NCBI RefSeq assembly: GCF_030167915.1
Contig: NZ_JARGNB010000001.1
Location: 124,001-188,000 of the forward strand
DNA from: Aquabacterium humicola
Lineage (GTDB): Bacteria > Pseudomonadota > Gammaproteobacteria > Burkholderiales > Burkholderiaceae_C
DNA length: 64,000 nt
Direction of reading: 5' to 3'
Both the position numbers and the translations under genes were made by a program. Below the pieces are notes generated by a model. The model was not told the DNA's origin. It was given only the letters and a program-made list of their open reading frames with translations, and did no database searches. Positions 1 through 64,000 of the stretch are shown piece after piece; the stretch's first letter is position 1; every line of letters starts with the position of its first letter.

Positions 1-1569
1 CAGGCCGTGGCCACGCGCATCGGCGCCGAACCACAGCCGGTACGAGCGGTTGGCGAACAGCAGCTCGCCTTGCTGCACCGACAGCACCGACACCGCGGCG
101 TCCAGGCCCTCGAGCACCGTCGTGAAGCGTTCGTGCGAGGCCGACAGCTGGTCGCGGATGCGCTTGGCCTCGGTGATGTTGGTCATCGAGGTCATCCAGC
201 CGGTCTGGTGGCCGCGGGCGTCGACCAGCGGCGAGACGTACATGCGCGCATCGAACAGCGTGCCGTTCTTGCGCATCACCTTGACCTCGATGCCGCCGGC
301 CGGGCTGCGGCCCTGCAGCTCCTGCTGCAGCAGGCGGCTGTTCTCGTCGATGCGGTCGTGCGGCCAGTAGGGGTAGGGCGGCAGGCGGCCGATCAGCTCG
401 TTCTCGGTGAAGCCGGTCATCGCGCAGAAGGCCGGGTTCACGTAGCTGACGCGGCCTTCCAGGTCCATCGCGCGCATGCCGGTCAGCATGGAGTTCTCCA
501 TCGCGCGGCGGAAGTTGGTCTCGGCGACCAGCGCGCTCTGGATCTGCGACCGGCGCCGCATGTGGCGCCAGGTGCCCAGCAGCATCCACACCGTCAGCAC
601 GGACAGCGCGACGACCATCCAGAACAGCGTATTGCCGATCAGGCCGACCGAGGTGCGGTAGCCGGTGCCGCGCAGGATCAGCCCGTTGGCCGCGGGGGCC
701 AGCGGCACGTCGTTGACCAGCGCCGGCGCGCGCACGATCCCCGGCATCGGTGTCACGGAGCTCGCGATCACCCGCTCGCGCTCGTCGATCACCGCGATCG
801 CGTGGCGCGAGGTGACCTCGGCCGGCACGAAGTGGCGCAGCAGCACGTCGATGGAGTACTCGACGACCAGCGCGCCGGAGAAGCTGCCGCGGTCCAGCAG
901 CGGCACGTGCAGCTCGAAGACCATCGTGCCGGCGGGGTCCTTGAACGGCCGCGAGTAGATCGGCTGGCGCACGTCGCGCGCGGCGATGAACGCCCAGTCG
1001 GCCTCGCTCGGGCGGCTGGCTGCGGCAGCCGCCAACGCGGCGGCTTCCGCTGCGCTGGCGGCCGCGGCCTGCGCGGCCGAGCGCGCGGCGAAGCGGCCGG
1101 CGGGCGCCGGTTTCGGCGGCGGCGGCAGCTCGCGTTCGGAGAAGGCCGACTGGCGGGCGCGCACCCGGCGATCGGAACCGACCCAGCTCAGCTGCAGGAT
1201 CTCGGGCCGGTCGGCGGTGAAACGGGCGGCCTGCGCCAGGAAGTTCGGCGCCTCGAGCTCGCGGGTGACGATCTCGCGCGCCATGCGCACCAGCTGTTCC
1301 TGGTTCTCGATCAGCCGCAGCCGGATCTGCTGCTGAGCGATCTCGGTGTCGCGCTTGACGGCCTCGGCCTCGCGATCGATTTCCTCGTTGCGCAAGTACC
1401 AGAAGGCCGAAATGATCGCGGCCAGGAACAGCAGCACCGAGACCAGCGGCCCCAGCGTCGCGAAGCGGTCCTGCCGGGCCGGCGACTGCCGCCGCCACCA
1501 GCGCCCCAGCAGTCGGCGCCCCAGCGGCGTGACGCCGGGACCGGCGGGGGCAGGCTTCGAGGGAGTCAT
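1..1569 (-). CDS. PAS-domain membrane sensor (probable histidine kinase), 3' end outside window
   Basis: The first 523 codons are visible and the frame is still open at the window edge. The protein starts MTPSKPAPAG. It has a membrane helix at about residues 37-59, an extracytoplasmic region with an unusual Ala-rich stretch (about 145-180), and a second helix near 314-337. A PAS domain follows at about 345-470 (NPAFCAMTGF, then the PAC-like MTSMTNITEAKR), and a second PAS domain is just beginning at the edge. This is the layout of a two-component sensor kinase; the catalytic part would lie to the left, so kinase versus diguanylate cyclase output cannot be decided. No Shine-Dalgarno precedes the ATG. 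A GATAAT hexamer lies 8 nt upstream, suggesting a leaderless transcript. It is divergent from the pyruvate dehydrogenase operon. Confidence 0.85.
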   Translation of the reverse strand, partial: MTPSKPAPAGPGVTPLGRRLLGRWWRRQSPARQDRFATLGPLVSVLLFLAAIISAFWYLRNEEIDREAEAVKRDTEIAQQQIRLRLIENQEQLVRMAREIVTRELEAPNFLAQAARFTADRPEILQLSWVGSDRRVRARQSAFSERELPPPPKPAPAGRFAARSAAQAAAASAAEAAALAAAAASRPSEADWAFIAARDVRQPIYSRPFKDPAGTMVFELHVPLLDRGSFSGALVVEYSIDVLLRHFVPAEVTSRHAIAVIDERERVIASSVTPMPGIVRAPALVNDVPLAPAANGLILRGTGYRTSVGLIGNTLFWMVVALSVLTVWMLLGTWRHMRRRSQIQSALVAETNFRRAMENSMLTGMRAMDLEGRVSYVNPAFCAMTGFTENELIGRLPPYPYWPHDRIDENSRLLQQELQGRSPAGGIEVKVMRKNGTLFDARMYVSPLVDARGHQTGWMTSMTNITEAKRIRDQLSASHERFTTVLEGLDAAVSVLSVQQGELLFANRSYRLWFGADARGHGL

Positions 1570-1577
1570 GGCGGCCG

Positions 1578-1583
1578 ATTATC
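1578..1583 (-). promoter_or_regulatory. -10-like hexamer 8 nt before a start codon (possible leaderless promoter)
   Basis: On the minus strand GATAAT is followed by 8 nt and then the ATG of the PAS sensor gene at 1569. A transcript starting 6-8 nt after this hexamer would begin at or next to the ATG. No convincing -35 (CTGTCG at 16 nt) and no ribosome binding site is seen. Confidence 0.4.
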
Positions 1584-1664
1584 CGGGGCTGGCTGGCTCC
1601 GACAGCCACCCGGGCGAAGGGAAGCCTCTACGTAGTTTCACGATGCAAAATCGACTCGCGCCAT

Positions 1665-1692
1665 TTGAAAACTGATGGCGTCTGTGTCAAAC
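1665..1692 (+). promoter_or_regulatory. candidate promoter of the pyruvate dehydrogenase operon
   Basis: TTGAAA at 1665-1670 is followed after 16 nt by TCAAAC at 1687-1692, in the locally AT-richer stretch 1639-1700 of the divergent region. The -35 is good and the -10 is weak. It would give a leader of about 40 nt before the aceE ATG at 1741. Confidence 0.35.
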
Positions 1693-1740
1693 TTCGCGCG
1701 CCCCGCCCGACCCAGACGAATTGCCACAGGAGACCCCGCG

Positions 1741-4455
1741 ATGTCCGCAGTGCCCTCTTCCTTCCTCGGTGCCGCCGCGAACGATGCCGATGCCCAGGAA
1801 ACCCGTGAATGGCTCGAAGCGCTCGACGCCGTCATCGCCAACGAGGGCCCCGAGCGCGCCCACTTCCTGCTCGAGCAGCTGATCGACGAGGCCCGCCAGG
1901 CCGGCATCGACCGCCCGTTCTCGGCCAACACCGCCTACGTCAACACCATCCCGCCGGACCAGGAAGAGCGCTGCCCCGGCAACCTGGAGATCGAGGAGCG
2001 CCTGCGCGCCTACATGCGCTGGAACGCGATGGCGATGGTCGTCAAGGCCAACCGGCTCGACCCGGCCGACGGCGGCGACCTGGGCGGCCACATCTCGTCG
2101 TTCGCGTCGGTGGCGACGATGTTCGGCGCCGGCTTCAACCACTTCTGGCATGCCGCCACCGAGGACCACGGCGGCGACCTGCTGTACATCCAGGGCCACT
2201 CGGCGCCCGGCATCTACGCCCGCGCCTTCATGGAAGGCCGCATCAGCGAAGAGCAGCTGCTGAGCTTCCGCCAGGAAGTCGACGGCAAGGGCCTGTCGAG
2301 CTACCCGCATCCGAAGCTGATGCCTGAGTTCTGGCAGTTCCCGACCGTCTCGATGGGCCTGGGCCCGCTGATGGCGATCTACCAGGCGCGGTTCCTGAAG
2401 TACCTGCACGCGCGTGGCATCGCCAACACCGAGAACCGCAAGGTCTGGGTCTTCTGCGGCGACGGCGAGATGGACGAGCCGGAATCGCTGGGCGCCATCG
2501 GCCTCGCGGCGCGCGAGAAGCTGGACAACCTGATCTTCGTCATCAACTGCAACCTGCAGCGCCTGGACGGTCCGGTGCGCGGCAACGGCAAGATCATCCA
2601 GGAGCTCGAAGGCGAGTTCCGCGGCTCGGGCTGGAACGTCATCAAGCTGCTGTGGGGCGGCTACTGGGATCCGCTGCTGGCGCGCGACAAGGAGCACGTG
2701 CTGCGCAAGATCATGATGGACACCGTCGACGGCGACTACCAGGCGATGAAGGCCAACGACGGCGCCTACGTGCGCAAGCACTTCTTCGGCCAGCATCCGA
2801 AGGCGCTGGAGATGGTCGCCAAGATGAGCGACGACGACATCTGGCGCCTGCAGCGCGGCGGCCACGACCCGCAGAAGGTCTACGCGGCCTACCACCGCGC
2901 GGTCAACCACAAGGGCCAGCCGACGGTGCTGCTGATCAAGACCGTCAAGGGCTTCGGCATGGGCAAGGCCGCGGAAGGCAAGAACACCGCGCACCAGGCC
3001 AAGAAGCTGACCGACGACGACATCAAGAGCATGCGCGATCGCTTCAACATCCCCGTCAGCGACGAGCAGCTCGCCAAGGACATCCCGTTCTACCGTCCGG
3101 CCGACGACACGCCGGAGATGAAGTACCTGCAGGAACGCCGCAAGGCGCTGGGCGGCTACCTGCCCAAGCGCCGTCCGAAGGCAGAGGAGCAGCTGCCGGT
3201 GCCCCCGCTCGAGACCTTCAAGGCCGTGCTCGAGCCGACGGCCGAAGGCCGCGAGATCTCGACCACGCAGGCCTACGTGCGCTTCCTGACCGCGCTGCTG
3301 CGCGACAAGCAGCTGGGCCCCCGCACGGTGCCGATCCTCGTCGACGAGGCGCGCACCTTCGGCATGGAAGGCCTGTTCCGCCAGATCGGCATCTACAACC
3401 CCGAGGGCCAGAAGTACACGCCGGTCGACAAGGACCAGGTCATGTACTACAAGGAGGACAAGGCCGGCCAGATCCTGCAGGAAGGCATCAACGAGGCGGG
3501 CGGCATGAGCTCGTGGATCGCCGCGGCGACGTCGTACTCGACGAACAACCGCATCATGATCCCGTTCTATGTCTACTACTCGATGTTCGGCTTCCAGCGC
3601 ATCGGCGACCTGGCGTGGGCCGCGGGCGACATGCAGGCGCGCGGCTTCCTGCTCGGTGGCACCTCGGGCCGCACGACGCTGAACGGCGAGGGCCTGCAAC
3701 ACGAGGACGGCCACAGCCACATCCTGGCCGGCACGATCCCGAACTGCGTCTGCTACGACCCGAGCTTCGCGCACGAGGTCGCGGTGATCATGCACCATGG
3801 CCTGAAGCGCATGGTCGAGCAGCAGGACAACGTCTTCTACTACATCACGCTGCTCAACGAGAACTATGCGATGCCCGGCCTGACCCCGGGCACCGAAGCG
3901 CAGATCATCAAGGGCATGTACCTGCTGCAGGATGCGAAGCCGAAGGCCAAGCAGCCGAGCGTGAACCTGCTCGGCTCGGGCACCATCCTGCGCGAGTCGA
4001 TGGCCGCGAAGGAACTGCTCGAGAAGGACTGGGGCATCGCCGCGAAGGTGTGGAGCTGCCCGAGCTTCAACGAGCTGGCCCGCGACGGCCAGGATGCCGA
4101 GCGCTGGAACCTGCTGCACCCGACGGAGACGCCGCGCGTGCCCTTCATCGCCCAGCAGCTCGACAAGCACGCCGGCCCGGTGATCGCCTCGACCGACTAC
4201 ATGAAGAACTACTGCGAGCAGGTGCGCGCGTTCCTGCCCAAGGGCCGCACGTTCAAGGTGCTGGGCACCGACGGCTTCGGCCGCAGCGACTTCCGCAGCA
4301 AGCTGCGCGAGCACTTCGAGATCAACCGCCACTACATCGTGGTCGCCGCGCTGAAGGCGCTGGCCGACGAAGGCACCGTGCCGGTCGCCAAGGTGGCCGA
4401 GGCGATCGCCAAGTACGGCATCAACGCCGACAAGATCAACCCGCTCTACGCATAA
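1741..4455 (+). CDS. aceE: pyruvate dehydrogenase E1 component, homodimeric type
   Basis: Thiamine-diphosphate enzyme that decarboxylates pyruvate and reductively acetylates the lipoyl groups of E2. The 904-residue product has the length of the homodimeric (gammaproteobacterial-type) E1. The ThDP/Mg motif region GDGEMDEPESLGAI, with the downstream INCNLQRLDGPV segment, is nearly as in Escherichia coli AceE. An in-frame ATG at 1675 exists, but the start at 1741 (MSAVPSSF) is chosen because AGGAG lies about 8 nt upstream and the extra 22 residues are low-complexity and non-conserved. It is the first gene of the operon aceE-aceF-BPH-lpdA, with 24 nt to aceF. Confidence 0.97.
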   Translation: MSAVPSSFLGAAANDADAQETREWLEALDAVIANEGPERAHFLLEQLIDEARQAGIDRPFSANTAYVNTIPPDQEERCPGNLEIEERLRAYMRWNAMAMVVKANRLDPADGGDLGGHISSFASVATMFGAGFNHFWHAATEDHGGDLLYIQGHSAPGIYARAFMEGRISEEQLLSFRQEVDGKGLSSYPHPKLMPEFWQFPTVSMGLGPLMAIYQARFLKYLHARGIANTENRKVWVFCGDGEMDEPESLGAIGLAAREKLDNLIFVINCNLQRLDGPVRGNGKIIQELEGEFRGSGWNVIKLLWGGYWDPLLARDKEHVLRKIMMDTVDGDYQAMKANDGAYVRKHFFGQHPKALEMVAKMSDDDIWRLQRGGHDPQKVYAAYHRAVNHKGQPTVLLIKTVKGFGMGKAAEGKNTAHQAKKLTDDDIKSMRDRFNIPVSDEQLAKDIPFYRPADDTPEMKYLQERRKALGGYLPKRRPKAEEQLPVPPLETFKAVLEPTAEGREISTTQAYVRFLTALLRDKQLGPRTVPILVDEARTFGMEGLFRQIGIYNPEGQKYTPVDKDQVMYYKEDKAGQILQEGINEAGGMSSWIAAATSYSTNNRIMIPFYVYYSMFGFQRIGDLAWAAGDMQARGFLLGGTSGRTTLNGEGLQHEDGHSHILAGTIPNCVCYDPSFAHEVAVIMHHGLKRMVEQQDNVFYYITLLNENYAMPGLTPGTEAQIIKGMYLLQDAKPKAKQPSVNLLGSGTILRESMAAKELLEKDWGIAAKVWSCPSFNELARDGQDAERWNLLHPTETPRVPFIAQQLDKHAGPVIASTDYMKNYCEQVRAFLPKGRTFKVLGTDGFGRSDFRSKLREHFEINRHYIVVAALKALADEGTVPVAKVAEAIAKYGINADKINPLYA

Positions 4456-4479
4456 GACCAACCGCGGAGACAACGAGCC

Positions 4480-6180
4480 ATGGCATTGGTGGAAGTCAAG
4501 GTCCCGGACATCGGCGACTTCAAGGACGTCGCGGTGATCGAGCTGCTGGTCAAGCCCGGCGACACGGTCAAGGCCGAGCAGAGCCTGATCACGGTGGAAA
4601 GCGACAAGGCGTCGATGGAGATTCCGTCGAGCCACTCGGGCGTCATCAAGGAACTCAAGGTCGCGATGGGCGACAAGGTCAACGAAGGCACGCTGCTGGC
4701 GATGCTGGAGACCGACGGTGCCGCCGCACCGGCCCCTGCGCCGGCGGCGGCACTGGCCGCGACCGCGGCCGCCCCCGCACCGACGCCGCCCGCCGCCGCC
4801 CCCGCTGCCGCGGCCCCCGCGTCGGCACCGGCCGCCGGTGGCCTCGTCGAGGTGACCGTGCCCGACATCGGCGACTTCGCCGAGGTCGCGGTGATCGAGG
4901 TGATGGTCAAGCCCGGCGAGACGATCAAGGTCGAGCAGAGCCTGATCACCGTCGAGTCCGACAAGGCGTCGATGGAGATCCCGTCGAGCCATGCCGGTGT
5001 CGTCAAGGAGATCAAGGTCAAGGTCGGCGACAAGGTGTCCAAGGGCTCGGCGGTGCTGGTGGTCGAAGCCGCCGGTGGTGCGGCCGCGCCGGCACCTGCG
5101 CCTGCCGCGCCTGCACCCGCGGCAGCCGCCGCCGCGCCGGCACCGGCCGCGAGCGCATCGGCCCCTGCGCCGGCCGCCGGCGAGCGCACTTCGCCCACCG
5201 CCGCGCTGCCGCCGCACGAGCCCAGCGCACCGAAGGGCGCGCTGCCGCACGCGTCGCCATCGATCCGCAAGTTCGCGCGCGAGCTCGGCGTGCCGCTCGA
5301 CGAGGTCAAGGGCAGCGGACCGAAGGGCCGCATCACGCAGGACGACCTGCAGGGCTTCGTCAAGAACGTGATGGCCGGTGCCGTGCAGACGTCGGCGCAG
5401 AAGGCCAAGGCCCCGGCCGCCGCGGGCGCGGCCGCCGGCGGCGCGTTCCCCGGCCTGCTGCCGTGGCCGCAGGTCGACTTCACGAAGTTCGGCCCGGTCG
5501 AGCGCAAGGATCTCTCGCGCATCAAGAAGATCTCGGGCGCGAACCTGCACCGCAACTGGGTGGTGATCCCGCACGTCACGAACCACGACGATGCCGACAT
5601 CACCGAGCTCGAGGCCTTCCGCGTCCAGCTGAACAAGGAAAACGAGAAGTCCGGCATCAAGGTCACGATGCTGGCCTTCCTGATCAAGGCCTCGGTCGCC
5701 GCGCTGAAGAAGTTCCCCGAGTTCAACAGCTCGCTCGACGGTGAGCAGCTGGTGATGAAGAACTACTTCCACATCGGCTTCGCGGCCGACACGCCGAACG
5801 GCCTCGTCGTGCCGGTGATCAAGGACGCCGACAAGAAGGGCGTGCTGCAGATCAGCCAGGAGATGAGCGAGCTGGCGAAGAAGGCGCGCGACGGCAAGCT
5901 GGGCCCGGCGGACATGAGCGGCGGCTGCTTCAGCATCAGCTCGCTGGGCGGCATCGGCGGGCGCTACTTCACCCCGATCATCAACGCGCCGGAAGTCTCG
6001 ATCCTCGGTGTCTGCAAGAGCAGCATGGAGCCGCGCTGGGACGGCAAGGCCTTCGTGCCGCGCCTGATCCTGCCGCTGAGCCTGAGCTGGGACCACCGCG
6101 TGATCGACGGGGCGTCGGCCGCGCGCTTCAACGCCTATCTGGCGTCTATCCTGGCCGACTTCCGCCGCGTCCTGCTATGA
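4480..6180 (+). CDS. aceF: dihydrolipoyllysine-residue acetyltransferase, E2 of pyruvate dehydrogenase
   Basis: Transfers acetyl groups from lipoyl-lysine to CoA and forms the core of the complex. The 566 residues contain two lipoyl domains (about 2-78 and 123-197) with the DKASMEIPS lipoylation motif; the modified lysines are K43 and K162. Two long Ala/Pro linkers (about 80-120 and 200-250) follow each domain. A peripheral-subunit-binding domain (about 262-300, PSIRKFARELGV) precedes the catalytic chloramphenicol-acetyltransferase-like domain, which ends in the active-site motif SWDHRVIDGA. GGAGA precedes the ATG. The stop codon overlaps the ATG of the next gene (ATGA). Confidence 0.97.
   Translation: MALVEVKVPDIGDFKDVAVIELLVKPGDTVKAEQSLITVESDKASMEIPSSHSGVIKELKVAMGDKVNEGTLLAMLETDGAAAPAPAPAAALAATAAAPAPTPPAAAPAAAAPASAPAAGGLVEVTVPDIGDFAEVAVIEVMVKPGETIKVEQSLITVESDKASMEIPSSHAGVVKEIKVKVGDKVSKGSAVLVVEAAGGAAAPAPAPAAPAPAAAAAAPAPAASASAPAPAAGERTSPTAALPPHEPSAPKGALPHASPSIRKFARELGVPLDEVKGSGPKGRITQDDLQGFVKNVMAGAVQTSAQKAKAPAAAGAAAGGAFPGLLPWPQVDFTKFGPVERKDLSRIKKISGANLHRNWVVIPHVTNHDDADITELEAFRVQLNKENEKSGIKVTMLAFLIKASVAALKKFPEFNSSLDGEQLVMKNYFHIGFAADTPNGLVVPVIKDADKKGVLQISQEMSELAKKARDGKLGPADMSGGCFSISSLGGIGGRYFTPIINAPEVSILGVCKSSMEPRWDGKAFVPRLILPLSLSWDHRVIDGASAARFNAYLASILADFRRVLL
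4507..4542 (+). repeat. 36-bp exact repeat in a lipoyl-domain coding segment (copy 1)
   Basis: These 36 bases, coding for the start of the first lipoyl domain of aceF, are identical to 6827-6862 in lpdA. They are paralogous lipoyl-domain sequences kept identical at the DNA level 2.3 kb apart, so recombination between them is conceivable. Confidence 0.85.
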
Positions 6181-6761
6181 CCACCGTCGCGGTCGCTCGC
6201 AAGAACGGCCAGGTCGCGATCGCCGCCGATGCGCTGGTGACCTTCGGCGACACGCGCCTGGCCCACGGCTACGAAGCGAACGACAAGGTCTTTCGCATCG
6301 GGGACTCGTGGGTCGGCATGGCTGGTACGACTGCTCACTTCCCGGTGCTGCGCAAGGCCCTGGGCGGGCTGCCGCCGGACGAGCTGAAGCTGCACTCGCG
6401 CGACGAGGTGTTCGACACCTTCCTGAAGCTGCACCCGAAGCTGAAGGACCACTTCTTCCTGAATACCAAGGAAGAGGATGCCGACCCGTACGAGAGCAGC
6501 CAGTTCACGGTGCTGATCGCCAATGCGAGCGGCATCTTCGGCGTCTACTCGTACCGCGAGGTGTTCGAGTTCGACCGCTTCTGGGCCATCGGCTCGGGCC
6601 GCAGCTTCGCGCTCGGCGCGATGCTCGCGACCTGGGACAAGGCGAAGACCGCGCGCGAGGTCGCAGAGATGGGCGTGCGCGCCGGCTGCGAGTTCGACAA
6701 GAACTCCGCTGGCCCGATCCGGGTGCATTTCATGAAGCTGCGCGCCGACAGCGTGCGCTGA
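6177..6761 (+). CDS. bacterial proteasome homologue (BPH-type, HslV-like Ntn-hydrolase)
   Basis: A 194-residue protein that reads like a proteasome beta subunit/HslV. The N-terminal Met-Thr-Thr would expose a catalytic Thr after Met removal. Family positions are kept: Asp18 (in IAADALVTFGDT), Lys37 (NDKVF), the Gly-rich VGMAGTT strand, and the IGSGRSFALGA segment matching the GSG turn of HslV. Betaproteobacteria proteasome homologues (BPH), distinct from HslV and Anbu, are a described group of self-compartmentalising double rings; this looks like one. It overlaps the aceF stop by 4 nt and precedes lpdA by 38 nt, so it should be co-expressed with pyruvate dehydrogenase. No ATPase partner is adjacent. 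Substrate unknown. Confidence 0.8.
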   Translation: MTTVAVARKNGQVAIAADALVTFGDTRLAHGYEANDKVFRIGDSWVGMAGTTAHFPVLRKALGGLPPDELKLHSRDEVFDTFLKLHPKLKDHFFLNTKEEDADPYESSQFTVLIANASGIFGVYSYREVFEFDRFWAIGSGRSFALGAMLATWDKAKTAREVAEMGVRAGCEFDKNSAGPIRVHFMKLRADSVR

Positions 6762-6799
6762 TTTCCTGCCCGACAAGCAACAACGAAAGGTTGACAGCG

Positions 6800-8599
6800 A
6801 TGGCGCTGATCGAAGTGAAGGTGCCCGACATCGGCGACTTCAAGGACGTCGCGGTGATCGAGATCCTGGTCAAGCCGGGCGATGCGATCAAGGTCGAGCA
6901 GAGCCTGGTGACCGTGGAGTCGGACAAGGCCTCGATGGAGATTCCGTCGAACGCGGCCGGCGTCGTCAAGGAGCTGAAGGTGCAGCTCGGCGACAAGGTC
7001 AACGAAGGCTCGCTGCTGCTGCTGCTCGAAGGCAGCGGCCAGGCAGCGGCCGCCGCGCCGGCCCCTGCGCCGGCTGCTGCGCCGGCTCCTGCGGCCGCTT
7101 CGCCCGCGCCGGCACCGGCCGCCGCTGCACCGGCCCCGCAGGCCGCCAGTTACGCCGGCGGTGCCGACCTCGAGTGCGACATGCTGGTGCTGGGCGCCGG
7201 TCCCGGCGGCTACTCGGCCGCGTTCCGCGCCGCCGATCTCGGCATGAAGACCGTGCTGGTCGAGCGCTACGCGACGCTCGGTGGCGTCTGCCTGAACGTC
7301 GGCTGCATCCCGTCGAAGGCGCTGCTGCACGTCGCCGCAGTGATGGACGAGGTCAGCCACTTCGCGGCGCTGGGCGTCGAGTTCGGCGCGCCGAAGCTGG
7401 ACCTGAAGAAGCTGCTCGCGCACAAGAACAAGGTGGTCGGCAAGCTGACCGGCGGCCTGACGGCGATGGCCAAGATGCGCAAGGTCACCGTCGTGCGCGG
7501 CTACGGCACGTTCGCCGACCCGCACCACGTGACGGTCGAGGAAACCTCGGGCGACGGGCAGGGCAAGACCGGCAAGACGCAGACCATCCGCTTCAAGCAC
7601 TGCATCATCGCGGCCGGTTCGCAGGCCGTGCGCCTGCCCTTCCTGCCGGACGATCCGCGCATCGTCGACTCCACCGGTGCGCTGGAGCTGCGCGACAACC
7701 CGAAGCGCATGCTGATCGTCGGCGGCGGCATCATCGGCCTCGAGATGGGCACGGTGTACTCCACGCTCGGCGCGCGGCTGGATGTCGTCGAGATGCTCGA
7801 CGGCCTGATGCAGGGCGCGGATCGCGACCTGGTCAAGGTGTGGCAGAAGATGAACGCGCCGCGCTTCGACAACATCATGCTGAAGACCAAGACCGTCGGC
7901 GCCGAGGCGACCAAGGACGGCATCCTGGTGCGCTTCGAAGGCGAGGGCGCGCCGAAGGAACCGCAGCTGTACGACCTCGTGCTGCAGGCGGTGGGCCGCA
8001 GCCCGAACGGCAAGAAGATCGGCGCCGAGAAGGCCGGCGTGATCGTCGGCGAACGCGGCTTCATTCCGGTGGACGTGCAGATGCGCACCAACGTGCCGCA
8101 CATCTTCGCGATCGGCGACATCGTCGGCAATCCGATGCTGGCGCACAAGGCGGTGCACGAGGCGCACGTCGCGGCCGAGGTCGCCTCGGGCGACAGCAAG
8201 GCGCAGTTCGATGCGCGCGTGATCCCGTCGGTGGCCTACACCGACCCCGAGGTCGCCTGGGTCGGCCTGACCGAGGACGAGGCCAAGGCCCGCGGCATCA
8301 AGGTCAAGAAGGGCCTGTTCCCGTGGACCGCGTCGGGCCGCGCGATCGCCAACGGCCGCGACGAAGGCTTCACCAAGCTGCTGTTCGATGCCGAGACGCA
8401 TCGCATCCTCGGCGGCGGCATCGTCGGCACGCATGCCGGCGACATGATCGGCGAGATCGCGCTGGCGATCGAGATGGGCGCCGACGAGGTCGACATCGGC
8501 AAGACCATCCACCCGCACCCGACGCTCGGCGAGAGCATCGGCATGGCGGCCGAGGTCGCGCACGGCACCTGCACGGACCTGCCGCCGCAGAGGCGCTGA
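6800..8599 (+). CDS. lpdA: dihydrolipoamide dehydrogenase (E3) with N-terminal lipoyl domain
   Basis: FAD enzyme that reoxidises dihydrolipoyl groups with NAD+. The 599 residues begin with a lipoyl domain (about 2-78, DKASMEIPS with K43) very similar to the first domain of AceF. An Ala/Pro linker follows, then the pyridine-nucleotide disulfide oxidoreductase: FAD-binding GAGPGGYSAA near residue 133, redox-active pair in GGVCLNVGCIPSK, NAD-binding GGGIIGLE, and the C-terminal dimerisation domain with the HPHPTLGE active-site motif. Lipoyl-bearing E3 proteins are known in Ralstonia and relatives. The start at 6800 has GAAAGG 9 nt upstream; the frame is open further upstream, inside the previous gene. 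Confidence 0.96.
   Translation: MALIEVKVPDIGDFKDVAVIEILVKPGDAIKVEQSLVTVESDKASMEIPSNAAGVVKELKVQLGDKVNEGSLLLLLEGSGQAAAAAPAPAPAAAPAPAAASPAPAPAAAAPAPQAASYAGGADLECDMLVLGAGPGGYSAAFRAADLGMKTVLVERYATLGGVCLNVGCIPSKALLHVAAVMDEVSHFAALGVEFGAPKLDLKKLLAHKNKVVGKLTGGLTAMAKMRKVTVVRGYGTFADPHHVTVEETSGDGQGKTGKTQTIRFKHCIIAAGSQAVRLPFLPDDPRIVDSTGALELRDNPKRMLIVGGGIIGLEMGTVYSTLGARLDVVEMLDGLMQGADRDLVKVWQKMNAPRFDNIMLKTKTVGAEATKDGILVRFEGEGAPKEPQLYDLVLQAVGRSPNGKKIGAEKAGVIVGERGFIPVDVQMRTNVPHIFAIGDIVGNPMLAHKAVHEAHVAAEVASGDSKAQFDARVIPSVAYTDPEVAWVGLTEDEAKARGIKVKKGLFPWTASGRAIANGRDEGFTKLLFDAETHRILGGGIVGTHAGDMIGEIALAIEMGADEVDIGKTIHPHPTLGESIGMAAEVAHGTCTDLPPQRR
6827..6862 (+). repeat. 36-bp exact repeat in a lipoyl-domain coding segment (copy 2)
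   Basis: Identical over 36 bases to 4507-4542 in aceF. Encodes the beginning of the lipoyl domain of lpdA. Confidence 0.85.
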
Positions 8600-8747
8600 G
8601 CAGCGCTGCCACGGCGAGGACGCGGCCATCGTGTCCTCCCGACAGCCGTTCGTGACACGCGGCGCACTCTGCGCCGCCGCTGTTGCCTCAAGTTACCGGC
8701 TGCAACGGTCGACAACCTATCAGGCGTGCCCCCCGGCAGGCCCCTGA

Positions 8748-10835
8748 TTGCGTGTGTCCATGCCGCCTGCTTCCGACCTCTCCGTCGACGCCGTCGCTGC
8801 CCGACCGGCGCCGATGCCGACCCCCACCGCGCCGCACGGCGGAACGCGTCCGGCCCTGCTGGCGCGCCAGCAGTACTGGCTGCTGGCCGGCGTGGTGCTG
8901 CTGTGCCTGCTCGCCGCGCTGGGCGTGCAGCAGTGGGCTGCGCGCGAGGCCGTGGTGCAGCAGCTGGCGCAGCAGAACCGCGCGTCGGCGCATTGGCTGG
9001 CGCTGGCGCTGCAGGGCGAGGTGCTGGCCGAGCCCACGAAGCGCGATGCCGTGCTCGCCGCGCACGTCGCCTCGGCGCGGCTGCAGCGCGTGATCCTGCG
9101 CGATTCCGAAGGCCGCGTGCGTTGGCGCCAGGAGGTGGCGGTCGCCCCGGTCTGGGCGCCGGCGATCTATGCGCGGCTGCTGGCGCTGGACGACACGTCT
9201 GCCAGCGCCCCGCTGCGCGGCCCCGGCGGCGCGCCGGCCGGCAACGTGCTGGTCGAGGCGCAGGGCGGCGATGCGGTCGACGTGCTGTGGCAGGGCCTGC
9301 TGCAGTCGGCGCTCGTGCTCGGCCTGCTGGGCCTGGGCGTGCTGATCGCCGCCGCCTGGGGCGTGCGTGCGCTGCGCCGGCTGCTGGCCGATGCCGTCGA
9401 GCAGGCCAACGCCTTCTGCGACGGCCGCTACACCCGCGTTCCCGCCCCGGCGCTGCCGGAGCTGCAGCCGCTGGCCGCCAGCATGAACCTGCTCGGCGAA
9501 CGGGTGCAGGCGCTGTTCGCGGCCCAGGCGGCCGATCTCGAACAACTGCGCCGGCAGGCGCACCTCGACGCGCTGACCGCGCTGCCGATGCGGCGGCACT
9601 TCATGGCGCGGCTCGAGCAGGCGCTCGGCAGCGAAGCGGCACCGGCCGAGCTGGGGCTGGTGCTGCTGCGCGTGCGCGACCTCGCCGGCATGAACCGGCG
9701 TGTCGGCCACGCCACGGCCGACCAGGTGCTGCAGGCCGTCGCCCACGTGCTGCAGAGTTATCCGCAGCGCGCCGACGGCTGCTTCGCCGGCCGCCTGAAC
9801 GGTTCGGATTTCGCGCTGGTGCTGCCGGTCGGCGGCGTGGCCGACGAAACCGCGCAATCGCTGGCGCGCGGCTTGCGGCTGCCGCTCGTGACGCTGGACG
9901 CGGCTGCGTCGGTGGCCATCGGCGCGGTCGAGCTCGGCGGCGGCCGGTCGCTGCAGCAGGCCCTCGCGCTCGCCGACGAGGCGCTGGTGCAGGCCGAGGC
10001 GATGCGGCCGTATTCCGCGGTGACGATCGCCGACGGCGGCGCCGGCGCGATGAACGCGGCCCGCACCGCATCGGACTGGCAACAGGGCCTGTCGCAGGCG
10101 CTCGAGCAGGGCCGCGTGATGCTCGCCGAGTTCCCGGTGACCTCCGCCGACGGCCGCGTGCTGCACCTCGACTGCCCGATGCGCGTGCAGTTCGAACCCG
10201 GTGGGGCGTTCGAGCCCGCCGTGCGCTGGCTGGCGCAGGCGCAGCGTGCGCGGCTGGCCGCGGCGGTCGACGAACGCGCGATCGAGCTCGCGCTGCAGGC
10301 GATCGACGCCGACGGCCAGGCCCGCTGCGTGAACCTGTCGGCGCAGTCGCTCGGTGTCAGCGACTTCATGGCCGCGGTGTCACGCCGGCTCGAAGGCGCA
10401 CCGCAGGCCGCGACGCGGCTGTGGATCGACCTGCCGGAAGCCCTGGCGCTCGACCGCCCCGCGCTGGTCCAGGAAGCCTCGCGGCGCTGGCGGCCGCTGG
10501 GCGTCTACCTCGGCCTCGAACACGCGGGCGAAGGCCTCGCCCGCATCCACCGCCTGACCGAGCTCGGGCTCGACTGCGTGCGCATCGATGCGCGCTTCGT
10601 GCGCGGCCTGGCGGCGGCGGACGATGGCGACGACGCCCGCCGCTACCTGCGCGGGCTGGTGCAGCTGGTGCAGAGCGTGGGCATCTCGATCGCCGCCGAA
10701 GGTGTCGACGACGAGCGCGACCTGCAGCTGCTGTGGTCGCTGGGCTTCGACGCGGCCACCGGTCCGGCGGTCACCACGGCCGTGGCCGAGCAGGCCAACG
10801 CCGAGATCGACACTCACCCGATGTCGGCCGTGTGA
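8748..10835 (+). CDS. LapD-like inner-membrane c-di-GMP receptor with degenerate GGDEF and EAL domains
   Basis: About 695 residues. One helix near 43-60, a periplasmic LapD/MoxY-type domain to about 180, a second helix (185-207), a HAMP-like segment, then GGDEF- and EAL-type domains. Both active sites are ruined: the GGDEF position reads NGSDF (about 351-355), and the EAL position reads DCP (about 475, LHLDCPMRV). Other EAL landmarks remain (RIDARFV, AAEGV). This is the pattern of LapD, which binds c-di-GMP and sequesters the periplasmic protease LapG to keep adhesins on the surface. No lapG is visible nearby. The TTG start at 8748 has GGCAGG 7 nt upstream; ATG at 8760 is the alternative. Tail-to-tail overlap of 22 nt with the Nudix gene. 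Confidence 0.82.
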   Translation: MRVSMPPASDLSVDAVAARPAPMPTPTAPHGGTRPALLARQQYWLLAGVVLLCLLAALGVQQWAAREAVVQQLAQQNRASAHWLALALQGEVLAEPTKRDAVLAAHVASARLQRVILRDSEGRVRWRQEVAVAPVWAPAIYARLLALDDTSASAPLRGPGGAPAGNVLVEAQGGDAVDVLWQGLLQSALVLGLLGLGVLIAAAWGVRALRRLLADAVEQANAFCDGRYTRVPAPALPELQPLAASMNLLGERVQALFAAQAADLEQLRRQAHLDALTALPMRRHFMARLEQALGSEAAPAELGLVLLRVRDLAGMNRRVGHATADQVLQAVAHVLQSYPQRADGCFAGRLNGSDFALVLPVGGVADETAQSLARGLRLPLVTLDAAASVAIGAVELGGGRSLQQALALADEALVQAEAMRPYSAVTIADGGAGAMNAARTASDWQQGLSQALEQGRVMLAEFPVTSADGRVLHLDCPMRVQFEPGGAFEPAVRWLAQAQRARLAAAVDERAIELALQAIDADGQARCVNLSAQSLGVSDFMAAVSRRLEGAPQAATRLWIDLPEALALDRPALVQEASRRWRPLGVYLGLEHAGEGLARIHRLTELGLDCVRIDARFVRGLAAADDGDDARRYLRGLVQLVQSVGISIAAEGVDDERDLQLLWSLGFDAATGPAVTTAVAEQANAEIDTHPMSAV

Positions 10836-11365
10836 AGCGGAAAGCCGTCGCCGGCGCGGCGGCAATCGAAGAAGTGGCGCAAGGTCTCGCGCACGGTGCG
10901 GAAGGCGATCTCGTCCCAGGGGATCTCGTGCTCGTGGAAGAGCCGCGCCTCGAGTGACTCGGGGCCGGGATCGAGCGTCGTGTCCAGCATGCGCGCGCGG
11001 TAGAACAGGTGCACCTGGCCGACACGCACGACGTTCATCAGCGTCAGCAGGCCCTGCAGTTCGACCTTGGCGCCGGCTTCTTCGGTGGTCTCGCGCAGCG
11101 CGCCGTCGGCGACCGTCTCGCCGAGCTCCATGAAGCCCGCGGGCAGCGTCCACAGGCCGTAGCGCGGCTCGATCGCGCGCTTGCACAGCAGCACCTGTTC
11201 GCCCCATACCGGCACGGTGCCGACGACGTTGAGCGGGTTCTCGTAGTGGATCTCGCCGCAGGCCGGGCACACCGCGCGTTCGCGGTTGTCGTCGGCGGGG
11301 ATGCGGTAGTCGACCGGCTGGCCGCAGCGGCGGCAGTGCTTGATGCGGCGCGGGTCGATCAACAT
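10814..11365 (-). CDS. Nudix hydrolase with N-terminal zinc ribbon
   Basis: 183 residues. A zinc ribbon (Cys11, Cys14, Cys33, Cys36) is followed by a complete Nudix box G-x5-E-x7-REUxEExGU at 77-99 (GFMELGETVADG... RETTEEAGA). Such proteins hydrolyse nucleoside diphosphate derivatives (NADH-, ADP-ribose- or FAD-like); the substrate cannot be told from sequence. It is on the opposite strand to its neighbours. The start has no Shine-Dalgarno but a TACACT hexamer ends 8 nt upstream of the ATG, so the mRNA may be leaderless. Confidence 0.9.
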   Translation of the reverse strand: MLIDPRRIKHCRRCGQPVDYRIPADDNRERAVCPACGEIHYENPLNVVGTVPVWGEQVLLCKRAIEPRYGLWTLPAGFMELGETVADGALRETTEEAGAKVELQGLLTLMNVVRVGQVHLFYRARMLDTTLDPGPESLEARLFHEHEIPWDEIAFRTVRETLRHFFDCRRAGDGFPLHTADIG

Positions 11366-11373
11366 GGGGGGTC

Positions 11374-11379
11374 AGTGTA
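11374..11379 (-). promoter_or_regulatory. -10-like hexamer 8 nt before the Nudix start (possible leaderless promoter)
   Basis: Minus-strand TACACT, then 8 nt (GACCCCCC), then ATG at 11365. Same spacing as upstream of the PAS sensor (1569) and map (22269). No clear -35 and no ribosome binding site. Confidence 0.4.
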
Positions 11380-11448
11380 GCGGTGGCATCATCGACGGCT
11401 CGCCCGTCCCCGGTCCTTACACCGCCCCCACCGACCTTCCTCCGCACC

Positions 11449-12141
11449 ATGAGCTACGTCATTCCCGCACCGCGCCAGGCCGTCGTTCCCGTCCATGGCG
11501 GCGGCGAATTCCCCGTGCACCGGATCTACTGCGTCGGCCGCAACTACGCCGAGCATGCCAAGGAGATGGGCCACAGCGGCCGCGAGGCGCCGTTCTTCTT
11601 CATGAAGCCGGCCGACGCCGTGCTGCCGGTCGCCGAAGGCGCGACCGGCGAGATGGCCTACCCGCCGCTGACCAACGACCTGCACCACGAGATCGAGCTC
11701 GTCGTCGCGCTCGGCAGCGGCGGGCGCGACATCGCGGTGGAAGACGCGGTGAAGCACATCTGGGGGTATGCCGTCGGCCTGGACATGACGCGCCGCGACC
11801 TGCAGGGCGAAATGAAGAAGCAGGGCCGGCCGTGGTCGATCGGCAAGGGCTTCGAGCAGTCGGCGCCGATCGGCCCGCTGCGCGCGATCGCCACCACCGG
11901 CGAACTGAGCCGCGGCGCCATCACGCTGTCGGTCAACGGCCAGCCGCGCCAGCGTGGCGACCTGTCGGACCTGATCTGGAACGTCGCCGAGACGATCTCG
12001 ACGCTGTCGAAGGCCTGGACCTTGCAGCCGGGCGACCTGGTCTTCACCGGCACGCCGGCCGGCGTTGGCGCGGTGGTGCGCGGCGACGTGATGGAGGGCG
12101 CGATCGAAGGCCTGGGCACGCTGCGGGTCGCGGTGCGCTGA
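11449..12141 (+). CDS. fumarylacetoacetate hydrolase family protein (fumarylpyruvate hydrolase-like)
   Basis: 230 residues, the length of the short FAH-fold hydrolases such as fumarylpyruvate hydrolase. Visible landmarks: YCVGRNYAEHAKEMG near the N terminus, the metal-binding HHEIELVV (E-x-E), DMTRRDLQ, and the C-terminal LVFTGTPAGVG loop. It cleaves C-C bonds of diketo acids at the end of gentisate or homogentisate type ring-cleavage pathways. Followed 16 nt later by a zeta-class GST isomerase that would supply its substrate, so the two likely form an operon. No ring-cleaving dioxygenase is present nearby. Start at 11449 (MSYVIPAP) rather than an in-frame ATG at 11383 preceding a Pro/Thr-rich, non-conserved stretch. 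Confidence 0.88.
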   Translation: MSYVIPAPRQAVVPVHGGGEFPVHRIYCVGRNYAEHAKEMGHSGREAPFFFMKPADAVLPVAEGATGEMAYPPLTNDLHHEIELVVALGSGGRDIAVEDAVKHIWGYAVGLDMTRRDLQGEMKKQGRPWSIGKGFEQSAPIGPLRAIATTGELSRGAITLSVNGQPRQRGDLSDLIWNVAETISTLSKAWTLQPGDLVFTGTPAGVGAVVRGDVMEGAIEGLGTLRVAVR

Positions 12142-12157
12142 GGCGGCGGGCGCTTCG

Positions 12158-12793
12158 ATGGAGCTCTACAACTACTTCCGCTCGTCGGCCTCGACGCGCG
12201 TGCGCATCGCGCTGGAACTGAAGGGCCTGGCCTACGACTACAAGCCGGTGTCGCTGGTGAAGAACGAGCACCTGACGCCGGGTTATGGCGCGCTGACCGT
12301 GGCGAAGCTGGTGCCGCTGCTGAAGGACGGCGACGCGCTGATCACGCAGTCGATGGCGATCATCGAGTACCTCGACGAGACGCATCCCGAGCCGCCGCTG
12401 CTACCGGCCGATGCGCTCGGCCGCGCGCGCGTGCGCTCGCTGGCCCAGGACATCGCCTGCGAGATCCATCCGCTGAACAACCTGCGCGTGCTGCGCTACC
12501 TGGTCGGGACGCTGAAGGTCAGCGACGAGGACAAGAACGCCTGGTACCGGCACTGGGTCGAGACCGGGCTCGACGTCGTCGAGCAGCGCCTGGCCGCGTC
12601 GCCATCGCGTTATTGCCACGGCGACACGCCGACGCTGGCCGACTGCGTGCTGGTGCCGCAGATCTTCAACGCGCAGCGCTTCGACTGCCGGCTCGACCAC
12701 GTGCCGCAGGTGATGAAGGTGTTCGAGGCCTGCATGGCGCACGAGGCCTTCCAGCGCGCGCAGCCCTCGGCCTGCCCGGATGCGGCCGGCTGA
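12158..12793 (+). CDS. maiA: maleylacetoacetate/maleylpyruvate isomerase (zeta-class glutathione S-transferase)
   Basis: 211 residues with a thioredoxin-like N-terminal domain carrying the zeta-class signature SSASTRVRIAL (about 9-19), and an all-helical C-terminal domain. The family isomerises maleylacetoacetate or maleylpyruvate to the fumaryl form using glutathione. Directly downstream of the FAH-family gene, which would hydrolyse the product. Which of the two aromatic pathways it serves cannot be decided here. Its end overlaps the next gene by 14 nt. Confidence 0.9.
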   Translation: MELYNYFRSSASTRVRIALELKGLAYDYKPVSLVKNEHLTPGYGALTVAKLVPLLKDGDALITQSMAIIEYLDETHPEPPLLPADALGRARVRSLAQDIACEIHPLNNLRVLRYLVGTLKVSDEDKNAWYRHWVETGLDVVEQRLAASPSRYCHGDTPTLADCVLVPQIFNAQRFDCRLDHVPQVMKVFEACMAHEAFQRAQPSACPDAAG

Positions 12794-13610
12794 CGTGACG
12801 CCGCTGCCGGACGCCCACCGGCTGCTGCCGGATGCGCTGCGGCCCGAGTGGCCGGCGCCGGCGAACGTCGCCGCGCTGATGAGCACGCGCGCCGGCGGCG
12901 TCAGCGCAGCGCCGTTCGAAACGCTGAACCTGCGTCCGCCGGGCTTGCGCGGCGATGCGGTCGACGAGCCCGGCGCGGTGCGCGAGAACCAGCGCCGCTT
13001 CGCCGCGGCGCTCGGCGCCCGGCCGGTCTGGCTGGACCAGGTGCATGGCGCCGACGTCGTCCGGCTGACACCGGACCACCTCGCGCCGGATGCGCCGTTC
13101 CCGCGCGCCGATGCCAGTGTCACGACCGAACCCGGCATCGGCTGCGCCGTGCTGGTGGCCGACTGCCTGCCCGTGCTGCTCTGCGATCGCGGCGGACGCG
13201 CCGTCGGCGCGGCCCATGCCGGCTGGCGCGGCCTGGCGGGCGGCGTGATCGAGCACACGCTGGGCGCGCTGTGCGACGCGGCCGGCTGTGCGCCCGCCGA
13301 CGTCGTCGCCTGGCTCGGCGCCTGCATCGGCCCGCGGCAGTTCGAGGTCGGCGCCGATGTGCTGGAGGCGTTCGGCGCCGATCCGGCCGGCGCCTATCCG
13401 GCGCGCTTCGTCTACCGCCCGCGTGACGACGGATCGCCGCGCTGGCTGGCGAATCTGCCGCAGCTGGCGCGCGACCGGCTGCGCGCCGCAGGCGTCGGTG
13501 CGATCAGCGGCGGCACCTGGTGCACCGTCGAGGCGCCGTCACGGTTCTTTTCGTTCCGGCGCGACCGGGTCACCGGCCGGCTCGCCGCCGCCATCGCGCT
13601 GCGCGCTTGA
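12780..13610 (+). CDS. pgeF: peptidoglycan editing factor / polyphenol-oxidase family protein
   Basis: 276 residues of the YfiH/LACC1 family. The metal/active-site residues are present: His89 in VHGADV, Cys129 in DCLPVLL and His146 in HAGWRGL, plus the ACIGPRQFEVG segment. In E. coli the protein (PgeF) removes wrongly incorporated L-Ser from muropeptide precursors; relatives act as purine nucleoside phosphorylase/adenosine deaminase. The ATG at 12780 overlaps maiA by 14 nt; a GTG at 12795, just after the maiA stop, is an alternative start. Overlaps the following minus-strand gene tail to tail by 72 nt. Confidence 0.9.
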   Translation: MRPADVTPLPDAHRLLPDALRPEWPAPANVAALMSTRAGGVSAAPFETLNLRPPGLRGDAVDEPGAVRENQRRFAAALGARPVWLDQVHGADVVRLTPDHLAPDAPFPRADASVTTEPGIGCAVLVADCLPVLLCDRGGRAVGAAHAGWRGLAGGVIEHTLGALCDAAGCAPADVVAWLGACIGPRQFEVGADVLEAFGADPAGAYPARFVYRPRDDGSPRWLANLPQLARDRLRAAGVGAISGGTWCTVEAPSRFFSFRRDRVTGRLAAAIALRA

Positions 13611-13811
13611 GTTCTCCTGCGCGGCTTCGGCCTGCCGGCGCACGCGCCGCCGCGCCGGCGTGCCCATCACGTACAGCACGATGCCCAGCGGCAGCACGCC
13701 GTAGAGCAGCAGCGTGAAGAACGCGCCCAGCAACGTGCCCTGCGTCGACGTGGCTTCGGCCAGCGTCATCAGCAGGACGACGAACATCCAGGCGACGGCG
13801 ACGATCAGCAT
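13539..13811 (-). CDS. small two-helix membrane protein of unknown function
   Basis: 90 residues. Two hydrophobic segments (about 1-20 and 27-50) are joined by a short TSTQG loop, and a polar Arg/Glu-rich tail follows. It resembles small membrane proteins found beside pgeF in other Burkholderiales, from memory of the family rather than a search. The last 72 nt lie antisense to the end of pgeF. Starts divergently from phaC, sharing a 173-nt intergenic region. No function can be assigned. Confidence 0.65.
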   Translation of the reverse strand: MLIVAVAWMFVVLLMTLAEATSTQGTLLGAFFTLLLYGVLPLGIVLYVMGTPARRRVRRQAEAAQENSSAQRDGGGEPAGDPVAPERKEP

Positions 13812-13842
13812 CGTAAGAACGGCAAATCTTGCATTTCAAATT

Positions 13843-13859
13843 GTGATACGCAATATCAC
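13843..13859. promoter_or_regulatory. inverted repeat in the phaC upstream region, candidate operator
   Basis: GTGATA-CGCAA-TATCAC is a perfect 6-5-6 inverted repeat. It lies in an AT-rich island (about 13812-13870) that is conspicuous against the surrounding GC-rich DNA and sits between divergent starts (13811 minus, 13985 plus). TTGCAT at 13829-13834 could be a -35 element for phaC. The spacing does not fit a CRP site. Confidence 0.45.
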
Positions 13860-13984
13860 TTATCGAAAACCAGGGTCATCCTCGGGTAAGCTCCCGTCTG
13901 TACAACAGCACGCGCGCCGTGGAGCATTGCACAGACAACGGCGTGCCGAGTCAGCCCGATGCCGGGCCCCAAGGAGACCAGCGT

Positions 13985-15673
13985 ATGAAGAGCCCGTCCG
14001 TCCCGTCCCTCGATGCCGTCAGCGCACAGGCGCAGGCTTTCGGCAGTGCGATGGGCGAGATGCTCAAGACGGTCTCCGGCATCAACCTGCCGATGGAGAC
14101 GCTGGCCAGCCTGCAGGCCGATTACGTCAATGAGGTGACGCGGCTGTGGAACGGCGCGCTCGGCGGGGCCGCGGCGGCCGAGGCCACCCCGGTGTCCGAC
14201 AAACGTTTCGCCGCCCAGGCCTGGGCCAGCAACCCGGCCGCGGCAATGGCCGCGCAGAGCTATCTGCTGAACGCGCGCACCCTGTTGAAGCTGGCCAACA
14301 GCGTGCAGGCCGACGAGAAGACGCGTGCGCGCATCCGCTTCGCCGTGCAGCAGTGGGTCGATGCGGCGAGCCCGGCGAACTACCTGGCGCTGAACCCCGA
14401 GGCGCTCGGCAAGGCGCTGGAAACCAAGGGCGAGAGCATCGCGCAGGGCCTGCAGCACCTGTGGCACGACATCGGCAAGGGCCACATGTCGCAGACCGAC
14501 GAGAGCGTGTTCGAGGTCGGCCGCAATGTCGCGACGACCGAAGGCGCGGTGGTGTTCGAGAACGAGCTGTTCCAGCTGATCGAGTACAAGCCGCTGACCG
14601 CCAAGGTCTACGAGCGGCCGATGCTGTTCGTGCCGCCGTGCATCAACAAGTACTACATCCTCGACCTGCAGCCCGAGAACTCGGTGATCCGCTACACGGT
14701 CGAGCAGGGCCATCGCGTCTTCGTGATCAGCTGGCGCAACCCGGACAACGAGGTGGTCGGCAAGACCTGGGACGACTACATCGCCCAAGGTCCGATCGAG
14801 GCGATCCGCGTGGTGCAGGAGATCACCGGCGCCGAACAGATCAATACGCTCGGCTTCTGCGTGGGCGGCACCATCCTCAGCACGGCGCTCGCGGTGCTGG
14901 CCGCGCGCGGCGAACAGCCGGCGGCGTCGGTGACGCTGCTGACCACGCTGCTCGACTTCGAGGACACCGGCGTGCTGTCGGTCTTCATCGACGAGGCCGC
15001 GGTGCGAATGCGCGAGCTGACGATCGGCGGCCAGTCGCCCAACGGTCCGGGCCTGCTGAAGGGCCAGGAGCTGGCCACCACCTTCAGCTTCCTGCGTCCG
15101 AACGACCTGGTCTGGAACTACGTCGTCGGCAACTACCTGAAGGGCGAGGCGCCACCGCCGTTCGACCTGCTGTACTGGAACGGTGACTCGACCAACCTGC
15201 CGGGCCCGATGTTCTGCTGGTACCTGCGCCACACCTACCTGCAGAACGACCTGAAGCAGCCGGGCAAGCTCACCGTCTGCGGCGAGAAGCTCGACCTCGG
15301 CCGGATCGCCGCGCCGGCCTTCATCTATGCCTCGCGCGAGGACCACATCGTGCCGTGGACCGCGGCTTATGCGTCCACCCGCGTCCTGAAGGGCCCGAAG
15401 CGCTTCGTGCTCGGCGCGTCCGGCCACATCGCCGGCGTCATCAACCCGGCCGCCAAGAACAAGCGCAGCCACTGGGTCAATGCCAAGCAGCCCGCGGCCG
15501 CGTCCGACTGGTTCGACAGCGCGACCGAAAAGCCCGGCAGCTGGTGGCCGGACTGGTCCGGCTGGCTCAAGGGCCATGCCGGCAAGCAGATCGCTGCCCC
15601 GAAGTCCTACGGCAGCCGCAAGTACAAGACGATCGAGCCCGCGCCCGGTCGCTACGTGAAGCAGAAAGCCTGA
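13985..15673 (+). CDS. phaC: class I poly(3-hydroxybutyrate) synthase
   Basis: Polymerises (R)-3-hydroxybutyryl-CoA into PHB at the granule surface. 562 residues, usual for class I. The lipase-box-like GFCVGG holds the catalytic Cys292. The Asp is in SREDHIVPW and the general-base His in ASGHIAGV, both as in Cupriavidus PhaC. The start at 13985 has AAGGAG about 8 nt upstream; an upstream in-frame ATG at 13919 has none. It heads phaC-phaA-phaB in the classic order; no phaR follows. Confidence 0.97.
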   Translation: MKSPSVPSLDAVSAQAQAFGSAMGEMLKTVSGINLPMETLASLQADYVNEVTRLWNGALGGAAAAEATPVSDKRFAAQAWASNPAAAMAAQSYLLNARTLLKLANSVQADEKTRARIRFAVQQWVDAASPANYLALNPEALGKALETKGESIAQGLQHLWHDIGKGHMSQTDESVFEVGRNVATTEGAVVFENELFQLIEYKPLTAKVYERPMLFVPPCINKYYILDLQPENSVIRYTVEQGHRVFVISWRNPDNEVVGKTWDDYIAQGPIEAIRVVQEITGAEQINTLGFCVGGTILSTALAVLAARGEQPAASVTLLTTLLDFEDTGVLSVFIDEAAVRMRELTIGGQSPNGPGLLKGQELATTFSFLRPNDLVWNYVVGNYLKGEAPPPFDLLYWNGDSTNLPGPMFCWYLRHTYLQNDLKQPGKLTVCGEKLDLGRIAAPAFIYASREDHIVPWTAAYASTRVLKGPKRFVLGASGHIAGVINPAAKNKRSHWVNAKQPAAASDWFDSATEKPGSWWPDWSGWLKGHAGKQIAAPKSYGSRKYKTIEPAPGRYVKQKA

Positions 15674-15743
15674 CCAGTCCCGACAGGGCCTGCCCCTCCG
15701 ATCCCGCCCGACTCACGACCTCTCGTCCCCGAAGGAGACCCTC

Positions 15744-16925
15744 ATGTCCAACGACATCGTCATCGTCGCCGCCGCCCGCACCGCCGTCGGCAAGTTCGGC
15801 GGCTCGCTCGCCAAGATCGCCGCGCCCGAGCTCGGCGCCACCGTCATCAAGGCGCTGCTCGAGCGCGCGAAGCTCTCGGGCGACCAGGTCGGCGAGGTCA
15901 TCCTCGGCCAGGTGCTGCAGGCCGGCGCCGGCCAGAACCCGGCGCGCCAGGCGGTGGTGAAGTCGGGCCTGCCGCAAGGCGTGCCGGCGCTGACGATCAA
16001 CGCCGTCTGCGGCTCGGGCCTGAAGGCCGTGATGCTGGCCGCGCAGGCGATCCAGGCCGGTGACTCGGACATCATCATCGCCGGCGGCCAGGAGAGCATG
16101 AGCATGGCGCCGCACGTGCTGCCGAACTCGCGCGACGGCCAGCGCATGGGCGACTGGAAGCTGCTCGACTCGATGATCGTCGACGGCCTCTTCGACGTGT
16201 ACAACAAGTACCACATGGGCGTCACCGCCGAGAACGTCGCGAAGAAGTACGAGATCTCGCGCGAGAAGCAGGACGCGCTGGCGCTGGCCTCGCAGCAGAA
16301 GGCCGCGGCCGCGCAGGACGCCGGCAAGTTCAAGGACGAGATCGTGCCGGTGCTGATCCCGCAGAAGAAGGGCGATCCGGTCGCCTTCGACGCGGACGAG
16401 TACATCAACCGCAAGACGAACGCCGAAGCGCTGGCGGGCCTGAAGCCGGCGTTCGACAAGGCCGGCAGCGTGACGGCCGGCAACGCCTCGGGCCTGAACG
16501 ACGGCGCCGCCGGCGTCATCGTGATGACCGCGAAGCGGGCCGACCAGCTCGGCCTGACGCCGCTGGCGCGCATCGCCAGCTACGCCACCGTCGCGCTCGA
16601 CCCGGCGTACATGGGCATGGGCCCGGTGCCGGCCTCGCAGAAGGCGCTGCAGCGCGCCGGCTGGAAGGCCGCCGACCTCGACCTGCTCGAGATCAACGAA
16701 GCCTTCGCCGCGCAGGCGTGCGCGGTGCACAACGAGATGGGCTGGGACCTGGACAAGGTCAACGTCAACGGCGGCGCGATCGCCATCGGCCACCCCATCG
16801 GCGCGTCCGGCTGCCGCATCCTGGTCACGCTGCTGCACGAGATGCAGCGCCGCAGCGCGAAGAAGGGCATCGCGTCGCTGTGCATCGGCGGCGGCATGGG
16901 CGTGGCCCTGACGGTCGAACGCTAG
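15744..16925 (+). CDS. phaA: acetyl-CoA C-acetyltransferase (beta-ketothiolase)
   Basis: Condenses two acetyl-CoA to acetoacetyl-CoA, the first step of PHB synthesis. 393 residues with the thiolase triad: nucleophile Cys89 (NAVCGSG), His350 (IGHPIGASG) and Cys380 (CIGGGMG). GAAGGAGA precedes the ATG. Second gene of the PHB operon, 70 nt after phaC and 117 nt before phaB. Confidence 0.97.
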   Translation: MSNDIVIVAAARTAVGKFGGSLAKIAAPELGATVIKALLERAKLSGDQVGEVILGQVLQAGAGQNPARQAVVKSGLPQGVPALTINAVCGSGLKAVMLAAQAIQAGDSDIIIAGGQESMSMAPHVLPNSRDGQRMGDWKLLDSMIVDGLFDVYNKYHMGVTAENVAKKYEISREKQDALALASQQKAAAAQDAGKFKDEIVPVLIPQKKGDPVAFDADEYINRKTNAEALAGLKPAFDKAGSVTAGNASGLNDGAAGVIVMTAKRADQLGLTPLARIASYATVALDPAYMGMGPVPASQKALQRAGWKAADLDLLEINEAFAAQACAVHNEMGWDLDKVNVNGGAIAIGHPIGASGCRILVTLLHEMQRRSAKKGIASLCIGGGMGVALTVER

Positions 16926-16949
16926 AGCATCACGCATTCCCAGGGACGG

Positions 16950-17007
16950 GCACAGCAGGGTCGGACCCGACTTGACCGCCATCCGGCGCCGGATCAGTCT
17001 GCTGTGC
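16950..17007 (+). other. predicted branched RNA structure between phaA and phaB
   Basis: An outer 9-bp perfect stem (16950-16958 with 16999-17007, GCACAGCAG/CTGCTGTGC) encloses two small hairpins: GTCG-GACC-CGAC at 16960-16971 and ATCCG-GCGC-CGGAT at 16981-16994. It occupies half of the intergenic gap. It may adjust the phaA:phaB expression ratio or protect mRNA ends. There is no U tract, so it is not a standard terminator. Confidence 0.4.
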
Positions 17008-17042
17008 GCTTCGAACAATCCACATCGAAGGAGTAGAGAGTC

Positions 17043-17780
17043 ATGAGTCAGAAAACGGCCTACGTCACCGGTGGCATGGGCGGCATCGGTACCGCGATCT
17101 GCCAGCGCCTGCACAAGGAAGGCTTCAAGGTCATCGCCGGTTGCGGCCCGAGCCGCGACTACAACAAGTGGCTCGACGAGCAGAAGGCGCTGGGCTACAC
17201 CTTCTACGCGTCGGTGGGCAACGTCGCCGACTGGGACTCGACGGTCGAGGCCTTCTCGAAGGCGGTCGCCGAGCACGGCACGATCGACGTGCTGGTGAAC
17301 AACGCCGGCATCACGCGCGACCGCATGTTCCTGAAGATGTCGCCCGAGGACTGGAAGGCGGTCATCGACACCAACCTGAACTCCATGTTCAACGTCACCA
17401 AGCAGGTGGTGCCGGGCATGGTCGAGAAGGGCTGGGGCCGCATCATCCAGATCTCGTCGGTCAACGGCGAGAAGGGCCAGGCCGGCCAGACCAACTACTC
17501 GGCCGCCAAGGCCGGCATGCACGGCTTCACGATGGCGCTGGCGCAGGAAGTGGCCAACAAGGGCGTGACGGTCAACACCGTCAGCCCCGGCTACATCGGG
17601 ACCGACATGGTGCGCGCGATCAAGCCCGAGATCCTCGAGAAGATCGTCGCGACCATCCCCGTGAAGCGCCTGGGCAAGCCGGAAGAGATCGGCTCCATCG
17701 TGGCCTGGCTGGCCAGCGAGGATTCCGGGTTCTCCACCGGTGCGGACTTCAGCTGCAACGGCGGGATGCACATGGGGTGA
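17043..17780 (+). CDS. phaB: acetoacetyl-CoA reductase (NADPH)
   Basis: Short-chain dehydrogenase that reduces acetoacetyl-CoA to (R)-3-hydroxybutyryl-CoA for PhaC. 245 residues, with the nucleotide-binding TGGMGGIG near the N terminus, NNAGITRD, a catalytic Ser in ISSVNG, and YSAAKAG (Tyr and Lys). The PhaB subfamily is supported by length, by close agreement with known PhaB sequences and by operon position. AAGGAG is present 9-14 nt upstream. Its end overlaps mnmH tail to tail by 32 nt. Confidence 0.96.
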   Translation: MSQKTAYVTGGMGGIGTAICQRLHKEGFKVIAGCGPSRDYNKWLDEQKALGYTFYASVGNVADWDSTVEAFSKAVAEHGTIDVLVNNAGITRDRMFLKMSPEDWKAVIDTNLNSMFNVTKQVVPGMVEKGWGRIIQISSVNGEKGQAGQTNYSAAKAGMHGFTMALAQEVANKGVTVNTVSPGYIGTDMVRAIKPEILEKIVATIPVKRLGKPEEIGSIVAWLASEDSGFSTGADFSCNGGMHMG

Positions 17781-18828
17781 GCAGGGCGCCGGCGGCGGCG
17801 CGCAGCGTCGCCGGGCCGGCATCCTGCAGCGCCACGGGCTGCGCGTCCGCGTAGCCCGCGTAGTGCCTGTCGATCGAGCGCAGGTACAGCGGATCGTAGT
17901 GCTGGTGCAGCAGCTGCGGCAGCAGCGCCGCCCAGTCGCCCGCCCGGGCCAGCGCCTGCCAGCGCGCGACGGTCTCCTTGCCGCGCAGCTCGACCAGCCC
18001 TTGCAGCAGCGCGCACAGCCGCTCCGGCTCGGCGATCAGCTCGGCGTAGTCGGCCATCAGCAGCTGCACACGCGCGGCGTCCGGCATGTCGACGCGGATG
18101 CAGCGCCCGGCCGCATGCATGCGGCTGATCAGCGCATCGGGCACCAGCAGCGTGCCGATCTTGCGGCTCTCGGATTCGACGAACACCGGCCGTGCGGGGT
18201 CGAGCTGCTGCAAGGCCTGCCACAGCAGCGTGTCGAAGCGCTTCTGCGCCGGCTGCGGCCGGTCGGCGAATCCGCCGAGCACCGAGCCGCGGTGCTGCGC
18301 GAGCCCCTCGAGATCCAGCACCTGCGCGCCTTCGGCCGCCAGCGCATGCAGCAGCCGCGTCTTGCCGCTGCCGGTGCGACCGGTCAGCACGTGGAAGTCG
18401 AAGCGCTGGGGCAGCGTCTGCAGGTCGTCGCGCACGCGGGCGCGAAAGGCCTTGTAGCCGCCGTCGAGGCGGGCCGTGCGAAAGCTGATCTGGTCGAGCA
18501 CCAGCGCCAGCGAGCCCGAACGCTGGCCGCCGCGCCAGCAGTAGACCAGCGGCAGCCACTCGCGCGGCTTGTCCTGCACCCAGCGCTCGAGGTGGTTCGC
18601 GATGTTGCGCGACACCAGCATCGCGCCGAGCTTGCGCGCGGCGAGCGGCGAGTCCTGCACGTACAGCGTGCCGACGACGCGCCGTTCCTCGTCGTCGAGC
18701 ACCGGCCAGTTGACGGCGCCGGGCAGGTGGTCCTCGGCGTACTCCGCCGGCGAGCGCACGTCGATGATGGCGTCGAAGCGCTGTAAGTCGCCGATCGTCG
18801 CCGGCGCAGGAACCGATTTCAAACTCAC
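17749..18828 (-). CDS. mnmH: tRNA 2-selenouridine synthase / geranyl-2-thiouridine synthase
   Basis: Converts 2-thiouridine at wobble position 34 of certain tRNAs to 2-selenouridine through a geranylated intermediate, using selenophosphate. 359 residues. An N-terminal rhodanese domain has the catalytic Cys97 in YCWRGGQRSGS, the same position number as in the E. coli enzyme. A P-loop domain follows (GRTGSGKT, 150-157). It starts at a GTG whose last two bases overlap the glnD stop (GTGA), so translation is likely coupled to glnD. Confidence 0.9.
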   Translation of the reverse strand: MSLKSVPAPATIGDLQRFDAIIDVRSPAEYAEDHLPGAVNWPVLDDEERRVVGTLYVQDSPLAARKLGAMLVSRNIANHLERWVQDKPREWLPLVYCWRGGQRSGSLALVLDQISFRTARLDGGYKAFRARVRDDLQTLPQRFDFHVLTGRTGSGKTRLLHALAAEGAQVLDLEGLAQHRGSVLGGFADRPQPAQKRFDTLLWQALQQLDPARPVFVESESRKIGTLLVPDALISRMHAAGRCIRVDMPDAARVQLLMADYAELIAEPERLCALLQGLVELRGKETVARWQALARAGDWAALLPQLLHQHYDPLYLRSIDRHYAGYADAQPVALQDAGPATLRAAAGALLTPCASRRCS

Positions 18829-21461
18829 TTGGGTGCCGCCAGCGCGTCGAGCAATTCGCTCTCGATCTGCAGCTGCGCACGCGTCTGCTGCAGCACCGGC
18901 CCGTCGACGAGGAAGGTGTCCTCGACGCGTTCGCCCAGCGTCGTGATCTTCGCCAGCTGCAGGTTCACATGGTGCTGCGCCAGCACGCGGGCGACGGCGT
19001 ACAGCAGGCCGGAGCGGTCGCTGGCGCTGACCGACAGCAGCCAGCGCTGCGCGCGTTCGTCGGGCCGCAGCGACACGCGCGGCAGGATCGGGAAGGACTT
19101 GACCCGGCGCGAGACCCGGCCGCGGCTGGGCTCGGGCAGCGGGCCGGTCGAGGCCAGCGCCGCGGCCAGCTGGTGCTCGATCAGCGAGATCAGGTCGCGG
19201 TAGCTCGCCTGGTCGCCTTCGTAGCCGGGCTTGACGATCTGGAAGGTGTCGAGCGCGTAGCCGGTCTTGCTGGTGTGGATCTTGGCGTCCTGGATCGAGA
19301 AGCCGGCGCCGTCGAAGTAGCCGCAGATGCGCGCGAAGGTGTCGGGCCGGTCGGGCGAATACACCAGCACCTGCAGCCCGTCGCCCACCGGCGACGGCCG
19401 TGCGCGCACCACCGGCACCTGGCCCTCGATGTGGCGCCACAGCGAACGCGCATGCCAGGCGATCTCGGTCGCGTCGTGGCGCACGAAGTAGCTCAGCTCC
19501 AGCGTCTTCCACAGCGGGCCCTCGGTGCCCGGCAGTGCCGAGTGCAGCGCGAGGATCTGCCGCGCTTCCTGCTTGCGCGCCTCGGTCTCGGCGTCGAGGT
19601 TGGGCTTGGCGCCGCCTAACGCGCCAAGGGTGCGGCGGTAGAGGTCCTCGAGCAGCTTGCCCTTCCAGGCGTTCCACACCTTCGGGCTGGTGCCGCGGAT
19701 GTCGGCCACCGTCAGCAGGTACAGCGCCGTCAGCCGCCGCACGTTGCCGACCTTCAGCGCGAAGGCGCGGATCACATCGGCGTCCGACAGGTCCTCCTTC
19801 TGCGCCACCGTGCTCATCGTCAGGTGGTGGCGAACGAGGAACTCGGCCAGCGCCGCGTCCTCGCGCGGCAGGCCGTGCTCGCGGCAGAAGCGGCGCACCT
19901 CGTCGCCGCCGAGCGTCGAGTGGTCGCCGCCACGGCCTTTCGCGACGTCGTGGAACAGCGCCGCGATGTAGAGGATCTCGGGCTTGTCCCACTCGCTCGC
20001 CAGCTGCGAGCAGAACGGGTACTCGTGCGCATGGTCGGCGATGAAGAAGCGGCGCACGTTGCGCAGCACCATCAGGATGTGCTGGTCCACCGTGTAGACG
20101 TGGAACAGGTCGTGCTGCATGCGCCCGACGATGCGCCGGAACACCCACAGGTAGCGCCCCAGCACCGAGGTCTGGTTCATCAGCCGGAAGGCGTGCGTGA
20201 TGCCCTGCGGCTGGCGCAGGATCTGCATGAACAGCGCGCGGTTCGCGGGGTCCTTGCGGAAGCGCGTGTCCATCACGTTGCGCGCGTTGTACAGCGCGCG
20301 CAGCGTGCGCGCAGACAGGCCCTTGATGCCCGCCGTCTGCTGGTAGACCAGAAAGGTCTCGAGGATCGCGTGCGGGTCCTCGACGTAGAGCTCGTCGCGC
20401 GCCACCTCGAGCATGCCGCTGCGGTCGAGGAAGCGCTCGTTGATCACGCGCATCGGCGGCGATTCGTTGCCGGCGATGCGTTCCTCGATGTTGAGCATCA
20501 GGATCTGGTTCAGCTGCGTGACCGCCTTGGCCGCCCAGTAGTAGCGGTGCATCAGCACTTCCGACGAACGCTGCGCCTTGCTCGCGGTGTAGCCGAAGCT
20601 CTCGGCGACGGCGGTCTGCAGGTCGAACACCAGCCGGTCCTCGCGCCGGCCGGCGATGGCATGCAGGCGCGCGCGGATGAGCTTCAGCGTGCCCTCGTTG
20701 CGCTGCAGCTGCTTGACCTCGAAGGGCGTGATCAGCCCGTTCGTCGCCAGCTCGCTCCAGCTGCGGCCGAGGCCAGCGGCGCGCGCCACCCACATCACCA
20801 CCTGCAGGTCGCGCAGGCCGCCGGGGCTTTCCTTGCAGTTCGGCTCCAGCGAGTAGGGCGTGTCCTCGTACTTGGTGTGGCGCTGGCGCAGTTCCAGCGT
20901 CTTCGCGCGATAGAACGCGGCCGGGTCCATCACCGCGGCGGTCGCGTGCTTGAAGTGGGCATACAGCCGCCGCGTGCCGCAGATCAGCCGCGATTCGAGC
21001 AGCGCCGTCTGCACCGTGACGTCGGCGCGCGCCTCGGCGACGCATTCGTCCACCGTGCGCACCGACGAGCCGATCTCCAGCCCGATGTCCCAGCAGGCGG
21101 TGATGAAGCCCTCGACCGACGCGCGCATCGAGTCGGTCGAGGCCGCGCCGCGCAGGCGCTCGCCCGGCAGGTGGTCCGGCAGCAGCACCAGCACGTCGAC
21201 GTCGGAATGCGGGAACAGCTCGCCGCGGCCGTAGCCGCCGACGGCCACCAGCGCCGCGCCCGTGGGCATGCCGGCGTTGCGCCAGAGGTCGCACAGCGTC
21301 GCGTCGACATGGCGCGTCAGCTGCTTCACGAGCCGCGTCGCGGCGGGCGCGCTGGCGCGGCTCTGCAGGAAATGCTCGATCAGCGCCTTCTTGCCGTCGC
21401 GCAATCGCGCGCGCAGCGTGGCGACTCCGCCGGCGGGCGTCGGCTGCGCGGCAATGAGCAT
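18825..21461 (-). CDS. glnD: [protein-PII] uridylyltransferase / uridylyl-removing enzyme
   Basis: Glutamine sensor that uridylylates PII proteins under nitrogen limitation and removes UMP under excess. 878 residues: nucleotidyltransferase motif GGYGRGELFPHSDVDVL (75-91), a central domain, an HD phosphohydrolase domain with HDVAKGRGGDHS near 505, and two C-terminal ACT domains (from about 690). It starts 4 nt after the map stop and ends in a 4-nt overlap with mnmH, so map-glnD-mnmH form one transcription unit. Confidence 0.96.
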   Translation of the reverse strand: MLIAAQPTPAGGVATLRARLRDGKKALIEHFLQSRASAPAATRLVKQLTRHVDATLCDLWRNAGMPTGAALVAVGGYGRGELFPHSDVDVLVLLPDHLPGERLRGAASTDSMRASVEGFITACWDIGLEIGSSVRTVDECVAEARADVTVQTALLESRLICGTRRLYAHFKHATAAVMDPAAFYRAKTLELRQRHTKYEDTPYSLEPNCKESPGGLRDLQVVMWVARAAGLGRSWSELATNGLITPFEVKQLQRNEGTLKLIRARLHAIAGRREDRLVFDLQTAVAESFGYTASKAQRSSEVLMHRYYWAAKAVTQLNQILMLNIEERIAGNESPPMRVINERFLDRSGMLEVARDELYVEDPHAILETFLVYQQTAGIKGLSARTLRALYNARNVMDTRFRKDPANRALFMQILRQPQGITHAFRLMNQTSVLGRYLWVFRRIVGRMQHDLFHVYTVDQHILMVLRNVRRFFIADHAHEYPFCSQLASEWDKPEILYIAALFHDVAKGRGGDHSTLGGDEVRRFCREHGLPREDAALAEFLVRHHLTMSTVAQKEDLSDADVIRAFALKVGNVRRLTALYLLTVADIRGTSPKVWNAWKGKLLEDLYRRTLGALGGAKPNLDAETEARKQEARQILALHSALPGTEGPLWKTLELSYFVRHDATEIAWHARSLWRHIEGQVPVVRARPSPVGDGLQVLVYSPDRPDTFARICGYFDGAGFSIQDAKIHTSKTGYALDTFQIVKPGYEGDQASYRDLISLIEHQLAAALASTGPLPEPSRGRVSRRVKSFPILPRVSLRPDERAQRWLLSVSASDRSGLLYAVARVLAQHHVNLQLAKITTLGERVEDTFLVDGPVLQQTRAQLQIESELLDALAAPK

Positions 21462-21465
21462 TCGA

Positions 21466-22269
21466 TCAGCCCGAGATGAAGGCCGGCGGCTTGGGCGAGC
21501 CTTCCGAGAGTGTCAGCACCTCGTAGCCGGTGTCGGTGACCACGATGGTGTGCTCCCACTGCGCCGACAGCGAACGGTCCTTGGTGACGATGGTCCAGCC
21601 GTCGCCCATCTCGCGGATCTCGCGCCGGCCGGCATTGATCATCGGCTCGATCGTGAACACCATGCCGGGCACCAGCTCCTCGAGCGTGCCGGGGCGGCCG
21701 TAGTGCAGCACCTGCGGCTCCTCGTGGAACTTGCGGCCGATGCCGTGGCCGCAGAACTCGCGCACGATCGAGAAGCCGTTCGCCTCGGCGAAGGTCTGGA
21801 TCGCATGGCCGATGTCCCCGAGCCGCGCGCCCGGCTTGACCTTCGCGATGCCCTTCCACATCGCCTCGTAGGTGAAGCTGCACAGGCGCTTGGCGGCGAT
21901 CGACCCTTCGCCGACGACGAACATGCGGCTGGTGTCGCCGTGCCAGCCGTCCTTGATGACGGTCACGTCGATGTTGACGATGTCGCCGTTCTTCAGCGGC
22001 CGGTCGTTCGGGATACCGTGGCAGACCTGGTGGTTCACCGACGTGCAGATCGACTTCGGGTACGGGATGTAGCCGGGAGGCGCGTAGTTCAGCGGTGCCG
22101 GCGTGCCGCCCTGCACATGCACGATGTGGTCGTGCGCCAGCTTGTCCAGCTGCTCGGTCGTGACGCCGGGCTTCACGTGCCCGGTGAGCATGTCCAGCAC
22201 TTCGGAGGCCAGGCGGCCGGCGATGCGCATGCCCTCGATGTCGGCAGCGGTTTTCAGGGTGATCGACAT
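21466..22269 (-). CDS. map: methionine aminopeptidase, type I
   Basis: Removes the initiator Met from nascent proteins. 267 residues with the five metal ligands in NIDVTVIKDGWHGDTS (two Asp), GHGIGR (His), TIEPM (Glu) and QWEHT (Glu). First gene of map-glnD-mnmH. It has no Shine-Dalgarno; a GATAAT hexamer lies exactly 8 nt before the ATG, so it may be made from a leaderless mRNA. Confidence 0.96.
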   Translation of the reverse strand: MSITLKTAADIEGMRIAGRLASEVLDMLTGHVKPGVTTEQLDKLAHDHIVHVQGGTPAPLNYAPPGYIPYPKSICTSVNHQVCHGIPNDRPLKNGDIVNIDVTVIKDGWHGDTSRMFVVGEGSIAAKRLCSFTYEAMWKGIAKVKPGARLGDIGHAIQTFAEANGFSIVREFCGHGIGRKFHEEPQVLHYGRPGTLEELVPGMVFTIEPMINAGRREIREMGDGWTIVTKDRSLSAQWEHTIVVTDTGYEVLTLSEGSPKPPAFISG

Positions 22270-22277
22270 GGGGCGGG

Positions 22278-22283
22278 ATTATC
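22278..22283 (-). promoter_or_regulatory. -10-like hexamer 8 nt before map (possible leaderless promoter)
   Basis: Minus-strand GATAAT, then CCCGCCCC, then ATG at 22269. Identical hexamer and spacing to the PAS sensor at 1569. No recognisable -35. Confidence 0.45.
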
Positions 22284-22295
22284 CCACCCGGCCTT

Positions 22296-22667
22296 TCACG
22301 CTGCCGGCGGGGGGCCGGGGGTCAGCAACCGCGCGCTCCCGGCGACGATGTCGCGGGCCAATTGCACCATCTGGGTGCGCTCAGTGCGGGCCTGGCGGCG
22401 CAGTGCATCAAAAGCGTGCTCGGGCGACAGCCCGTGGCGTTCCATCAGCATGCCGACCGCGGTGGCGATGCTGCGGCTGGTCTGGATCGCCTGCTGCCAG
22501 GTGGCGTGCCGCTGCGCGAGCTCGCTGGTTTCGAGCAACGCAAAGTCGGAGTCTTGATGACCGTCGATGTCGGTGCGGACTTCGTAGCCGGCCGCCTGCA
22601 ATAGGCGCGCCAATTCGTCGCGCAGTGCCGTGTCGGTCACCGCCAATTGGAATCGGGGTCGCTTCAT
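22296..22667 (-). CDS. ANTAR-domain RNA-binding regulator
   Basis: 123 residues. The C-terminal half has the ANTAR three-helix pattern (IATAVGMLMERHGLSPEHAF, then LRRQARTERTQMVQLARDIV). ANTAR proteins bind paired hexaloop RNA hairpins and prevent premature transcription termination, often of nitrogen-metabolism genes (NasT type). The N-terminal 50 residues are short for a receiver domain and show no acidic pocket, so phosphorylation is unlikely. The start at 22667 has AGGAGAG upstream; an in-frame ATG at 22754 lacks one. It sits 26 nt upstream of the map start on the same strand. No target is identified. Confidence 0.8.
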   Translation of the reverse strand: MKRPRFQLAVTDTALRDELARLLQAAGYEVRTDIDGHQDSDFALLETSELAQRHATWQQAIQTSRSIATAVGMLMERHGLSPEHAFDALRRQARTERTQMVQLARDIVAGSARLLTPGPPPAA

Positions 22668-22996
22668 TCCTCTCCTGCCGCCGTTTTCTTCTACGGGGGG
22701 CATTGCGAGGAACGCCCGACCCGTGGGTGGATCTGTCGGGCCCTGCGACTGCAACCGCTTTCAACATGATGCGCGGAGCGCGCGCGCGAATCAACCATTC
22801 TTCTGCGTCGCAATCGGGTTGAAAGCGACATGTCATCCTTCTTGTTCAGGAGATTGCCCGCCCCGCGTGGCCGGCACGATGCCGGCACTCGCAACCGAGA
22901 CCCCGTTGCCCACGTGTTCCGGCTCATGCCGCCGACGCGAATCCGCCACACGGATTCCCGAGTTCGGCGGTGTTCGAGCCCTCGCAGGGAGGTCTC
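22668..22996. other. 329-nt intergenic region between divergent ANTAR and chemoreceptor genes
   Basis: The only gene-free stretch above 300 nt. It contains a perfect 10-bp inverted repeat, CGCTTTCAAC at 22756-22765 and GTTGAAAGCG at 22818-22827, plus the two ribosome binding sites at its ends. No sigma-28 flagellar promoter, no tRNA and no convincing paired-hexaloop ANTAR target were seen. Confidence 0.6.
22756..22827. repeat. 10-bp inverted repeat, candidate operator or RNA stem
   Basis: CGCTTTCAAC (22756-22765) and its exact reverse complement GTTGAAAGCG (22818-22827) lie 62 bp apart, about six helical turns, start to start. Could be two half-sites for one regulator or a long-loop stem in the ANTAR gene leader. 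Confidence 0.4.
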
Positions 22997-24577
22997 ATGA
23001 ACTTCATTCGCCATTGGCGCATCGGCGCCCGGCTCGGTGCGGGATTCGCCGCGGTGCTCGCCTTGACGGCCCTCATGGCCATTGCCGCCGTGATGCGGCT
23101 GCAATCCATCGGCGACGGCACCGAACAGATCGTCGAGAAGGAGTGGGTCAAGGCCCAGGCCGCGTCGACCCTGACGGCCCTGACGCGCGCCAATGCGCAG
23201 CGCACGATGGAGTTGTTCTTTCACGACGACAAGGCCCGGCTCGCGAAGGTGCGCGAGCTGATGGCCGCCAACCGGCAGCACATCACCGAGGCGCTGGAGA
23301 CGCTCGACAAGCTCGTCTACCTGCCCGAGGGCCGCGCACTGATGGCGCGCATCAAGGACCGGCGCGGCGCCTTCGTGGCCTCGTTCACCAAGGTCGACCA
23401 GCTGCTGCAGCAAGGCGATCGCGACGAGGCCACGCGGCGCCTCATCGGCGAGACCCTGCCGGCCATCGAGGCCCTGCAGGCCGAGGTCCAGGCGCTCAGC
23501 GCGCTGCAGGGCCAGCTCGCGACGAGCGCGGGCCGGCGCATCGAGCACACGGTCGCCACGACGCGCGACCTGATGCTGGTGCTGGGCCTCGTCGCGCTGG
23601 TCGTCGGCACCGGCTTCGCGTGGTGGCTGACGCGCTCGATCACGCGGCCCATCGGCGACGCGGTGCGCGTGGCCGAGACGGTGGCCGCCGGCGACCTCGG
23701 GTCGCGCATCGAGGTGAACGGCCGCGACGAGACCGCACAGCTGCTGGGCGCGCTGCGCCGGATGAACGAGAGCCTGGCGAACGTCGTCGGCACCGTGCGA
23801 CGCAGCAGCGACTCGATCGCCACCGGCTCGGGTCAGATCGCCGTGGGCAACCAGGACCTGTCGCAGCGCACCGAGGAGCAGGCCTCCAGCCTGCAGGAAA
23901 CCGCCGCGTCGATGGAGCAACTCAACAGCGCGGTGCAGAACAACGCCGACTCGGCGCGCCAGGTCGCGCAGCTCGCACGCTCGGCCACCGAGGCGGCGCA
24001 GCGCGGCGGCGACGTCGTCACCCAGATGGTGCAGACCATGGAGCAGATCAGCGACGCGAGCCGCCGCATCGGCGACATCATCGGCGTCATCGACGGCATC
24101 GCGTTCCAGACCAACATCCTCGCGCTCAATGCCGCGGTCGAGGCGGCGCGGGCCGGCGAGCAGGGCCGCGGCTTCGCGGTCGTCGCCAGCGAGGTGCGCA
24201 CGCTGGCGCAGCGCAGCGCCGCGGCGGCGCGCGAGATCAAGACGCTGATCGGCGCCAGTGCCGAGAAGGTCGAGCTCGGCGGCCAGCAGGCCGGCAGCGC
24301 GGGCCAGGCGATGGAGGACATCGTCGCGCAGGTCAGGCGGGTCGACGACCTGATCTCCGAGATCACGGCGGCCACGGTGGAGCAGTCGACCGGGCTCGAC
24401 CAGGTCGGCACCGCGATCGGCCAGCTCGACCAGGTGACGCAGCAGAACGCGGCGCTGGTTGAGGAATCGGCGGCCGCGGCGGAGAGCCTGCGCCAGCAGG
24501 CGCAGCGGCTGGTCGAGGCGGTGTCGGTGTTCCGGCTCGACGGCAGCGACGAGCGGCACCCGGCGCACGCGGTGTAG
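22997..24577 (+). CDS. methyl-accepting chemotaxis protein
   Basis: 526 residues of Tar/Tsr topology: membrane helix at about 13-33, periplasmic four-helix-bundle-type sensor (about 34-190), second helix (about 191-212), HAMP domain, and the cytoplasmic signalling domain with the conserved hairpin tip ([20 protein letters not shown]). The C terminus (ERHPAHAV) lacks the NWETF-type CheR/CheB tether. Ligand unknown. The start at 22997 is set by GGGAGG 6 nt upstream. No chemotaxis or flagellar genes are adjacent. Confidence 0.95.
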
Positions 24578-24596
24578 CCGGGCGCGGCGCCTGCAT

Positions 24597-24620
24597 CCGG
24601 GCGTGCTTCGGCACGCCCGG
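24597..24620 (+). terminator. 10-bp hairpin with UUCG tetraloop after the chemoreceptor gene
   Basis: CCGGGCGTGC-TTCG-GCACGCCCGG, a perfect 10-bp stem closed by an extra-stable tetraloop, 20 nt after the mcp stop. There is no T tract after it; it probably stops transcription or protects the 3' end upstream of the purL promoter. Confidence 0.6.
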
Positions 24621-24638
24621 CGGCCGGTCGGGGGTCCC

Positions 24639-24644
24639 TACAAT
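24639..24644 (+). promoter_or_regulatory. candidate -10 element of purL
   Basis: TACAAT, a five-of-six match to the sigma-70 consensus, 30 nt before the purL ATG and just after the terminator-like hairpin. No clear -35 is seen at 16-18 nt. Confidence 0.4.
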
Positions 24645-24674
24645 CCCGGGTTTCCCCCGAAGGCCCTCTCCAGC

Positions 24675-27600
24675 ATGACCGCCGCCGCCAAGCACCTGAT
24701 GCATTTCGAAGGGGGCGATGCCCTCTCCGCGTTTCGCGCGCAGGCGCTGCTCGGGCGGTTGCAGGCGGTGAGCCCGCGCATCACCGGCGTCGCTGCGCGC
24801 CACGTGCACTGGGCGTGGAGCGACCAGCCGCTGGACCGCGGCGAGCTCGACAAGCTGTCCGGCCTACTGAAGTACGGCGATCCGGCCGCGGCGGGCGCCG
24901 AGGGCGCGCTGGTCGTCGTGATGCCGCGCCTGGGCACGGTGTCGCCGTGGGCCAGCAAGGCCACCGACATCGCGCACAACTGCGGGCTCGGCATTCACCG
25001 CATCGAGCGCGTCACCGAGTTCCGGCTGCAGCTGAAGGCGCCGCTGCTCGGCTCGGCCAAGCCGCTGTCGGCCGACGAACTGGCCGCCTGCGCCGCGCTG
25101 CTGCACGACCGCATGACCGAGAGCGTCGCCTTCGAGCGCGACGCCGCGCGCCACCTGTTCGACGAACAGCCGGCCGAGCCGCTGGCGCACGTCGACGTGC
25201 TGGGCGCCGGCCGCGACGCGCTGGTGCGGGCCAACACCGAGTTCGGCCTGGCGCTCAGCGACGACGAGATCGACTACCTGGTCGACGCGTTTACTGCGTT
25301 GAAACGCAACCCCAGCGACGTCGAGCTGATGATGTTCGCGCAGGCCAACAGCGAGCACTGCCGGCACAAGATCTTCAATGCCGACTTCGTCATCGACGGC
25401 GCGCCGCAGCCGCTGTCGATGTTCAAGATGATCCGCCACACCGAGCAGGTGTCCGGCGCGCACAGCATCGTCGCCTACAGCGACAACGCCGCGGTGATGG
25501 AAGGCGGGCCGGTCGAGCGCTGGCTGCCGCAGGGCTTCACCAACGCGCCGGCCTACGGCGCGCGCGCCGCGACCGCGCACGTGCTGATGAAGGTCGAGAC
25601 GCACAACCACCCGACCGCGATCTCGCCGTTCCCGGGCGCCTCCACCGGCGCCGGCGGCGAGATCCGCGACGAGGGCGCCACCGGCCGCGGCGCGAAGCCG
25701 AAGGCCGGGCTCACCGGCTTCAGCGTGTCGAACCTGCACCTGCCCGGTCTCGCCGAGCCGTGGGAGCGCAACCCGGTCGGCAAGCCCGAGCACATCGCGA
25801 GCCCGCTGCAGATCATGACCGAGGGCCCGCTCGGCGGCGCCGCGTTCAACAACGAGTTCGGCCGGCCGAACCTGGGCGGCTACTTCCGCGTCTTCGAGCA
25901 GAACGTGGCGGGCGTGATGCGCGGCTATCACAAGCCGATCATGATCGCCGGCGGCCTCGGCACCATCGATGCCGGCCAGACCCACAAGCGCCCGTTCGGC
26001 GCCGGCACGCTGCTGGTGCAGCTGGGTGGCCCCGGCATGCGCATCGGCATGGGCGGCGGCGCAGCCAGCTCGATGGCCGCGGGCACCAACACCGCGGCAC
26101 TGGACTTCGATTCGGTGCAGCGTGGCAACCCCGAGATCCAGCGCCGCGCGCAGGAAGTCATCAACCACTGCTGGGGGCTGGGCGAGACGAACCCCGTGCT
26201 GGCGATCCATGACGTCGGCGCGGGCGGCATCAGCAACGCCTTCCCCGAGCTGGTCGACGGCGCACAGAAGGGCGCGCGCTTCGACCTGCGCCGCGTGCCG
26301 CTCGAGGAGAGCGGCCTCGCGCCGAAGGAGATCTGGTGCAACGAGAGCCAGGAGCGCTACGTCCTGGCGATCGACCCGGACCTGATGCCGGTGTTCGAGC
26401 AGATGTGCGCGCGCGAGCGCTGCCCGTTCGCGGTCGTCGGTGTCGCCACCGATGCACCCGACCTGATCCTCGAGGACGGCGAGGGCGGCGAACGTGCGAT
26501 CGACATGCCGATGGAGGTGCTGCTCGGCAAGCCGCCGAAGATGCAGCGCGACGTCACGCGCGTCCAGCGCCGCGAGACGCCGCTGGACCTCACCGGCGTC
26601 AAGCTCGACGAGGTGGCCTTCAGCGTGCTGCGCCATCCCACGGTGGCCAGCAAGCGCTTCCTCGTGACGATCGGCGACCGCACCGTCGGCGGCCTGAACC
26701 ACCGCGACCAGATGGTCGGCCCCTGGCAGGTGCCGGTGGCCGATTGCGCGGTGACCCTGGCCGACTACGCCGGTTTCCGCGGCGAGGCGATGGCCATGGG
26801 CGAGCGCACGCCGCTGGCATCGCTGGATGCGCCGGCTTCGGGCCGCATGGCGGTCGGCGAGGCGATCACCAACCTGCTGGCCGCGCCGATCGAGCTGCCG
26901 CGGGTCAAGCTCAGCGCGAACTGGATGGCCGCCTGCGGCGAGCCGGGCGAGGACGCCGCGCTGTACGACACGGTGAAGGCGGTCGGCATGGACCTGTGCC
27001 CGGCGCTGGGCATCGGCATCCCGGTCGGCAAGGATTCGCTGTCGATGCGCACGCGCTGGAGCGATGCGGGCCAGGGCAAGCAGGTCACCGCGCCGGTCAG
27101 CCTGATCGTCACTGCCTTCGCGAGCCTTGCCGACGTGCGCGGCACGCTGACGCCGCAGCTGCAGCCGGGTGAGACCAGCCTGATCCTGATCGACCTCGGC
27201 CAGGGCCGCCACCGCATGGCGGGCTCGATGCTGGCGCAGGTGATCGGCCAGTTCGGTTGCCACGAGAAGGATGGCGTGCCCGACCTCGACGACCCCGCGC
27301 AGCTGAAGGCGCTGGTCGCCGCGATCAACCAGCTGCGCGGCGAAGGCCGGCTGCTGGCCTACCACGACCGCAGCGACGGTGGCCTGTGGGCCGCGGTCTG
27401 CGAGATGGCCTTTGCCGGCCAGCGCGGCGTCAGCCTCAACGTCGACCTGCTGGTCACCGAAGGCGACGGCATCGGCGACAGCCGCGCCGAGTTCGGCGAT
27501 TCGAAGAACTGGGCCACGCAGGTCGGCGAGCGCCGCAACGAGCTGACGCTGAAGGCCCTCTTCAACGAGGAGCTCGGCGCGGTGATCCAGGTGCGGCGCG

Positions 27601-28676
27601 AGGATCGCGACGCGGTGATGGCGGTGCTGCGCGCGCATGGGCTGTCCAAGCACAGCCATGTGGTCGGGCAGACCAACGAGCGCCGCGCGATCGAGGTGTG
27701 GCGGGATACCAAGGCGCAGTTCAGCGCGCCGCTGCGCGAGCTGCAGCAGGCCTGGGACGAGGTCAGCTGGCGCATCGCGCGCCAGCGCGACAACCCGGCC
27801 TGCGCCGATGCCGAACACGCGGCCGCCGGCGCCGAGGGCGATCCGGGGCTGCACGTGCAGCTGAGCTTCGATCCGGCGGTCGACGTGGCCGCGCCCTTCG
27901 TCGCCGGCGGCGCCAAGCCGAAGCTCGCGATCCTGCGCGAGCAGGGCGTCAACTCGCATGTCGAGATGAGTTATGCGATGGCGCAGGCCGGCTTCGAGAC
28001 CTTCGACGTGCACATGAGCGACCTGCAGGCCGGCCGCGCACGGCTCGACCAGTTCCAGGGCTTCGTCGCCTGCGGCGGCTTCAGCTACGGCGACACACTG
28101 GGCGCCGGCGAAGGCTGGGCGCGCTCGATCCTGTTCAACCCGGCGCTCGCTGAAGCCTTCGCCGCCTTCTTCGCCCGGCCCGACAGCTTCGCGCTCGGTG
28201 TCTGCAACGGCTGCCAGATGATGGCCGCGCTGAGCCCGATCATCCCCGGCGCGATGGCCTGGCCGAAGTTCACCCGCAACCGCAGCGAGCAGTTCGAGGC
28301 CCGCTTCAGCCTCGTCGAGGTGCTCGAGAGCCCGTCGATCTTCTTCGACGGCATGGCCGGCAGCCGGCTGCCGATCGCCGTCGCGCACGGCGAGGGTTAC
28401 GCCGACTTCTCGCAGCGCGGCGACGCCGCCGCGGTGCACCGCGCGATGCGCTACGTTGACCACCATGGCGCACCGACCGAGGCCTACCCGTTCAACCCCA
28501 ACGGCAGCCCCGGCGGCCTGACCTCGGTGACGACGGCGGACGGCCGCTTCACGGTGCTGATGCCGCACCCGGAGCGCGTATTCCGCAACGTGTTGATGAG
28601 CTGGACGCCCGGGGACATCGCGCAGCGCAGCCCCTGGATGCGCATGTTCGCCAACGCGCGCAAGCGTCTGGGCTGA
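24675..28676 (+). CDS. purL: phosphoribosylformylglycinamidine synthase, single-chain (large) form
   Basis: ATP-dependent conversion of FGAR and glutamine to FGAM, the fourth step of purine synthesis. 1333 residues: N-terminal PurS-like and linker part, two AIRS-like synthetase halves, with [13 protein letters not shown] (about 310) marking the first and [11 protein letters not shown] (about 895) the second, then a class I glutamine amidotransferase domain with nucleophile Cys near 1177 (GVCNGCQMM) and His/Glu in PHPER. This long form is typical of beta- and gammaproteobacteria. A later ATG at 24705 is possible, but 24675 gives the usual N terminus. Confidence 0.97.
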
Positions 28677-28767
28677 GCACCGCCCGGGGGCGCCCCGCGG
28701 CGCTTGTTGAAGTTCCGGCGGCGCCCGATACTGAGGCGCTCGCGCCCGCGGCGAGTGAAGTACCGCG

Positions 28768-30441
28768 ATGAGCAAGACCCGCGACCCGCATCCGATCGAG
28801 GTGCTGCTGCAGCAGGCCCTCGACGCGGTGCGGCGCGGCCACCACCGCGAAGGGCTGCAGCGTGCCGAGCAGGCGCTCGCGCTGCTGCCGGCCGCCGACG
28901 AGGCCGGCCGCGCCCTGGCCACCCGGCTGATCACGCTGAACCTGTGGCGGCTCGGCCAGCCCGAGCGCGCGGTGCACACCGGGCAGCGCGCGCTGGCGCT
29001 GTACCGCCAGCTCGGCGATGCCGCCGGCGAAGCCGAGACGCTGGTCTCGCTGTGCATGGCCTATGTCGCGCTCGGGCTCTACCGCGATGCGCTGGATGCC
29101 GCGGTGCGCGCGCTGGCCGCGGCCCGCGAATCGGGTGACCGCCGCATCGAGAGCTGGGCGCTGAACCGCATCGGCGTGGCCTACGAGGCGCTCGCCGATG
29201 CCGAGCTCGCCGCGCGCTACCTGCACGAGGCGCTGACGCTCGCGCGCAGCCACGGCGGCGAGGAGGAGCAGTTCGCCGCGCTGTGCAACCTGGCCAGCAA
29301 CGCCCTGGTGGCCGCCACCGGCCACCGCGACGGCGGCCGGCTCGCGGCCGCCGGAGCGGCCATCAGCGCCGCGCGCAACCATGCCACCGAGGCGCTGGCG
29401 CTCGCGCGCCGCTCCGGCAACGTGCACCGCGAGGTGCTGGCGCTCAGCAACCTCGCCGAGGCGCTGGTCGAGGACGGCGACAACGGTGGCGCGGCCGCGC
29501 TGATCACCGAATACGGCGAGCTGGCCGAACGCCAGGGCTTCCGGCCGCTGGAGCTCGCCGCGCGTCTGGACCACGCGAGCCTGCGCCAGCGCGAGGGCGA
29601 CCACGCCGGCGCCGTCGCGCAGCTCGACGCGCTGCTGCGCGAACTGCCCGCCGAAGCCAACACCGAGATCCGCCGCAAGGTCGAGCAGGCGCTGTACGTG
29701 TCGAACAAGACGCTGGCCCGTCCCGCGCAGGCGCTGGCGCACCACGAGGTGCATGCGAGGTTGGAACGCGAGCACCTCGTGCAGCGCGCCGACGCGCAGG
29801 CCCGCGTGCTGCTGGAGCGGCTGGAGTTCGAGAAGGCCAAGCGCGAGCTCGCGCTGGCGCGCGACGATGCCCAGGCGCAGCGCGCGCGGGCCATCGAGCT
29901 GGAGATCGAGCAGCACCGCCTGCGTGCGCGGGCCGAGGCGATGGCCCGCGCCGCGCACGAGGACCCGCTGACCGGGCTGCACAACCGCCGCCTGATCGAG
30001 GACATGCTGCCCGCCGTGCTGCGGGCGGCGCTGTCCGCGGCCACGCCGCTGGCGCTGGTGATGCTGGACGTCGACCACTTCAAGCGCGTCAACGACGGCC
30101 ATGGCCACGCGGTGGGCGACCGGGTGCTGGCCAGCCTCGCGCAGCTGCTGCGCCAGCACACGCGCAGCTCGGACCTGCTGGCGCGTGTCGGCGGCGAGGA
30201 ATTCCTGCTGGTGCTGCCGGGGGCGACGATCGAGCAGGCGGCCGACAAGTGCGCGCAGCTGCGGGCCGCGGTCGAGCGCCATCGCTGGGGCGAGGGCGTG
30301 CCGCCGGACCTGGTGCTGACGATCAGCCTCGGCGTCTCGGCGCTGGCGCCGCAGGACGACAGCGGGCTGCTGATGGCCCGGGCCGACGCGGCGCTGTACG
30401 GCGCGAAGCGTGACGGGCGCAACCGCGTCGTGGTCGGTTGA
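28768..30441 (+). CDS. cytoplasmic TPR-repeat diguanylate cyclase
   Basis: 557 residues without membrane helices. The N-terminal two thirds are TPR-like helical repeats (about 5-310), followed by a charged coiled coil (about 325-390) and a GGDEF domain with intact GGEEF near 475. An inhibitory I-site RSSD lies five residues before it, so product inhibition is expected. Makes c-di-GMP; the TPR part probably receives the signal through a protein partner. Weak Shine-Dalgarno (GAGTGAAG). Overlaps nothing; 91 nt after purL. Confidence 0.93.
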   Translation: MSKTRDPHPIEVLLQQALDAVRRGHHREGLQRAEQALALLPAADEAGRALATRLITLNLWRLGQPERAVHTGQRALALYRQLGDAAGEAETLVSLCMAYVALGLYRDALDAAVRALAAARESGDRRIESWALNRIGVAYEALADAELAARYLHEALTLARSHGGEEEQFAALCNLASNALVAATGHRDGGRLAAAGAAISAARNHATEALALARRSGNVHREVLALSNLAEALVEDGDNGGAAALITEYGELAERQGFRPLELAARLDHASLRQREGDHAGAVAQLDALLRELPAEANTEIRRKVEQALYVSNKTLARPAQALAHHEVHARLEREHLVQRADAQARVLLERLEFEKAKRELALARDDAQAQRARAIELEIEQHRLRARAEAMARAAHEDPLTGLHNRRLIEDMLPAVLRAALSAATPLALVMLDVDHFKRVNDGHGHAVGDRVLASLAQLLRQHTRSSDLLARVGGEEFLLVLPGATIEQAADKCAQLRAAVERHRWGEGVPPDLVLTISLGVSALAPQDDSGLLMARADAALYGAKRDGRNRVVVG

Positions 30442-30442
30442 G

Positions 30443-30461
30443 GCGGCCCCGTTGCGGCCGC
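30443..30461 (+). terminator. weak hairpin after the diguanylate cyclase gene
   Basis: GCGGCC (30443-30448), 7-nt loop, GGCCGC (30456-30461), followed by AAATGAAG rather than a T tract. Position right after the stop favours a terminator, but the stem is only 6 bp. Confidence 0.3.
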
Positions 30462-30553
30462 AAATGAAGCGCGCCTGAAGCTGCGCTGAAACGCGCCGCT
30501 GCGAACATGCCGCGGCTTCACACTTCCACGACATTCCCCGAAGAGGCCTGCCG

Positions 30554-30868
30554 ATGAAAACCGTTCCCGTCCGTTCGCTGCGCCATGCCCGCGTTGCCGC
30601 GCTCGCCGGCGCCCTGACGCTGCCGCTCGCCGGTGCCTTGTCCGCGCTGCCGTCGGCCGCGATGGCCGCCGACGTCAACAAGGGCATCGAGCAGGCCCTG
30701 GCCGCCGCGCAGGAGAGCAAGAAGGGCATCTATGTGTACGTCGGCGGCCAGCAGATCGGCGGCGCGGTCGTGAAGATCGAGGCCGGCCAGTGGGTCGAGC
30801 TGCGCAGCCAGCAGTACAGCCGCATCGTGCTGCGCCTGGACCGCATCGACGGCGTCGCGATGCCCTGA
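30554..30868 (+). CDS. small exported protein of unknown function, beta-rich
   Basis: 104 residues. A clear signal peptide (Arg-rich start, hydrophobic core, AMA-AD cleavage near 38) leaves a mature protein of about 66 residues. The mature part begins with a short amphipathic helix and then alternates as short beta strands (GIYVYVGGQQIGG, VVKIEAGQWVEL, YSRIVLRLDRIDGV). This pattern resembles a small barrel of SH3/Sm type, but that is only an impression. GAAGAGG lies upstream of the ATG. Not recognised; neighbours give no hint. Confidence 0.7.
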   Translation: MKTVPVRSLRHARVAALAGALTLPLAGALSALPSAAMAADVNKGIEQALAAAQESKKGIYVYVGGQQIGGAVVKIEAGQWVELRSQQYSRIVLRLDRIDGVAMP

Positions 30869-30963
30869 TTCGCGGGGGCACCCCCTGTCCGGGGCGGGGC
30901 GATTGCGCCACAGGCCGCACTCGGCCCGATGGCGGGGGCGGGGGAGTTGCTCTAGAAAGCGGG

Positions 30964-32001
30964 ATGGCCGCAGCCGTTCCGCCTGAGTCCCGCTTCGCGC
31001 CCGAGCCTTCGGCCGACGAGCTGGAGGCGGTGCTCGCCGACCGGCGCTTCGTCTCGCTGTTCGAGACGCGCGAGCCCGAGCATGCCGAGGCCTTCCTGTC
31101 GCGCGTCTACGGTCCGCATGCGCTGACGCTGGGCGGCGGCGGCCACACGCTGAACATGCGCCTGCGGGCCTTCGAGTTCGCGCACCTGCACCTGGGCGAG
31201 GTGCGCTACGGGCAGCCGGCCGTGGCCAGCATGTCGCAGGCGCATGGCCACTGGGTGTTCTCGTACCTGCGCAGCGGCAGCGTCGCCACCGACGTGCAGC
31301 CGCGCCCCTACGTGCCGGGCGAAGCGGCGGTGATGGCGCCCGACAGCGTGCAGCAGCTGCGCATGTCCGCCGACATGGAGATGCGCAACCTGCGCGTCGG
31401 CCAGTCCGAGATGCTGGCCGCGTGCCGGTCGCTGCTCGGTTCCGACCTCGCGCATCCGTTGCGCTTCGACGAACGCGTGCCCGCCCACAGCCCGCAGACC
31501 GCCGCGCTGCTGCGCGTGATGACGCACCTGGCGGCCACGCCCGCCTACGCACTGGCCGCCGCCAGCCGGCTCGAAGGCAGCCTGCGCGACGCGGCGCTGT
31601 TCGAGATCCTGCTGGCCTGGCCCAACAACTACGCGCACCACCTCGAGCAGCCGGCGGCGCTGCCGCTGAGCACGCGGCGCGCGCGCGACTACATCCATGC
31701 CCACGCGGCCGAGCTGCCGTCGATCGGCGACATCGCGGCGGCCGCCGGCGTCGGCGTGCGCGCGCTGGCGCGCGGCTTCGAGAAGCACCTGGGCGTGTCG
31801 CCGCAGCGCTACCTGCAGCAGTACCGCCTCGACCGCGTGCACGAGGCGCTGCTGGCGCCCGGCGGCGAGACCACCGTCACCGAGGTCGCGGTGCAGTGGG
31901 GCTTCCTGCAGCTGGGCAGCTTCGCCGCACGCTACCGCGAGCGCTTCGGAGAATCGCCCAGCCAGACGCTGCGGCGCTCGCCGCTGATCCCGCCGGGCTG
32001 A
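30964..32001 (+). CDS. AraC-family transcriptional regulator
   Basis: 345 residues. The N-terminal part is a cupin-like AraC binding domain; the C-terminal 100 residues carry the two helix-turn-helix motifs (SIGDIAAAAGVGVRALARGF and VTEVAVQWGFLQLGSFAARY) and end in GESPSQTLRR. Effector and targets are unknown; no catabolic operon lies beside it. The start at 30964 is the first ATG before the conserved region, with a GGGGGAG run about 17 nt upstream. Confidence 0.9.
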   Translation: MAAAVPPESRFAPEPSADELEAVLADRRFVSLFETREPEHAEAFLSRVYGPHALTLGGGGHTLNMRLRAFEFAHLHLGEVRYGQPAVASMSQAHGHWVFSYLRSGSVATDVQPRPYVPGEAAVMAPDSVQQLRMSADMEMRNLRVGQSEMLAACRSLLGSDLAHPLRFDERVPAHSPQTAALLRVMTHLAATPAYALAAASRLEGSLRDAALFEILLAWPNNYAHHLEQPAALPLSTRRARDYIHAHAAELPSIGDIAAAAGVGVRALARGFEKHLGVSPQRYLQQYRLDRVHEALLAPGGETTVTEVAVQWGFLQLGSFAARYRERFGESPSQTLRRSPLIPPG

Positions 32002-32084
32002 CCACCCCAACGTCCGAAAGGCGCGGCCAAAGGGGCCCGCAGCGCGCCACAGGGCCGCGGCCGGCGCTTTGCCGCATGCGCCGC

Positions 32085-32093
32085 TGATACGAT
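32085..32093 (+). promoter_or_regulatory. extended -10 promoter candidate for the dprE-type operon
   Basis: TGATACGAT contains TG-N-TACGAT, an extended -10. No good -35 lies at normal spacing, as is common for extended -10 promoters. It would give a leader of about 90 nt containing the hairpin CGCACCC/GGGTGCG (32095-32119) and a smaller one CCCC-TTCGT-GGGG (32141-32153). Confidence 0.4.
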
Positions 32094-32190
32094 TCGCACC
32101 CGCCGGCGCGTCGGGTGCGCCGGAAACCAGAAGAAACGACCCCCTTCGTGGGGCTGGCGGCCCGTCCGGAGGCTGCAAGGAAGGAAGCGC

Positions 32191-33630
32191 TTGAGTACCC
32201 GCCCGCTCGTCGTCGACCTCGACGGCACCCTGATCCACACCGACATGCTGCACGAGTCGGCCCTCAGGGTGCTGCGCGACAAGCCCTGGGACACGCTGTA
32301 CATCCCGGTGTGGCTCGCCGGCGGCAAGGCGCTGCTGAAGCAGCGCCTGGCCCTGCGGTCGAGCTTCGACCCGGCGGGCCTGCCCTACAACCTCGATTTC
32401 CTCGCCTGGCTGCGCGAGCAGCGCGCGGGCGGCCGCACGCTGGTGCTGTGCACCGCGGCCGACGCGTCGATCGCCGAGGCGATCGCGCAGCACCTGGGCC
32501 TGTTCGACGAGGTCATCGCCAGCGACGGCCGCACCAACCTGTCCGGCCGCCACAAGGCCGACGCGCTGGCCGCGCGCTACGGCGCACGGGGCTTCGACTA
32601 CGCCGGCAACTCGCGGGCGGACCTGCCGGTGTGGGAACGGGCGCACGGCGCGGTGGTGGTCAATGCGTCCGCCGCGCTGGCGCGCCAGGCGCGCACGCTG
32701 TGCGAGGTCGAGCGCATCTTCCCGCCGCCGCGCGTGGGCTTCACCGGCTGGCGCCGCGCATTGCGGCTGCACCAGTGGCTGAAGAACCTGCTGCTGTTCG
32801 TGCCGCTGGCGGCCGGCCACCGCTTCGACGACGCCGGCGCCTGGCTGCGGCTGCTGCTGGCCTTCTTCGCCTTCAGCCTGTGTGCATCGGCGGTCTACGT
32901 GGCCAACGACCTGATGGACCTGGAGAGCGACCGCCGGCATCCGCGCAAGCGCGAGCGTGGCTTCGCGTCGGGCCACATCCCCGTGTGGCGCGGCGTCGTG
33001 CTGGCGCCCGTGCTGCTGGCCGGCGGCTTCGCGCTGGCGGCGCAGGTGTCGCAGGCCTTTCTCGGCTGGATGGGGCTGTACTTCCTGGCGACCTGCGCCT
33101 ACTCATGGGGCCTGAAGCGCATCGTGCTGGTCGACTGCCTGCTGCTGGCCATGCTGTACACGCTGCGCATCGTCGCCGGCACCGCGGCGGCGCAACTGCA
33201 GTTCTCGTTCTGGCTGCTGGCGTTCTCGGTGTTCCTGTTCCTGTCGCTGGCCTTCGTCAAGCGTTATGCCGAGCTCGCGCTGCAGGCGGGCGCCGGGGTC
33301 GAGGCGCCGCACGGGCGCGGCTACCGCAGCAGCGATTCGCCGCTGCTGCAGACCATGGGCGTGACCTCGGGCTACGCCGCGGTGCTGGTGCTGGCGCTGT
33401 ACATCAACAGCGCCTCGGTGCAGTACCTGTACCGCGCGCCGGAGCTGGTGTGGGGCACGCTGCCGCTGGTGCTGTTCTGGATCAGCCGCATGTGGATGAA
33501 GGCCCACCGCGGCCAGATGCACGACGACCCGCTCGTCTTCGCCGTCAAGGACGTGCCCAGCCTGATCGCCGGCCTGCTGTTCGGCGGCGTGCTGGCGCTG
33601 GGCGCCGTCGGGTGGCCATGGTCGGCCTGA
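32191..33630 (+). CDS. HAD phosphatase - UbiA prenyltransferase fusion (polyprenyl-phosphate ribose synthase type)
   Basis: 479 residues. The first 180 are a HAD-superfamily phosphatase with the nucleophile motif VVDLDGTL (Asp9, Asp11). The rest is a multispanning UbiA-type prenyltransferase with the polyprenyl-phosphate/Mg motif N239-D-x2-D (NDLMDLESDRRHPRKR). The UbiA part resembles DPPR synthases, which put 5-phosphoribose from PRPP on polyprenyl phosphate; the HAD part could then remove the 5-phosphate. Both are steps of the mycobacterial decaprenylphosphoryl-arabinose pathway, and the next two genes encode the following epimerisation. It starts at TTG, preceded by AAGGAAGG. Overlaps the next gene by 13 nt. 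Confidence 0.85.
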   Translation: MSTRPLVVDLDGTLIHTDMLHESALRVLRDKPWDTLYIPVWLAGGKALLKQRLALRSSFDPAGLPYNLDFLAWLREQRAGGRTLVLCTAADASIAEAIAQHLGLFDEVIASDGRTNLSGRHKADALAARYGARGFDYAGNSRADLPVWERAHGAVVVNASAALARQARTLCEVERIFPPPRVGFTGWRRALRLHQWLKNLLLFVPLAAGHRFDDAGAWLRLLLAFFAFSLCASAVYVANDLMDLESDRRHPRKRERGFASGHIPVWRGVVLAPVLLAGGFALAAQVSQAFLGWMGLYFLATCAYSWGLKRIVLVDCLLLAMLYTLRIVAGTAAAQLQFSFWLLAFSVFLFLSLAFVKRYAELALQAGAGVEAPHGRGYRSSDSPLLQTMGVTSGYAAVLVLALYINSASVQYLYRAPELVWGTLPLVLFWISRMWMKAHRGQMHDDPLVFAVKDVPSLIAGLLFGGVLALGAVGWPWSA

Positions 33631-34934
33631 CCGCCTGGGGTCGGCTCGGCACGTGGAACCATGACGTGCTCGAACTGGACCACGCGCAGCCGCTGCCGGC
33701 GCAGATCGCCGCGCGCCTGCCGGGCATCGCGCACGGCATGGGCCGCAGCTACGGCGATGTCGCGCTGAACCCGGGCGGCCATGCCTGGAAGACCACCGGC
33801 CTCGACCGCTTCCTGCAGTTCGACGAGGCCAGCGGCCGCCTGCGCTGCGAGGCCGGCGTGCTGCTGCGCGACATCCAGCGCCTGATGGTGCCGCGCGGCT
33901 GGTCGCTGCCGGTGGTGCCGGGCACGCAGTGGGTCACCGTCGGCGGCGCGATCGCCAACGACGTGCATGGCAAGAACCACCACCGTTTCGGCAGCTTCGG
34001 CGACCACGTCGCCCGCATGCGCCTGCTGCGCACCGATGGCGAGCTGATCGACTGCGGCCCCGCGCTGCGGCCGGAGTGGTTCGCCGCCACCGTCGGCGGC
34101 CTCGGGCTCACCGGCCTGATCACTGAGGCCGAGCTGCAGCTCAAGCGCCAGGCCGGCCCCTGGCTCGACGCCGAGACGCTGCCCTTCGCCGGGCTGGACG
34201 CGTTCTTCGCGCTGGCGCAATCGTCCGAAGCGGACTGGGAGCACACCGTCGCCTGGATCGACTGCCTGTCCTTCGCTCGCGGCGGGGCCCCGGGCCGCGG
34301 GCTCTTCATGCGCGCGAACGCCGCCGCGGCGGGCGCGGGCGATGGCGCGCGCGCACCGCGCGAGCGCCAGTGGTCGGTGCCCGCGGCACCACCGGTCTCG
34401 CTGGTCAACCGCTGGTCGCTGCGGCCCTTCAATGCCGCCTACTTCGCGCTGAACAAGTCGCGCACCGGGCGGCGCACCGTGCACAGCGAACCCTTCTTCT
34501 ACCCGCTCGACGGCGTGCAGCACTGGAACCGCCTGTACGGACCGCGCGGCTTCTACCAGTACCAGTGCGTGGTGCCGCCGCGCGAGGCAGCGGCCGCGAC
34601 CGCCGCGCTGCTGGCCGAGATCGCGCGCGCCAACAGCGGCTCGTTCCTCGCGGTGCTGAAGACCTTCGGCGAGCGCGCCGGTCCCGGCCTGCTGAGCTTC
34701 GCACGGCCCGGCACGACGCTGGCGCTGGACTTTCCGAACGACGGCGCATCGACACTGCAGCTCTTCGAACGGCTCGACGCGATCCTGCGCGAGTCCGGCG
34801 GCGCGATCTACCCGGCCAAGGACGCGCGCATGCCGCGCGACCTGTTCGAGGCGGGTTATCCGCGCCATGCCGATTTCCGGGCCTTCCGCGACCCCGGCAT
34901 CGAGTCGGCCTTCTTCCGTCGCGTGATGGCATGA
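33618..34934 (+). CDS. dprE1: decaprenylphosphoryl-ribose 2'-oxidase-like flavoenzyme (DprE1 family)
   Basis: 438 residues, close to mycobacterial DprE1 (461). The FAD-binding domain has GMGRSYGD (40-47) and HGKNHH (His117, the flavin-contacting histidine). The substrate domain has FFYPLDGVQHWNRLYGP and YPAKDAR with Lys401 matching the catalytic Lys418. Predicted to oxidise the 2'-OH of polyprenyl-phospho-ribose to the keto form. The residue aligned with mycobacterial Cys387, the covalent benzothiazinone target, is Ala369. Starts at ATG 33618 inside the end of the UbiA gene (GTG at 33612 is an alternative). Ends in a 4-nt ATGA overlap with dprE2. Confidence 0.88.
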   Translation: MVGLTAWGRLGTWNHDVLELDHAQPLPAQIAARLPGIAHGMGRSYGDVALNPGGHAWKTTGLDRFLQFDEASGRLRCEAGVLLRDIQRLMVPRGWSLPVVPGTQWVTVGGAIANDVHGKNHHRFGSFGDHVARMRLLRTDGELIDCGPALRPEWFAATVGGLGLTGLITEAELQLKRQAGPWLDAETLPFAGLDAFFALAQSSEADWEHTVAWIDCLSFARGGAPGRGLFMRANAAAAGAGDGARAPRERQWSVPAAPPVSLVNRWSLRPFNAAYFALNKSRTGRRTVHSEPFFYPLDGVQHWNRLYGPRGFYQYQCVVPPREAAAATAALLAEIARANSGSFLAVLKTFGERAGPGLLSFARPGTTLALDFPNDGASTLQLFERLDAILRESGGAIYPAKDARMPRDLFEAGYPRHADFRAFRDPGIESAFFRRVMA

Positions 34935-35695
34935 CGATTCCTTCCTCTTCCCCGCGCCGCATCGTGATCGTCGGCGCCACCTCGGCGATCGCCGAGCACT
35001 GCGCGCGCCAATGGCTGGCCGAAGGCCCCTCGACGCTGACGCTGGTCGGCCGCGATGCGGCGCGCACCGAACGCGTGGCCGCCGACCTGCGGGTGCGTTC
35101 GCCGCAATCGGCGATCGACGTGCGCACGACCGATTTCGAAGATCCCCGCGCGATCCAGGCCCTGGCCACGACGCTGGCCGCGACCGGCGCGATCGACATC
35201 GTGCTGATCGCCCACGGCAGCCTGCCGGAGCAGCAGGTGGTGCAGGCCGACCTCGAAGCCAACCGTGCCGCGCTGCAGATCAATGCGGTTTCGCCGGTGC
35301 TCTTCGCCGAAGCCTTCGCCGCGCCGCTGCAGCATTCCGGCCGCGGCACGCTGGCGATCATCGGCTCGGTGGCCGGCGACCGCGGCCGGCGCTCGAACTA
35401 CGTCTACGGCGCCGCCAAGGGCCTGGTCGCGCGATATGCCGAAGGCCTGCAGCACCGCTTCGCCGGCACGGCGGTGCGCGTGGTGCTGGTCAAGCCGGGG
35501 CCGACCGCGACGCCGATGACCGCGCACCTCGCGAACGGCGGACGGGCGCTGGCGCCGGTCGATCGCGTCGCCGCCGACATCGTGCGCGCGGTCGCCCGCG
35601 GCACGCCGGTGTGCTACACGCCGGGCAAGTGGGCGCTGATCATGGGCGTCATCCGGCACCTGCCGCGCGCCGTCTTCAACCGGATGGACATCTGA
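34931..35695 (+). CDS. dprE2: decaprenylphosphoryl-2-keto-pentose reductase-like SDR (DprE2 family)
   Basis: 254 residues. Rossmann motif VIVGATSAIAEHCA at the N terminus, IIGSVAGDRGRRSNYVYGAA with the catalytic Ser, Tyr and Lys (YGAAK), and a C-terminal segment (MGVIRHLPRAVFNRM) that closely follows mycobacterial DprE2. Predicted to reduce the 2-keto intermediate made by DprE1, giving polyprenyl-phospho-arabinose. Overlaps dprE1 by 4 nt and the next gene by 1 nt (TGATG), consistent with translational coupling. Confidence 0.87.
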   Translation: MTIPSSSPRRIVIVGATSAIAEHCARQWLAEGPSTLTLVGRDAARTERVAADLRVRSPQSAIDVRTTDFEDPRAIQALATTLAATGAIDIVLIAHGSLPEQQVVQADLEANRAALQINAVSPVLFAEAFAAPLQHSGRGTLAIIGSVAGDRGRRSNYVYGAAKGLVARYAEGLQHRFAGTAVRVVLVKPGPTATPMTAHLANGGRALAPVDRVAADIVRAVARGTPVCYTPGKWALIMGVIRHLPRAVFNRMDI

Positions 35696-37506
35696 TGGTC
35701 CCCTCGATCGGCGCCGCAGGCGCCCCCACCCTGGCCGCCGGCGCGAATGCCGGCACGCTGCTGCGGCGCGCGGGGGCGCGGCCGTGGCGCCTGGCGATGC
35801 TGCTCTTCGCCGCCGCGATGATCGGTGCCGCGCTGTACGGCGGCGTGCGCTGGTTCACGCCGGTTCCGATCGGCGACGCGTGGGACGGCATCGTCGGCTT
35901 CCGGCTGCACCAGCAGGCGGGGTCCCTGGGCATCTGGTGGGCGCAGCACAACGAACACCGCATCGTGCTGGCGCGACTGTTGTTCTGGCTGGACTTCGAG
36001 CTCTTCGGCGGGTGCACCGTCTTCCTGATCGTCGCGAACTACGCGCTGGTCGTCGCCGCGATCGCGCTCTTCGCGGCGCTGGTGCGCAGCGCCTTCCGGC
36101 GCGACGGCGGCAGCGCGCCGGACGCCGAACGGCTGTTCACCCTGGGGCTGGCCGCCTGGCTGTTCCAGTGGATGCAGTTCGAGAACCTGACGCGGCCCTT
36201 CCAGAGCCAGTTCTTCCTCGCCACGCTGGTGCCGCTGGCCGCGCTGTACTTCCTGTACCGGGCGACCGTGCCGACATCGCCGCGGCGCGACTTCGTGATC
36301 GCCTGCGTGCTCGGCGTCGCCTCGATCGGCACGATGGCCAACGGCGTGCTGGCGCTGCCGCTGATGGTGCTGTACGCCGCGTTGACCCGCCAGGGCTGGC
36401 GGCGCATCGCCGTGCTGGGACTGCTGGCCGCGTTGACGCTGGCCGCGTACTTCCACGGCTATTTCGCGATCCGCGGCCACGGCTCGCTGGGGCAGGCGCT
36501 GCGCGAGCAGCCGCTGGCGCTGGTGCACTACTGGCTCGCCTACGTCGGCGGGCCGTTCCAGAAGCTGGCCGCGATGACGAACCACGGCCGCACCTTGGCC
36601 GTCGTGATGGGCGCGGTCTTCGCGCTGCTGGCGCTGGCCGCCGCGGCGCGCGCGCTGCGCCGCCCGGCGGCGTCGGCGCTGGAGCTGGCGCTGCTGGCCT
36701 TCATCGCCTACTTCTGCGCCACCGCGCTGGCCACGGCCGGCGGGCGCGTCAACTTCGGCATCGAGCAGGCCTTCTCGTCGCGCTACACGACGCCGGCGCT
36801 GATGGCCTGGGGCTGCCTGCTGGTGCTGCATGCGCCAGCGCTGGCACGCTGGTTCGGCGCGCGACCGCGCGCCGCGCTCGCCGCAGGCCTGCTGTTCGCG
36901 CTGCCGATGCTCAACGCGCAGCTGGAGGCGCTGCAGCCGCGTTCGGGCGAGGTGCTGGAGCTCGAATCCGGTGCGCTGGCGCTGGTCCTGCAGGTGCGCG
37001 ACGAACACCAGGTGCTGCACCTCTATCCGGTCTACGAACCGCTGCGGCGCACCGCCGACCACGCCGAGCAGGCGCGGCTGGCGATCTACGGCCAGTTCCC
37101 GTTCGAGCGGCTGCGCGAGCAGCTCGGCCAGCCGGCGCCGGCACGGCCGGTCGCGCAGTGCCGCGGTTTCGTCGATGCGGTGGAAGTGCTCGGCACCGAT
37201 CCGCGCTTCCTGCGCGTCAGTGGCTGGTTGTTCGATCCGGTGAGCCGGTCGGTACCGCGACGCGCGCGCTTCGTCACCGCCGAGGGCCGCACCGCCGGCT
37301 TCGCGCTGACGGGCGGCCCGCGCGAAGATGTCGCGCAGGCCGTCGGCTGGCGTGCACGCGGGGCCGGGTTCCGCGGCTACGTGCTGGTCGACGAACTGGC
37401 GAACCCCCGGGCGAACCAACTGGCAAACCACCCGGCCGGCGCCCCGCTGGTGCTGCAGGACGATGCGGGCGCCTGCCACCTGCCGCTGCAATGGCCCAGG
37501 CCCTGA
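35695..37506 (+). CDS. multispanning membrane protein, candidate GT-C type pentosyltransferase
   Basis: 603 residues. About ten hydrophobic helices in the first 420 residues are followed by a soluble C-terminal domain of about 180. The loop after helix 1 carries Asp61 and Asp64 (PIGDAWDG) and then HNEHR (85-89); acidic residues in this first extracytoplasmic loop are the usual catalytic site of GT-C glycosyltransferases that use polyprenyl-phosphate sugars. The C-terminal domain (VSGWLFDPVSR, then GPREDVAQAVG and AGFRGYVLV) looks like a beta-rich module. Context (after DprE1/DprE2, before GtrA) suggests it transfers the lipid-linked pentose outside the inner membrane. No close named homologue was recognised. 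Overlaps dprE2 by 1 nt. Confidence 0.75.
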   Translation: MVPSIGAAGAPTLAAGANAGTLLRRAGARPWRLAMLLFAAAMIGAALYGGVRWFTPVPIGDAWDGIVGFRLHQQAGSLGIWWAQHNEHRIVLARLLFWLDFELFGGCTVFLIVANYALVVAAIALFAALVRSAFRRDGGSAPDAERLFTLGLAAWLFQWMQFENLTRPFQSQFFLATLVPLAALYFLYRATVPTSPRRDFVIACVLGVASIGTMANGVLALPLMVLYAALTRQGWRRIAVLGLLAALTLAAYFHGYFAIRGHGSLGQALREQPLALVHYWLAYVGGPFQKLAAMTNHGRTLAVVMGAVFALLALAAAARALRRPAASALELALLAFIAYFCATALATAGGRVNFGIEQAFSSRYTTPALMAWGCLLVLHAPALARWFGARPRAALAAGLLFALPMLNAQLEALQPRSGEVLELESGALALVLQVRDEHQVLHLYPVYEPLRRTADHAEQARLAIYGQFPFERLREQLGQPAPARPVAQCRGFVDAVEVLGTDPRFLRVSGWLFDPVSRSVPRRARFVTAEGRTAGFALTGGPREDVAQAVGWRARGAGFRGYVLVDELANPRANQLANHPAGAPLVLQDDAGACHLPLQWPRP

Positions 37507-37510
37507 AGAA

Positions 37511-38479
37511 ATGATGAACTCCGTGATGACCCTCCCGCCGGACCGCGGCACGCGCATCGTGCTGCCGGGCGGTGCCGGCCTCGTCGGCCAGAACCTCGTC
37601 GCACGGCTGCGCGAGCGCGGCTACCGCGACATCGTCGTGCTCGACAAGCACCGCGCCAACCTCGAGGTGCTCAAGCGCCTGCAGCCCGGCGTCACCGCCG
37701 AATACGCCGACCTCGCGTCGCCCGGCGAGTGGCAACGCCACTTCGACGGCGCCGGCGTCTGCGTGATGCTGCAGGCGCAGATCGGCGGTCTGGACTACGC
37801 CGAGTTCGAGCGCAACAACGTCGAATCGACGCGGCTGATCCTCGACGCGGTGCGCCGCCATGCGGTGCCGCGGCTGGTGCACATCAGCTCGTCGGTGGTC
37901 GAGTCGGTGGCCGACGACTTCTACACCCGCAGCAAGCGGGCGCAGGAGGCCCTGGTGCTCGCCAGCGGGCTGCCGTGCCCGATCCTGCGGCCGACGCTGA
38001 TGTTCGGCTGGTTCGACCGCAAGCACCTGGGCTGGCTGGCGCGCTTCATGCGCCGCGTGCCGGTGTTCCCGATCCCCGGCCATGGCCGCTACATGCGCCA
38101 GCCGCTGTACGTCGGCGACTTCTGCAACATCATCATCGCCTGCATCGAGAAGCCGGTGACCAGCGGGATCTTCAACATCTCGGGCCACGAGCGCATCGAC
38201 TACGTCGACATCATCCACGCGATCCGCCGCAGCATCGGTGCGCGCACGCCGATCGTGCACATCCCGTACGGCTTGTTCCACGCGCTGCTGTGGGCCTGGT
38301 CCTGCGTCGACCGCAACCCGCCGTTCACCACGCAGCAGCTGGCGGCGCTGGTCGCGCGCGACGAGTTCGAGGTGATCGACTGGCCGGGCCTGTTCGGCGT
38401 GCGCTGCACGCCGTTCGCCGAAGCGATCGACGAGACCTTCCGCCACCCGCAGTTCGCCGCCGTGGCGCTGGAGTTCTGA
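37511..38479 (+). CDS. NAD-dependent epimerase/dehydratase family protein
   Basis: 322 residues of extended SDR type: NAD-binding GGAGLVG (20-26), and active-site Tyr138 and Lys142 (YTRSK) after a Ser-rich strand (HISSSVVES). Family members epimerise, dehydrate or reduce nucleotide sugars. In this cluster it may make or modify a second sugar or tailor the pentose; the substrate cannot be read from sequence. Begins 4 nt after the membrane protein; ATG codons at 37511 and 37514 are both possible. Its stop overlaps the next ATG by 1 nt. Confidence 0.82.
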   Translation: MMNSVMTLPPDRGTRIVLPGGAGLVGQNLVARLRERGYRDIVVLDKHRANLEVLKRLQPGVTAEYADLASPGEWQRHFDGAGVCVMLQAQIGGLDYAEFERNNVESTRLILDAVRRHAVPRLVHISSSVVESVADDFYTRSKRAQEALVLASGLPCPILRPTLMFGWFDRKHLGWLARFMRRVPVFPIPGHGRYMRQPLYVGDFCNIIIACIEKPVTSGIFNISGHERIDYVDIIHAIRRSIGARTPIVHIPYGLFHALLWAWSCVDRNPPFTTQQLAALVARDEFEVIDWPGLFGVRCTPFAEAIDETFRHPQFAAVALEF

Positions 38480-39831
38480 TGGCGAGCGCTCCCTCGGCCG
38501 GCGGCGGCCAGCGCATCGCCGTGCTCGGCGCCGGCCCGATGGGGCTGGCGGTGGCCTACCAGCTGGTGCGCGACGGTCACCGGCCCGTGCTGTTCGAGGC
38601 CGACGACCGTGTCGGCGGCATGACCGCCACCTTCGACTTCAACGGCCTCGAAATCGAGCGCTACTACCACTTCCACTGCACCTCGGACCACGCGTTCCTC
38701 GAAGTGCTGAAGGAACTGGGCCTGGCCGATCGCATGCGCTGGGTCGCCACGCGCATGGGCTACTGGTACCAGGGCCGCGTGCAGCCGTGGAGCAATCCGG
38801 TCGCGCTGCTGCGCTTCAAGGGCCTGGGCCTGGTGGCGAAGATCCGCTACGCGCTGCACGCGCTGGCCTGTGTCCGCCGCGACGACTGGAAGCCGCTGGA
38901 CCATGTCGAAGCCAGCGCGTGGATCCGGCGCTGGGTCGGCGCCGAGGCCTGGGAGGTGCTGTGGCGGCGCCTATTCGACTACAAGTTCTACGACCAGGCC
39001 CACAACCTGTCGGCGGCGTGGATCTGGAGCCGCATCCGCCGCATCGGGCGCTCGCGCTACAGCCTGATGCGCGAGAAGCTGGGCTACCTGGAAGGCGGCT
39101 CCGCGACCCTGCTGCAGGCCTTGCGCCGGGCGATCGAGGCCGGCGGCGGCGAGCTGCGGCTGAAGTGCCCGGTGCAGCAGGTGGTGCTGGAAGGGGAGGC
39201 AGGCGCCGCGCAGCGCGTGGTCGGCGTGCGCACGGCCGACGGCATCGAGGCCTTCGACCGCGTGATCAGCACCGTGCCGATGCCCATCGTGCCGCGGCTG
39301 CTGCCGCAGCTGCCGGACGCGCTGCTCGCGCGTTATCGCGCGCTGAAGAACATCGCCGTCGTCTGCGTCATCGCCAAGCTCAAGCGCCCGGTCACCGAGA
39401 ACTTCTGGCTCAACACCAACGACCCGGAGATGGACATCCCCGGCCTCGTCGAGTACTCGAACCTGCGGCCGCTGGACCAGCACGTGGTCTACGTGCCGTT
39501 CTACATGCCGGGTGAACATCCGAAGTACCAGGAGCCCGACAGCGTCTTCACCGACAAGGTCAGGCGGTATCTCAAGCGCATCAACCCGGCGCTGCAGGAC
39601 GGCGACTTCATCGACATCCGCGCCAGCCGCTACCGCCATGCGCAGCCGGTGTGCGAGCCCGGGCACCTCGAGCAGTTGCCGCCGGTGCACGGGCCGGTGC
39701 AGGGGCTGTGGGTGGCCGACACCTCGTACTACTACCCCGAGGACCGTGGCATCTCCGAAAGCATCGGCTTCGGCCGCCAGCTCGCGAAGGACGCGGCCAA
39801 CGACACCGTCGGTGGCGCCGACAGACGCTGA
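38479..39831 (+). CDS. FAD/NAD(P)-dependent oxidoreductase (amine oxidase/UDP-galactopyranose mutase-like fold)
   Basis: 450 residues. The N-terminal dinucleotide-binding motif VLGAGPMGLAVAYQL and the following acidic strand end (FEADDRVGG) are typical of amine-oxidase-type FAD proteins. C-terminal part ends with the second FAD contact (GLWVADTSYYYPEDRGI). Relatives include protoporphyrinogen-oxidase-like enzymes and sugar mutases; proteins of this type occur in polysaccharide clusters. Role here unknown: a redox or mutase step on a sugar or on the lipid carrier. 1-nt overlaps on both sides (TGATG) tie it into the operon. Confidence 0.8.
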   Translation: MASAPSAGGGQRIAVLGAGPMGLAVAYQLVRDGHRPVLFEADDRVGGMTATFDFNGLEIERYYHFHCTSDHAFLEVLKELGLADRMRWVATRMGYWYQGRVQPWSNPVALLRFKGLGLVAKIRYALHALACVRRDDWKPLDHVEASAWIRRWVGAEAWEVLWRRLFDYKFYDQAHNLSAAWIWSRIRRIGRSRYSLMREKLGYLEGGSATLLQALRRAIEAGGGELRLKCPVQQVVLEGEAGAAQRVVGVRTADGIEAFDRVISTVPMPIVPRLLPQLPDALLARYRALKNIAVVCVIAKLKRPVTENFWLNTNDPEMDIPGLVEYSNLRPLDQHVVYVPFYMPGEHPKYQEPDSVFTDKVRRYLKRINPALQDGDFIDIRASRYRHAQPVCEPGHLEQLPPVHGPVQGLWVADTSYYYPEDRGISESIGFGRQLAKDAANDTVGGADRR

Positions 39832-40229
39832 TGCGTGCCTTCGCGTCGCGCCAGTTCCTTGCCTTCCTCGTCACCGGCGGCTTCGCGGCGCTGGTGAACT
39901 TCGGCTCGCGCATCGCCTACAGCCAGTGGCTGCCGTTCTCCGGGGCGGTGGTGCTGGCCTACCTCACCGGCATGGTCACCGCCTTCGTGCTGGCGCGGCT
40001 CTTCGTCTTCGGCCCCGGCGCGCAGCCGGTGCACCACGCGGCGGGCAAGTTCGCGCTGGTCAACCTGCTGGCGGTGGCGCAGACCTGGGCGGTGAGCGTC
40101 GGCCTGGCCGACTACGGCCTGCCGGCGCTGGGCGTCACGCGCTTCGTGCACGAGATTGCCCACGGCGTCGGCGTGATCGTGCCGGTGTTCACCAGTTTCC
40201 TCGGCCACAAGCACTGGTCGTTCCGGTGA
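39831..40229 (+). CDS. GtrA-family membrane protein (candidate lipid-linked sugar flippase)
   Basis: 132 residues with four hydrophobic helices and the family features FLVTGGFAALVNFGSR near the start and GHKHWSFR at the very end. GtrA proteins act in translocating polyprenyl-phosphate-linked sugars; a GtrA gene (Rv3789) also sits beside dprE1/dprE2 in Mycobacterium tuberculosis. Last gene of the seven-gene unit; its ATG overlaps the preceding stop by 1 nt. Confidence 0.88.
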   Translation: MRAFASRQFLAFLVTGGFAALVNFGSRIAYSQWLPFSGAVVLAYLTGMVTAFVLARLFVFGPGAQPVHHAAGKFALVNLLAVAQTWAVSVGLADYGLPALGVTRFVHEIAHGVGVIVPVFTSFLGHKHWSFR

Positions 40230-40398
40230 AAGGGCCGCTCGGGCCGGCGGTCACCCGCTGACATCGGATGGCTGCCGTGCCGGTGCAGGCGCTCCCTAGA
40301 TCGACGGAGGCTCTGGCGCGGTTGCGACGATGCTGCACCGTGGCCGCCGCGTATCCTTCGCCGCTTCGTCCACCTGACGCGCCGCAGCGCTTCCGTCG

Positions 40399-42921
40399 AT
40401 GCCCTTCACCGATCCGTTCCTCCAGCTCGAACCTGGCTTGGCCTTCGGCCGGCTCCACGCGACAGAGGATGTCGACTGCTTCCGCGTCGAGCTGGTTCAA
40501 GGTGAGCGCTACTTCGTCGAGCTGATCGCCCACGGCCCGATCGACCTCGCACTGCTCGACGACCACGGCGAAGCGCTCGCCACGGGGGGCAACGCCGTCA
40601 CCGACCGGGGCATGATCCGGTCGTCGCTGTCGTTCGTCGCCCCGGCGAATGGCACGTATGCGCTTCAGGTCACCGGCGGCTCGGCGAACTGGGTGCAGCC
40701 GACGGACTACGCGCTGTCGATCGGGACCACGAATGTCGACGACGTCCCCGACGAGCGCTGGATGGCTCGCCGAATCGAGCTGGGCGGCCATGTCGACGGC
40801 ACGCTCGACCTCTCGCAGGACATCGACTGCTTCGCGCTGGCGCTGGCCGCCGGACAGCGGGTCCAGGTGACGATCCGCCACAGCGCCCCGTTCCCGAACG
40901 AGGACCCGGTCGTGCGCGTGCTCGGCCCCAACGACAACGACGTGCGGGAGATCTCGTCGGGCGCGGTCGGCATCTCCTTCGCCTTCTCCGCGACCAGCGC
41001 CGGCACCTACTTCATCGAGCTGCGCAATGCCGACGGAACCACATCGCCGGGCGACGCCAATGTCCTCAGCTACCACATCGAGACCGCGCTGCTGCCGCCG
41101 GACGACCATGCCGACGGGTACCTCGGCGCGACGTCGATGAAGGTCGGCACCGAGGCCACGGGCCGCATCGAGCTGTCGGGCGATCGCGACTGGTTCCGTG
41201 TCGACCTGGCCTTCGGTCAGCGCTATCGCATCACGCTCGTCGACGACCAGGCGCTCGTCGACAACGACCTCGTCGTCTCGCTCGGTGCCGGCGGATACGA
41301 GCTGGTCCGCTCCGACCCCGACGCCGGGCTCGTGTACCGCGCCATGGGCGGTGGCACCTACTACATCGCCGTCGAAGGCAGCAACGACCTGCAGCGCGCG
41401 ACGTCGCCGGTGGGCTACCGGCTGCGCGTCGAGCCGATCCCCGCCGACGACCGCGCCGATACCCCCGGCGACGCCTCGCTGCTCGCCGTCGGTGGCACGG
41501 CCACGTTCCGCTTCGACGGCGGCAGCGATGTCGACGTGTTCCGCTTCGAGGCCGTGGCCGGCCAGCGTTATGTCGCGGAGATCAAGGGACCGACCGGAAC
41601 GTCAGGCCGGACCGACGCCTTCTTCATCGAGGACGGCGAGCCGGTGCCGACGCACGTTGGCGAGGCGCGCTATCGCGACCTCCAGCCCGCGAGCTCGTGG
41701 TACTTCACGGCAGACACGTCCGGACCCGTTTATCTGGCGCTGCTGCCGCGCACGCTGGATCTGTCGGCCGACTGGCGCGTCGAGCTGCGCGCGGTCGCGC
41801 CCGACGATCACGCCGAGTCCGCCGCTGCCGCCACGCCGCTGGCGCTGGGCTCGCCGCTCACCGGCGCGTTGAGCGGCCCCGGCGACGAGGACTTGTTCGC
41901 CGTGTCGCTCGTCGCCGGACAGGCCTACAGCTTTGCCCTGACGACACCGCTCGACCTGCCCTCGATGTGGTACCCGGATTTCTCGCCCCGGCTCGAAGTG
42001 TCGCTGGCCGGCGGCGCGCAGCCGCTGTTGACGGTCGACGGCCATTGGCCGGCCGGCATGAAAGGTGCACTCTTCTTCGCGCCGGCCGACGGCGTCTACA
42101 TCGTGCGGCCGCGCTTCGTGACGAGCTACACCGTGCAGGTCGAGCACTGGCAACCAGGCGCCGACGACGAAGCCGATCTGCCGGCCAACGGAGAATGGCT
42201 GAATGCCAACACGGGCTTCGAGCCGGCGGGCTTGCCCCTCATCGGCTCCGAGAGCGACGACGTCCTGACCGGCAGTGCAAGGCCGGATTTCATCCAGGCG
42301 GGCGCCGGCAACGATCGCATCGAGAGCCGGCTGGACGGCGACGTCGTCGAGGGCGGCGACGGCATCGACACCCTCGTTGTCGATGCCACGCTGGGTACCA
42401 TGCTCGCCGAGTACGCGGGGGGCCGGTGGACGCTGACAAATCTCAGCGCCGGCGGGGCGGCCTCGCTGACCGCCGTCGAGCGCGTGCAGGGCACCGACGC
42501 CGGCCTCGCGCTCGATCTCGACGGCCACGCCGGCTCGGTGGCCCGTGTGCTCGGCGCACTGTTCGGTCCGCAGGCGGTGGCCGATCGCGCGCTCGTCGGC
42601 CTGGGGCTGTCGCTGCTCGACGCCGGCCTCGACTACCCGACCCTCGTCGCGGCCGCGGTCGACAGCGAGCTCTTCCGGGCGCAAGCCGGCGGGGCGTACT
42701 CCCATGCGGCCTTCGTCGACATCGTCTACCGCCATGTGTTCGGCCACGCGCCGACGGCGGACGAGCGGGCGGCGTATGTCGCGCTGATCGATCAAGGCAG
42801 CGTCACGCAGGCACAGCTGGCGCAGCTGGCCTGCGACTCGGTCTTGAACGCCGCCAACATCGGCCTCGCGGGACTGCAGGACTCCGGGCTCGCCTACCTG
42901 CCTGTCGTAGGGGCCTCATGA
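40399..42921 (+). CDS. large secreted-type protein with five PPC-like repeats, RTX segment and DUF4214-like tail
   Basis: 840 residues, acidic, no signal peptide and no membrane helix. Five repeats each begin with a G/T-rich strand and a D-x-D-x-F core (DVDCFRV, DIDCFAL, DRDWFRV, DVDVFRF, DEDLFAV) joined by DDHAD/DDRAD linkers, like bacterial pre-peptidase C-terminal domains. At about 616-663 an RTX-type calcium segment follows (SDDVLTGSARPDFIQAG, GAGNDRIE). The end (about 765-830) resembles DUF4214 (FVDIVYRHVFGHAPTADERA). The combination suggests type I secretion with a C-terminal signal; no transporter is nearby. 169 nt after the GtrA gene. No protease domain is present. No ribosome binding site is obvious. 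Confidence 0.75.
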   Translation: MPFTDPFLQLEPGLAFGRLHATEDVDCFRVELVQGERYFVELIAHGPIDLALLDDHGEALATGGNAVTDRGMIRSSLSFVAPANGTYALQVTGGSANWVQPTDYALSIGTTNVDDVPDERWMARRIELGGHVDGTLDLSQDIDCFALALAAGQRVQVTIRHSAPFPNEDPVVRVLGPNDNDVREISSGAVGISFAFSATSAGTYFIELRNADGTTSPGDANVLSYHIETALLPPDDHADGYLGATSMKVGTEATGRIELSGDRDWFRVDLAFGQRYRITLVDDQALVDNDLVVSLGAGGYELVRSDPDAGLVYRAMGGGTYYIAVEGSNDLQRATSPVGYRLRVEPIPADDRADTPGDASLLAVGGTATFRFDGGSDVDVFRFEAVAGQRYVAEIKGPTGTSGRTDAFFIEDGEPVPTHVGEARYRDLQPASSWYFTADTSGPVYLALLPRTLDLSADWRVELRAVAPDDHAESAAAATPLALGSPLTGALSGPGDEDLFAVSLVAGQAYSFALTTPLDLPSMWYPDFSPRLEVSLAGGAQPLLTVDGHWPAGMKGALFFAPADGVYIVRPRFVTSYTVQVEHWQPGADDEADLPANGEWLNANTGFEPAGLPLIGSESDDVLTGSARPDFIQAGAGNDRIESRLDGDVVEGGDGIDTLVVDATLGTMLAEYAGGRWTLTNLSAGGAASLTAVERVQGTDAGLALDLDGHAGSVARVLGALFGPQAVADRALVGLGLSLLDAGLDYPTLVAAAVDSELFRAQAGGAYSHAAFVDIVYRHVFGHAPTADERAAYVALIDQGSVTQAQLAQLACDSVLNAANIGLAGLQDSGLAYLPVVGAS

Positions 42922-43013
42922 CGGCCGTTGATCGGCGTCAAAGGCCCGCGCCCATTGCTGCCTAGACTTCAGGGTTTCTCCTTGGCACGGCCAGCGCAGG
43001 CCGCACCACTTCC

Positions 43014-43775
43014 ATGCCCGTCGAACTGTTCCGCCGCAATGGCCATCTGTGCCTGATGTTCAGCGACCTCAGCGGTCCGGGCGAGGAGGCGGTGCAAGCC
43101 AACCAGTTCCTGATCGTCGACGACGACACCGGCGCCATCATCGATCCCGGCGGCAACCTCGCCTATCACGAGTTGTACCTGGGCATGACGCGCTACTTTC
43201 CGCCGAGCCGGCTGTCGGCCATCCTCGCGTCGCACGCCGATCCGGACATCATCGCGTCGCTCGATCGCTGGATGACCGCCACGCCGGCCAAGGTCTACAT
43301 CAGCCGGCTGTGGGAGCGCTTCGCGCCGCACTTCTGCAAGCCGGGCAAGACCGAAGGCCGCATCGTCGGCCTGCCGGACGAGGGGGCCCGCCTTCAAGTG
43401 GGCCAAAGCCCGCTGTGGGCGTTGCCGGCGCACTTCCTGCACGCCGAAGGCAACTTCCACTTCTGGCACCCGGAAGCCGGCATCCTGTTCTCCGGCGACC
43501 TGGGCGTCTCGCTGGGCGTCGACCCGCGCACGGCGGTTCGTTCGCTGGCCGAACAGCTGCCGCACATGGTGCCGTTCCACCGCCGCTACATGGCCAGCGG
43601 CAAGATCCTCCGCCTGTGGGCCCGCATGGTGAAGCCGCTGCCGATCCGGATGATCGTGCCGCAGCACGGCGCACCGCTCGAGGGGCCGGCGGTGAACGAG
43701 TTCATCGAATGGGTGCAGGACCTGGAGTGCGGCATCGACCGCATGAGCCAGGCCGACTACGCCTTGCCGGTGTGA
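43014..43775 (+). CDS. metallo-beta-lactamase-fold protein of the oxygen-binding di-iron (ODP) type
   Basis: 253 residues. Metal-site motifs are present: SHADPDIIAS (H-x-D-x-D), AHFLHAEGNFHFW (His), FSGDLGVS (Asp) and a late PQHG (His). This is the layout of stand-alone flavodiiron-like MBL proteins that bind O2 or act as sensors, lacking the flavodoxin domain. Standing alone between unrelated genes. Possible role in oxygen or NO sensing/reduction; unproven. Start at 43014 has no strong Shine-Dalgarno. Confidence 0.82.
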   Translation: MPVELFRRNGHLCLMFSDLSGPGEEAVQANQFLIVDDDTGAIIDPGGNLAYHELYLGMTRYFPPSRLSAILASHADPDIIASLDRWMTATPAKVYISRLWERFAPHFCKPGKTEGRIVGLPDEGARLQVGQSPLWALPAHFLHAEGNFHFWHPEAGILFSGDLGVSLGVDPRTAVRSLAEQLPHMVPFHRRYMASGKILRLWARMVKPLPIRMIVPQHGAPLEGPAVNEFIEWVQDLECGIDRMSQADYALPV

Positions 43776-43808
43776 CCGGGCGCTTGCGCCGCGCGCCGGC
43801 GGTGCCGC

Positions 43809-43846
43809 CGCGCTGATCGCACGCGCGCGGGAGCGCGCTGATCGCA
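43809..43846. repeat. tandem 13-bp direct repeat
   Basis: CGCGCTGATCGCA occurs at 43809-43821 and 43834-43846 (25-bp period) in the 220-nt gap before the TonB receptor. The interval also holds self-complementary GCGCGC runs (GCGCGCGGGAGCGCGC), which could form a terminator-like hairpin. Confidence 0.5.
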
Positions 43847-43886
43847 TGCGGGCGGGCGCGCGATGCTCCCCGGGCTTACCCGCGAG

Positions 43887-43918
43887 TTCCGATTCGCGAC
43901 AACGCGCTTCCGATCCGC
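43887..43918 (+). promoter_or_regulatory. two direct repeats 21 bp apart upstream of the TonB receptor, candidate regulator site
   Basis: TTCCGATTCGC (43887-43897) and TTCCGATCCGC (43908-43918) differ at one base and are spaced exactly two helical turns, 78 nt before the receptor ATG. This geometry suits a regulator binding the same DNA face twice. Confidence 0.4.
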
Positions 43919-43995
43919 CATAGACGCGTGGTCCACGCGCGCCGACGATGCCGTCCAGACCCGAACGAGGGCGGGCGCAACTCGGAGACGACGCG

Positions 43996-46224
43996 ATGAA
44001 GTGGACCCTGAATCCCGTGACCCAGGTGATCGTCGGCGGCTTGCTGGCCGGCGTGAGCATCGGCGCCCGCGCGCAGGCCGCGCCCGAGCCGGGCAGCACG
44101 CAGATCGAGCGCATCACGATCACCGCCGAGAAGCGCGTGACCGTGCTCGACACGACGCCCGCGGCCATCACCGCCTTGAGCGGGACGAAACTCGCCGAGC
44201 AGGGCGCGACGAGCTTCGCCGACATGCTGAGCCTCAGCCCGAACACCAGCTTCACGACGGGCCAGGGTGCGTCGCAGATCTTCGTGCGCGGCATCGGCAA
44301 CGTCTTCATCCTCGCCGGCGGCGACCCCGGCGTGGCGCTGTATGCCGACGGCAGCTACGTGTCGGACCAGACCAGCTCGAACGTCAGCCTCTTCGACACC
44401 CAGCGCGTCGAGGTGCTGCGCGGTCCGCAGGGCGCGCTCTACGGCCGCAATGCGACCGGCGGCGCGATGAACCTGATCTCGGCGCGGCCGACGGCGGACT
44501 TCCAGGCCAGGGGCGGGCTGCTGTTCGGCAACCACGGCCGCAAGGAAGCCGAAGGCTTCGTCTCCGGACCCCTCGGGGCCGGCACGCTGGGGCGGCTGTC
44601 GTTCCAGGTCAAGGAGCTCGACGGCTATACCAGCAACCCGTTGGCCGGTCAGGCCTTCGGCCCGGTGCTGCCGGGCGGCCGCAGCACGGTGGGCCCCGAC
44701 AAGCTGGACGACCAGGACTCGCGCGCGCTGCGCCTGCAGACCGCCACCGACTTCTCCGGCGGCACCAACCTGCGCATCATCGCCGGACACTATCGTCAGA
44801 AGGACGCGGGTCCCAGCATGCCGCTGCTGGCCGACCCGGTCACGATTCCGCAGCTGCTGTTCGGCGCACTGCCGAGCACCGATCCGCGGAGCGTCGAGAG
44901 CCAGGGAGCCAGCAATCGCATCGAGGTCAGCTCGTTGCAGACGATCCTCGAGCAGCCGATCGGCGCCCACACGCTGCGCGCCACGCTGAGCTGGCGCAAG
45001 AGCGAAGCGGACCGCTTCTGGGACTCCGACACCACCGAGGCGGCGGTGGCGACCAGCGGCTTCTCCACCCGCAGCACCGACCGCAGCATCGACGTGCACG
45101 TGGCGTCGGAGGACGGCCAGGCGCTGCAGTGGCTGGTCGGCGCGACGCACCTGCGATTCGACCAGCAGCAGGACATCGACATCCAGACGCAGATTCCGCT
45201 CGGCTTCCTGGTGCCCGGCGCGCCGTTCACCGTGCCGGTGCCCGGCGGCGTCAACTTCGCGCTCGGTGGCAAGGTCTACACCCGTTCCAGCGCCGTCTAC
45301 GGCGACTTCCGCTACGCGCTGACACCGCAGCTCGCGCTGCTGGGCGGCATCCGCTACAACCGCGACAGCAAGCGTGCCGACGAGTACCTGAACATCGCCG
45401 CCTTCGGCCTGGCCGGCCGCGGAACGCCCAGCGACAGCTGGACCAGCACGCCGGCATCGATCGGCGCCGAGTACAAGTTCAGCGCCGACACGCTGGCCTA
45501 TGCCCGCCTCGCCAGCGGCTTCAAGTCCGGCGCGGTGAACCTGGGCTCGGTGCAGGGCAACCTGGTGCGGCCGGAGAAATCGCTCGGCCTCGAGCTCGGC
45601 TTCAAGTCGAGCTTTTGGCAGCGCCGCGGCGCGTTCAGCGCGGCGCTCTTTTCGACCGACTACAAGGACATGCAGGTCTCGCAGGTCGGCACCGCGACGG
45701 TGATCCTGACCAACGCGTCGAAGGCGCGCATCCACGGGCTGGAGATGGAACTGGGCGTCAAGCCCGCGGCCGACTGGACGCTGGGTGTCGGCATCGGCCT
45801 GATGGACCCGACCTACACCGACTTCGTCAACACCGATCTGCGCAACATGCAGCCGCCGCGCAACGTGAAGGGCAACCAGCTGGCGTTCGTGTCGAAGTCG
45901 CAGGCCGCGCTGAGCGCCGAGTGGACGCCGACCATCGCCGGCCTGCGCGCCAGCCTGCGCGCCGACTATGTGTGGAAGAGCCGCGTCTTCTTCACCGAGT
46001 TCAACACCCCCGACGCGACCCAGGAGGCCTACGGCCTGCTCAACGTCGCGGCCTCCATCCGTCCCGCCAATGGCAAGTGGAAGGTGCACGCCTGGGTGCG
46101 CAACGCGACCGACAAGACCGCGATCACCAGCATGAGCATCGCCTCGCCGCTGCTCGGCGCCGCGCGGCAGGTCACCTACACGCCGCCGCGGCAGGTCGGT
46201 CTCGGTGCATCGCTGGAGTTCTGA
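43996..46224 (+). CDS. TonB-dependent outer-membrane receptor
   Basis: 742 residues. Signal peptide ending ARAQA-AP near 31, an early TonB-box-like segment (ERITITAEKR), a plug domain with the LRGPQGALYGRNATGGAMNL signature, and a beta barrel ending in a C-terminal aromatic (LGASLEF). It resembles receptors of the non-siderophore group that import organic substrates. The two genes downstream (serine hydrolase, acyl-CoA dehydrogenase) suggest uptake of an ester or fatty-acid-like compound. The start at 43996 has GGAG upstream; an in-frame ATG at 43948 would not leave an exportable N terminus. Confidence 0.93.
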   Translation: MKWTLNPVTQVIVGGLLAGVSIGARAQAAPEPGSTQIERITITAEKRVTVLDTTPAAITALSGTKLAEQGATSFADMLSLSPNTSFTTGQGASQIFVRGIGNVFILAGGDPGVALYADGSYVSDQTSSNVSLFDTQRVEVLRGPQGALYGRNATGGAMNLISARPTADFQARGGLLFGNHGRKEAEGFVSGPLGAGTLGRLSFQVKELDGYTSNPLAGQAFGPVLPGGRSTVGPDKLDDQDSRALRLQTATDFSGGTNLRIIAGHYRQKDAGPSMPLLADPVTIPQLLFGALPSTDPRSVESQGASNRIEVSSLQTILEQPIGAHTLRATLSWRKSEADRFWDSDTTEAAVATSGFSTRSTDRSIDVHVASEDGQALQWLVGATHLRFDQQQDIDIQTQIPLGFLVPGAPFTVPVPGGVNFALGGKVYTRSSAVYGDFRYALTPQLALLGGIRYNRDSKRADEYLNIAAFGLAGRGTPSDSWTSTPASIGAEYKFSADTLAYARLASGFKSGAVNLGSVQGNLVRPEKSLGLELGFKSSFWQRRGAFSAALFSTDYKDMQVSQVGTATVILTNASKARIHGLEMELGVKPAADWTLGVGIGLMDPTYTDFVNTDLRNMQPPRNVKGNQLAFVSKSQAALSAEWTPTIAGLRASLRADYVWKSRVFFTEFNTPDATQEAYGLLNVAASIRPANGKWKVHAWVRNATDKTAITSMSIASPLLGAARQVTYTPPRQVGLGASLEF

Positions 46225-46226
46225 CC

Positions 46227-47378
46227 ATGCCCACCCGCGAAATCACCGTGCAGGGCCTTTGCGCGACACGCTTCGAGCCGCTGAGGGAGCGCTTCGCCGC
46301 GCTGTTCGCCAACGACGAGGACCTCGGCGCCTCGATGGCGCTGACGATCGACGGCGAGATGGTGGTCGACCTGTGGGGCGGCCACGTCGACGAGGCGCGC
46401 ACGATGCCCTGGCGCAGCGACACGCTGACGCATGTCTGGTCGACGACCAAGACCATGACCTCGCTCGCGGCCCTGCTGCTGGTCGAACGCGGCGAGCTGG
46501 ACGTGGACGCACCGGTGGCACGTTATTGGCCGACGTTCGCCGCCAACGGCAAGGGCGAGGTGCTGGTGCGCCACCTGCTGGGGCACACCTCGGGGGTGCC
46601 CGGCTGGGCCGAACCGGTGACCGCCGACGTGCTGTGCGACTGGGAGCGCAGCACCACGCTGCTGGCCGCGCAGGCGCCCTGGTGGGCGCCCGGCAGCGCC
46701 TCCGGCTACCACGCGCTGAACTACGGCCACCTGGTCGGCGAGGTCGTGCGGCGCATCACCGGCAGCAAGCCCGGCCGCTTCTTCGCCGAGCAGATCGCCC
46801 GCCCGCTGCAGGCCGACTTCCACATCGGCCTCGCCCCGGCGGAGGCCTCGCGCGTGGCCCGCGTCGTGCCGCCGCCGCCGCTGCCGATCGACCTGGCGAC
46901 GCTCGACCCGGCGAGCCCGATGTTCCGCACGATGAGCAACCCGCTGCCCGATGCCACGGTCAGCTGGACGCCGCAATGGCAGCAGGCCGACATCGGCGCC
47001 GCGAACGGCCATGGCAACGCGCGCTCGGTGGCGCGCCTGCAGTCGCTGATCGCCAACGGCGGCGAAGTCGACGGCGTGCGCCTGCTGTCGCCGAAGACGA
47101 TCGAGCGCATCTTCGAGCCGCAGGCCGACGGCGTCGACCTGGTGCTCGGGCTGCCGCTGAAGATGGGCCTCGGCTGGGGCCTGCCGATGCCGGCGTTGCC
47201 GTTCATCCCCGACGGCCGCGTCTGCTTCTGGGGCGGCTGGGGCGGCTCGATCGTCATCGCCGACGCCGACCGCCGCCTGTGCTTCGCCTACATGATGAAC
47301 CGCATGGCGCCGGGCATCATCGGCGGGCCCAACGCCGCGGCGCTGTGCGACACGCTGTACCGCTGCGTCGGGCGATGA
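46227..47378 (+). CDS. serine hydrolase of the beta-lactamase/EstB esterase family
   Basis: 383 residues. S-x-x-K nucleophile motif at Ser72-Lys75 (WSTTKTMTSL), second motif Tyr-x-x-Asn in YHALNYG, and a C-terminal Gly-rich strand (GWGGS). No signal peptide, so cytoplasmic; esterase or lactone hydrolase is more likely than a true beta-lactamase. Starts 2 nt after the TonB receptor stop and is followed 13 nt later by an acyl-CoA dehydrogenase. Confidence 0.88.
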   Translation: MPTREITVQGLCATRFEPLRERFAALFANDEDLGASMALTIDGEMVVDLWGGHVDEARTMPWRSDTLTHVWSTTKTMTSLAALLLVERGELDVDAPVARYWPTFAANGKGEVLVRHLLGHTSGVPGWAEPVTADVLCDWERSTTLLAAQAPWWAPGSASGYHALNYGHLVGEVVRRITGSKPGRFFAEQIARPLQADFHIGLAPAEASRVARVVPPPPLPIDLATLDPASPMFRTMSNPLPDATVSWTPQWQQADIGAANGHGNARSVARLQSLIANGGEVDGVRLLSPKTIERIFEPQADGVDLVLGLPLKMGLGWGLPMPALPFIPDGRVCFWGGWGGSIVIADADRRLCFAYMMNRMAPGIIGGPNAAALCDTLYRCVGR

Positions 47379-47391
47379 GCAGGGGGCCACG

Positions 47392-49188
47392 ATGAGCGCC
47401 GGGGCGCATCTCGACGACCACCGGCGCGAGCTCGAGTTCCAGCTGTTCGCGGTGCTCGACGCGACGCGGCTGCTCGCGCTGCCGCGTTTCGCCGAGCACA
47501 ACGCCGACACCTTGCGCGCCGCGCTACAGGCCGCCGAGACCGTCGCCGGCGACCGTTTCGCGCCGTGCCATCGCGAGCTCGACGAGCATGAGCCGATCCT
47601 CGACGGCTCCACCGTCGTGCTGCCGGAGGCGGCGGCGCGCGGCCTGCGCGCCTTCGCCGAGGCCGGCTTCGTCGCCGCCACCCACGATGCCGATCGCGGC
47701 GGCATGCAGCTGCCGCTGTGCGTCGCGATGGGCTGCTGGGGCCTTTTCAAGGCCGCGAACATCGCGCTGGAGGCGTATGCCACGCTGAGCGCCGGCGTCG
47801 CCGACGTGATCAGGGCCCAGGGCACGGCCGCGCAGATCGATCGCTACCTGCCGCCGCTGCTCGACGGGCGCTGGTCCGGCACGATGGTGCTGACCGAGCC
47901 GCAGGCCGGCTCGTCGCTGGGTGACCTGACCAGCAGCGCGACGCCGCGGCCCGACGGCCGCTATGCCCTCCGCGGCCGCAAGCTCTTCATCACCGCCGGC
48001 GACCACGCGCTCAGCGAGAACATCGTGCACCTGGTGCTCGCGCGCATCGACGGCGCGCCGCCGGGCGTGCGCGGGCTGTCGCTGTTCATCGTGCCCAAGC
48101 GCCGGCTGCGGCCCGACGGCAGCGCCGGCGCCGACAACGACGTCGCGCTGGCCGGATTGATCCACAAGCTCGGATTCCGCGGCACGACCTCGGCGATGCT
48201 GAACTTCGGCGAGCGCGGCGACTGCATCGGCGAACTGCTGGGCCGCGAGCACGAGGGCCTCGCGGCGATGTTCCAGATGATGAACGCGGCGCGCATTGGC
48301 GTCGGCCTCGGCTCGGCGATGGTGGCGCTGGCGGGCTACCGCGCTTCGCTGGCCTATGCGCGCGAGCGCCGCCAGGGCCGGCTGGGCCGCGATGCGCGGC
48401 AGGCGCCGGTGGCCATCGTCGAACATGCCGACGTGCGCCGCCTGCTCCTGACGCAGAAGGCGCTGGCCGAAGGTGCGCTGGCGCTGGCGCTGCATGCAGC
48501 CTGGCTGGAGGACTGGTCGCGCGAGGCGCCGGACCCGATGCTGAGGACGCGCGCCGCCCAGGTGCTGGACCTGCTGACACCGGTGGTCAAGGCCTGGTGC
48601 TCGCACCACGGCACGGCGGCCAACGACCTCGCGATCCAGGTGCTCGGCGGCTACGGTTATACGCGCGACTTCCCGGTCGAGCAGCACTGGCGCGACAACC
48701 GGCTCAATGCGCTGCACGAAGGCACCAACGGCATCCAGGCGCTCGACCTGCTGGGCCGCAAGCTCTTCGCCGACGATGGCATCGCCTATGGCTGGCTGGC
48801 GCAGGAGGTGAACGAGACGGTCGCTGCGGCCGGCACCGAGCTCGAGGCGCAGGCGCGCACCGTCGCCGAGGCCTGGGATGCGCTCGGCGACACGGTGCGC
48901 GCCCTGCGCCAGCTGATGGACCACGATCCGCGCCGCACGCTCGCGCTGGCGTGGGACTTCCTGCAGGTCTTCGGCCACGGCGTCGTCGGCTGGTTGTGGC
49001 TGAAGCAGGGCCTCGCGGCACATCGGGCGCTGGAGGGTCTCGACGGCCCGGCCGCCTTGCCGTACCACGGCAAGCTGGCCGCGATGGACCACTTCCTGCG
49101 CACCGAGCTGCAGCCGGTGCAGAGCCGCCATGCGCTGCTGCGCTGCACCGAGGCCAGCGTGCTCGATGCCGAACCGGACTGGTTGTGA
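47392..49188 (+). CDS. acyl-CoA dehydrogenase (large, DmdC/AcdX-like)
   Basis: 598 residues, longer than the 380-residue standard form. An N-terminal extra segment is followed by the FAD-dependent core with VLTEPQAGSSLGDL, FITAGDHAL, and the catalytic base Glu443 in LHEGTNGIQALDLLGRK. A C-terminal extension of about 130 residues follows. This architecture matches the DmdC-like/long acyl-CoA dehydrogenases. Substrate unknown; co-transcribed with the receptor and serine hydrolase. AGGGGG precedes the ATG. Converges with the LLM gene, 21 nt apart. Confidence 0.9.
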   Translation: MSAGAHLDDHRRELEFQLFAVLDATRLLALPRFAEHNADTLRAALQAAETVAGDRFAPCHRELDEHEPILDGSTVVLPEAAARGLRAFAEAGFVAATHDADRGGMQLPLCVAMGCWGLFKAANIALEAYATLSAGVADVIRAQGTAAQIDRYLPPLLDGRWSGTMVLTEPQAGSSLGDLTSSATPRPDGRYALRGRKLFITAGDHALSENIVHLVLARIDGAPPGVRGLSLFIVPKRRLRPDGSAGADNDVALAGLIHKLGFRGTTSAMLNFGERGDCIGELLGREHEGLAAMFQMMNAARIGVGLGSAMVALAGYRASLAYARERRQGRLGRDARQAPVAIVEHADVRRLLLTQKALAEGALALALHAAWLEDWSREAPDPMLRTRAAQVLDLLTPVVKAWCSHHGTAANDLAIQVLGGYGYTRDFPVEQHWRDNRLNALHEGTNGIQALDLLGRKLFADDGIAYGWLAQEVNETVAAAGTELEAQARTVAEAWDALGDTVRALRQLMDHDPRRTLALAWDFLQVFGHGVVGWLWLKQGLAAHRALEGLDGPAALPYHGKLAAMDHFLRTELQPVQSRHALLRCTEASVLDAEPDWL

Positions 49189-49209
49189 GCGGTGCCTGGG
49201 ATGGCCGCG

Positions 49210-50205
49210 TCAGAAACGCGATAGCAGTTCGTAAGAACGCAAGCGCGCCGCGTGTTCGTGCACCGCGCAGGCGACGATCAGCTCGTCGGCGCGCGTGCGT
49301 TCGATCAGCGCGTCGAGCTGGCGTTTCGCGCTGTCCGGCGAGCCGACCGCGCTGGCCGCGAGCATGCGTTCGACGCCGGCCTGCTCGCGCGGCGTCCACA
49401 TCGCCGCCATCTGCGCCGGCTCGATCGGCCGCGGCAGTGGCCCGCGCTGGCCGCGCTGCATGCCGAGGAAACGCTGCTGCAGCGACGTGAACAGCCGCGC
49501 GGCCTCGTCGTCGCTGTCGGCGACGATCACGTTGGCGCCGACCATCGCATGCGGCTTCGGCCAGTCGGCCGACGGGCGGTAGGTCGACCGGTAGAGGTCG
49601 AGGGCCTGCATCAGCAGGTCCGGCGCGAAGTGCGACGCGAACGCGAAGGGCAGGCCCATGTAGGCGGCGAGCTGCGCGCTGTACAGGCTGGAGCCCAGCA
49701 GCCAGATCGGCACCCGGGTGCCGACGCCGGGAATCGCGCGCACCGCCTGCCCCGGCTTCGCATCGCCGAGGTAGTCCTGCAGCTCCATCACGTCCTGCGG
49801 GAAACCGTCCTCGGCCTCGCCGGCGAGGTGGCGGCGCAGGGCGCGGGCGGTGGCCTGGTCGGTGCCCGGCGCGCGGCCCAGGCCGAGGTCGATGCGGCCC
49901 GGGTACAAGGTGGCCAGCGTGCCGAAGGCCTCGGCGACCATCAGCGGCGCATGGTTCGGCAGCATCACGCCGCCGGAGCCGACGCGGATCGTCTTCGTGC
50001 CGCCGGCCACGTGCCCCACCAGCACCGCGGTCGCCGAACAGGCGATGCCGTCCATGTTGTGGTGCTCGGCGAGCCAGAAGCGCTTGTAGCCCCAGGCTTC
50101 GGCATGCTGCGCGAGATCGAGCGTGCGGCGCAGCGCGTCGGCCGCGTCGCCGCCGTCGACGATGGGGGCCAGGTCGAGGATGGACAGGGGAATCATCGGC
50201 GGCAT
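49210..50205 (-). CDS. LLM-class flavin-dependent oxidoreductase (luciferase-like)
   Basis: 331 residues of the bacterial-luciferase TIM-barrel type, YhbW-like group: [12 protein letters not shown] near the start, [28 protein letters not shown], and [10 protein letters not shown]. These use FMNH2 supplied by a reductase; substrate unknown. Two in-frame starts, 50205 and 50196, cannot be separated because neither has a Shine-Dalgarno. Converges with the acyl-CoA dehydrogenase gene. Confidence 0.9.
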
Positions 50206-50350
50206 GGTGCCGGGGATCGGGTGGCCTTGCCGGGGTGGGGGTAACGGCAGGCGCGGACGGGACCGGCCTAGTACCGAAGGCGGATGGCGGCCCTGGACGG
50301 GCGGCCGGGCTGATGCTTAAGCTGCGCGGCACTGCACGGGAGGATTCACC

Positions 50351-50629
50351 ATGCTACGAGCATCGACAGCGGCTGCCGTCGTGGCACTGCTCGGCGCTTG
50401 CGCCGCCTCCATCTCGTCGGGTGTCAGCACAGTGGACACGCTGGAGCTCGAGGTGTCCCGATCGGACGAGGCCTGCCAACGCGACTTGTTCAATCTGCCG
50501 AATGCGGTTCGCGAGGCAGACGCGCCGCTGGCTCGGCACCCCGCGTCGCAGACGCGCGTCAACGCCATCGAGAGCGAGCTCTCGCGTCTGCAGGGTGAAC
50601 GGCGGCCACTGCAGTGGTGCCAGGTGTAG
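50351..50629 (+). CDS. small putative lipoprotein
   Basis: 92 residues. The N terminus has a short hydrophobic stretch ending in the lipobox LLGAC (Cys17), so it is probably lipidated. The remainder is charged and helical with three more cysteines' worth of disulfide potential limited to Cys near 43 and near the end (LQWCQV). GGAGG lies 8 nt before the ATG. Ends 5 nt before the next gene. Not recognised. Confidence 0.72.
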   Translation: MLRASTAAAVVALLGACAASISSGVSTVDTLELEVSRSDEACQRDLFNLPNAVREADAPLARHPASQTRVNAIESELSRLQGERRPLQWCQV

Positions 50630-50634
50630 CGCCC

Positions 50635-51993
50635 ATGGCACCGCCGGGTCCGACATTCTTCGCGTCTGCGTCCGTGCGCGTGGCGTCGCAGATCCTGTTC
50701 GCGGTCGGCGCGCTGGCGAGCCTGGGGTCGGCGATGTCGGTGCTGCTGCACCGAGAGGTGCCGGGGGGGTTGGTGCTGATGCTGGCCGGCGCGCTTCCGC
50801 TCGGGTTCCATGGCCTGCGGCGGCACGTCGGCGCGGCGAATGCGCTGCGTGACGCCGCCGCCGCCGACTTCGTTGCCCGATCTTCTGTCGACGGCGGCCG
50901 GCCGCTCGTGCTGTTTCTGCGGCCCTTCCTGACCGATGCCTTGATCACTGCCGATGATCCGCCCCTGCGGTCGGCATTGCTCGACGTGCTGCTTCCGGGG
51001 GTCGGCCGCTTGGGCGGCCTGGAGAGCCGACTGGTGCGGGCCGTCGAGCCGCGCGCGCAACTGGTCAGGCTGGACGGTGGCCACGCTCCGGTGCGGTCGC
51101 TCGCGCGTCGGCTGGCGCGCGGCCTGACCCACCGGATCGGCGCCATCTCCATTCTGCCGGGGCAGCCGTGGGTGCCGGTCTTCGAGCAGGTCGCCGAGCG
51201 CGCCGATGCCTTCGTCTTCGTTCCGCCCCTGCACCTCGACGAGGCGAATCCCACGACAACCGAGTTCACGCATCTGCTGAAGTCCGGGGCCATCCGCCGG
51301 GCAGCGATCCTCATGCCCTGGAGCTGGAAGGTTCGGGGCGGCGACAGGAAGCCGATCTCCGCTGCAGCGACATGGCACGCGCTGCGCCAGCACCTGGCAT
51401 CCGCTGTAACCCTGCCTGCGCTGGTGAAGGGCGGTGGCTGGGTGATCCACTCTCCGGCCGGGTTCATTGTCGTGCGCGGGCTGTCCGGCATGACGTGGGA
51501 TGCACCGCGCACGATCGATCGCGTGCTGTCGGGCCAGCTGCTGCTCGATCCGGCCTGGCGCGATGCGCTGCGCGTCGCGCTGCGCTTGAGCGCCGTGCTG
51601 CCGATTGTCCTGTTCGTTGGCTTGGGTGGTCTGGCCGCGGCGCTTCGAGAGGTCACGGAACCACCGGTCGCGTTGAAGTTGGCGGGGGGGCTGGCTGCGG
51701 CGACGGCGATGACCTTCTTCTTCTTCTACTGCGAACTATTCATGCTGGCCGTCTCTCGCGCCCGGCTGATGTTCGTGGTCTCGCTGCTCGCGTACGTCTT
51801 GGGCACCGGGGCCACGCTGTCGATCGCGGACTCGGCGCTGCGTGCCTATCAATTCGACGAGGCAAGTCAAGACATCGTGATGTTGGTGATGCTGGCGCTG
51901 TCGAGCGTGTGTGGTGGACTTCTCGTCTTCCTCTCGGCATGGCCGATCCTGCGCGGCCGCGCACCCCTGTACGGCGTCCTGGCGCGGCGTTGA
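50635..51993 (+). CDS. membrane protein with TIR-like central domain, function unknown
   Basis: 452 residues. Two membrane helices near the N terminus (about 18-55), a soluble middle of roughly 230 residues, then four C-terminal helices. The middle opens with PLVLFLRPFLTDALI and contains ADAFVFVPP and TTTEFTHLLKSG, a pattern similar to the LRxF..D TIR-like domains of bacterial membrane proteins; the resemblance is by eye only. Base composition is a little less biased than the neighbours. Likely co-transcribed with the lipoprotein upstream. GTG at 50614 is an alternative start overlapping that gene. Confidence 0.75.
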   Translation: MAPPGPTFFASASVRVASQILFAVGALASLGSAMSVLLHREVPGGLVLMLAGALPLGFHGLRRHVGAANALRDAAAADFVARSSVDGGRPLVLFLRPFLTDALITADDPPLRSALLDVLLPGVGRLGGLESRLVRAVEPRAQLVRLDGGHAPVRSLARRLARGLTHRIGAISILPGQPWVPVFEQVAERADAFVFVPPLHLDEANPTTTEFTHLLKSGAIRRAAILMPWSWKVRGGDRKPISAAATWHALRQHLASAVTLPALVKGGGWVIHSPAGFIVVRGLSGMTWDAPRTIDRVLSGQLLLDPAWRDALRVALRLSAVLPIVLFVGLGGLAAALREVTEPPVALKLAGGLAAATAMTFFFFYCELFMLAVSRARLMFVVSLLAYVLGTGATLSIADSALRAYQFDEASQDIVMLVMLALSSVCGGLLVFLSAWPILRGRAPLYGVLARR

Positions 51994-52020
51994 CCGACCG
52001 GGCTTGCCGGAGTCTGCCGA

Positions 52021-52623
52021 TCACCCGTGGTGATCAACCACCGCCCGCACCAGCCGCGCCGCCGGGCCCGCCAGCGCCGGCAACTGCGCGACGCGTTCGT
52101 CCTCGACCGCCTCCAGCACCCACTCGTGGATGCCACCGACGATGGCCACCGCCTGCGCATGCGGCAGTGCGCCGCCGGTGGCGGCGACGATGAAGTCGGC
52201 GAAGTGCTGCGTCGTGCGACGGCGCGCGGCGAGACCGTCGGGGCCGAGCGCGATGATCTCGATGAACAGGGTGCGCAGCAGCGGCGGGTTCAGCGACAGC
52301 GTCTCGAAGTAGACGGTCATCACCTGCTCGACCTGCGCATGCCAGTCGCGCGCCGGATCGAGCGCGTTGCGCAGCACCTCCAGGGACTGGTGGCTTGCGG
52401 CCTCGTACAGCGCGATCAGGCAGGCGGCCTTGTCGGTGAAGTGTTCGTAGAAACTGCGCTTGGAGACACGGGCCTCGGCGGCGAGGTCAGCGATCGTCAC
52501 CGCGGCGTAACCCTTGCCGGCGACGGCGTGGGCCATCGCGTCGAGCAGGCGGCGCCGGTGGTCGGTGAGCGGGGGAACGGCGAGGTCGGACATGCGCTCG
52601 ATGATGCCAGCGCCGAAGCTCAT
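52021..52623 (-). CDS. TetR-family transcriptional repressor
   Basis: 200 residues. The N-terminal helix-turn-helix (VTIADLAAEARVSKRSFYEHFTDK region, about 42-65) is typical TetR; the C-terminal ligand domain is not diagnostic. The ATG at 52623 overlaps the stop of the solute-binding gene (ATGA) and has GAAGGCGG just upstream, favouring it over the Met at 52593. Its likely operator is the inverted repeat at 53527-53544 in front of the di-metal hydrolase gene. Confidence 0.9.
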   Translation of the reverse strand: MSFGAGIIERMSDLAVPPLTDHRRRLLDAMAHAVAGKGYAAVTIADLAAEARVSKRSFYEHFTDKAACLIALYEAASHQSLEVLRNALDPARDWHAQVEQVMTVYFETLSLNPPLLRTLFIEIIALGPDGLAARRRTTQHFADFIVAATGGALPHAQAVAIVGGIHEWVLEAVEDERVAQLPALAGPAARLVRAVVDHHG

Positions 52624-53444
52624 CCGCCTTCGAGTCGGTGCAGGGTATTGAACTGCCGCATCGATTGTTCGTGCAGCCGCGCAGCGCGACCCGATTGCTG
52701 CAGCTCGGCGAAGGCACGCATCAATGCGGCGACGAGGCGCTCATCGCTGTCGGGGCCGGTGGCGGCCCACAGCGGCATCGACAGCTCGTCGATGCGCAGC
52801 ACCGGCTCGAAGTCGGCGGGCCGCAGGCCCTGTTCGGCGGCGCGGTAGGTGAAGCTGATCGACGGGTGCGCGAAGTAGTCGATGCGGCCGGCGCGCGACT
52901 TCAGGAAGTTCAGGTTGTTGCGCGCGACGGTGTCGATCACCGAATTGTCCGGCGCCGTGCCCAACCCCTGGCGCAGCAGCCACTCGTGGAAATTGCTGCG
53001 CAGCTGCGCGCCGAAGCGCAGGCCGTGGCCGCGCAGCGCGTCGAACGAGGCCGGCAACGGCTCGGACGAGCGCAGCCGGTACAGCCACAGCTCGTAGGGC
53101 GCGATCGGAGCGATCCAGCGCAGCCGCTGCTCGCGCTCGGGCGTGCGCGCGATCGACAGCACCAGCGTGTCGGGCTGCGATGCGGCCATCATCAATGCGC
53201 GCTGCAGTGGCACGAACTGCAGCGCAGCCACCTCCAGCGGCAGCTGCGCGCCCGCCAGCGCCAGTGCGGCGACAGCCAGGTCGTGCGCTGTGCCGTGCGG
53301 CTGGCCCTGCGCATCGGCGTACTGCAGCGGCGGAAAGGCTTCGGCGACCAGGTGCACCTTCAGCGGCGCGGCGCGTGCAGACTGCGCCGCAGCCGCGCCG
53401 CCCAGCAGCGCGAGGGGTCCGGCCAGCAGCAGGCGTCGTTTCAT
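52620..53444 (-). CDS. periplasmic solute-binding protein, family 3 type
   Basis: 274 residues. Signal peptide (MKRRLLLAGPLALLGG, cleavage near AARA-AP) and a bilobal binding-protein pattern (VHLVAEAFPPLQYAD at the start, LRFGAQLRSNFHEW in the second lobe). No ABC transporter genes are attached; such orphans often feed sensor systems. It is transcribed with the TetR gene through a 4-nt overlap, an unusual pairing. Confidence 0.82.
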   Translation of the reverse strand: MKRRLLLAGPLALLGGAAAAQSARAAPLKVHLVAEAFPPLQYADAQGQPHGTAHDLAVAALALAGAQLPLEVAALQFVPLQRALMMAASQPDTLVLSIARTPEREQRLRWIAPIAPYELWLYRLRSSEPLPASFDALRGHGLRFGAQLRSNFHEWLLRQGLGTAPDNSVIDTVARNNLNFLKSRAGRIDYFAHPSISFTYRAAEQGLRPADFEPVLRIDELSMPLWAATGPDSDERLVAALMRAFAELQQSGRAARLHEQSMRQFNTLHRLEGG

Positions 53445-53489
53445 GGGGCAGGCGTCTTCGCAGACATTGGATCACAGGGGGTGGCCCGC

Positions 53490-53519
53490 TTGACATGCCC
53501 CCGGTCGCAGGTTGATGAT
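53490..53519 (+). promoter_or_regulatory. sigma-70 promoter of the di-metal hydrolase gene
   Basis: Consensus-perfect -35 TTGACA (53490-53495), 18-nt spacer, -10 GATGAT (53514-53519, four of six). Transcription would begin near 53526, immediately at the adjoining operator. Confidence 0.65.
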
Positions 53520-53526
53520 GAACCCT

Positions 53527-53544
53527 TGGTACTGAACGGTACCA
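53527..53544. promoter_or_regulatory. candidate TetR operator
   Basis: TGGTAC-TGAACG-GTACCA, a perfect 6-6-6 inverted repeat centred about 10 bp after the predicted start of transcription and 24 nt before the ATG at 53568. A TetR gene lies on the other side of the divergent region, so repression by it is the simplest reading. Confidence 0.62.
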
Positions 53545-53567
53545 CTGTTGCCGCCGAGGACAAGCCG

Positions 53568-54386
53568 ATGACCGACCTGGTGGTGCGCCGCCTGCTGATC
53601 GACCTGGAAGCCCCGCTGCCGCGCCACTGGAACGGCGGCGACGCCTTCCGCACCGCGTTCTTCAACGCGCTGTCGATGAGCTTCCCGAGCGGCGAGCAGT
53701 TCTTCATCGACTCGGTGCGTGCCGGCATCCAGGCCCTGCCGCCGGACCGCCGCACGGCGTTCGAGGCCGAGGCGCGCGGCTTCATCGGGCAGGAAGCGAC
53801 GCACCGCCGCATCCACGCGCTGTTCAACAACCACCTCGCGCGCCAGGGTCTCGTGAACCACTGGGAGCCGCGCGCGCTGGCCCGCATGCGCGAGATGGCC
53901 AACGCCGAGGTGCGAACCCACCTGGCGGTCACCGCGGCCACCGAGCATTTCACCGCGATCCTCGCCGAGTACCTGCTGACGATCGACGCGCCGCTGGCCG
54001 GCGCCGAGGAGCGGCTGCAGACCCTGTGGCGCTGGCATGCCAGCGAGGAGTCGGAGCATCGCAGCACCGCGTTCGACCTCTACCGTGCGCTCGAGGGCAA
54101 CGAGTACTGGCGCGTGCGCATCTTCCGCATCGTGACCTGGATCTTCATCACCGACGCGCTGCGCCAGACGATGCACAACCTGTGGCGCGACGGCACCTGG
54201 TGGAAGCCGTCGACCTGGGCCGGCGGCCTGCGGTTGCTGTTCGGGCGCGATGGCCTGGTGCGCCGCCTGCGCACGCCGTGGAAGGCCTACCTGCGCGAGG
54301 ACTTCCACCCGTCGCAGCAGGACGACCGGCCGGCGCACGACTGGCTGCGGGCCAACGCGCACGCCTGGCGGCCGGTCGGCGGCTGA
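53568..54386 (+). CDS. predicted metal-dependent hydrolase (PF10118-type, di-metal helical bundle)
   Basis: 272 residues. Carboxylate/histidine pairs spaced as in ferritin-like di-iron proteins: Glu43 (SGEQFF), Glu76-x-x-His79 (GQEATHRRIH), Glu-His in ATEHFTAI, and Glu-x-x-His in SEESEHRSTAF. Proteins of this family are annotated as predicted metal-dependent hydrolases and are often controlled by a neighbouring TetR regulator. Function unknown; a lipid or xenobiotic substrate is possible. Own promoter and operator lie directly upstream. Confidence 0.85.
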   Translation: MTDLVVRRLLIDLEAPLPRHWNGGDAFRTAFFNALSMSFPSGEQFFIDSVRAGIQALPPDRRTAFEAEARGFIGQEATHRRIHALFNNHLARQGLVNHWEPRALARMREMANAEVRTHLAVTAATEHFTAILAEYLLTIDAPLAGAEERLQTLWRWHASEESEHRSTAFDLYRALEGNEYWRVRIFRIVTWIFITDALRQTMHNLWRDGTWWKPSTWAGGLRLLFGRDGLVRRLRTPWKAYLREDFHPSQQDDRPAHDWLRANAHAWRPVGG

Positions 54387-54393
54387 GCCCGGC

Positions 54394-55173
54394 TCAGGCG
54401 TCGTCCCGCCCGTCGTCCCGGGCGGCGTCTCGATGGCTGTCGCGGCCGAGCAGGCGTTCGCGCTGGCGCGCCGAGCGCGCAAAGTACGCGTCATCGAGCA
54501 GCAGGCCGGCGATCACCAGATCGCAGCGCTCGCCGCTGCCGGGCAGGCGCAGGTAGCCGCGCAGCAGGCCTTCGCGCTCGAAGCCGAACTTCTGCGCGAT
54601 GCGCTGGGCCTCGACGTTCTGCGGGTAGAAGTGCGCGCTGAGCCGTTCGAGCTTCAGCGGGCCCGCGGCGAAGCCGATCGCCAGGTGCGCCGCCTCGGGC
54701 GCCAGCCAGCGGCTGGCCTGCGGCAGCACGCCGATCAGGAACTCGGCGCGGCGGTGGCTGAACGAGATGTCGACCAGGCTGACGAAGCCGGCGGGGCCGG
54801 CGGCGTCGTGGATCGTCCAGTGGATCGCGCGGCTGTCGGCGATCAGCGCGCGCTGCTCGCCGGCCAGCAGGGCGCGCAGCGCGTCGTCGCCGGCCGGCAG
54901 CGGTGCGGCCAGGCGGTTGAATCGCGCCATGAAGTCGCCGTCGGCCCAGCAGCGCCGCACGAACGCCGCGTCGTCAGGGCCGCGGCGCTCGAGGCGCGCG
55001 CGCGGGCCCGCGAGCGGCTGCCACCAGACCGGCGCATGCTGCCACGCCAGCCGGCGCAGCGCCTCGTCCTGCGGCTGCTCGCGCAGCGCGCCGCCCAGCA
55101 CGGCGCGCGCTTCGTCGAGCCGGCCTCGGGCGCGCAGGGTGGCGAGCTCGGCCGCGACGCTGGCGCTGTTCAC
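54394..55173 (-). CDS. GNAT-family N-acetyltransferase
   Basis: 259 residues. About 60 N-terminal helical residues (TPR-like) precede a RimJ/RimL-type GNAT domain (FVSLVDISFSHRRAEFLIGV, NVEAQRIAQKFGFEREGLLRGYL). The GTG start overlaps the stop of the RTX-like gene (GTGA), so the two are translationally coupled. This may mean the RTX-like protein or its maturation is the substrate, but nothing in the sequence proves it. Converges with the di-metal hydrolase gene, 7 nt apart. Confidence 0.83.
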   Translation of the reverse strand: MNSASVAAELATLRARGRLDEARAVLGGALREQPQDEALRRLAWQHAPVWWQPLAGPRARLERRGPDDAAFVRRCWADGDFMARFNRLAAPLPAGDDALRALLAGEQRALIADSRAIHWTIHDAAGPAGFVSLVDISFSHRRAEFLIGVLPQASRWLAPEAAHLAIGFAAGPLKLERLSAHFYPQNVEAQRIAQKFGFEREGLLRGYLRLPGSGERCDLVIAGLLLDDAYFARSARQRERLLGRDSHRDAARDDGRDDA

Positions 55174-55805
55174 GCCAGGATCGTTGCCGAGTGCGTGAAG
55201 GCGTGGTCGAGCGCGAGCCCGACCAGCTCGACGCCGCTGCCGCTTGCATCGGCAAACGCCGCGGCATCGGCCGGTGCGGGGCCGGCGAAGGCCGTGGTGG
55301 TCACGTAGCCGAACGCGACGTCGTCGATGAATCCGATGTCACCGGGCGTCGTCACGCCGATGAAGACGATGATGTCTTCGCCGGGGCCCTCCGGCTGCTG
55401 CTGCGGCAGCGGGTAGCCGTCGACCCGCTGCCATTCGGCCGCGTCGTCGCCGGCTTCCCGCATCAGCCCGTTGAGGCCGTCGAGCGCGATCGTCGTGTCG
55501 CCGAACTGCAGCTGCTCGATGCTGGCCAGGTGGTGCGTGTGGCCACCCGTGCGATCGGTGATCACCACCTGCCAGGTGCCCGGATCGAAGTCGATCAGGT
55601 AGTCCGAGAGGTCCCCGTCGAAGACCGCGGTGTCCTGGCCCTTGCCGCCGTACAGCGTCTCGTTGCCGCTGCCGGCGTGCAGCACGTCGTCGCCGTCGAG
55701 GGCCGGATCCACCGGCGACGGCGTCACCGGTGGCGGGTCCGCGGGCGGCGTTGGGTCGCCGCCCTTGCTTCCATACAGACCGGGGGTGGTGGACGTGCTG
55801 CTCAT
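55170..55805 (-). CDS. small RTX-type calcium-binding protein, probably secreted
   Basis: 211 residues, strongly acidic, no signal peptide. Pro-rich N terminus (PTPPADPPPVTPSPVDP), then RTX-like turns (DGDDVLHAGSGNETLYGG, GGKGQDTAVF) and a strand region typical of the beta-roll flank (SIEQLQFGDTTIAL). Such proteins usually leave by type I secretion; no exporter is nearby. The start at 55805 has GAGAGGA upstream; an in-frame ATG at 55838 does not. Confidence 0.75.
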   Translation of the reverse strand: MSSTSTTPGLYGSKGGDPTPPADPPPVTPSPVDPALDGDDVLHAGSGNETLYGGKGQDTAVFDGDLSDYLIDFDPGTWQVVITDRTGGHTHHLASIEQLQFGDTTIALDGLNGLMREAGDDAAEWQRVDGYPLPQQQPEGPGEDIIVFIGVTTPGDIGFIDDVAFGYVTTTAFAGPAPADAAAFADASGSGVELVGLALDHAFTHSATILA

Positions 55806-55918
55806 CGGGGGTCCTCTCTGCGTTGTGGTGGACGGCATTGTGGGAACCCGGCCGCGCAGGCACGGTGATGGCCGTCACACGGGACGCGGCAAGTTGTGAC
55901 CGGAGATGACGCCCGCGT

Positions 55919-55933
55919 CCTATCGGCGATAGG
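55919..55933. terminator. hairpin between the hybrid kinase and RTX genes
   Basis: CCTATC-GGC-GATAGG, a perfect 6-bp stem with a triloop, 27 nt after the kinase stop (minus strand). Could terminate the kinase mRNA or be an operator in front of the RTX gene; there is no T tract. Confidence 0.35.
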
Positions 55934-55959
55934 GTGCGGAAGTGGGCCGGACCCTGTCG

Positions 55960-57753
55960 TTAAACCCAGGCCTCGAGCAGCTCGCGCAGCTGCGCGTGCG
56001 TGTACGGCTTCGTCAGGTAGCCGTCCATGCCGGCGGCGAGCGCGCGGTGCGCATCCTCGGCCAGCGCGTTGGCCGTCAGGGCCAGCACGGGCAGCCGCTG
56101 CAGGCCGAGTCGGGCCTCGCGTTCGCGCAGGCGCCGCGTCGCGTCGTAGCCGTCGAGCACCGGCATCTGGCAGTCCATCAGCACGATGTCGACGCGTTCG
56201 GTCTCCAGCAGTTCCAGCGCCACGGCGCCGTTGTCGGCATGCACCACCGCCAGGCCCATCGCCTGCAGCATTTCCTGCGCGATCAGCCGGTTCACGGGGT
56301 TGTCCTCGGCCAGCAGCACCGTGCCCTGCAGCGGCATCTCGGGCGGCGCGCCGTCGAGCCCGCCGTGGACCGAATCGGCCATCGACAGCGCCGCGTGGTC
56401 GTCATCCGCCGCCGGCGGGGCTGCCGGCAGCGCCAGCGTGAAGCGGAACGCCGACCCTTCGCCCGGCATGCTGTGCACGCGGATGTGGCCGCCCATCTCC
56501 TGCACGATGCGCTGGCTGATCGACAGGCCGAGGCCGGTACCGCCATGGCGGCTGCGCGTGCCGTCGACCTGGTAGAAGGGATCGAACAGGCGGTCGATGC
56601 GGTCCGGCGCGATGCCGATGCCGCTGTCGCTGACCTCGAAGCCGATGCCGCGCGGGCGCACCAGCACCCGCAGCTCGACGCGGCCATGCTCGGTGAACTT
56701 GATCGCGTTGCCGATCAGGTTCGACAGCACCTGCTTCAGCCGCTGGCCGTCGGCGACCACCCGGTCGGGCACGCCATCGCCGAGCCGCAGCTCGAGCTGC
56801 AGCCCGCGCTTCTCGGCATTCGGCCGGAACAGCGCGACCACCGACACCAGCAGCGCATGCAGCGACATCGGCGCGGGCTTCAGCGTGAACTTGCCGGCGT
56901 CCATCTTCGACTGGTCGAGCAGGTCGTTGAGCAGCGCCATCAGCGTCGCGCCCGACGACGACGCGATGCGCGCCAGCCGCCGCTGGCGCGGGTTCAGGCT
57001 CGAGCGGTGCAGCAGCTCCAGCGCGCCGAGCACGCCGTTCATCGGCGTGCGGATCTCGTGGCTCATCGTCGCCAGGAACTCGGTCTTCGCGCGGCTGGCC
57101 GACTCGGCCGCGTCCTTTGCGCGTTGGAGGCGCGCATTGCTGATGTCGACCTCGAGGCGATGGCGGATCGAGCGCAGCGCGACGTCGCGGTAGTTGCGCG
57201 CGGCCCGGTACAGCGCGGCGCCGTAGATCGCCGCCAGCAGCGCCAGCGGGATCGAGCGCACCGACTCGACGCCGAGGCTGACGACGATCAGCGCGCCGAT
57301 CTGCGGCAGCACCAGCAGCGAGAACGCGCGCCCGGCCAGCGACATGAACAGCGCCGCCAGCGATACCGAGCCGGCGACGATCATCACCATCAGCGTCGCC
57401 GGCGCGCCGTGCAGCCAGGGGTAGACGGCGATCACCGCGAGCGACCACAGCAGCCCGGAAGCGAGCGCGTTGAGCTCGAGCTCGGCGGTCGCGCGCGCCA
57501 CCCGTTCCGGGGTCAGCGCGGCTTCGTCGCCGGTGTTGTCCCGATAACGGCGGGTCAGCGAGAAGCGCCACAGCCCGATCAGCGGCCCGAAGCCGGCGAG
57601 CACCGCGACCCAGGTCTGGCTGACGTCGATCGCCAGGTACAGCAGGTACAGCGCGGCGGCGAACTGGCCCGGCACGCTGTGCGCCGCGCCCTGCAGCGAC
57701 AGCCGCAGCAGCTCGCGCTGGGCCTGGGCGGCGGGCGAGGGCGGGTCGGTCAT
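55960..57753 (-). CDS. hybrid sensor histidine kinase/response regulator
   Basis: 597 residues. Membrane part with about six hydrophobic helices (30-185), no PAS domain, then HisKA with His232 (MSHEIRTPMNG), HATPase_c (NLIGNAIKFTEHG, GTGLGLSI), and a C-terminal receiver with phospho-acceptor Asp527 (LMDCQMPVLDGYDA). No DNA-binding output. It follows rlhA by 31 nt on the same strand. The signal is probably sensed in or through the membrane. Confidence 0.92.
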   Translation of the reverse strand: MTDPPSPAAQAQRELLRLSLQGAAHSVPGQFAAALYLLYLAIDVSQTWVAVLAGFGPLIGLWRFSLTRRYRDNTGDEAALTPERVARATAELELNALASGLLWSLAVIAVYPWLHGAPATLMVMIVAGSVSLAALFMSLAGRAFSLLVLPQIGALIVVSLGVESVRSIPLALLAAIYGAALYRAARNYRDVALRSIRHRLEVDISNARLQRAKDAAESASRAKTEFLATMSHEIRTPMNGVLGALELLHRSSLNPRQRRLARIASSSGATLMALLNDLLDQSKMDAGKFTLKPAPMSLHALLVSVVALFRPNAEKRGLQLELRLGDGVPDRVVADGQRLKQVLSNLIGNAIKFTEHGRVELRVLVRPRGIGFEVSDSGIGIAPDRIDRLFDPFYQVDGTRSRHGGTGLGLSISQRIVQEMGGHIRVHSMPGEGSAFRFTLALPAAPPAADDDHAALSMADSVHGGLDGAPPEMPLQGTVLLAEDNPVNRLIAQEMLQAMGLAVVHADNGAVALELLETERVDIVLMDCQMPVLDGYDATRRLREREARLGLQRLPVLALTANALAEDAHRALAAGMDGYLTKPYTHAQLRELLEAWV

Positions 57754-57784
57754 CGCGCGTTCGCCGCCGGTGCGTCGGCCGGGA

Positions 57785-59794
57785 CTAGCCTTGCGTGACG
57801 CGGCCGCCCGCGGGCCGGGTGCGGTAGACCTTTACCGGCACGGCGGCGGCCTGCTGCAGCACGTTGCGCTTGATGCGGCCGACGACGTGCATCTCGCAGG
57901 GCTTGCAGTCGAAGCGCAGGGTCAGCGTCTCGTCGCCGTGGCGGATCGTCATCGGCTCGGCGCGCACCGTGCCCTGCACGCCGGTCACGCCCTTGGCCTG
58001 CTTCGGGCACAGGCTCAGCGAGTAGCGCACGCAGTGCTTGGTGATCATCAGGCTGACGTCGCCGAGCGCCTCGTGGCTCTCGTAGGCGGCCTCGATCACC
58101 TTGACGCCGTGGCGGGCGTAGAAGTCGCGCGCCTTGTGGTTGTAGACGTTCGCCAGGTAGCTCAGCGTGTCGTCGGGGAAGGGCACCGGCGGCTCGACCG
58201 CGCGCGCCGGCTGCAGCCGTTCGCGCGCCGCCTCGCGCGCCGCTTCGAGCGCGGCCACCGCGTCGCGGCGCAGCGCGTTGACGGCCGAGGCCGGCAGGAA
58301 CCAGGGCCGGGCGAGCGCCAGCTCGACGTCGCGCGGCGAGAAGAGGGTGTTGCCCAGCTTGCCCAGGTGCTCGCGCAGCTGCGCCTGGGCCCGTTCGGGT
58401 TGCTGGGCCGCCTGGAAGGCGTGCTCAAGCGTCGCCTGGCCGACGTGGCCGTCTTCGTCGGTCAGCGTCAGCAGCAGGCCGTCGTCCGTCTCGTCCAGGC
58501 GCAGGTCGACGGCGATGCGGCGCTCGGACGACTTGCGGTCCATCTGCCGGTCCCAGGCGGCATCGCGGTTGCGGTACAGCGCCCGGCCGCGCTTCAGGTC
58601 CTTCAGCTCCGAGGTGCTTTCGTTCGGGAAGACGCGCCACTGGCCGCGCGCTTCGTCGAGCGGCCGCGCGACGTTGACCTGCACGCCACACAGTTCCTGC
58701 TGCAGGTCCCACCAGGTCAGGCCGTCGCCGTTGTTCGGCGCATCGGCGCCCTCGGCCAGCTGCAGGTCGATGTGGTCGGCGCCGACCTTGATCACCTCGC
58801 CCAGCGGCAGCCCGGCATGCTTGGGCGTGTCGAAGGCGCCGATGTCTTCCTTGCGGCCGGTGACGAAGTAGTCGGTCGCCTGGCGGTTGAAGTTGCGCTC
58901 GGGGTCGGGCGTGAAGAGGAAGGTGGTGCGGCCGGACGACGCGCGTGTGAACGAGGCGCCGCCTGCGGCGGCGGGCGCGCCATCGCCTTCCATCAGTGCA
59001 TCGAACAGCTGCCGGTAGTGCGCGGTGACGTTCTTGACGTAGCCGAGGTCCTTGTAGCGGCCCTCGATCTTGAAGCTGCGGATGCCGGCGTCGACCAGGG
59101 CGCGCAGGTTCGCGCTCTGGTTGTTGTCCTTCAGGCTCAGCACGTGCTTGTCGTGCGCGACGATGCGGCCGGCGGTGTCGGTCACCGTGTACGGCAGCCG
59201 GCATTCCTGCGAGCAGTTGCCGCGGTTCGCGCTGCGGCCGGTGTGCGCGTGGCTGATGAAGCACTGGCCGGAGTAGGCCACGCACAGCGCGCCGTGGATG
59301 AAGAACTCCAGCGTCGCCTGCTGCACCTGGGCGCGGATGGCCTCGATCTGCGGGATCGTCAGCTCGCGCGCCAGCACCATCTGCGCGAAGCCCACGTCCT
59401 GCAGGAAACGCGCCTTCTCGGGCGTGCGGATGTCGGTCTGCGTGCTGGCGTGCAGCTGGATCGGCGGCAGGTCGAGCTCGAGCAGGCCCATGTCCTGCAC
59501 GATCAGCGCGTCGGCGCCGGCCTCGTGCAGCTGCCAGGCCAGGCGGCGCGCGGGCTCCAGTTCGTCGTCGCGCAGGATGGTGTTCAGCGTGACGAAGATC
59601 TTCGCGTGGTAGCGGTGCGCATGGCGCGCCAGCCGCTCGATGTCGGCGAGCGTATTGCCGGCATTGACGCGGGCACCGAAGTCGGGGCCGCCGATGTAGA
59701 CGGCATCCGCGCCGTGGTCGATCGCCGCGATGCCGATGTCGGCATCGCGCGCGGGGGAGAGCAGTTCGAGAGCTTGGCGCGGGGCAGGAGGCAT
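57785..59794 (-). CDS. rlhA: 23S rRNA 5-hydroxycytidine C2501 synthase, peptidase U32 family
   Basis: 669 residues. U32 domain with the family cysteines Cys171, Cys178, Cys194 and Cys198 (HGALCVAYSGQC, RGNCSQEC), and a long C-terminal region ending with further cysteines (FDCKPCEMHVVGR). The length matches E. coli RlhA (YdcP, about 650) rather than TrhP (YegQ, about 450). RlhA hydroxylates C2501 of 23S rRNA using iron and prephenate-derived chemistry. GGAGGG 5 nt before the ATG and a TAGAAT hexamer upstream give a short leader. Confidence 0.87.
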   Translation of the reverse strand: MPPAPRQALELLSPARDADIGIAAIDHGADAVYIGGPDFGARVNAGNTLADIERLARHAHRYHAKIFVTLNTILRDDELEPARRLAWQLHEAGADALIVQDMGLLELDLPPIQLHASTQTDIRTPEKARFLQDVGFAQMVLARELTIPQIEAIRAQVQQATLEFFIHGALCVAYSGQCFISHAHTGRSANRGNCSQECRLPYTVTDTAGRIVAHDKHVLSLKDNNQSANLRALVDAGIRSFKIEGRYKDLGYVKNVTAHYRQLFDALMEGDGAPAAAGGASFTRASSGRTTFLFTPDPERNFNRQATDYFVTGRKEDIGAFDTPKHAGLPLGEVIKVGADHIDLQLAEGADAPNNGDGLTWWDLQQELCGVQVNVARPLDEARGQWRVFPNESTSELKDLKRGRALYRNRDAAWDRQMDRKSSERRIAVDLRLDETDDGLLLTLTDEDGHVGQATLEHAFQAAQQPERAQAQLREHLGKLGNTLFSPRDVELALARPWFLPASAVNALRRDAVAALEAAREAARERLQPARAVEPPVPFPDDTLSYLANVYNHKARDFYARHGVKVIEAAYESHEALGDVSLMITKHCVRYSLSLCPKQAKGVTGVQGTVRAEPMTIRHGDETLTLRFDCKPCEMHVVGRIKRNVLQQAAAVPVKVYRTRPAGGRVTQG

Positions 59795-59818
59795 GCAGCC
59801 CTCCGTGGGTAACCCGCG

Positions 59819-59824
59819 ATTCTA
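59819..59824 (-). promoter_or_regulatory. candidate -10 element of rlhA
   Basis: Minus-strand TAGAAT (five of six to consensus) 24 nt before the rlhA ATG. No -35 match at 17 nt. Confidence 0.4.
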
Positions 59825-59883
59825 GGCGGGCAGCCCCTGAGCGGCGGCGGCACGGGTATTCGGCGCGCCGGCCGCCGCGAGGC

Positions 59884-60510
59884 TCAGGCCTTCGGCGCTG
59901 CCAGCAGGCGCGCCGAGGCCGCGTCGAACGAGGCCTTCAGCTCGGCATAGCTGCGGTTCACCGGGAACTGCGGGAACTGCGCGACGATGGTCTCGGGCGG
60001 GTGGATGAAGAAGCCGGCATCGGCGGCGCCCAGCATGCCGGTGTCGTTGTACGAATCGCCGGCCGCCATCACCTGGAAGTTCAGCCCCTTCAGGGCCTCG
60101 ACGGCGCGGCGCTTCTGGTCGGGCTGGCGAAGTTGATAGTCGCGCACGAAGCCCGCGTCGTCGACCACCAGCTTGTGGCAGAAGAGCGTCGGCCGCCCGA
60201 GCTGGCGGATCAGCGGGTCGGCGAACTCGTAGAAGGTGTCCGACAGGATGATCACCTGGAAGCGGCTGCGCAGCTCGTCGAGGAAGTCCTTCGCGCCGTC
60301 CATCGGCGCCATGCCGCCGATCACGCCCTGGATGTCGGCCAGCTTCAGGCCGTGCTGCTCGAGCAGGCCGATGCGGTAACGCATCAGCTTGTCGTAGTCG
60401 GGCTCCTCGCGCGTCGTGCGGCGGAACTCGGCGATGCCGGTGCGTTCGGCGAACGCGATCCAGATCTCGGGAATCAGCACGCCTTCGAGGTCGAGGCAGA
60501 TCACTTGCAT
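59884..60510 (-). CDS. thrH: bifunctional phosphoserine phosphatase/homoserine phosphotransferase
   Basis: 208 residues of the HAD superfamily. The nucleophile motif is CLDLEGVLIP (Asp7, with Glu at the second position), the ThrH variant of DxDGT; GDSYNDTGML supplies the distal acidic pair. ThrH of Pseudomonas is of this length and dephosphorylates phosphoserine or transfers phosphate to homoserine. The start at 60510 places the motif at the N terminus as in the family. Divergent from the solute-binding/hybrid kinase pair. Confidence 0.9.
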   Translation of the reverse strand: MQVICLDLEGVLIPEIWIAFAERTGIAEFRRTTREEPDYDKLMRYRIGLLEQHGLKLADIQGVIGGMAPMDGAKDFLDELRSRFQVIILSDTFYEFADPLIRQLGRPTLFCHKLVVDDAGFVRDYQLRQPDQKRRAVEALKGLNFQVMAAGDSYNDTGMLGAADAGFFIHPPETIVAQFPQFPVNRSYAELKASFDAASARLLAAPKA

Positions 60511-60611
60511 GGCAGGAAAACTCCGGGGGAAGACGACAGCGTGACGGGCAGCGCGGGGGGCCTCGGGCGGGCTTCGGGGTGGGTGCGGACCGGCCCCCGC
60601 GAAGGCCGCGA

Positions 60612-60617
60612 ATCGTA
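60612..60617 (-). promoter_or_regulatory. candidate -10 element of thrH
   Basis: Minus-strand TACGAT about 100 nt before the ATG, in the 230-nt divergent region. Upstream match to -35 is poor. Confidence 0.25.
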
Positions 60618-60740
60618 CCGCAGCGACTGCGGCGCACCCCGGGCAAGTCCGCGTGGCGCCGTGCTGGACAGCGCGGGGCCGGCGCGGTTCAATGCGCGCT
60701 ACCGGGAGAGCGAACGACTCAGCCTGCACGGGAGCGTGCG

Positions 60741-61487
60741 ATGGTCAGCAAGTGGGGCCGGTGGGCGGCGTGGGCGCTGGTGGTGGCGTTGCTGTCGCCG
60801 CCGGTCGCCGCGCAGGAACGGGTGGCGGTCGATTCGCAGAACGCGCCGTTCATGTACGCCGACGGCGAGCGCGCGGCGGGGCTCTATCCGGCGCTGCTGC
60901 AGGCCGGCTTCGACCGCATCGGCGTGCCGGTGCGCATCGAGGCGCTGCCGTGGTCGCGTGCGCTGGCGGCGCTGGAGCAGGCGGAAATCGGCGTCGGCGG
61001 CATCTACAAGAACAGCGAACGCGTGCAGAAATACGACTACAGCGCCCCGATCTTCGTCGAGAAGCTGGTGCTCTACGTGCGCCGCGACAAGCCGCGGGCG
61101 TTCGCGGGCGTGCCCGACCTCGCGGGGCTGCGCATCGGCGTGATCCGCGGCTGGAGCTACGGCGACGCCTTCGACGCCGCGCGCCGCGGCGGCCACCTGC
61201 AGGCCGAGGAAGTGGCCAGCGACGCGCAGAACTTCAGCAAGCTGGAGCAGAAGCGGCTCGATGCGATCGTCGCGGTCGAACAGGCCGGCACGGCGCAGCT
61301 GGCCAGCGGGCAGTACCCGTCGGTGATCGCGCTGCCGACGCCGCTGGCCGTCAATCCGACGCACCTGGCGTTCAACAAGTCCGCCAACAAGCGTGCGCTG
61401 CTCCAGCGCTTCGACCGCGCGCTCGACGCGATGCGCCGTTCGGGCGAGCATGACCGGCTGGTCGAACGAGCGCTGCTCAGACACTGA
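60741..61487 (+). CDS. periplasmic solute-binding protein, family 3 type, paired with a hybrid kinase
   Basis: 248 residues. Signal peptide (cleavage near VAAQ-ER) and a family 3 binding pattern (NAPFMYADGERAAGLYPALL, LPWSRALAALE, LRIGVIRGWSYGD). No ABC permease follows. Instead its stop shares one base with the start of a hybrid histidine kinase gene (TGATG), so it probably presents a ligand to that kinase. Start chosen at 60741, preceded by GGGAGCG. Confidence 0.87.
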   Translation: MVSKWGRWAAWALVVALLSPPVAAQERVAVDSQNAPFMYADGERAAGLYPALLQAGFDRIGVPVRIEALPWSRALAALEQAEIGVGGIYKNSERVQKYDYSAPIFVEKLVLYVRRDKPRAFAGVPDLAGLRIGVIRGWSYGDAFDAARRGGHLQAEEVASDAQNFSKLEQKRLDAIVAVEQAGTAQLASGQYPSVIALPTPLAVNPTHLAFNKSANKRALLQRFDRALDAMRRSGEHDRLVERALLRH

Positions 61488-63844
61488 TGCTCGGGCGCTG
61501 GCTGCCGCTGCAACAAGGCCTGCTGCACGGCAACGGGCTCGCGCGCCGGGTGCTGGTCTACGTGGTGCTGTTCAGCTCGGCGATCACCGCGCTGATCACG
61601 GCGGCCGAGCTCTACGCCGGTTATCGGCGCGACCTGCGGGCGATCGACAGCGCGTTCGAATTTGTCGGCGCGAACTACCTGCCCTCGCTGACCAACAGCG
61701 TCTGGAACGTCGACGACATCCAGGTGCAGAGCCAGCTCGACGCGCTGGCCAGCCTGCCCGACGTGGAGTACATCGCGATCCTCGAGGACGGCCAGACGCG
61801 CTGGTTTGCCGGCCGGGCGGTGTCGCTGCGCACGCGGGAGATGATGGTGCCGCTGGTGCGCGGCAGCGGCCCCGGCGGCCAGACCATCGGCCAGCTGCGC
61901 ATCGTCGCCAGTGTCGACCGCGTGCTCGGCCGCGTCTGGGCGCGGCTGGCCGAGGTGCTGCTGGCCAACGCGGTGAAGACGATGCTGGTGGCCGGCTTCC
62001 TGCTGGTGTGCTTCCAGGTGCTGATCACCCAGCACCTCGCGAAGGTGGCCCGCTTCGTGCGCGGCATCGACCTGCAGGACCCGGCGGCGCTGCTGCGCCG
62101 GCTGGAGCTCGACCGCCGCGAGCGCGGCCGCTGGCGGCCCGACATCCTGGACACCGTCGTCGAGGCCACCAACGGCCTGCTGCGTTCGCTGCACGAGGCG
62201 CGCCAGCGGCTGGTGCTGTCGCAGGCGGAACTGGCCGAGAGCGAGGCGCGGCTGCGGCTGGGCCTGGAGGCGGCCGGCGCCGGGCTGTGGGACTGGGACA
62301 TCGTGCACGCGCGGCTGTACCTGGGGCCGGACTGCCTGCGCATCCTCGGCCGCGAGACCTCGGCCGAGGCCGCCGGCCCGCGCCAGCACGACTACGCCTA
62401 CTGGGAGGCGCAGATCCATCCCGACGACCTTGCCCAGGCCCGTTCGGCGATCAGGCGGCACTTCGAGGATTCGCGGCCGGAGGCGCGCTTCACCGTCGAG
62501 ATGCGCATGCGCAACGACCTGGGCGACTGGCGCTGGATGTCGTGGCGCGGCCGGCTCGTCGAGCGCGATGCGCGCGGCGCGCCCCGGCGCGCGGTCGGCA
62601 CCATGGCCGACATCCACCAGCGCAAGCAGGCCGAATCCGCGGTGCTGGAAGTCAACCGCCAGCTGGAGGCGCGCGTGCGCGAGCGCACGCAGGCGCTGGA
62701 GCAGGCGCGCGACGAGGCCGAGCGCGCCAGCCAGGCGAAGAGCGAGTTCCTGTCGCGCATGAGCCATGAGCTGCGCACGCCGATGAACGCGATCCTCGGC
62801 TTCGCGCAGCTGATGAACCTGTCGAACGCCGACCCGACGCTGCAGCGCTGGTCGGCCGAGATCGAGCATGCCGGCGAGCACCTGCTGAAGCTGATCGACG
62901 AGTTGCTGGACCTGTCGCGCATCGAGGTCGGCAAGCTGCAGGTGCACCTCGACCCGGTGCTCCTCGCGCCGCTGCTGCACGACGCGGTGGGCATCGTGCA
63001 GGCGGCGCTGCCGCGGCAGAAGGTGCAGTTCGACGTGCGGCCGGAAGCGTCGCTGCCGGCGGTGTCGGCCGATCCGCTGCGGCTGAAGCAGATCCTCGTC
63101 AACCTGCTGTCGAACGCGGTGAAGTACACGCCGGGCGGCGGGCGCATCGTGATCGGCGCGCAGCCGCTGGCCGACGGCCGTGTGCGCGTCTCGGTCACCG
63201 ACCAGGGCCTGGGCATCCCGAAGGACCGCCTCGACCGGCTGTTCCAGCCCTTCGAACGCCTGGGCCGCGAGGACACCGCGATCGAAGGCACCGGCGTCGG
63301 CCTGTCGCTGAGCAAGCGGCTGGCCGAGCTGATGGGCTGCGAAATGGGCGTCGACTCGGTCGAAGGCCGGGGCTCGACCTTCTGGATCGACCTGCTGCCG
63401 GCCGCGCCGCCGGTGGCCGCGCCGGCGGCCGTCAGCAGCGATGCGGCGCCGCTGGAGCCGCAGCGCGGCCTGCGTGTGCTCTACGTCGAGGACAACCCGA
63501 CCAACCGCACGTTGATGGAAGCCTTCTTCCAGACCCAGCCGGCCTGGCGGCTGCTGCTGGCCGAGGACGGCGAGCGGGGCCTGGCCGCCGCGCGCGCCGA
63601 ATCGCCCGACGCGATCCTGCTCGACCTGCACCTGCCGGGCATCGATGGCTACGAGGTGCTGCGCGCGCTGCGCGAATCGCCGCAGACCGTGGACATCCCG
63701 GTGATCGCGCTGACGGCCGATGCCAAGGCCGACGAGCGCGAGCGCGGCCTGCTGGCCGGCTTCGCGCAGTACATCACCAAGCCGGTGAAGTTCGGCGAGC
63801 TGGCCGCCGCGCTCGATCGCCTGGCCGCTGAAATGGCGCGTTAG
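61487..63844 (+). CDS. hybrid sensor histidine kinase with PAS domain and receiver
   Basis: 785 residues. Helices at about 22-44 and 168-188 enclose a periplasmic domain (about 45-165) that could contact the solute-binding protein encoded just upstream. A PAS domain with PAC (about 255-385) is followed by a coiled coil, HisKA with His427 (MSHELRTPMNA), HATPase_c (NLLSNAVKYTPGGG, GTGVGLSL) and a receiver with Asp713 (LLDLHLPGIDGYEV). It lacks a DNA-binding output, so a further phosphorelay partner is expected elsewhere. Confidence 0.93.
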   Translation: MLGRWLPLQQGLLHGNGLARRVLVYVVLFSSAITALITAAELYAGYRRDLRAIDSAFEFVGANYLPSLTNSVWNVDDIQVQSQLDALASLPDVEYIAILEDGQTRWFAGRAVSLRTREMMVPLVRGSGPGGQTIGQLRIVASVDRVLGRVWARLAEVLLANAVKTMLVAGFLLVCFQVLITQHLAKVARFVRGIDLQDPAALLRRLELDRRERGRWRPDILDTVVEATNGLLRSLHEARQRLVLSQAELAESEARLRLGLEAAGAGLWDWDIVHARLYLGPDCLRILGRETSAEAAGPRQHDYAYWEAQIHPDDLAQARSAIRRHFEDSRPEARFTVEMRMRNDLGDWRWMSWRGRLVERDARGAPRRAVGTMADIHQRKQAESAVLEVNRQLEARVRERTQALEQARDEAERASQAKSEFLSRMSHELRTPMNAILGFAQLMNLSNADPTLQRWSAEIEHAGEHLLKLIDELLDLSRIEVGKLQVHLDPVLLAPLLHDAVGIVQAALPRQKVQFDVRPEASLPAVSADPLRLKQILVNLLSNAVKYTPGGGRIVIGAQPLADGRVRVSVTDQGLGIPKDRLDRLFQPFERLGREDTAIEGTGVGLSLSKRLAELMGCEMGVDSVEGRGSTFWIDLLPAAPPVAAPAAVSSDAAPLEPQRGLRVLYVEDNPTNRTLMEAFFQTQPAWRLLLAEDGERGLAAARAESPDAILLDLHLPGIDGYEVLRALRESPQTVDIPVIALTADAKADERERGLLAGFAQYITKPVKFGELAAALDRLAAEMAR

Positions 63845-63848
63845 GCGT

Positions 63849-64000
63849 TCAGGTTGCCGCGGCGACCTCCACGGCCACGCCCGACAGCACCGCATTGCCC
63901 GACAACGGGTCGTAGAGCGACTCGTCGAGCACCGCGTTGAGGTTGGCGCCCGGCCGTTCGGCGGCGACGGCGAGCTGCGACCCGTCGAGGTGATGGCCCC
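63849..64000 (-). CDS. C-terminal end of a molybdopterin-dependent oxidoreductase (partial)
   Basis: Only the last 49 complete codons before the TGA are in the window. They read as the end of a molybdopterin-dinucleotide-binding domain (GANLNAVLDESLYDPLSGNA, then VEVAAAT). This is typical of formate-dehydrogenase/assimilatory-nitrate-reductase-like catalytic subunits. The enzyme's identity lies to the right. Converges with the hybrid kinase gene, 4 nt apart. Confidence 0.6.
   Translation of the reverse strand, partial: GHHLDGSQLAVAAERPGANLNAVLDESLYDPLSGNAVLSGVAVEVAAAT

What the first reader, a model, noticed from the sequence alone, without database searches (positions are those of the whole stretch)
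32191..40229. Compact polyprenyl-phosphate arabinose (DPA-type) operon in a Gram-negative chromosome
Seen: seven consecutive overlapping genes with HAD-UbiA, DprE1-like, DprE2-like, multispanning GT-C-like, epimerase, FAD oxidoreductase and GtrA products. Known: in mycobacteria UbiA (Rv3806c), a phosphatase, DprE1 (Rv3790) and DprE2 (Rv3791) make decaprenylphosphoryl-D-arabinose, and a GtrA protein (Rv3789) is encoded beside them; D-arabinofuranose is also known on some Pseudomonas pilins and Azorhizobium Nod factors. Inference: this locus is a self-contained machine that makes, flips and transfers a lipid-linked pentose to an unknown surface acceptor, with two extra enzymes that may produce a modified sugar.
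Basis: partly seen in the sequence, partly recalled or inferred. Interest (0 to 1): 0.82.

Follow-up and report, generated by a model that had tools for sequence, protein, structure and literature searches.

The report
Extended lipid-linked arabinose-type sugar operon
Seven neighbouring genes look like a machine that builds a rare five-carbon sugar on a membrane lipid, flips it across the membrane and attaches it to a surface molecule; two added enzymes, absent from the Pseudomonas arabinose locus it resembles, suggest the final sugar is something other than arabinose.

Summary
In detail: seven tightly packed or overlapping genes lie at 32191-40229 (+). Genes 1-3 are a phosphatase-UbiA fusion, a DprE1-like oxidase and a DprE2-like reductase, the core predicted to turn PRPP into polyprenyl-phosphate-arabinofuranose. 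Gene 4 has no family match but folds like a GT-C glycosyltransferase. Gene 7 is a GtrA protein. This kind of system is in print (Kelly et al. 2024; the Pseudomonas PA7 pilin pathway). Genes 5 (NAD-dependent SDR epimerase) and 6 (PRK07233-type flavoenzyme) go beyond it. All but the transferase form a conserved cassette: of the 80 nearest of 487 relatives of gene 6, 70 carry all six genes, 69 in one order. A Pseudomonas genome that looks like PA7 has the arabinose core but no gene 5 or 6 homologue; of 11 Pseudomonas genomes with a DprE1 homologue, 9 lack both and 2 have both. Gene 6 relatives also sit beside GT2-type lipid-sugar modules (8 of 22 surveyed loci), so this family probably acts on polyprenyl-phosphate sugars in general. 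Best reading: arabinofuranose is modified further, possibly to lyxofuranose, then flipped and moved by an interchangeable GT-C. No chemistry was tested; sugar and acceptor are unknown. A new variant of a known kind.

The parts
32191..33630 (+). g1: fusion of a HAD-type phosphatase (D9 of DLDGT) and a UbiA-type polyprenyl-phosphate phosphoribosyltransferase (N239, D240, D243, D247; K357-R-Y-A-E361)
   Evidence: residues compared with those tested in PMC11127046
33618..34934 (+). g2: DprE1-like FAD oxidase (predicted to oxidise the C2 hydroxyl of polyprenyl-P-ribose)
   Evidence: (solved DprE1, E 1.8e-65)
34931..35695 (+). g3: DprE2-like SDR reductase (GATSAI, Y159-x3-K163)
35695..37506 (+). g4: GT-C-fold membrane protein, 603 aa, predicted glycosyltransferase, with a beta-rich C-terminal part (about residues 485-600); invariant D61, W63, N86-E87-H88, Q161, N164, R351, R363, Y364, T366
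37511..38479 (+). g5: extended SDR of the NAD-dependent epimerase family (GGAGLVG, S126-S128, Y138, K142), extra to the arabinose core
38479..39831 (+). g6: PRK07233-type flavoenzyme of the amine-oxidase / phytoene-desaturase superfamily, extra to the arabinose core
39831..40229 (+). g7: GtrA-family membrane protein, proposed flippase or flippase partner

Best explanation
The operon makes a polyprenyl-phosphate-linked pentose and uses it outside the cytoplasm. [quoted passage not shown] g2 and g3 invert C2 by oxidation and reduction, giving polyprenyl-P-arabinofuranose. g5 and g6 then change this product further: g5 is most likely an NAD-dependent epimerase working on another free hydroxyl (C3 is the simplest choice, which would give D-lyxofuranose), and g6 a flavoenzyme acting on the polyprenyl-P-sugar. 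GtrA helps to flip the donor, and the GT-C protein g4 moves the sugar to a periplasmic acceptor. Shown here: gene content, families, predicted fold of g4 and g6, conservation, co-occurrence, and lack of g5/g6 homologues in a PA7-like genome. Inferred: every reaction, the end sugar, the direction of flipping and the acceptor.
Against: No chemistry. g6 homologues occur in 8 of 22 surveyed loci beside GT2-type modules, without g1-g3 or g5, so g6 need not act on the pentose. L022 has g6 beside g1-g3 but no recognised g5. L118 has g5, g6 and GtrA in a genome without a HAD-UbiA gene, next to NDP-sugar, GT2 and GtrII-type genes, so g5 too can occur outside the pentose route. Outside the nearest relatives the order is looser (L022, L029, L143, L151). 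g2, g3 and the phosphoribosyltransferase part of g1 miss NCBI's curated cut-offs. The r values come from loci picked for g6 similarity; GtrA follows neither group (r 0.23-0.40).
Confidence: 0.62

Rival explanations
1. g6 works on the lipid carrier, not the sugar: it saturates, desaturates or isomerises the polyprenyl chain to give a dedicated carrier, while g5 alone changes the sugar.
Confidence: 0.25
2. The end sugar is plain D-arabinofuranose; g5 and g6 serve another, linked step such as preparing the acceptor.
For: g1-g4 and g7 suffice in principle for the arabinose route described for Pseudomonas and mycobacteria.
Against: In the 80 loci found by g6, g5 is present in 79, while only 31 have a homologue of g4; acceptor-making genes should vary with the transferase. 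The 80 are the nearest of 487, so this says nothing of the rest.
Confidence: 0.18
3. g6 is a ring-size mutase like UDP-galactopyranose mutase, turning the lipid-linked furanose into a pyranose, with g5 then acting on the pyranose.
Against: Phytoene desaturase and protoporphyrinogen oxidases score higher (34.5, about 31); the Pfam scan of g6 gave no mutase-specific family at E <= 1e-3.
Confidence: 0.1
4. The UbiA part is a ubiquinone, heme or other aromatic prenyltransferase and the operon has nothing to do with pentoses.
For: UbiA is a broad family with five members in this genome.
Against: Scores, solved-structure match and residues all point to the phosphoribosyltransferase branch.
Confidence: 0.02

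Closest known systems
Three-component pentofuranose modification systems (Citrobacter youngae O1/O2, Kelly et al. 2024, PMC11127046)
   Same: HAD-UbiA fusion making polyprenyl-P-ribofuranose, epimerase(s) acting on the lipid-linked sugar, a flippase, a periplasmic GT-C transferase
   Different: GtrA instead of a MATE flippase; DprE1/DprE2-like pair plus a second SDR and a flavoenzyme; g4's relation to GT136 untested. The paper mentions unexplained elaborate systems in Xanthomonas and Bacillus, which may include this cassette (its supplement was not seen).
D-arabinofuranose pathway of Pseudomonas PA7 type IV pilins (PSPA7_6245-6251; passages of PMC12369383)
   Different: UbiA without HAD and a separate divergent PAP2 protein; no g5 or g6 homologue found in that genome
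Mycobacterial decaprenyl-phospho-arabinose pathway (Rv3806c, Rv3807c, DprE1, DprE2, Rv3789; gene roles from PMC11127046)
   Same: Order of predicted reactions; homologues of Rv3806c, DprE1 and DprE2, and a GtrA-family protein
   Different: HAD phosphatase fused to UbiA; g2 and g3 below curated cut-offs; the residue aligned with the drug-reactive cysteine of DprE1 (Cys387, recalled) is alanine in the window and 31 sampled sequences; two extra enzymes
GT2 / LPG-synthase-TM / PRK07233 modules (unnamed; loci L144-L150, L162)
   Same: A g6-family flavoenzyme near a GT2 that may make a lipid sugar and a flippase-like protein; four of the eight also have DUF2298 membrane proteins
   Different: GT2-type enzyme in place of UbiA/DprE1/DprE2; no g5 homologue found in these loci

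Membership tests
HAD-UbiA polyprenyl-P phosphoribose synthase (PRP-PPPRS) | PRK08238 profile over curated cut-off, HAD and UbiA parts in one protein | tested here: met
   677.6 bits, cut-off 351; Pfam HAD and UbiA both over cut-off
HAD-UbiA polyprenyl-P phosphoribose synthase (PRP-PPPRS) | Phosphatase nucleophile Asp, N-D-x2-D-x3-D, and R/E of loop IV (D18, N247, D248, D251, D255, R366, E369 of ORF15) | tested here: met
   D9; N239-D240-x2-D243-x3-D247; R358 and E361 in KRYAE (residues). By motif and by the alignment with 8j8j, not by alignment with ORF15 itself
Decaprenyl-phosphate phosphoribosyltransferase (Rv3806c) | NCBIfam equivalog models over their cut-offs | tested here: not met
   156.6, 146.8 and 128.7 bits; cut-offs 234, 207 and 474
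DprE1 (decaprenyl-P-ribose oxidase) | NCBIfam equivalog NF053785 over its cut-off | tested here: not met
   326.9 bits, cut-off 500
DprE1 (decaprenyl-P-ribose oxidase) | Near full-length homology with HGKNHH and the AKD lysine | tested here: met
   Match to solved DprE1 over residues 4-422 of 438; H and K kept in the window and 31 sampled sequences
DprE2 | NCBIfam equivalog NF053786 over its cut-off | tested here: not met
   154.8 bits, cut-off 250
Three-component pentofuranose system (Kelly 2024) | MATE-family flippase | tested here: not met
   None of the seven proteins matches a MATE family at E <= 1e-3; the flippase candidate is GtrA
Three-component pentofuranose system (Kelly 2024) | GT-C-type fold of the transferase | tested here: met
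   VIA ranks 1-39: 37 GT-C transferases or chains of OST-containing complexes, 2 GPI-transamidase chains
Three-component pentofuranose system (Kelly 2024) | GT136 membership of the transferase | not tested
   The founding sequence was not at hand
PRK07233 flavoenzyme family (NF005560) | Profile over curated cut-off | tested here: met
   557.3 bits, cut-off 252; the only match over cut-off in this genome
UDP-galactopyranose mutase | Mutase-specific Pfam family | tested here: not met
   Pfam scan of g6 lists only Amino_oxidase, DAO and NAD_binding_8 at E <= 1e-3
D-arabinofuranose pathway | Arabinofuranose as the end product | not testable with these tools
   Needs chemistry

The most novel reading that the evidence does not exclude
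The cassette makes a lipid-linked pentose not yet seen in a solved bacterial glycan, most simply D-lyxofuranose (C2 inverted by g2/g3, C3 by g5 with or without g6), and PRK07233 proteins are an undescribed class of flavoenzymes that act on polyprenyl-phosphate sugars in both PRPP-derived and nucleotide-sugar-derived systems. Kelly et al. write that lyxofuranose is in no solved carbohydrate structure, perhaps because two centres would have to be inverted; this cassette has genes that could do that.
Probability: 0.2. Interest if true: 0.85.

Novelty: new variant of a known kind. Interest (0 to 1): 0.6.

Why it matters
A conserved six-gene donor cassette, found in alpha- and gammaproteobacteria (the latter in the wide sense that includes Burkholderiales), on plasmids, and in two metagenome-assembled genomes labelled as other phyla (one of them a contig cut before g1), points to a widespread surface sugar of unknown identity. 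It gives a defined test of which pentoses bacteria can make from PRPP, and a first functional frame for a flavoenzyme family for which a search of the held library under its family name found no paper. The partly decoupled inheritance of the arabinose half and the g5/g6 pair, with varying transferases, suggests that bacteria vary surface sugars by swapping modules.

Tried and rejected
Rejected: UbiA as a ubiquinone or heme enzyme. Rejected: neighbouring genes as part of the unit; the AraC-type regulator (30790-32001) and the PPC/RTX protein (40399-42921) had no homologue at E <= 1e-10 in the other loci fetched by then, and base composition does not mark the operon as foreign. Promoter-like and terminator-like sites were no more than in shuffles (0 against 0.4; 2 against 2.6). 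Looking for an ORF13-like xylofuranose epimerase as yardstick: the NGR234 oxidoreductase beside UbiA is only 23% identical to g5 over 254 columns; the C. youngae ORF13 sequence itself was not at hand. A second origin of g6 in pentose loci (L151, a very long branch) was considered and left open. Foldseek alone gave no PDB match at E <= 1e-3 for g4 (best 1.4e-3); the GT-C call rests on VIA. Two of VIA's first 39 rows (8imx_U, 9ub7_B) are GPI-transamidase chains, and three (6ftg_5, 8b6l_I, 9n9j_I) are chains of translocon complexes that I take to be the oligosaccharyltransferase subunit. UDP-galactopyranose mutase is in the g6 lists but below desaturases and oxidases. Paper searches under other terms brought nothing further on the cassette.

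Counts each use one set. The DprE1 residue count used the window and every third of the matching sequences held then (31).
Full report
What is there. Seven genes on the + strand fill 32191-40229 with overlaps of 1 to 13 bases and one gap of 4 bases. Family scans give: g1 HAD + UbiA; g2 FAD_binding_4, nearest named family DprE1; g3 short-chain dehydrogenase with DprE2 second among its NCBIfam matches; g4 no match; g5 NAD-dependent epimerase family; g6 amine-oxidase-like flavoprotein of family PRK07233; g7 GtrA. The genome has 7.39 Mb. A genome placed in its own family (G204) has a locus (L015) that shares contig length and scores with Acidovorax sp. Leaf160 (L127), so the window is probably from a relative of Acidovorax (inference).

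The arabinose core. g1 scores 677.6 bits on PRK08238 and 129-157 bits on three decaprenyl-phosphate phosphoribosyltransferase models (under their cut-offs), against 28-35 bits on the heme and ubiquinone models, and matches the solved mycobacterial enzyme 8j8j. It keeps the motif residues that Kelly et al. tested in ORF15 of C. youngae: the phosphatase Asp, N-D-x2-D-x3-D, and the R and E of loop IV. g2 aligns with solved DprE1 over residues 4-422 and keeps HGKNHH and the AKD lysine. g2 and g3 stay under NCBI's curated cut-offs (326.9 of 500, 154.8 of 250 bits), so I call them DprE1-like and DprE2-like. The residue aligned with the cysteine that benzothiazinone drugs hit in DprE1 (Cys387, recalled) is alanine in the window and in 31 sampled sequences, duplicates not removed.

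A conserved cassette. A scan of 84,980 species genomes with a g6 alignment found 487 relatives; the best 80 were kept. Of these 80 loci, 70 hold all of g1, g2, g3, g5, g6, g7, and 69 of the 70 in that order. g5 is found with g6 in 79 of 80. Of the ten incomplete loci, L062 lacks only a recognised GtrA; L050, L082, L083, L095, L103, L120, L123 and L128 are cut by a contig end on the side of g1-g3, and the genomes of L103 and L123 have a HAD-UbiA match elsewhere, in the second a partial one at a contig end; L118 has no HAD-UbiA gene in its genome. A homologue of g4 is found in 31 of 80. Between g3 and g5 the gap is over 1.2 kb in 40 of 70 loci, under 300 bases in 28, and in between in 2. Many-helix proteins lie in or beside the cassette in most loci, and a cluster of 28 proteins of about 329 aa, mostly close behind GtrA, has as scanned representative a flippase-like LPG_synthase_TM protein. 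So the donor genes are constant and the transferase varies, the logic of the classical gtr systems. The 80 include Pseudomonas, Burkholderia, Variovorax, Paracidovorax, Pantoea, a Manganitrophus MAG and an Anaerolineales MAG. On plasmids, g6 homologues occur in 8 records; among the 30 listed of 51 records with a g5 homologue, those of 50% identity or more are 7, the same 7 that hold g6 at 43% or more. Four of these were viewed with annotation and have the six genes in the same order. Farther out the order loosens: in L029, L143, L151 and L022 genes are rearranged or missing.

What the extra two genes mean. (1) Nesting: in a sample of 300 genomes of the order, 33 have a HAD-UbiA gene over cut-off. 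All 33 loci were examined (the window and L010-L041): 13 have DprE1/DprE2-like genes, 8 have g6, and all 8 are among the 13 (Fisher p 9e-5, no correction for shared ancestry; some loci are short because contigs end). It has UbiA without HAD, a divergent PAP2 protein, DprE1-like, DprE2-like and a PMT_2-type membrane protein. The genome has no g6 homologue at E <= 1e-30 and no g5 homologue at E <= 1e-40. Of 25 genomes of that genus, 11 have a DprE1 homologue at E <= 1e-60, in 12 loci; 10 of the 12 also show UbiA nearby, L172 and L173 do not. Nine of the 11 genomes lack both g5 and g6, 2 have both. Plain arabinose thus does not seem to need them. (3) Mosaic: over the 70 complete loci and the window, pairwise identities of g1, g2 and g3 correlate at 0.91-0.93 and g5 with g6 at 0.66, but between the groups only at 0.38-0.52; GtrA follows neither (0.23-0.40). 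Split at 56% identity of g2 to the window, 45 and 25 loci carry two types of g1-g3 (g2 47% identical between types) but almost the same g5 (69% between types, 73% within the first) and g6 (76%, 79%). The loci were chosen for g6 similarity, which narrows the range of g6, though not directly that of g5.

Comparison with print. Kelly et al. 2024 (PMC11127046: abstract, passages, and sections 7 and 12 read) showed the HAD-UbiA step in C. youngae, found that a single SDR decides between ribofuranose and xylofuranose, and report DprE1/E2 homologues in candidate systems with arabinofuranose. They write that lyxofuranose is in no solved carbohydrate structure, which the need to invert two centres could explain, and that systems with several candidate epimerases or GT-Cs in Xanthomonas and Bacillus warrant investigation. 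The cassette described here may be among those; the supplement was not seen. Searches for papers naming PRK07233 or combining the gene names found none on this cassette.

Verdict. A real, widely conserved and probably mobile variant of a known kind of system. That it makes a lipid-linked pentose for periplasmic transfer I hold at about 0.9; that g5 and g6 make the product differ from plain arabinofuranose, about 0.62; that it is lyxofuranose, about 0.2.

Noticed in passing
window 40399-42921 (+): Directly downstream, an 840-aa protein with PPC domains, an RTX-type calcium-binding repeat and a DUF4214 stretch just under its cut-off; a conceivable acceptor, but without homologues in the other loci fetched by then.
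   Followed up: partly
L144-L150 and L162: A second, recurrent module: GT2 glycosyltransferase, LPG_synthase_TM flippase-like protein and PRK07233 flavoenzyme, in four loci with DUF2298 membrane proteins; its sugar is unknown to me.
   Followed up: partly
L061 15.6-21.3 kb: In a Luteibacter MAG a GT2, nucleotidyltransferase and LPG-TM module with a second PRK07233 gene lies a few kb behind the pentose cassette.
   Followed up: no
L151 6.2-11.4 kb: UbiA, DprE1-like, DprE2-like and g5-like genes with a very diverged flavoenzyme (long branch), perhaps a separate recruitment.
   Followed up: partly
L130 (Burkholderia stagnalis plasmid) 1.3-16.7 kb: The cassette lies behind isonitrile-synthase genes and a sugar-nucleotide-binding-type gene; a link to a natural product is possible.
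   Followed up: no
L163 (NGR234 symbiotic plasmid) 5.9-13.4 kb: HAD-UbiA gene beside an oxidoreductase (23% identical to g5), a large unknown protein, a GMC oxidoreductase and an SMR transporter, with no DprE1/E2 annotated there; perhaps a xylofuranose-like system.
   Followed up: partly
window 43014-43775 (+): ODP-family metallo-beta-lactamase-fold protein between the PPC/RTX gene and a TonB receptor gene.
   Followed up: no
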